Shown piece after piece: positions 1 to 23,281 of a DNA stretch of 23,281 nt. The position numbers and the translations under genes were made by a program. A model generated the notes under the pieces. The model was not told the origin of the DNA. It saw nothing but the letters and a program-made list of their open reading frames with translations, and did no database searches. The DNA is taken from the IMG/VR virus record IMGVR_UViG_3300030328_002342, positions 1 through 23,281 of that record; one strand, given 5' to 3'. This DNA is from a virus. The stretch's first letter is position 1. Each line of letters opens with the position of its first letter.

Positions 1-1
1 A

Positions 2-520
2 AGAACACATAACTCTCCACTTCATAATACTGGATGGTCAGGTTTTAATTATAATAAAGCAGCTGCTGAAGAAGATTACATGCCAATTGAGCATGATATG
101 CACAGAGGTATGTCTAGAGAATCATCTGAATTTAAATATATGCCAATAGAGGATATTGAAAAAGGTGATGCAGAAGGGGATACGACTAAGTATAAAAAAG
201 TTATAAATAAAGCAATTATGCAGAAAGCTACTAAAGCAGAAGTATCAGCTAAATTACGTGAGATGTTTCCTGAAGTTAAAAATAACTCTGTAGAAGTTAA
301 CTGGAGCCCTGATGGTAAAAAAGTAGAAGTATATAAAAAAGATTCTCCATTAAATGCTAAAGGAGATAAATGTCCAGAAAGTGGATGTGTACAAGAAAAA
401 GGTAATGGAAAATGGGGAGTAATTAGTGGTAAAACTGGTAAATGGTGGGATGCTAATTATGATTCAAGAAGTTCTGCAGAAGCAGGATTAAGAGCTTATT
501 TCGCAAACGGAGGAAACTAA
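2..520 (+). CDS. SPL-motif small phage protein, 5' end missing
   Basis: The reading frame is open from base 2 with no stop before the first ATG at 80. The true start is therefore probably outside the window and this is a 3' fragment of at least 172 residues. The upstream part encodes HNSPLHNTGWSGFNYN and a run of acidic residues. The C-terminal part has KKDSPLNAKG, two Cys (KCPESGCVQ) and a compact ending with WGVISGKTGKWWD and AEAGLRAYFANGG, which looks like a small folded domain. The SPL motif occurs twice here and again in the genes at 520 and 1692. The stop overlaps the next ATG (TAATG), so the two are probably cotranslated. I do not know the function. From memory, similar endings occur in hypothetical proteins of marine phages, but this is unverified. 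If the gene does start in this window, ATG 80 is the candidate. Confidence 0.75.
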   Translation, partial: RTHNSPLHNTGWSGFNYNKAAAEEDYMPIEHDMHRGMSRESSEFKYMPIEDIEKGDAEGDTTKYKKVINKAIMQKATKAEVSAKLREMFPEVKNNSVEVNWSPDGKKVEVYKKDSPLNAKGDKCPESGCVQEKGNGKWGVISGKTGKWWDANYDSRSSAEAGLRAYFANGGN

Positions 521-1044
521 TGGATACACTAGATAAATTAAGAGGGAAATTTTTTAATAAAAATTCATTTAATGTAGGTTTTAATAATAGATCTCCATTA
601 AATTATATAACTTCAAGTGGACCTACTCAACCAACATTCAATGACACAGGTATGAAATCATTTGAACCAGATCAGTGGAAAGGAGCTTTTGATTCATCAG
701 ATGCAGTGAGAAAAGAAACTAAAGCTCATATTGACAAACAAAAAGGTTATTACAAAGCAGCTTGGGATGGTATTAAGCTGTTAGCTACTGCCGGTATGGG
801 TGGTGCAGCAGCTGGTGGTGGAGCTGGAGGTGCAACTGGTTTTCAACAATTTATCAGCGGAGCTGATAGTATTTTTAGCGGAGAAGCTTTACAAAATGCT
901 GATAATTTTCTTGGAAATATAAATTGGCAAGAGAAACTATCTAAAAAGAAAGAAGACAAAGAAGACGATAAACAAAATCAAGAAGACGAAGAAAAAAGTT
1001 CATTATGTGAAATGAATCCTGATTCTTCTTTCTGTGAAAATTAA
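520..1044 (+). CDS. Hypothetical phage protein with SPLN motif and Gly/Ala-rich segment
   Basis: This 174-residue protein starts at the ATG that shares its A with the previous stop. The N-terminus carries FNNRSPLNYITSSG (about residues 21-35), matching the SPL motif of its neighbours. The middle (about residues 85-110) is a Gly/Ala-rich, weakly hydrophobic stretch reading GMGGAAAGGGAGGATG. It could insert into or lie against a membrane, or be a flexible packing segment in the virion. After residue 145 the protein is a highly charged Lys/Asp/Glu tail that ends with two Cys spaced nine residues apart (CEMNPDSSFC). No catalytic motif is visible. A 73-base gap with no hairpin that I trust follows before the next gene. 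It could be an internal virion or membrane-contacting protein, but that is a guess from composition only. Confidence 0.7.
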   Translation: MDTLDKLRGKFFNKNSFNVGFNNRSPLNYITSSGPTQPTFNDTGMKSFEPDQWKGAFDSSDAVRKETKAHIDKQKGYYKAAWDGIKLLATAGMGGAAAGGGAGGATGFQQFISGADSIFSGEALQNADNFLGNINWQEKLSKKKEDKEDDKQNQEDEEKSSLCEMNPDSSFCEN

Positions 1045-1117
1045 TAAAAACAGTCATGGATCTGTATAAAACCAAAGAAAAATAGAAAATAAACATTAAC
1101 ATTTAAAAACAAAAATC

Positions 1118-1537
1118 ATGGCAAATTGGATTAATTTCAACGTAGTGGGTGGTGTAACAGATGGTGCAGGTGCAACTCCAGCTCCAGAGATGGATGGAGA
1201 TAACTTAGTATTAGCTGAAAGCATTATCAATGTATCAGTACCAACTCCAGCTCCGGCTTCTGCTATTGAAGCAGTATTAAACTTAGCTGGACCAGCAGGT
1301 GCAACAACTTGTACGCTTATCTGTTCAACTTCAGCTGATGCAGGAGATGCTCCTGACGCTAACGTACCAGCTTCAGCAGATTACGTAAACAAAGTAAAAG
1401 CAGCTATCATCAGATCAATGACAGCAAATCCAGGTGGAGTAAAATCTAACTGTATTTTACCTCAAGATCAAGCTGATAACACTGCTCCATACGATCCAAC
1501 ACTTAGAGTGTACTGGAGAAGTTTCGTAGTAGCATAA
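1118..1537 (+). CDS. Small abundant-type virion protein, decoration protein candidate
   Basis: This 139-residue, Ala/Pro/Val/Thr-rich protein has low charge and no membrane segment, and looks like a compact beta protein (starts MANWINFNVVGG; ends LRVYWRSFVVA). The codon use stands out. AAC, TAC, TTC and ATC are frequent here, as in the major capsid gene, while neighbouring genes use AAT, TAT, TTT and ATA. That bias in an AT-rich phage usually marks a highly expressed product. The A-rich leader (TTTAAAAACAAAAATC before ATG) fits a Bacteroidota-type start without Shine-Dalgarno. The inference is a small capsid decoration or other abundant structural protein, encoded away from the head block. 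No family was recognised, so another abundant early or structural protein is equally possible. Three Cys are present (CTLIC and NCILP). Confidence 0.7.
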   Translation: MANWINFNVVGGVTDGAGATPAPEMDGDNLVLAESIINVSVPTPAPASAIEAVLNLAGPAGATTCTLICSTSADAGDAPDANVPASADYVNKVKAAIIRSMTANPGGVKSNCILPQDQADNTAPYDPTLRVYWRSFVVA

Positions 1538-1539
1538 GT

Positions 1540-1695
1540 ATGAAACCTAGAGGATTAGGCGATTCTATCGCACAATTCACAAAAAAAACAGGTATTAAGG
1601 CTGTAGTCAATAAAATGGCTAACAGCCTTAATAAACCCTGTGGTTGTCAAAAAAGACAAAATTATTTAAATAATAAATTTCCTTATAAACAATGA
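1540..1695 (+). CDS. 51-residue CGC-type small phage protein
   Basis: This is a short frame of 51 codons. It starts two bases after the previous stop, ends in TGA, and its stop overlaps the ATG of the next gene (ATGA), so position alone supports a real gene. The N-terminal half (GLGDSIAQFTKKTGIKAVVN) is predicted to form one amphipathic helix. The C-terminal half has the compact motif KPCGCQKRQNYLNNKFPY. A CGC.KR...LN..FPY signature seems familiar to me from other small Bacteroidota-phage proteins, but I could not search for it. Two Cys alone cannot make a full zinc site, so metal binding would need dimerisation or a partner. Function unknown. Confidence 0.75.
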   Translation: MKPRGLGDSIAQFTKKTGIKAVVNKMANSLNKPCGCQKRQNYLNNKFPYKQ

Positions 1696-2036
1696 GAATC
1701 AATCTACAAAGAAAATTTACAATGAATTCTCCCCTAAAAATTGATAACACTCCTGTGTATCAAGTGGATTTAGGTGAAGGTATATTAGGTAAAGGAAATA
1801 AAAATGGGACTATATTAGTGTCAGACAAAATAAAAGATCCCGAAGAAAGACAAAGCATTATAGACCATGAGGGTGTACATATAGATCAAATTAAAAGAGG
1901 AGACTTAGATTATGATGATGAAGCTGTATACTGGAAAGGTAAAAAATATTCTAGAGCAGAAATGGATGAAGGTAATCCAAATCTACCTTGGGAACAAGAA
2001 GCATATTCAAAAACAGACAATTACGAAAAATATTAA
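1692..2036 (+). CDS. Small zincin-like (HExxH) putative metallopeptidase
   Basis: This protein has 114 residues. It contains a clear HEGVH motif (His59, Glu60, His63) followed about 40 residues later by PWEQEAY. The spacing and the Glu101/Glu103 pair suit a gluzincin-type third zinc ligand. The N-terminus includes MNSPLKID (residues 11-18), another SPL motif. The intervening KRGDLDYDD...YWKGK segment is consistent with a minimal zincin core. The start at 1692 overlaps the preceding TGA; ATG 1722 (Met11) is the alternative. There is no signal peptide, so it acts in the cytoplasm or in the virion. Possible roles are cleavage of a virion or host protein, or help in lysis, since a holin follows at 2794. 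The substrate is unknown. Catalysis is inferred from the motif only. Confidence 0.78.
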   Translation: MRINLQRKFTMNSPLKIDNTPVYQVDLGEGILGKGNKNGTILVSDKIKDPEERQSIIDHEGVHIDQIKRGDLDYDDEAVYWKGKKYSRAEMDEGNPNLPWEQEAYSKTDNYEKY

Positions 2037-2038
2037 TC

Positions 2039-2794
2039 ATGGCATATATACAAAACAATCCTTTTTTAAGAAAAGAATCAAAAAAAGAACTTGAAAAAGT
2101 TGTAAGTAGTGAAGATCCACAATGGGTAGATGATCCAACACGATACCATCAAACTTATACATTAAATCCTGATTATGACGCTTTAGAGAGGAGAGAAATT
2201 CAATCACCTGATAATTACGTGAAATTGCCAAATGATGAAAGGTCTTACCTCAGACCAAGAGTAATAAAAAACTTAGAAGGTGGACCAGGTAATAGATATG
2301 ACGAAATCCCTACTTTTGAATCGCTTGAACCAAGTGGAAACGAAATACAAGACATAGCTAACTATGAATTATTGAAGAAAAATGTTGCGGATTCTTTAGC
2401 TTTAGTTAATAAAGGTGATAACTGGGCAGCTGCTTCTATTTATGGAGATAATTTAGGTAAAGATGCTAGAATGATGACAAAAATGGATCAATTAAGTAGT
2501 CATAATGCTAACCTTATGAATAATTTAAGAGGTTATCAAAATACCTCTGGAAATTATAATGCATCGGATGACTGGAATCAATACTCTACACTTAGTTCTG
2601 TAAAGCCAGATTCTGATTTTGCTCAACAAAATCCTAATTATACAGGAAGTGATATAAATCAATCATATTACGTAGAAGGACAGGGACCTGGTTCTACTGG
2701 TTTCACGGGAGGAAAAAGATTTATAAGTAAAAATGAAGCTGGTGAAAAGTTGAGAGGCATGCGTAATTTGAGAAATAATATTGCAGGATTCTAA
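2039..2794 (+). CDS. Hypothetical phage protein, possibly virion-associated
   Basis: I place the start at ATG 2039 (MAYIQNNPFLRKE), two bases after the previous stop. The longer frame from 1988 would overlap the zincin gene by 49 bases and add 17 residues of unlikely sequence. The product is 251 residues. Its first part is charged and Pro-containing, the middle is helical (about residues 100-170), and the last 80 residues are rich in Asn, Ser, Tyr and Gly (NYNASDDWNQYSTLSS, GSTGFTGGKRF). This composition is common in phage virion proteins. No motif was recognised. It shares its stop with the start of the holin (TAATG), so it belongs to the same transcription unit. Confidence 0.7.
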   Translation: MAYIQNNPFLRKESKKELEKVVSSEDPQWVDDPTRYHQTYTLNPDYDALERREIQSPDNYVKLPNDERSYLRPRVIKNLEGGPGNRYDEIPTFESLEPSGNEIQDIANYELLKKNVADSLALVNKGDNWAAASIYGDNLGKDARMMTKMDQLSSHNANLMNNLRGYQNTSGNYNASDDWNQYSTLSSVKPDSDFAQQNPNYTGSDINQSYYVEGQGPGSTGFTGGKRFISKNEAGEKLRGMRNLRNNIAGF

Positions 2795-3249
2795 TGTCAA
2801 AAAAAAAATTTAAAGATACCACCGTTGGTCAATTATTATTTGGCGCGGCATCTGTAATCAACCCTACATTAGGAAACGTATTACAAGGAGTAACATCCCC
2901 TAAAGAAGCGATAGAAGCTATAGCAAAATCTGATGCTCCTTTAGATGATAAAATAAAATTACAACAATTAATATTTGAACAACAGAATAAAGAGATAGAA
3001 TCTATTACTTCAAGATGGAAGGCAGATTCAATGTCTGATTCGTGGATGTCTAAAAATGTACGTCCATTAGTTTTAATATGGTGTATTGTTGTATTTTCTT
3101 TTGCTGGTATACTAGATAGTATAGAGCATATTCCTTTTCATATTAATGATATTTGGAATGATACTTTCGAGAAGGTCATGATGGCGGTCGTCTTAGCCTA
3201 TTTCGGAGGTCGCACGACAGAAAAGGCGACTAGTATATTCAAAAAGTAA
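2794..3249 (+). CDS. 3TM-type phage holin
   Basis: The protein has 151 residues. It follows the pattern I know for the GTA/3TM phage holin family: a hydrophobic N-terminal segment (about 14-32), a charged helix, the stretch TSRWKADSMSDSWMSKNVRP (72-91), one strong membrane segment (about 90-108), and a second (about 126-139) ending AYFGGRTTEK. Holins form lesions in the inner membrane and time lysis. No endolysin is adjacent. The nearest candidate partners are the zincin at 1692 and the exported protein at 3305. The last 80 bases of the gene are visibly richer in G and C than the surroundings. The assignment rests on remembered family motifs plus membrane topology. Confidence 0.8.
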   Translation: MSKKKFKDTTVGQLLFGAASVINPTLGNVLQGVTSPKEAIEAIAKSDAPLDDKIKLQQLIFEQQNKEIESITSRWKADSMSDSWMSKNVRPLVLIWCIVVFSFAGILDSIEHIPFHINDIWNDTFEKVMMAVVLAYFGGRTTEKATSIFKK

Positions 3250-3304
3250 AGATCACTAAAAATCGGTGATTATACTTTAGAACAATTAAATTAAATTAAA
3301 TATT

Positions 3305-3664
3305 ATGAAAAACTTATTATTAAGTTTATTTATGCTTTTTAGCATAACTATACAAAGTCAAGAATTAAGCGACAAATTAAGAGGAGCTTGGTCAAGTGAC
3401 AAAACGAGTTACTATGTTGTTATACTGCATGATGAAGAAAGAGGTTATGAAATAGTTAATTTTTCTTTTGCAGAAAATCAAACATTAGAAGAAAAAGTTG
3501 TAGAAGAAGGTAAAAATTATATAAAAACCACACTATACAATAAAACTAATAAATTTCAAACAAATATTACTTATACTTTTGTAGATGGTGAACTTCACTG
3601 TAAATTTGGAGATGAATCAAATAAAACTACAGTTTATAATAAATATTGGTTAATGACAAATTAA
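3305..3664 (+). CDS. Small exported phage protein with Sec signal peptide
   Basis: The protein has 119 residues. It starts with MKN, a hydrophobic core (LLLSLFMLFSITI) and a likely cleavage site after QS or QSQ, which looks like a flavobacterial Sec signal peptide. There is no lipobox Cys. The mature part (about 100 residues) reads as alternating beta strands (SYYVVILHD, GYEIVNFSF, NITYTFVDGELHCKF), so it is probably a small beta-barrel or lipocalin-like fold. Being exported, it would act in the periplasm or on the outer membrane. Candidate roles are superinfection exclusion or the envelope step of lysis. It follows the holin after a 55-base gap containing a weak inverted repeat. Function unknown. 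Confidence 0.75.
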   Translation: MKNLLLSLFMLFSITIQSQELSDKLRGAWSSDKTSYYVVILHDEERGYEIVNFSFAENQTLEEKVVEEGKNYIKTTLYNKTNKFQTNITYTFVDGELHCKFGDESNKTTVYNKYWLMTN

Positions 3665-3674
3665 ATTAAATAAA

Positions 3675-3914
3675 ATGGAAAATAAAATTACAGCTGAAGA
3701 GCTAAAAGAAATACAAGAATTACAAGCTAATCTATATAAACTCACTACAGATATAGGAGTTTTAGAAACCCAAAAACACGCGGTTTTACATGAACTAGCT
3801 GGGGTGAATCAAACTCAAGAAGAATACAAAAAAGTATTAGAAAATAAATACGGTCCAATAAATATAAATTTAGAAGACGGTAGTTTTGAAGTAGTAAAAA
3901 AAGAAAATGAGTAA
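3675..3914 (+). CDS. Small coiled-coil phage protein
   Basis: The protein has 79 residues. Roughly residues 5-60 form a continuous charged helix with heptad-like Leu/Ile spacing (ELKEIQELQANLYKLTTDIG), broken by a short turn and followed by a second helix. The end is a small strand region (INLEDGSFEVVKK). The shape resembles a prefoldin-like helical hairpin, but no specific family is claimed. It begins 10 bases after the exported protein gene and its last eight bases overlap the start of the next frame, so translation is probably coupled. It could be an assembly chaperone or oligomerisation protein. Confidence 0.68.
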   Translation: MENKITAEELKEIQELQANLYKLTTDIGVLETQKHAVLHELAGVNQTQEEYKKVLENKYGPININLEDGSFEVVKKENE

Positions 3915-4134
3915 TGTAATAAGAAAAATCAGTATTGGTGCTGATTATAAGAATGAAGCAATGCATTATTCTGTAGGTCAACAAGTATATGGAGGACATG
4001 AAATTTCTCATATATTGTTAGACGAAAAAGATAATTCTTACAATATTTATATAAAGAAAAACAATGAGGTATTGCCTTGGAAGAAATTTAATTCTAACAT
4101 GGCAATATCTATTGAATATGATCTTGAATATTAA
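3907..4134 (+). CDS. Conserved-looking 75-residue phage protein
   Basis: The protein has 75 residues (starts MSNVIRKISIGADYKN; contains MHYSVGQQVYGG and EVLPWKKFN; ends ISIEYDLEY). It looks like a single small beta-rich domain with strands separated by charged turns. From memory, very similar short proteins occur upstream of terminase genes in marine podoviruses, but no function is known to me. It overlaps the preceding gene by eight bases and its stop shares an A with the next start (TAATG). The tight coupling with the co-chaperonin gene suggests a role in virion assembly, which is inference. Confidence 0.7.
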   Translation: MSNVIRKISIGADYKNEAMHYSVGQQVYGGHEISHILLDEKDNSYNIYIKKNNEVLPWKKFNSNMAISIEYDLEY

Positions 4135-4760
4135 TGAAAAGCTTATATGATTTTATTGTAGAACCTTTAGGGGATAGATATGCAAATAATAAAAAAATAA
4201 GTGAAAAGAAATTAATTTTAAATACTAAAATTGAATCTTGGAAGTTTGTTAATAGATTTGCTAAGGTTATATCTACTCCTGCAGCTATAAAAACACCCAT
4301 TAAAAAAGGCGATATTATAGTTGTTCATCAAAATATTTTTAGAAGATTCTATAATATGAAAGGTAGGCAGCAAAATAGTAGATCTTTTTTTAAAAATAAT
4401 ATGTATTTTGTAGGTGTAGATCAAGTTTATTTATATAAGAATAAAGATAAATGGATATCTTTTGGAGATAGATGCTTTGTAATGCCTTTAAAAAACACTA
4501 ATGATTTAAGCACTAGTAAAGAAGAAAAATGTGTTGGTATACTAAAAATAGGTAATAATACATTAGAGGCATCTGAAATTAATTCAGGAGACAAGATTGG
4601 GTTTAAACCTGGTGCTGAATGGGAGTTTATTATAAATAATGAACGCCTTTATTGTATGAAATCAAATGATATAGTTATAAAATATGAGTACAAAGGAAAC
4701 GAAGAAGAATATAATCCAAGCTGGACAAGTAGCAGTCAAAGAGTTAATAAAAGTTGCTAA
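4134..4760 (+). CDS. GroES-like co-chaperonin, apparently two GroES-type units
   Basis: The protein has 208 residues. The N-terminal unit starts VEPLGDRY (residues 9-16, like the PLGDR start of GroES), then KVISTPAAIKTPIKKGDIIV (44-63) and HQNIFRRF. The C-terminal unit starts GDRCFVMPL (111-119), then VGILKIG, GDKIGFKPGAEWEFI (152-166) and NNERLYCMKSNDIVIKYE (168-185), which closely follows the GroES ending (idg..l..m...dIl). Phage co-chaperonins such as T4 gp31 work with host GroEL to fold the capsid protein, and the terminase-portal-capsid block just downstream fits that role. The 3' end overlaps the next gene by 77 bases in another frame. Single-domain decoration around one GroES fold is the alternative reading. 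The assignment is from motifs only. Confidence 0.7.
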   Translation: MKSLYDFIVEPLGDRYANNKKISEKKLILNTKIESWKFVNRFAKVISTPAAIKTPIKKGDIIVVHQNIFRRFYNMKGRQQNSRSFFKNNMYFVGVDQVYLYKNKDKWISFGDRCFVMPLKNTNDLSTSKEEKCVGILKIGNNTLEASEINSGDKIGFKPGAEWEFIINNERLYCMKSNDIVIKYEYKGNEEEYNPSWTSSSQRVNKSC

Positions 4761-4962
4761 AGAACCAATTATAGATTTTGGACCTGATATTTCCGCGGAT
4801 AGATTAAAGAACGCAGCAGCTACTAAAAAACTAGCTATATTTGATGCTTTTGAAATTCTAAATAGAATAGAAGAAGAAAGAAACTTATTAGAAGATAAAC
4901 CTAAACAAGAGGAGAAGAAAGAGAAAACTTTTAAAGGGTTTGCAGAAGGGAGGTCTAAGTAA
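4684..4962 (+). CDS. Possible small terminase subunit, 92 residues
   Basis: The protein has 92 residues and only one Met, so ATG 4684 is the natural start despite a 77-base overlap with the co-chaperonin gene. It is all-helical. A Lys-rich N-terminal helix (QAGQVAVKELIKVAK) is followed by GPDISADRLKNAAATKKLAI (helix-turn-helix-like spacing), a third helix, and an acidic/basic tail (DKPKQEEKKEKTFKG). It ends on the A shared with the first ATG of terL. Position, size and helical DNA-binding-like make-up fit a small terminase subunit, which recognises the packaging site. No diagnostic signature was recognised, so this is an inference from context. It could instead be a terminase cofactor. Confidence 0.6.
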   Translation: MSTKETKKNIIQAGQVAVKELIKVAKEPIIDFGPDISADRLKNAAATKKLAIFDAFEILNRIEEERNLLEDKPKQEEKKEKTFKGFAEGRSK

Positions 4963-7178
4963 TGTACGAACAAACTTTATATAAAGTATTACCAGATTAC
5001 GTTAAACCTAAAATTCTTAAAAAAAACAATAAGTATAAAAAATGGGATTACGGGTATAATGAAGAGCATGATTTTGTAGTTATAAGTAAGACAGGTGAAA
5101 TAGGTGAAGTATATGAAATACAAAATTTAAAAATAGCATTACCCAAAACTCCTAAAGAAGTACATAGGTTCGATGATAATAAATGGCAGAGAACGCCATT
5201 ACCTAAAGTTCTTAAAAAAATTAAAAGCGTTTTTGAATGGGATAACTATCCTGAGGATTTCAAAGAAAAATGGTATGATTTCATTGATTCCGAATTTGTA
5301 AAACGTGAGGATGGTTTTTGGTTTTATAATGATGGAAAACCCACATATTTAACTGGTACGCATTATATGTACCTTCAATGGTCTAAGATTGATGTTGGAC
5401 CACCAGATTTTAGAGAAGCAAATAGATTGTTCTTTTTATTTTGGGAAGCTTGTAAAGCAGATACTAGATGTTATGGGATGTGTTATCTTAAAAATAGACG
5501 TTCTGGTTTTTCTTTTATGGCATCAGGTGAAACAGTTAACTTAGCTACTTTAGCTAGTGATTCTAGATATGGTATATTATCTAAAACTGGACCCGATGCA
5601 AAAACAATGTTTACAGATAAAGTAGTTCCTATATCAGTTAATTATCCTTTCTTTTTTAAACCGATTCAAGATGGTATGGATCGACCTAAAACAGAATTAG
5701 CATATAGAGTTCCAGCTTCTAAATTTACTAGAAGAAAAATAATAACAGGTGAAGTAGCTGCTGATCTTCAAGGATTAGATACAACTATCGATTGGAAAAA
5801 TACTGGTGACAACTCTTATGATGGTGAAAAACTTAAATTACTAGTTCATGATGAATCTGGTAAATGGGAAAAACCAAACAATATCTTAAACAACTGGAGA
5901 GTTACTAAAACTTGTTTGCGATTAGGTAGTAGAATTATTGGTAAATGCATGATGGGTTCTACTAGTAATGCATTGGATAAAGGTGGTGCTAATTTTAAAA
6001 AATTATATGAAAGCTCAGATGTTACAAAACGAAACGCCAATGGACAGACTCGCAGCGGATTATATAGTTTGTTCATACCTATGGAATGGAATTACGAAGG
6101 ATACATTAATGCTTATGGCTTACCTGTATTCGAAACACCAGAACAACCGGATGAAGATCCCCATGGTCAAAAAATTAAAATAGGGGTTTTAGATTATTGG
6201 AAAAACGAAGTAGATGGTTTAAGCGAAGATCAAGATGCTTTAAATGAATTTTATAGACAGTTTCCACGTACAACTAAACATGCTTTTAGGGATGAATCTA
6301 AAAACTCTTTATTCAATCTAACTAGGATTTATCAACAAATAGATTGGAATCAAGATCTTAAACATAGCAATGTTATAACACAGGGTTCTTTTCAATGGAT
6401 AGGAGGAATAAAAGATACTGAAGTTATGTTTGTTCCAAATAAAAATGGTAGATTTTTTGTATCTTGGGTTCCACCTCAAAGATTACAAAATAATATAATA
6501 AAAAAATTAGGTAGGAAATATCCAGGTAATGAAAACTTAGGAGCATTTGGTTGTGATAGTTATGATATATCTGGAACAGTAGATGGTAGAGGTTCTAATG
6601 GATCTCTTCATGGTTTAACCAAGTTTAGTATGGAAGATGTTCCTCCTAATCATTTCTTTTTAGAATATATAGCTAGACCACAAACAGCTGAAATATTTTT
6701 TGAAGATGTTTTAATGGCTTGTATATTTTACGGAATGCCAATATTAGCAGAAAATAATAAACCTAGATTATTATATCATTTTAAAAGAAGAGGATATAGA
6801 GGTTTTGCTATGAATAGACCTGACAAAATTTATAATAAATTATCAGTAACTGAAAGAGAAATAGGTGGTATACCAAATTCAAGTGAAGATATAAAACAAG
6901 CTCATGCAGCTGCTATAGAATCTTATATTGAAGAGCGAATTGGATTATTAGATGATCTTAATTATGGAGATATGTATTTCCAAAGAACATTAGAAGATTG
7001 GGCAAAATTTAATATAAATAATAGAACTTCACATGATGCTTCTATTAGCTCAGGACTTGCAATCATGGCTTGTAATAAAAATAAATATAGACCAGTTCCT
7101 AAATTAATTAAACAAAAATATGATTTAGGTATAAAAAAATATGACAATAGTGGTTCATTATCAAAAATTATAGATTAA
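4962..7178 (+). CDS. terL: Terminase large subunit (packaging ATPase/nuclease)
   Basis: The protein has 738 residues and is the DNA-packaging motor. The ATPase part carries KNRRSGFS at Lys177-Ser184, a deviant P-loop with Lys at its front, as in lambda gpA (KSARVGYS), rather than the classical GKS/T. Walker B is KLLVHDES with Asp297/Glu298, and a motif III-like GKCMMGSTSN follows. The nuclease part shows three spaced acidic residues of an RNase H-like fold: Asp532 (FGCDSYD), Glu597 (LAENNKPRLL) and Asp692 (SHDASISSG). It cuts concatemers and translocates DNA into the prohead through the portal encoded next, which starts on the base after this gene's stop. The long N-terminus (about 150 residues before the P-loop) is larger than in many terminases. 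I am confident in the call. Confidence 0.93.
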   Translation: MYEQTLYKVLPDYVKPKILKKNNKYKKWDYGYNEEHDFVVISKTGEIGEVYEIQNLKIALPKTPKEVHRFDDNKWQRTPLPKVLKKIKSVFEWDNYPEDFKEKWYDFIDSEFVKREDGFWFYNDGKPTYLTGTHYMYLQWSKIDVGPPDFREANRLFFLFWEACKADTRCYGMCYLKNRRSGFSFMASGETVNLATLASDSRYGILSKTGPDAKTMFTDKVVPISVNYPFFFKPIQDGMDRPKTELAYRVPASKFTRRKIITGEVAADLQGLDTTIDWKNTGDNSYDGEKLKLLVHDESGKWEKPNNILNNWRVTKTCLRLGSRIIGKCMMGSTSNALDKGGANFKKLYESSDVTKRNANGQTRSGLYSLFIPMEWNYEGYINAYGLPVFETPEQPDEDPHGQKIKIGVLDYWKNEVDGLSEDQDALNEFYRQFPRTTKHAFRDESKNSLFNLTRIYQQIDWNQDLKHSNVITQGSFQWIGGIKDTEVMFVPNKNGRFFVSWVPPQRLQNNIIKKLGRKYPGNENLGAFGCDSYDISGTVDGRGSNGSLHGLTKFSMEDVPPNHFFLEYIARPQTAEIFFEDVLMACIFYGMPILAENNKPRLLYHFKRRGYRGFAMNRPDKIYNKLSVTEREIGGIPNSSEDIKQAHAAAIESYIEERIGLLDDLNYGDMYFQRTLEDWAKFNINNRTSHDASISSGLAIMACNKNKYRPVPKLIKQKYDLGIKKYDNSGSLSKIID

Positions 7179-9578
7179 ATGAAGATAAATTATAATACTA
7201 ATAGTACATTTCCTAGCCAAGTTGTTAGTGATAGTGAAAAAGCCACTTGGGAATATGGTACGCAGGTTGCACAAGCTATAGAGCAGGAATGGTTTAGTCA
7301 AGGTAGAACAAATGGTAATAGATATTTAACTACTTGGAATAACTATAATAGATTGAGATTGTATGCAAGAGGTGAACAACCTACATCTAAATATAAAGAT
7401 GAATTATCTATTAATGGTGATTTATCTTATCTTAATTTAGACTGGAAACCTGTTCCTATTATATCTAAATTTGTTGACATATTAGTTAATGGAATATCTA
7501 ATAAACAATATGATATAAATGCATTTGCTCAAGATCCTGAATCTTTAGAGAAAAGAACCAATTATGCTGAAATGTTAGCCCAAGATATTTTTGCTAGACA
7601 AACAATGCAAGATATAGTTAATAAACTTGATTCTTCTTTATTTAATACTACAATTCCAGAAAGCAAACTACCTGAGGATGAAATTGAGTTAGAACTACAC
7701 ATGCAACTTAATTATAAGCAAGCGGTAGAAATTGCTGAAGAAGAAGTAATAAATCAAGTATTAGACACAAACAAATGGGAGTTAACAAAGCGAAGAGTTA
7801 ATTATGACTTAGTTACATGTGGAATTGGTGCTTGTAAAACTAATTTCAATCTATCTAATGGTATAACAGTTGATTATGTTGATCCAGCTTACTTAATATA
7901 TTCTTACACGGAAGATCCAAATTTTGAAGACATATACTATGTAGGGGAATTAAAACCAGTTACTTTACCTGAAATAGCTAAACAATTTCCAACATTAGAT
8001 GATGCTACTTTAGAAAAAATACAACAACAACAAGGTAATAGAACCTATATGTATGGATATGGTAATGGTCCATGGGATCAAAATACTATTCCATTATTAT
8101 ATTTTGAATACAAAACTTATAGCGATCAAGTATTTAAAATTAAAGAAACTGAATATGGATTAGAAAAAGCATTAGAAAAACCTGATACTTTTAATCCACC
8201 AGAAAATGATAATTTTCAAAGAGTAGGTAGAACTATAGAAACATTATATAGAGGAGTTAAAGTTTTAGGTACTGATATAATGTTAAGATGGGAGATGTGT
8301 CCTAATATGACTAGACCTAAAGCAGATACTACTAAAGTAGAGATGAATTATGCTATATGTGCACCTAGAATGTACAAAGGTAGAATTGAATCTACAGTAG
8401 GTAGAATTACTGGTTTTGCAGATATGATTCAAATAACACATCTTAAATTACAACAAGTTATAGCTAGAATGGTACCAGATGGTGTATTCTTAGATATGGA
8501 TGGTTTAGCAGAAGTTGATTTAGGTAATGGTACTAATTATAATCCAGCTGAAGCTTTGAACATGTATTTTCAAACCGGTTCTGTTGTGGGTAGATCATTA
8601 ACTCAAGATGGTGATATTAATAGAGGTAAAATACCTGTACAAGAATTATCTACAGGATCAGGACAAGCGAAAATTCAAAGTTTAATATCTACATATAATT
8701 ATTATTTACAAATGATAAGAGATGTAACCGGATTAAGTGAAGCGCGAGATGGTTCGGTTCCAGATAGAGACACATTAGTAGGATTACAAAAAATGGCTGC
8801 TAATGCTTCTAATATTGCTACTAAGCATATAAATAATAGTAGTTTGTATTTAACTTTAAGAATGTGTGAAAATATATCTAAAAAAGTTAGTGATATGTTA
8901 GATTATCCTTTAACTGCTAATGCATTAAGAAATAGTATAACTAATTTTAATAGTATTACTTTAAAAGAAGTAAATAAATTAAATCTACATGACTTTGGTA
9001 TATTCTTAGATTTAGAACCAGATGATGAAGAAAAAGCTACATTAGAACAAAACATACAAGTTGCTTTATCAAGTGGTGGTATTGATTTAGAAGATGCTAT
9101 TGAAATTAGACAAATACGTAATTTAAAATTAGCAAATCAAATGTTAAAAGTAAAGCGTAAAAAGAAACAAGCTTACGAAAGACAAATGCAAGCTGACATA
9201 GCTAAGCAACAAGCTGATGCTAATACGCAAGCTACTCAAGCAGCTGCTGAATCTGAAGTACAAAAGCAAGAAGTTTTAACTAATCAAAAAATAAATTTTG
9301 AACAAGCTAAGTCTCAGATGGAGATAGAAAGAATGAGAACGGAATCAGAAATAAAACGAGCATTAATGGCTGAAGAATTTAATTATCAAGTTCAGCTAGA
9401 ACAAATGAAAAATCAAAGAGAAACAACTCGTGAAAAAGAAATAGAAGATCGTAAAGATAAAAGAACAAGAATAGCTGGTACACAGCAAAGTAAAATGATA
9501 GATCAAAGACAAAATGATTTATTACCAATAAATTTTGAAGAACAAAACCAAATGGAAGATATGTTTCCAATTGGTTAA
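7179..9578 (+). CDS. Portal protein
   Basis: The protein has 799 residues and its ATG starts immediately after the terL stop. The size, the position between terminase and scaffold/capsid, and the core segment TGLSEARDGSVPDRDTLVGL (about residue 520) fit the large portals of crAss-like and related podoviruses. That segment is the helical/clip-type region seen in these proteins, from memory. The N-terminal part is mixed alpha/beta with several aromatic patches. Residues about 650-785 form a long Gln/Lys/Glu-rich coiled coil (for example MQADIAKQQADANTQATQ), probably the barrel or crown extending into the head. Twelve copies would form the DNA channel docking the terminase and the connector. A shared 22-base leader follows, in front of the scaffold gene. 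Confidence 0.85.
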   Translation: MKINYNTNSTFPSQVVSDSEKATWEYGTQVAQAIEQEWFSQGRTNGNRYLTTWNNYNRLRLYARGEQPTSKYKDELSINGDLSYLNLDWKPVPIISKFVDILVNGISNKQYDINAFAQDPESLEKRTNYAEMLAQDIFARQTMQDIVNKLDSSLFNTTIPESKLPEDEIELELHMQLNYKQAVEIAEEEVINQVLDTNKWELTKRRVNYDLVTCGIGACKTNFNLSNGITVDYVDPAYLIYSYTEDPNFEDIYYVGELKPVTLPEIAKQFPTLDDATLEKIQQQQGNRTYMYGYGNGPWDQNTIPLLYFEYKTYSDQVFKIKETEYGLEKALEKPDTFNPPENDNFQRVGRTIETLYRGVKVLGTDIMLRWEMCPNMTRPKADTTKVEMNYAICAPRMYKGRIESTVGRITGFADMIQITHLKLQQVIARMVPDGVFLDMDGLAEVDLGNGTNYNPAEALNMYFQTGSVVGRSLTQDGDINRGKIPVQELSTGSGQAKIQSLISTYNYYLQMIRDVTGLSEARDGSVPDRDTLVGLQKMAANASNIATKHINNSSLYLTLRMCENISKKVSDMLDYPLTANALRNSITNFNSITLKEVNKLNLHDFGIFLDLEPDDEEKATLEQNIQVALSSGGIDLEDAIEIRQIRNLKLANQMLKVKRKKKQAYERQMQADIAKQQADANTQATQAAAESEVQKQEVLTNQKINFEQAKSQMEIERMRTESEIKRALMAEEFNYQVQLEQMKNQRETTREKEIEDRKDKRTRIAGTQQSKMIDQRQNDLLPINFEEQNQMEDMFPIG

Positions 9579-9586
9579 TTATTAAT

Positions 9587-9608
9587 TATTTAATTATATT
9601 ATATTATG
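9587..9608 (+). promoter_or_regulatory. Duplicated A/T leader, copy 1 (before scaffold gene)
   Basis: The 19 bases before ATG 9606, plus the ATG itself, are identical to 12370-12391. The sequence is pure A/T (TATTTAATTATATTATATT then ATG). It has no Shine-Dalgarno, which suits Bacteroidota-type initiation on an unstructured A/T leader. A weaker echo (TTAATATTATG) precedes the capsid gene at 10842. It may set the translation level, or be part of a late promoter. Confidence 0.55.
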
Positions 9609-10826
9609 TCAGATAAAAAAGCGGCCGTAGAGGTCAAACAAGAAGGTGAATTTTCTTTAAAAGGAAAAATAAAACCTAGAAAACCAAAAGATCTAGGATC
9701 AAAAAAGAATAATGAACCTGTTAAAATTGATTTAACTAAACCTGAAGCTCAAGGAGAAGTAATTCCTGATGTTGTAAAGGTTGATTTAACTAAAAAACCA
9801 GAAGATAATGCCATTCAAGAGCGAAAAACAGAGGAAGTTTCTCTGGGCGAATCACCCGGAGATAGCAAAAAAATGGACACAGAAGTACGGGTCAGCGATA
9901 CAGATGATAAAAAGGAACCTGAAGTCCAAGTAATTGAAGAAATTACAGAAGAAGTTAAACCAATAGAAGAAGTAAAAGAAGAACCTCAAAAAATTGAAAC
10001 ACCTAAACTTCCAGAAAATGTAGAAAAACTGGTAGATTTTATGAATGAAACAGGTGGAACAGTAGAGGATTATGTAGAACTTAATAAAGATTATTCTAAA
10101 CTAGATAATGATCAATTATTAAAAGAATACTTAAGAAAAAATAAACCTCATCTTGATTCAGATGACATTGCTCTTATAATGGAAGATTATGAGATTGATG
10201 AAGAATTAGATGAAACAAAAGATATACGTAGAAAAAAACTAGCTTATAAAGAAGCTGTTGCTAATGCTAAACAGGAATTAGAAAATCAAAAATCTAAATA
10301 CTATGCTGAAATAAAGCAAAGACCTGGTACAACACAAGAGCAGCAAAAAGCTATGGATTTTTTTAATCGTTACAACAAACAGCAAGAAACTATAAAGCAA
10401 TCACAAGAAGCTTTTAAAGAAAAAACTAATAATTTATTTCAAACTGATTTCAAAGGTTTTGATTACACAGTAGGAGATAAAAAATTTAGATATAAAGTAA
10501 AAGATCCTGTGAAAATAGCTGAAAGTCAATCTAATATTCAAAACTTTGTTAATAAATTTATTGATAAAGAAGGACGTATAAGTGACACTGAAGGTTATCA
10601 TAAAGCTTTATATGCTGCGATGAATACTGATAAACTAGCTTCTCATTTTTATGAACAAGGAAAAGCTGATGGTATTAAAAATTTAGTACAAAAATCTAAA
10701 AATCCAAGTGCGGATGCGCCGAGGCAAGTTGCCAGTGGGGACGTCTTTGTAGGAGGTTTTAAGGTAAAATCAGTTAGTGGAGCAGATTCATCAAAATTGA
10801 AAATCAAAAAACGAAAGTTTAACTAA
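9606..10826 (+). CDS. Head scaffolding protein
   Basis: The protein has 406 residues, is highly charged, and sits between portal and major capsid protein, the usual place of a scaffold. The first ~140 residues are disordered Lys/Glu/Pro-rich sequence with two similar stretches (KIDLTKPEAQGEVIPD and KVDLTKKPEDN), pointing to internal duplication. The rest is mostly helical: VEKLVDFMNETGGTVEDYVE (about 139-158), a helix ending KPHLDSDD, and a long coiled coil (YKEAVANAKQELENQKSKYY). A Lys-rich C-terminus (SKLKIKKRKFN) could dock to the capsid protein, as basic scaffold tails do in P22-like systems. Two short patches (about 9835-9895 and 10707-10750) use GC-richer codons than the rest. No protease domain is visible. 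Confidence 0.78.
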   Translation: MSDKKAAVEVKQEGEFSLKGKIKPRKPKDLGSKKNNEPVKIDLTKPEAQGEVIPDVVKVDLTKKPEDNAIQERKTEEVSLGESPGDSKKMDTEVRVSDTDDKKEPEVQVIEEITEEVKPIEEVKEEPQKIETPKLPENVEKLVDFMNETGGTVEDYVELNKDYSKLDNDQLLKEYLRKNKPHLDSDDIALIMEDYEIDEELDETKDIRRKKLAYKEAVANAKQELENQKSKYYAEIKQRPGTTQEQQKAMDFFNRYNKQQETIKQSQEAFKEKTNNLFQTDFKGFDYTVGDKKFRYKVKDPVKIAESQSNIQNFVNKFIDKEGRISDTEGYHKALYAAMNTDKLASHFYEQGKADGIKNLVQKSKNPSADAPRQVASGDVFVGGFKVKSVSGADSSKLKIKKRKFN

Positions 10827-10841
10827 TTAAAAATTAATATT

Positions 10842-12311
10842 ATGGCTTTAACCCCACAGTTTGGAAGTTTAGTACCTTCTCAAACTCAACAAGCACTAGC
10901 TACAAATTATCTTCAATGGACAGATAATGGTGGTGGTGGTGCGGTACCAGCAAATTTTAGAGATTTTGCAGCGCAATATCTACCTGAAATTTACGAACAA
11001 GAAGTAGAAAGATATGGTAACAGAACGTTATCTGGTTTCTTAAGAATGGTCGGTGCTGAATTACCAATGACAAGTGACCAAGTAATCTGGTCTGAACAAA
11101 ATAGATTACATATTGCATATGATGGACTTACACCTACATACGCTGGAAATAACATTATTAACTTCACAGGTACTCCTGCTGGTGTTGAAAACGTTATCTC
11201 TGTAGGATCGACAGTAGTAGTAATGGATGACTTTGGAAACGAAGTTAAATGTTATGTTTCTTCTACGGTTCCAGGCGGTGCCGGTGTTGGTACAATTACA
11301 GCTTTACCTTATACTGCTCCAGACATTGTTACTGCTGGTTTAGTAGGTTTAGTAAAAGTATTTGTATACGGTTCTGAATACGCAAAAGGATCAACAACTC
11401 CTAACTTTGATGCAGCTGCTCCGGCAATTACTAATCAAATTATTAGTGTTACTCCTTCATTTACTCAATTCTCAAATAACCCTATCATTATTAGAAGTAA
11501 ATATACTGTAAACGGTTCTGACACTGCTCAGATCGGTTGGGTAGAAGTTGCTACTGAAGATGGAACTGGTGGTTATTTATGGTATCTAAAAGCTGAGTCT
11601 GAAACTAGACTTAGATTTGAGGATTACCTAGAAATGATGTGTGTTGAAGGTGAGATAGCTGCTGCTGCTTCTGGAGCTCTAGGTAACGGTCAGATTGGAA
11701 CACAAGGTATGTTTGCTGCTATCCAAGATAGAGGTAATGTACAAGTTGGTTTCTCTGCGGCTGCTGGTATTAGTGACTTTGATGATATTCTTAGAAACTT
11801 AGATACTCAGGGAGCAATTGAAGAAAACATGTTATTCCTAGACAGACAAACTGCTCTAGATTTTGATGACATGTTAGCTCAAATCTCTGCTGGATCTGCT
11901 GGTGGTACAGCTTATGGATTATTTGAAAACTCAGAAGAAATGGCATTAAACTTAGGTTTTAGCGGTTTCAGAAGAGGTTCTTATGACTTCTATAAGACTG
12001 ACTGGAAATACTTAAACGACGCGTCAACACGTGGTGGTATGACTGGACCTGCTTCTATTGAAGGAGTATTAGTTCCAGCTGGTACTACAACTGTTTATGA
12101 TCAAATTTTAGGAACTAACATCCGTAGACCTTTCTTACACGTAAGATATAGAGCGTCTCAAGCTGATGATAGAAGAATGAAATCTTGGTTAACAGGTTCG
12201 GTTGGTGGTGCATTTACTAGTGATCTTGATGCAATGGAAGTAAACTTCCTTTCAGAAAGATGTTTAGTAACTCAAGCTGCTAACAACTTTGTATTATTCA
12301 AAGGAGTGTAA
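10842..12311 (+). CDS. Major capsid protein
   Basis: The protein has 489 residues and follows the scaffold. It is rich in Ala, Gly and Thr with a balanced charge. The N-terminal region contains a helical RDFAAQYLPEIYEQEVERYG and TSDQVIWSEQNRLHIAYDG, and the middle has beta-rich inserted segments. Codon use is shifted to AAC, TTC and GAC in a way not seen in most neighbours, a mark of very high expression. Position after portal and scaffold, length and codon bias identify it as the HK97-fold shell protein. The fold itself is inferred, because no structure-specific motif can be proven here. The gene ends at a strong UUCG-loop terminator that closes this transcript. A prohead protease cutting the N-terminus was not found. 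Confidence 0.88.
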   Translation: MALTPQFGSLVPSQTQQALATNYLQWTDNGGGGAVPANFRDFAAQYLPEIYEQEVERYGNRTLSGFLRMVGAELPMTSDQVIWSEQNRLHIAYDGLTPTYAGNNIINFTGTPAGVENVISVGSTVVVMDDFGNEVKCYVSSTVPGGAGVGTITALPYTAPDIVTAGLVGLVKVFVYGSEYAKGSTTPNFDAAAPAITNQIISVTPSFTQFSNNPIIIRSKYTVNGSDTAQIGWVEVATEDGTGGYLWYLKAESETRLRFEDYLEMMCVEGEIAAAASGALGNGQIGTQGMFAAIQDRGNVQVGFSAAAGISDFDDILRNLDTQGAIEENMLFLDRQTALDFDDMLAQISAGSAGGTAYGLFENSEEMALNLGFSGFRRGSYDFYKTDWKYLNDASTRGGMTGPASIEGVLVPAGTTTVYDQILGTNIRRPFLHVRYRASQADDRRMKSWLTGSVGGAFTSDLDAMEVNFLSERCLVTQAANNFVLFKGV

Positions 12312-12321
12312 TTATTCACAT

Positions 12322-12365
12322 TAATAATGCCTCCATCTTCGGGTGGAGGTTATTATTATTTTTTT
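12322..12365 (+). terminator. UUCG-loop terminator after the capsid gene
   Basis: Stem: CCTCCATC (12330-12337) pairs with GGTGGAGG (12342-12349) around the tetraloop TTCG (12338-12341), with a C-G closing pair and one T-G wobble. Below it the stem continues through a G-T wobble, a one-base bulge at 12351, and ATTATT-type pairs. A run of seven T (12359-12365) follows. The C(UUCG)G loop is a classic stable hairpin. Confidence 0.9.
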
Positions 12366-12369
12366 AAAC

Positions 12370-12391
12370 TATTTAATTATATTATATTATG
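12370..12391 (+). promoter_or_regulatory. Duplicated A/T leader, copy 2 (before 275-residue gene)
   Basis: This is identical over 22 bases to 9587-9608, with the ATG at the same position. It lies just past the capsid terminator, so it could act in restarting expression of the next gene. It is A/T only and shows no recognisable Bacteroidota TAnnTTTG element. Confidence 0.55.
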
Positions 12392-13216
12392 GCTAAAAAA
12401 GCAAAACAAGAAGAGGTAGTGGAAGAAGTAGTTGCTGTTGCAACACCACCACAACCAGAACCACCTAAGGTTAAAAAACCTACGTGGGAAGTAAGAGATA
12501 GAGTTTATATACTAGAACGTGGTGAAGAACCATTAACATATACAATTCCTTCAAAGCATACAAGGAGACATCCTTTATTATGGTTTGATGAAAAACAACA
12601 AAAGCAAAGAGAATTAAGATATGCAACTAATATGACTAGTCCATTTGTAGATGAACAAAAAGGAGAAGTTACATTAGGTCATATTACTTTTAGAAATGGT
12701 GTATTAAATGTACCAAAAGAAAATATAATTTTACAAAAATTATTATCTTTGTACCACCCATTTGTTAATAAAAAATACTCTGAATTTATAGCATCACAAG
12801 AAGCTGAAGACGAATTAGATATTATAGAGTGGGAAATTGAAGCTCTTAATGTAGCTCGTAACATGGATATTGATATGGCTGAAGCTATTGTTAGAGTTGA
12901 ATATGGAACTAAAGTTAATAGTTTATCTTCTAAAGAATTAAGAAGAGATTTATTAAAATTAGCTAAAAGAAATCCTAGATTATTCTTATCATTAGCTGCA
13001 GATGAAAATGTACAATTGAGAAACTTTGGTATCAATGCTGTAGAGCATGGTATTTTAAGGTTATCAGGTGATCAAAGATCTATACATTGGGCAAGTAATG
13101 ATAGAAAAATAATGACGGTTCCTTTTGATGAAAACCCTTACTCAGCGTTAGCTGCTTGGTTTAAAACAGACGAAGGAGTTGAAGTATATAAGTCGATAAA
13201 TAAAAGACTAAATTAA
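12389..13216 (+). CDS. Head-proximal protein of the virion module, 275 residues
   Basis: The protein has 275 residues. A low-complexity start (EEVVEEVVAVATPPQPEPP) is followed by WEVRDRVYILERGEEPLTYT (about 34-53) and HPLLWFDE (about 62-69), which look like a small beta domain. A helical middle (SQEAEDELDIIEWEIEALNV) follows, then a helical repeat-like C-terminus (LKLAKRNPRLFLSLAADENV) and a final beta stretch. It is isolated between two UUCG-loop hairpins, so it may have its own transcript level. The position between capsid and connector genes points to a head or connector component, but I recognise no family and claim no function. Confidence 0.7.
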   Translation: MAKKAKQEEVVEEVVAVATPPQPEPPKVKKPTWEVRDRVYILERGEEPLTYTIPSKHTRRHPLLWFDEKQQKQRELRYATNMTSPFVDEQKGEVTLGHITFRNGVLNVPKENIILQKLLSLYHPFVNKKYSEFIASQEAEDELDIIEWEIEALNVARNMDIDMAEAIVRVEYGTKVNSLSSKELRRDLLKLAKRNPRLFLSLAADENVQLRNFGINAVEHGILRLSGDQRSIHWASNDRKIMTVPFDENPYSALAAWFKTDEGVEVYKSINKRLN

Positions 13217-13249
13217 AATAACAGGGGCGGATTCGTCCGCCTCTTTATT
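13217..13249 (+). terminator. Second UUCG-loop hairpin terminator
   Basis: Stem: AGGGGCGGA (13223-13231) pairs with TCCGCCTCT (13236-13244) around TTCG, with one G-T wobble. With C13222 bulged, AATAA below pairs with TTATT (13245-13249). The architecture copies the capsid terminator. The T-run is short and is itself part of the stem, so it may be a weaker or leaky terminator. Confidence 0.8.
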
Positions 13250-13263
13250 AAAATAAAAATATA

Positions 13264-14028
13264 ATGGTAAACGTAAATGCAGTATATCAAACGGTGTTGT
13301 TAATATTAAACCAACAACAACGAGGTTATATAACTCCTGATGAATTCAATAAGATTGGTAGTCAAGCACAATTAGAAATATTTGAAGGATATGCTAGTGA
13401 CTTAAATCAACAGTATCGTTTATCTCAAAATGACACTGAGTATTCAAATCGTGTAAAAAATATACAAGAAAAATTACAGTATTTTCAGCGTACTGCTACA
13501 CCAGTTTATAATGTAGCAACTAATAAATTTGATATTTTAGATTTTCTAACATATAATGCTAACCCGAATCAAGCTTATCCTTTTGTATTCAATCCAAGCA
13601 GTGGTGTTGATGAGGTTTTATATAGACTAGGTACTGTATTTTATAAAGATTATGACCTAGGTCAATACACACAAAGAAACGAGTTAAGACAATTGTTACT
13701 TTCCCCTTTAACTCAACCAACAACTAATTTCCCTATATATTTATATGAGAATGATACATTGCAGGTATTTCCAAATACAATACAAGCAGATATAACTATA
13801 TCATATCTTAAAAGACCAGATAATGTGTTATGGAATTTTACTACAAATGCAGTTGGTGCGTATGAATATTCTAGAGGAACATCAATTCAATTTGAATTAG
13901 ATCCCACTGAACAAGAAGAGTTAATACTTAGAATATTAGCCTATGCTGGTGTTATAATTCAAGACCCATCCATAGTACAAGTAGCAGCTGCACAAGTTGC
14001 TAATCAAGATAATAACGAAAAACAATAA
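13264..14028 (+). CDS. Ring/connector-type protein (head-to-tail adaptor)
   Basis: The protein has 254 residues. It starts VNVNAVYQTVLLILNQQQRG (2-21), then ITPDEFNKIGSQAQLEIFEG, then a helix (YSNRVKNIQEKLQYF), a beta-rich middle (FPIYLYENDTLQVFPNTIQA and ITISYLKRPDNVLWNF) and a helical end (EQEELILRILAYAGVIIQDP). From memory, this arrangement of N-terminal helices and a strand-rich middle matches ring or connector proteins of crAss-like and marine podoviruses. It would join the portal to the tail. The start four bases after a short A/T run is the only one that fits the spacing to the terminator. The next gene begins three bases after its stop. Confidence 0.72.
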   Translation: MVNVNAVYQTVLLILNQQQRGYITPDEFNKIGSQAQLEIFEGYASDLNQQYRLSQNDTEYSNRVKNIQEKLQYFQRTATPVYNVATNKFDILDFLTYNANPNQAYPFVFNPSSGVDEVLYRLGTVFYKDYDLGQYTQRNELRQLLLSPLTQPTTNFPIYLYENDTLQVFPNTIQADITISYLKRPDNVLWNFTTNAVGAYEYSRGTSIQFELDPTEQEELILRILAYAGVIIQDPSIVQVAAAQVANQDNNEKQ

Positions 14029-14031
14029 TAT

Positions 14032-15285
14032 ATGCCAATGCCAAATGGTGGATTAATCACCGAAACTAACAGTCAATATTACGCAGGAGCGCAGGGATTT
14101 GTAGTAACAGCTTTAGCAGGACAAAGTGATTTTATATTTAACTTTAATACTTCTTTAAAGTTTGGAAATTGGGATCCTAATGTAACTGATTATGCTTTGA
14201 ATAATTTTAAACTTTATTCAAGTGTAGATGGTATAACTTACACAGAATATATTACTGCTTATGATGTAATTGTTCAACAAAATGGAGATAGTTTAGTAAG
14301 ACTTGCTGCCGCACTTCCTCAAAATAACGTACTGGTATGTCAATTAAAAACTATTGATGGTGGTAGTTTTGGAAATAGAGATGCTTACGGTACAACAACA
14401 GAACAAAACTATGGTAGTTATTCTTATTTAAAATTGAAAGATGTTGTTAACAACTTTATTGTGGGTTATGTAGGAAAAGATAAATTAATACCAGATGTTA
14501 AAAGAAGCGATATAATATTTCATGCTAAAAGAGGTTTACAGGAGTTTAGTTATGATACATTAAAGTCTGTTAAATCTCAAGAATTAACTGTACCTCATAC
14601 ATTAAGCGTTATACTTCCTCAAGATTATGTGAACTATGTAAGAATATCACGTATAGATCAATTAGGAGTACAAAGAATAATATATCCTTCTAATAATCTT
14701 ACAAATTCTCCGTATGAAAATCCGATACAAGATAATTTTGGAGTGCCAACTCAAGACAATTTTGAAGATAATCTAGAGGGTACTTCTTTAACTGAAGAGA
14801 GATGGGATAATGCTAACACTAATCTTATTAATCAAAACTATAACTGGACTTTATATAATGAAGGTTTAGATTGGGCTGGTTATAATTGGGGTTATGGAGG
14901 ATATTGGTATTGGAACTGGGGTGAGCAATATGGAATGTCACCACAATATGCTCAATATAATGGTTGGTTTAATATGAATGAAAGAGAAGGTAAAGTTTCT
15001 TTTTCTAGTAATTTAGTAGGTGCTTTAATAATACTAGAATACATATCAGATGGACTTGCTTATGATTTAGATAGTAGAATACCTAAATTAGCAGAAGAAG
15101 CTTTGTATGCTTATATTTTACATGCTATAATATCTACTAGAATTAATCAACCTGAATATGTAGTACAAAGATTAAAACGGGAAAAAAGTGCTAAGCTTAG
15201 AAACGCTAAAATTAGATTATCAAACGTTAAGTTAGATGAAATAGTACAAGTAATGCGTGGAAAAGCTAAATGGATAAAAAGATAA
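14032..15285 (+). CDS. Tail tubular (gp11-type) ring protein with extra beta domain and aromatic loop
   Basis: The protein has 417 residues. The N-terminal ~125 residues (YYAGAQGFVVTALAGQSDFI, LYSSVDGITYTEYI, LVCQLKTIDGG) read as a beta sandwich. The core then starts LKLKDVVNNFIVGYVGKDKL, followed by FHAKRGLQEFSYDTLKSVKS and ILPQDYVNYVRI, which I know from tail tubular A-like proteins of podoviruses. The end (EEALYAYILHAIISTRINQP, then RLKREKSAKLRNAKIRLSNV) is helical. Residues 271-313 contain 7 Trp, 8 Tyr and 1 Phe in 43 positions. The role is a ring below the portal. Whether the beta domain and aromatic loop are usual in the family is unverified. Confidence 0.78.
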   Translation: MPMPNGGLITETNSQYYAGAQGFVVTALAGQSDFIFNFNTSLKFGNWDPNVTDYALNNFKLYSSVDGITYTEYITAYDVIVQQNGDSLVRLAAALPQNNVLVCQLKTIDGGSFGNRDAYGTTTEQNYGSYSYLKLKDVVNNFIVGYVGKDKLIPDVKRSDIIFHAKRGLQEFSYDTLKSVKSQELTVPHTLSVILPQDYVNYVRISRIDQLGVQRIIYPSNNLTNSPYENPIQDNFGVPTQDNFEDNLEGTSLTEERWDNANTNLINQNYNWTLYNEGLDWAGYNWGYGGYWYWNWGEQYGMSPQYAQYNGWFNMNEREGKVSFSSNLVGALIILEYISDGLAYDLDSRIPKLAEEALYAYILHAIISTRINQPEYVVQRLKREKSAKLRNAKIRLSNVKLDEIVQVMRGKAKWIKR

Positions 15286-15288
15286 TAC

Positions 15289-18200
15289 ATGCCACAAGTA
15301 ACTAATACTTTTCTAAGGTCTAAAATGAATAAAGACCTTGACAATAGATTACTTCCAAACGGTGAATACAGAGATGCTCAAAATTTACAAGTAAGTAGAT
15401 CAGAAGGATCTGAAGTAGGAGAGTTTGAGAATGTTTTACAAAACCAAGAATTAACTTATTTTTATACTGGTAGAAATAATAATTTTTATGCTGGTAAAAT
15501 AATAGGTCAATTCACAGATGAAACTACTGAGAATATATATGTGTATAGCGCGGGTTATAATGGTAGTGGAAGATGTCCTAGAGATATAACAGTTTTTGCA
15601 TCGCCAGTTATAGGAGCTACTACAAGTTCAAGCTGGGAACTTTATGATTCTAGTGGTAATTTATTAGACCCTACTGTTCTGGGGTTAGAAGTAGGAATGA
15701 TGCTTTGGGGTGATAATTGGGATGGTCAACCATCAGGAGCGGGTGGTCAAGAGAAAGATCCTTTGATTACTTCAATAACACCACCAAGTGGTGGAAACCC
15801 TGGTACTATTGAGTTAAGTCAATCAATAACATTAAATGCTTCTAATACTATAAACATAGGTTTTACTAATACAATACATTCATATAACCCTACAACTGAC
15901 ATTACCACATTATTAGTTAGAGGATCTTTTCTTAATTTTAATCAAAACTTTAGGATATATGGTATAAATTTATTAGATAATTTATTATTTTGGACTGATA
16001 ACAATAATCAACCAAGAAAAATTAATGTAAGTTTAGCTAATCCTAACTTTTTAATATCTCCTGATTATTATGTTAATGAAGATCAAATATCTGTTGCTAA
16101 GTACTATCCTTATGAAACACCTTTAGTTTTACAACAAGTTAAATTAGAAGTACCTACCCCAAATGGTGGTAGTTATCCACCAACTCAACCTATAAAAGGA
16201 TATCAGATTGAAACAATAGATTGGGTTGGAGATTTTAATGTTAAAATAGGAGATATAGTTACTGGTTTTCCTGATCAAGCAGATAATGAAGTATGGCAGG
16301 TTTTATGGTATGAACCAGATGGTGGTAATAATGAGGTGATTATTTATAATAACTTTTTATTATTTCCTGGAACAACAGGTACTCCATGGAATCCAGCAGC
16401 TGGAACTTTTTTAAACTTCTCTAGACCTTCATCTACTGATTCATCAGATAGATTATTAACTAGAGGTTTTGATACTATTACTAATGCTAATGCTATTGGA
16501 CCTTATACTCCTGGAACACCTACTGGAGCAATTCCTACAGGAGATGATATTAGAGTAAATTATAAATTCACGAGTACAATAGGTGATCCTAGTGGTAATC
16601 CTACTCCTCAAATAGGAGATTTTATTACTAGTAAAACTATGGAAATTACTGGGTCAGGAGTAGTAGGTATTACTTTAGCTGACGAAGTGTGTATACAAGA
16701 AGTTGGAGAAATTGTCGTAGGTAGTGCTGGTTATATACAATTAAAATTAACACAACCGGTTACTATTAATGCTTTAGGCAATGATATATCTATTTCGGCT
16801 AATCCTAATTATAGTTTAGGTCAAAATCCTGCAGAAGAATTTACAGGTGATCCTGATTTAATAGAAGAAAAATTTGTTAGATTTAGTTATAGATTTAAAT
16901 TTGATGATAATGAATATTCTTTAGCAGCACCTTTCACACAGATATGTTTTATACCAGAACAACAAGGGATTTTTGGAAATGGACCAAATAATCAAACTCA
17001 AGATCAGATAAACTCTTATGATTCTACTATTTTAGATTGGTTTGTTAACTCGGTTAATACAATAGATTTAAAAATTCCTTTACCAGACACTGGAGTTTCA
17101 GCTATTGAAGCTGTTGAAGGTTTAATTAATGGGTATAAAGTAACTGATATAGAAATACTATACAAAGAATCTAATACAACTTCAGTTAAAATATTGGAAG
17201 TTATACCTGTAGATATTGGTTTAGCATCGTTTGTAGAAGAAATACCTTTAACTAGAGCTGGTAATGGAATTCAATGGTATTATAATTTTAATTATAAATC
17301 TATAAAACCTTATAGAACTCTACCTACTAATCAACAAAATAGAGTTTATGATAATGTTCCTTTAAAAGCTTTAGGACAAGAGATTAGTGCTAATAGAGTA
17401 ATATATGGTAATTTTTTACAGCAACATACACCACCTTTAAATTTAGATTATGAAGTTATAAATGCGGATAAATCTGTAGATTATAATAATTACGCGCAAT
17501 ATCCTAATCATTCTTTAAAACAAAATAGAAATTATCAAGCTGGATTTGTTTTAGCAGATAGATATGGAAGAGCTTCTAGTGTTGTACTATCTTCTAATGA
17601 TAATATACCTAATGTTCAAGGTTCTACTGTATATACACCTTATAAGTCTTTTGGAGATGTAGATAATATAGATGAAACTACTTATAAATGGTTGGGTAAT
17701 GTATTAAGAGTAAAAGTAAATAATGGATTAACACCTGCTCAACAAGTTAATAACGAGAATACAGGTGAACCCGGTTTGTATAAAGCGGAAAATGATACAA
17801 GCATCGATCAATTAGAAATAATTAATGGTGGTGTGGGTTATAATGTTGGTGATATAATAACTCTTAAATATACAACAAATAATGAAGGTTTAGGAAAAGA
17901 CGCAGAAGTTGAAGTTGTATCTGAAACTGCCAATGTAGTTACTGGAATAAAAATAATAAATAGAGGTACGGGATATGTGGATGGTGCTCGTTTAATACAA
18001 GACACTACTACAGGTGGTGGTGCAGGTTTTGAATGCACAGCGACTGTTTATCCTGCTAATCCTACTGGTTGGCAATCATATAAGATAGTTGTCAAACAAC
18101 AAGAACAAGAATATTATAACGTTTATCTACCTGGTTATGTTTCTGGTTATCCAGTTTTAAGTGCTAGAGATTATGGTAGAGTAGCATTTGCAGCATTATT

Positions 18201-20295
18201 AGGTGATAATATAAATAAAGTTCCTAGAGATTTAAATGAAGTAGGACCAACTCAATCAGAGTTTTCTGCATCAGTTAAATTATTTGGTAGAGTAAACAAT
18301 CCAAATATAAACAATAATCAAAAAGCATTACCAACATTTTATTACTATGAAAATAGACCTTATGCTTGGAATACTCAATATTTTCCTGAAAGAATAAATG
18401 ATGAAGTAGTTGTGGTGGGACCAATTGGAGGAGGTGGTTTAGAACTTGCCAATTCTCCTTTTAATAACACTGCTACTCAAAATGCTTTTGATAACTTTAC
18501 TGTTACAGGACCATCTATACCATGGGGTGATGCAGGTGAATTACAAAGTTTTTATAACGTGCAACAAAATCCATTAGCTATAGGATTATCTATTGGAGCT
18601 GAAGAATCTCAACCTCAATTGACACAACCTAATGCACCTCAATTAAACACTTTAGGTGCTAAAGTTACAGATAAAGGAATACCTCCAGCAGCTAACGAGA
18701 TAGGATGTATGGTTCCTTTTTTAAGTGTATCTGAAACATCTCCAGTTGAAAGTTTATTAGAGATATTTTATGAATCATCTACTTCAGGTAATTTTGTAGA
18801 TTTAAATAAAGCTGTAATATCTGATTATGGAGGAGTTGTAAATACTACTTCAAATCAAGCTTCGTTTTTAGAAGATGCTATTAGTAGTACTGTTTTAATA
18901 ACAGCTTTTAGTTTTACTGACTCAGCTGGTAATGAATTAACACTACAATCTGTACCTTCAATAACATCTATAATTGATGGTAATGGTGTTCCAGCTACAG
19001 GAGCTTTCACAATTGAATCAACAGGCGGTGGAGCTTCTTTAGTAGATTTTGATTTAAAAACAAATCAATTATTTGCATATTTATCTCAAACTACTCAATC
19101 AAACGAATATTTTATATCGTTTCAAACTACTTATGATGATGGTGTTAACCCTGTTTTTATAGATAATCTTAATAATCAAATTAAAATTACTTTAAATAAT
19201 AAAGAACCAGAAATTGGAGGTTTTACTCCATCATATGGAACTAGTGCTGGAGCAGAATTAGCTTGTGGTGGAAGTGCAGTTGGTTATACCACTTTAGATA
19301 GAGGAGTATTTGGACAATTTACAAATAATGTAAATGGTAGTGCTGATCCTACTCAAAATACTTTGGAACTTTGCTATTCATTAGCATTAACTGCAGAACC
19401 TGTAGGTTCTACGGCTACTTTTTCTATAGATCAAACTGGTGTTCTTAATTATGATTCTGGAACAACAGTTAATGGCACGTACCAATTCACATGTACAGTT
19501 ACAGATGCTTCTCCATCATGTGTTAATGATGTTAATAGTTTAACGGATGATTGTGTTATAGATATTATAGTGGGAACACCACCAGTAAATAGAGCATTAT
19601 GTTATGGTCCTACTAATGTTATGAATACTTTAAGTACAGATTGTGGTCCTTTTACAGGTTCTGGATTTCCTTTAGAAGTATTTTTTGGAGCAAATCGATT
19701 TATTAATTCAGGAAATTCTACAGGTACAGGTAGTGGAACTGATGTTTTATTAAGTATTATAGATACAGCTTTAGGTGTACTTTCACCTAAATATATAACT
19801 ACATCAAATGTAGGTTTAGAATATTATAATGTATTAGAAGAAGGAAGATATGGCGCGAGTCCTATACAATGTTTAGGTGTTACAGAACCATTTACAACAG
19901 GCGCTTTAACTCAAGGAATTTTACAAATAGTACCTACATTATCTAAAACTGCAACAGCTGCTAGTCCATCGGAATATAGAACTAATTTTACAATATTATA
20001 CAGAGCAACTCCAACAGATTCTTGGGCATTAGCAACTTGTGATGTAGGTTCTCCAGCTCAACCGGCTGGTGGAGCGGTAGGTAATTTTAATCTACTAACA
20101 GTATTAGGAGCTGGACCAGCTACTGCTACTTTAGCTTATAATTTTTCTACACCCGGAGAATATGCTGTAAGAAATAATGGAGTTTATAGTGTTGGGTGTA
20201 CAGGTTGTACTACATGTGCAAGGTTTAGCGTTGACTATTATGATGCATTAACAGGTAGCATAGGTGATTGTATAAGTTGTGTAGGATCACTGTAA
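15289..20295 (+). CDS. Large nozzle/stabilisation-type tail protein
   Basis: The protein has 1668 residues and starts MPQVTNTFLRSKMNKDLDNR, LLPNGEYRDAQNLQVSRSEG (about 21-40), a pattern I know as the start of tail stabilisation/nozzle proteins of crAss-like and related podoviruses. The long middle is beta-rich and fits a propeller interrupted by insertions. Around residues 840-925 lies a pair of IINxGxGY-type units (EIINGGVGYNVGDIITL and IKIINRGTGYVDGARL), a repeat seen in phage tail proteins. From about 1326 the protein becomes cadherin/Ig-like (ATFSIDQTGVLNYDSGTT) and Cys-rich, with 14 Cys in the last 343 residues against 5 in the first 1325. It ends GCTGCTTC and CISC. It probably closes the tail and contacts the surface. 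It is about 30 bases from the next gene. Confidence 0.78.
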   Translation: MPQVTNTFLRSKMNKDLDNRLLPNGEYRDAQNLQVSRSEGSEVGEFENVLQNQELTYFYTGRNNNFYAGKIIGQFTDETTENIYVYSAGYNGSGRCPRDITVFASPVIGATTSSSWELYDSSGNLLDPTVLGLEVGMMLWGDNWDGQPSGAGGQEKDPLITSITPPSGGNPGTIELSQSITLNASNTINIGFTNTIHSYNPTTDITTLLVRGSFLNFNQNFRIYGINLLDNLLFWTDNNNQPRKINVSLANPNFLISPDYYVNEDQISVAKYYPYETPLVLQQVKLEVPTPNGGSYPPTQPIKGYQIETIDWVGDFNVKIGDIVTGFPDQADNEVWQVLWYEPDGGNNEVIIYNNFLLFPGTTGTPWNPAAGTFLNFSRPSSTDSSDRLLTRGFDTITNANAIGPYTPGTPTGAIPTGDDIRVNYKFTSTIGDPSGNPTPQIGDFITSKTMEITGSGVVGITLADEVCIQEVGEIVVGSAGYIQLKLTQPVTINALGNDISISANPNYSLGQNPAEEFTGDPDLIEEKFVRFSYRFKFDDNEYSLAAPFTQICFIPEQQGIFGNGPNNQTQDQINSYDSTILDWFVNSVNTIDLKIPLPDTGVSAIEAVEGLINGYKVTDIEILYKESNTTSVKILEVIPVDIGLASFVEEIPLTRAGNGIQWYYNFNYKSIKPYRTLPTNQQNRVYDNVPLKALGQEISANRVIYGNFLQQHTPPLNLDYEVINADKSVDYNNYAQYPNHSLKQNRNYQAGFVLADRYGRASSVVLSSNDNIPNVQGSTVYTPYKSFGDVDNIDETTYKWLGNVLRVKVNNGLTPAQQVNNENTGEPGLYKAENDTSIDQLEIINGGVGYNVGDIITLKYTTNNEGLGKDAEVEVVSETANVVTGIKIINRGTGYVDGARLIQDTTTGGGAGFECTATVYPANPTGWQSYKIVVKQQEQEYYNVYLPGYVSGYPVLSARDYGRVAFAALLGDNINKVPRDLNEVGPTQSEFSASVKLFGRVNNPNINNNQKALPTFYYYENRPYAWNTQYFPERINDEVVVVGPIGGGGLELANSPFNNTATQNAFDNFTVTGPSIPWGDAGELQSFYNVQQNPLAIGLSIGAEESQPQLTQPNAPQLNTLGAKVTDKGIPPAANEIGCMVPFLSVSETSPVESLLEIFYESSTSGNFVDLNKAVISDYGGVVNTTSNQASFLEDAISSTVLITAFSFTDSAGNELTLQSVPSITSIIDGNGVPATGAFTIESTGGGASLVDFDLKTNQLFAYLSQTTQSNEYFISFQTTYDDGVNPVFIDNLNNQIKITLNNKEPEIGGFTPSYGTSAGAELACGGSAVGYTTLDRGVFGQFTNNVNGSADPTQNTLELCYSLALTAEPVGSTATFSIDQTGVLNYDSGTTVNGTYQFTCTVTDASPSCVNDVNSLTDDCVIDIIVGTPPVNRALCYGPTNVMNTLSTDCGPFTGSGFPLEVFFGANRFINSGNSTGTGSGTDVLLSIIDTALGVLSPKYITTSNVGLEYYNVLEEGRYGASPIQCLGVTEPFTTGALTQGILQIVPTLSKTATAASPSEYRTNFTILYRATPTDSWALATCDVGSPAQPAGGAVGNFNLLTVLGAGPATATLAYNFSTPGEYAVRNNGVYSVGCTGCTTCARFSVDYYDALTGSIGDCISCVGSL

Positions 20296-20325
20296 CAATT
20301 AAAGAAAACAAGTAATAATAAATAT

Positions 20326-21807
20326 ATGGCGACTACATTAGAGGTATCATATTTTAACACCTTTTGGTTGAAAAGATTAAAAAACATTAATCAATATCAA
20401 CAAAGAGATGGAGATGGAACTATTCCAACTATTCCTGTAGCTGGTCAATTAGGTGGTGGTATAACTACGGGTACACCTACTAATCCAGAAAGTGATTTAG
20501 GATATGTTATTAGTAATGATGTTTCTAGTACAGAAGTACCTGGTAGTGCAAATATATTTGAAGATTGGTATATTGAAGAATCTAGAATAAAAGGTGGATT
20601 TAATAATATTTCTGTAGACTTTGGAGTTAAAGCTTACATAGTAGAAGAAGAAGCGAATCAAACTAGAAGACAAAGTTCTTTAATATATTCTGGTGTATAC
20701 AATGCTAAAAATGGTATCAATAATACTAATGAGTTTCCAATTGGAGAAGAAATAAGTAGAAGTGTAGACCCTGCTTCAGGAAGTATACAAAAATTATATG
20801 CTGAAAATACAAACTTAGTAATATTTCAAGAAAGAAAAGTTAATAGAGCACCTATAGATAAAGATGTTATCTTTACTCAAGAAGGTCAACCATTAAGTGC
20901 TAACTCTGTTAATCAATTTGGTCAACCTGTAGTTATAGGAACACCAACTGCTTTTGAGGGTAACTTTGGTATATCAAGAGACCCGGGATCATTTGCTGTA
21001 TATGGATATAATAAATATTTTACAGATAGAGATAGATCTGTAGTAATGCAACTTGGTATTAATGGTCTTACCGAAATATCCAACTTTGGTATGATAGATT
21101 ATTTTAGAGACTCTTTAAATACAGCAGGTGAAATAACAGGTGGTTATGACGTGTATAATAAAAATTATGTATTAACTATTAATGACATCGAAAAACCAAC
21201 AGTAGTTTTTGATGATTTAATAAATGGTTGGGTTAGTTTTATGTCTTATGTACCAGAATTAAGTACAAGTTTAAGAGGTAACTATTATACATTTAAAAAT
21301 AATGGATTATGGAAACATAATGTAGTGGGAGAATATAATTTATTTTACCAAAATCCAGTTAGATCTAGTGTTGAATTTGTATTTAATCCACAGCCAACTA
21401 TAACAAAAACTTTTAAAACAATAGATTACACTGGTAGTAATGGTTGGGAAGTTGTAAGTTTAGTTTCTGATTATACAGGAACAGATACAAACCCACAACA
21501 ACCTATTTTAGGTGATACAACTCATGTTGATTTTGCATCTCCAATATTAAGTTATGATGAAGGTTATTACATAGATCCTAATAGTAATATACAATATAGA
21601 GCTGGTTTTGATAGAAAACAAAATAATTATTATGCTTCGATTAAGAATGATTCTCAAACTTTAGCTGAAGAAGTAATAACACCAGGTAGATTATCCAGTG
21701 GAATAAAAGGACAATACGCTATTGTTACTTTTAAAAATGATAATACAACAGATCCAAGAGGAGCTAAACAATTATTTAGTGTAGGAACTGAGTTCAATAA
21801 TAGATAA
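20326..21807 (+). CDS. Beta-rich tail protein next to the nozzle
   Basis: The protein has 493 residues and starts MATTLEVSYFNTFWLKRLKN. Segments such as YSGVYNAKNGINNTNEFPIG, SVDPASGSIQKLYAENTNLV, IFQERKVNRAPIDKDVIF, FGISRDPGSFAVYGYNKYFT and YDVYNKNYVLTIND recur with regular strand-turn spacing, so a propeller-type tail protein is likely. I recall the same segments from the tail module of crAss-like phages, where they occur next to or within the nozzle protein. The function is assembly or closing of the tail. It is 30 bases after the 1668-residue gene and four bases before the GNAT-like gene. Homology is from memory only. Confidence 0.72.
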   Translation: MATTLEVSYFNTFWLKRLKNINQYQQRDGDGTIPTIPVAGQLGGGITTGTPTNPESDLGYVISNDVSSTEVPGSANIFEDWYIEESRIKGGFNNISVDFGVKAYIVEEEANQTRRQSSLIYSGVYNAKNGINNTNEFPIGEEISRSVDPASGSIQKLYAENTNLVIFQERKVNRAPIDKDVIFTQEGQPLSANSVNQFGQPVVIGTPTAFEGNFGISRDPGSFAVYGYNKYFTDRDRSVVMQLGINGLTEISNFGMIDYFRDSLNTAGEITGGYDVYNKNYVLTINDIEKPTVVFDDLINGWVSFMSYVPELSTSLRGNYYTFKNNGLWKHNVVGEYNLFYQNPVRSSVEFVFNPQPTITKTFKTIDYTGSNGWEVVSLVSDYTGTDTNPQQPILGDTTHVDFASPILSYDEGYYIDPNSNIQYRAGFDRKQNNYYASIKNDSQTLAEEVITPGRLSSGIKGQYAIVTFKNDNTTDPRGAKQLFSVGTEFNNR

Positions 21808-21811
21808 TTAT

Positions 21812-22216
21812 ATGATATTAAATGCAAGAAAGTTAATAGATCAAGACTATGATCTTTTAGCTAATTGGTGGAAGTGGTGGCGTTGGCCAGCTATTCCCAA
21901 AAACTTTTTACCAGACAATGGTACTGGTGGGATAATGATAGAAAAAGCGAATACACCTATAGTGGCAGGATTTATATACTATACTAATTCTGATGCTGTA
22001 TTGGTAGAGTGGATAATATCTAATCCTGAATATAAAAATAAAGATAGAAAAGAAGCAGTAGAAATGTTGTTGAAAACAATTGAAGCTATATGTAAAGAAC
22101 AAGGAAAAAAATACATGTTTGCTATAGGTAGAAATCAACATTTAATAAATATGCATAGAAAATTAGGATGGAATGTAGATCACAAGCCATCTTATGAAAT
22201 AGTAAAAAAAATATAA
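21812..22216 (+). CDS. GNAT-like protein with degenerate CoA loop
   Basis: The protein has 134 residues. It starts NARKLIDQDYDLLANWWKWW, then GGIMIEKANTPIVAGFIYYT, VLVEWIISNPEY (strand before the CoA loop), a helix (AVEMLLKTIEAICKEQGKKY) and NQHLINMHRKLGWN, the typical GNAT end (Leu-Gly-Trp after a helix). The usual Q/R-x-x-G-x-G/A loop is replaced by YKNKDRKEAVE, without the Gly residues that bind the CoA pyrophosphate. The protein therefore may not be a working acetyltransferase. It sits between tail protein and internal virion protein, a place where I remember small GNAT-like proteins in marine phages. It could act as a structural or chaperone-like factor. Confidence 0.72.
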   Translation: MILNARKLIDQDYDLLANWWKWWRWPAIPKNFLPDNGTGGIMIEKANTPIVAGFIYYTNSDAVLVEWIISNPEYKNKDRKEAVEMLLKTIEAICKEQGKKYMFAIGRNQHLINMHRKLGWNVDHKPSYEIVKKI

Positions 22217-22218
22217 TA

Positions 22219-22917
22219 ATGGGTGAAAAAATAGGTAGAATTATCGGCGCAAGTAAAGCTAGAGCATCTGCTCAAGACAATCTTAAGCGAGCTCAAGAAC
22301 TGACAATTGAATTTAAGGGTGAGATGGAAGACGCTATAAATTCTCGTCAAGATATAATTAATCCTTATGCAGGGATAACTGATTTATCTGGTTTAGCTAG
22401 AGATTTAACTAGTCAAATAACAAATCCATTTAATAATTTAACTGTTTCTACCGCAGCTGCTAAAATGCAAGCTGAAGAAACTGATATAGCTTTAGCTAAT
22501 ACACTAGATACAATGGAACAAACAGGTGCTAGTGCTGGTGGAGCTACTGCTTTAGCAATGGCTGCTTTAAAATCAAAACAAAATATTGCTGCTAGTATTG
22601 AAAAACAAGAAGCTGCAAATGATGAGATGAGAGCTCAAGGAGAAGCTCAAATGAATAGAGAAAAAGTAGATGCAATGCAAGAATATGATAAAGCTACTAT
22701 TCAATTAAAAGGTAGAAAAGAAGATGCAGATGCAAAAGGAGAAATATTTGAATTTCAAGCTAGAGAAAAAAGAACAAATGATGATATTAATAGATATACT
22801 TCTATGTACATAGGTGCTCAACAAGCAGAGAACGAAATAAGAGAAGCTGCTGCAGAAGCAGAATCAGAGTATGGTAACGCATGGGGTGGATTATTTGCAA
22901 AAGATAAAGAAAGTTAA
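22219..22917 (+). CDS. Helical internal virion protein
   Basis: The protein has 232 residues, almost all helical and Ala/Glu/Gln-rich. The middle (NPFNNLTVSTAAAKMQAEET, DIALANTLDTMEQTGASAGG, ATALAMAALKSKQNIAASIE) is a pattern I remember from internal virion proteins in podovirus tail modules. A long coiled coil follows (KQEAANDEMRAQGEAQMNRE), then a Tyr/Ala-rich end. Internal virion proteins travel in the head and help DNA enter the cell through the tail. The start lies two bases after the GNAT stop and the next gene three bases after its stop. No catalytic motif is visible. The role is inferred from composition, position and remembered similarity. Confidence 0.75.
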   Translation: MGEKIGRIIGASKARASAQDNLKRAQELTIEFKGEMEDAINSRQDIINPYAGITDLSGLARDLTSQITNPFNNLTVSTAAAKMQAEETDIALANTLDTMEQTGASAGGATALAMAALKSKQNIAASIEKQEAANDEMRAQGEAQMNREKVDAMQEYDKATIQLKGRKEDADAKGEIFEFQAREKRTNDDINRYTSMYIGAQQAENEIREAAAEAESEYGNAWGGLFAKDKES

Positions 22918-22920
22918 AAA

Positions 22921-23281
22921 ATGAATAAAATATTAAAAGGTCATAATGATAAAATGAATAGATTAGTAAGTGTTTCACAAGTTCGTAGAAGCAAAGAGCT
23001 AAACTTTTTCAACGACGCTAGTAATAGATATAGATCTTATGTTAGTAGTTCTTCTTCAGAAAATCCATATGAAGATAAATCTTTAGCTAATATAATAAAG
23101 AATTATTTTATTGATTTAGCACAAAGACCTATAGACGGTGTTATCTCTAGACAAACAAAATTAGCTTTAGAGGTTAAAAATTTAGGTCAATGGGAAATTA
23201 AACAAGATAAGAAGTTTATAAAAGAATATTTTGATAGATTAGATAAATGTATTACATTAGGCGGATATTTAGCCCACGCTG
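22921..23281 (+). CDS. Unknown phage gene, 3' end missing
   Basis: The gene runs off the right edge; 120 codons are visible. The ATG follows the previous stop by three bases and starts MNKILKGHNDKMNRLVSVSQ. The first ~50 residues are basic and Ser-rich (VRRSKELNFFNDASNRYRSY, then SSSSENPYEDKS); the rest is helical (SLANIIKNYFIDLAQRPIDG and LGQWEIKQDKKFIKEYFDRL). No motif was recognised. Position after the internal virion protein suggests another virion or ejection protein, but this cannot be shown from the fragment. Confidence 0.65.
   Translation, partial: MNKILKGHNDKMNRLVSVSQVRRSKELNFFNDASNRYRSYVSSSSSENPYEDKSLANIIKNYFIDLAQRPIDGVISRQTKLALEVKNLGQWEIKQDKKFIKEYFDRLDKCITLGGYLAHA

Follow-up and report, generated by a model that had tools for sequence, protein, structure and literature searches.

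A short SPLN peptide shared by unlike small proteins near the terminase gene of a marine phage lineage

The capsid targeting sequence (CTS) of phage T4 is an N-terminal peptide of about 10 residues which loads divergent internal proteins into the phage head, and it has been proposed as a route by which T4-like phages package various proteins (PMC9026906). Storage of phage-encoded proteins in the virion and their subsequent ejection have also been reported for phi-crAss001 (crAssvirus), a tailed phage of Bacteroidota; unlike the proteins considered below, its cargo proteins are large and few, and the available portions of that report describe no shared short loading peptide (PMC10172136). Here, we describe a peptide, the SPLN tag, which to judge from sequences alone would work like a targeting peptide while being set apart from the T4 CTS. 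Like the CTS of the internal proteins IPI-III, it is a short N-terminal peptide common to otherwise divergent small proteins. Unlike the CTS, it also occurs internally and in tandem, and neither a prohead protease nor cleavage was seen. The tag was defined from a single phage lineage; the likeness to the T4 CTS drawn here is one of description.

The whole stretch of DNA analyzed (23,281 bases, hereafter the window) is a metagenomic fragment held as an IMG/VR virus record. Its gene content identifies it as a podovirus-like phage fragment whose kin are Cellulophaga and Flavobacterium phages. Matches to PHROG families were obtained for its terminase, portal and capsid proteins; the terminase shares 45-64% identity with those of Flavobacterium elemo phages and of a Manatee Spring podovirus, with further matches in Cellulophaga, Maribacter and Tenacibaculum phages. 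The Cellulophaga (Pervagoviridae, Pachyviridae) and Flavobacterium elemo phages share the terminase/portal family and a similar gene order near the terminase, but the tag is not enriched in them, nor in the isolated relatives examined as a whole. In the window, the genes with SPL sites lie to the left of the terminase gene; in relatives, the same stretch runs from GroEL and a further GroES gene, both upstream of the tagged cluster, to the terminase gene. The features of the window are as follows.

2..520, + strand: left gene, 5' truncated; disordered-looking and multi-motif, with a small C-terminal domain at its end (CPESGCVQ...GLRAYFANG)
14..22, + strand: SPL site 1, HNSPLHN, left gene residues 5-7; RTHSSPLHNTG in relative L090
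344..352, + strand: SPL site 2, DSPLNAKG, left gene residues 115-117, immediately 5' of the C-terminal domain
520..1044, + strand: ORF520; GFNNRSPLNYI at the N-terminus, then a fast-evolving body
592..600, + strand: SPL site 3, NNRSPLNYI, ORF520 residues 25-27
1692..2036, + strand: minigluzincin-like metallopeptidase (zincin), with HEGVH and an invariant E101
1728..1736, + strand: SPL site 4, MNSPLKID, zincin residues 13-15, in a low-pLDDT tail
2039..2794, + strand: ORF starting MAYIQNNPFLRKESKK; carries the first half of the tag but no SPL, NNPF at nt 2054-2065
4134-4760: GroES-like co-chaperonin, second of its kind (phrog_13932, E 1e-22), just before the terminase gene
4962..7178, + strand: large terminase subunit (TerL), which marks the lineage and bounds the tagged module on the right

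The four SPL sites had been noticed in the three left-hand genes in a preliminary description of the window, and all of them are present where it had placed them. Together, the five leftmost proteins comprise 650 aa; SPL is expected in them 0.10 times and was found 4 times, a number reached in 0 of 20,000 shuffles. This regional test is post hoc, and a search without a preset motif was therefore added. Over the whole window, 5 SPL were found vs. 1.5 expected (shuffle P 0.017). The preset-free search covered 667 proteins encoded upstream of TerL in 81 terminase-sharing contigs, counted by blastp families: SPL ranked first of all tripeptides, with 27 families vs. 11.2 after shuffling, so that the enrichment over composition-matched shuffles, which the preliminary description had named as a check, was recovered. 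In the same 81 contigs, SPL was not enriched downstream of TerL (5 vs. 6.5 shuffled). The 25 highest-ranking tripeptides also include MAF, PLN, MAY, SPF and NPF, which are pieces of a longer tag, and PLN, NPF, NNP and SRK were likewise high.

Since unmasked single-linkage families over-merge via the tag itself, families were also built from a larger contig set after hiding the tag, with one representative per family. With this masked clustering, SPL was found within the first 45 residues in 39 of 172 families, compared with 1.65 after shuffling, and ranked first, some groups such as the MPYTQKWGISRN proteins being over-split; the over-merged unmasked families gave 15 vs. 6.25 (rank 2). The true family count lies between the two, from 15 to 39, and the counts are approximate because genes were called by a simple longest-ORF script. 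A raw position count was dropped as evidence, non-dereplicated orthologues inflating unrelated tripeptides (LPS, KPL) too. Because several separate tests bear on it, the existence of the tag is near certain.

The motif initially proposed, (N/D/R)SPL followed by a polar residue, captured the core but was truncated. The full tag reads M-x-[YF]-x-Q-(x)-N-N-P-[LF]-S-R-K-x-S-P-L-N around the core SP[LFM][NDHK], with SPF and SPM variants, as exemplified by MAYTQKNNPLPRKSSPLN, MGYNQSNNPFSRKASPLN and MSYKQTNNPLSRKTSPLL. The tag also exists in shorter forms: SRxxSPLN in protein interiors, MKKSPLN at protein starts and, among ORF520 homologues, GFNNRSP[LF], the last being tied to the other tags by a protein of relative L177 which occupies the place of ORF520 and reads GFNNRTPNPLGRKSSPLN. 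Dozens of unlike, probably late proteins carry the tag, mostly among their first 45 residues; it occupies N-terminal tails and interdomain linkers, and a genome carries several tags on unlike proteins. Internal or tandem copies occur in L095, L154, L169 and L177. Tandem SPM repeats (KSPMKM, GHESPMEAGHESPM) were also noted in the proteins L076 330-617, L078 4434-4781 and L095 3592-4272, and a GSWMSKH stretch recurs in several small proteins of the tagged locus.

Conservation among orthologues, also named early on as a check, holds for ORF520 and for site 2 and is more limited at the two other sites. Nearly all of the ~30 ORF520 homologues keep GF[NGS]NRSP[LF] while their bodies diverge. Homologues of the left gene keep SP[LMF]N at site 2, ahead of the cysteine-containing C-terminal domain, in versions such as SRIASPLNAKG, SRLASPLNAKG and RPDSP[FM]NACA. 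By contrast, site 1 is conserved only in the closest full copy of the left gene, L090 3224-4258 (344 aa, 64% identical). Zincin homologues keep mainly the proline (P14, at least 90% conserved, mostly in the context [NSP]P[FLY]), and the zincin is therefore a looser member of the tag class. The C-terminal domain of the left gene (residues 124-166) has a match of 49% identity in a 58-aa ORF of the unannotated human faecal phage contig MT837925, which bears no SPL tag.

The proteins behind the tags are mostly of unfamiliar families. Searches of the tagged proteins with Pfam and NCBIfam gave almost no matches, and PHROGs returned unknown-function families only. In the tagged protein L172 3398-4243, residues 20-75 form a module of ~55 aa (phrog_20603) matching small proteins of the Thermus phages P23-45 and P74-26 with up to 58% identity, an odd host distance. 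The zincin carries the HExxH...E signature of minigluzincin/IrrE-like metallopeptidases: H59, E60, H63 and the downstream glutamate E101 are invariant in 47 aligned sequences. Its similarity in fold is weak, the best Foldseek matches being IrrE, selecase and abylysin (E 0.2-1, probability up to 0.95, TM-score 0.35-0.46). In the predicted structure, the N-terminal tail bearing the tag is probably flexible. The predicted structure of the neighboring ORF 1118 (pLDDT 89) matched no known fold significantly.

To determine the distribution of the tag, IMG/VR was scanned in full with back-translated tag patterns which hold no core-gene sequence. Matches were found only in contigs of the lineage of the window, at the pre-terminase locus; a lone 1.3 kb match without core genes proved to come from the same contig as another match. 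The tag is thus confined to one marine phage lineage and mostly to one locus. Small SPLN/SPLK proteins of marine phages, mentioned in the preliminary description, do exist. A narrow phrase search of open papers for the SPLN motif found no paper. Some related genomes have few or no tags, and no tagged isolate phage was recovered by tblastn when the zincin, left gene and tag served as queries. In the 68.9 kb contig of L020 (G001), 42 sampled small genes, mostly on the opposite strand, showed no SPL excess (1 vs. 0.9); one more tagged gene lies there beyond a 3300-aa protein, where the same-strand genes have their other end. In L183, a 3300-aa protein (7364-17266), without a match in Pfam or PHROG, is followed by a small tagged protein, which starts MSKFSSPFMAKSPLK. 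Tagged genes sit in a single strand run reaching the terminase, portal and capsid genes, a position from which tagged proteins are probably expressed late.

Several properties of the tag indicate what it is that has been conserved. The SPL codons occur in 19 combinations with background-like usage, which argues that selection acts on the peptide. A reading as DNA repeat or recombination sequence was rejected on the grounds of this usage and of codon differences between copies inside one genome. When SP[LMF] sites of non-homologous proteins are compared, their flanks are more alike within a genome (mean BLOSUM62 -1.27) than between genomes (-2.47), a likeness matched by 0 of 500 label permutations. 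Such genome-specific dialects are what a shared binding partner would produce, and recent copying of tags within a genome would produce them too. The stretch of 12 residues preceding SPL is basic: its net charge is +1.9, against +0.5 for the protein as a whole (P 2e-6).

That one transplantable peptide recurs on unlike proteins which change fast suggests that it docks to a single partner. The core of the initial suggestion, a short docking or packaging tag shared within a cluster of accessory genes, has stood up to both checks, the tag being above shuffles and conserved in orthologues, while loading into the capsid is an inference. In the mechanism that we favor, the tag, carried by a varying assortment of small, probably late proteins encoded between the GroEL/GroES genes and the terminase gene, would bind one common phage partner in the course of assembly, and any protein bearing it would thereby be recruited. 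The likeliest partner would belong to the head under assembly, as its scaffold, portal or major capsid protein, and the tagged proteins would enter the particle and be delivered together with the DNA, as are the T4 internal proteins via their capsid targeting sequence. Taken as a whole, this mechanism, whose timing, partner, location and delivery we infer, is given somewhat less than an even chance. Virion loading nevertheless leads among the readings, if tentatively, on the combined grounds of the T4 CTS, of cargo storage in Bacteroidota phages and of the isolate phi40:1, in which small proteins encoded in the matching region before the terminase gene (gp069, gp077, gp080) were identified in virions by MS/MS. 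Counting against it, the tag also occurs internally and in tandem, which is unusual for an N-terminal signal that is cleaved off. In the window, no prohead protease was recognized, and the protein in scaffold position has no protease family match; removal of the tag as in T4 is hence unsupported, although a protease may be unrecognized or encoded outside the window. The gene in scaffold position (9606-10826) contains a +1-frame ORF, MPFKSEKQRKFLWANHPEIAKKWTQKYGSAIQMIKRNLKSK (window 9808-9933), found in 17 loci including the window and always in the +1 frame of that gene. A comparison of 30 codons from 13 loci gives a pairwise identity of 76% for this ORF vs. 55% for the main frame, and the third positions of the ORF itself are the most variable, which makes it probably a conserved overlapping gene; it has a weak match to phrog_1375.

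Other destinations or origins of the tag have to be weighed against virion loading. Tagged late proteins could be taken to a host factor in the membrane, the envelope or the division machinery, for instance in lysis control. The cluster adjoins a holin-like gene and a gene whose small product seems to have a signal peptide, and N-termini of basic character could attach to membranes or to nucleic acid; yet genome-specific dialects and restriction to one lineage are not readily explained in this way, and we consider a host target unlikely. Docking on an assembly helper and not on the particle (for instance the phage GroEL, GroES or second GroES-like protein), by which tagged proteins would be folded or assembled with or without packaging, would agree with the chaperonin genes that flank the tagged cluster. 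However, GroEL is also encoded by relatives with few or no tags (L012, L063, L065) and by untagged isolates, and the tag is polar and basic whereas the mobile loop of GroES is hydrophobic; of the functional alternatives, this is the one to which we give least credit, and it is improbable.

The tag might also be a relic and not a docking peptide at all, if the tagged proteins had reused the N-terminus of one ancestral gene by domain shuffling and kept it as a leftover start module. Alike starts (MAYxQNNPxSRK) with modular domains behind them fit such a history, which is nonetheless quite unlikely, since the tag is also found in mid-protein and in very short forms (MKKSPLN), and its conservation while the bodies diverge points to selection on the tag itself. 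Chance or composition, for instance serine-proline helix caps in low-complexity proteins, had been admitted from the outset, the tripeptide being short and the sites having been picked after looking. The first rank of SPL against composition-matched shuffles, its conservation in orthologues, its lack of enrichment downstream of TerL and the within-genome likeness of the flanks all disfavor this origin, which is now very improbable.

If virion loading is the correct reading, the tag may be one expression of a lineage-specific cargo code of marine flavobacterial phages, in which rapidly exchanged small proteins would be packaged and injected by means of a transplantable SPLN peptide, co-evolution of receptor and tag would give rise to the dialects, and the system would be independent of that of T4 and free of cleavage; in this full form, the proposal is speculative and rather doubtful. 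Whatever its receptor, the tag gives a sequence-based means to select uncharacterized small proteins of marine phages which probably share one destination. Should this destination be the virion, the tag would constitute a second, independent peptide code for protein packaging next to that of T4, and would provide a handle for finding the early host-takeover proteins of marine phages.
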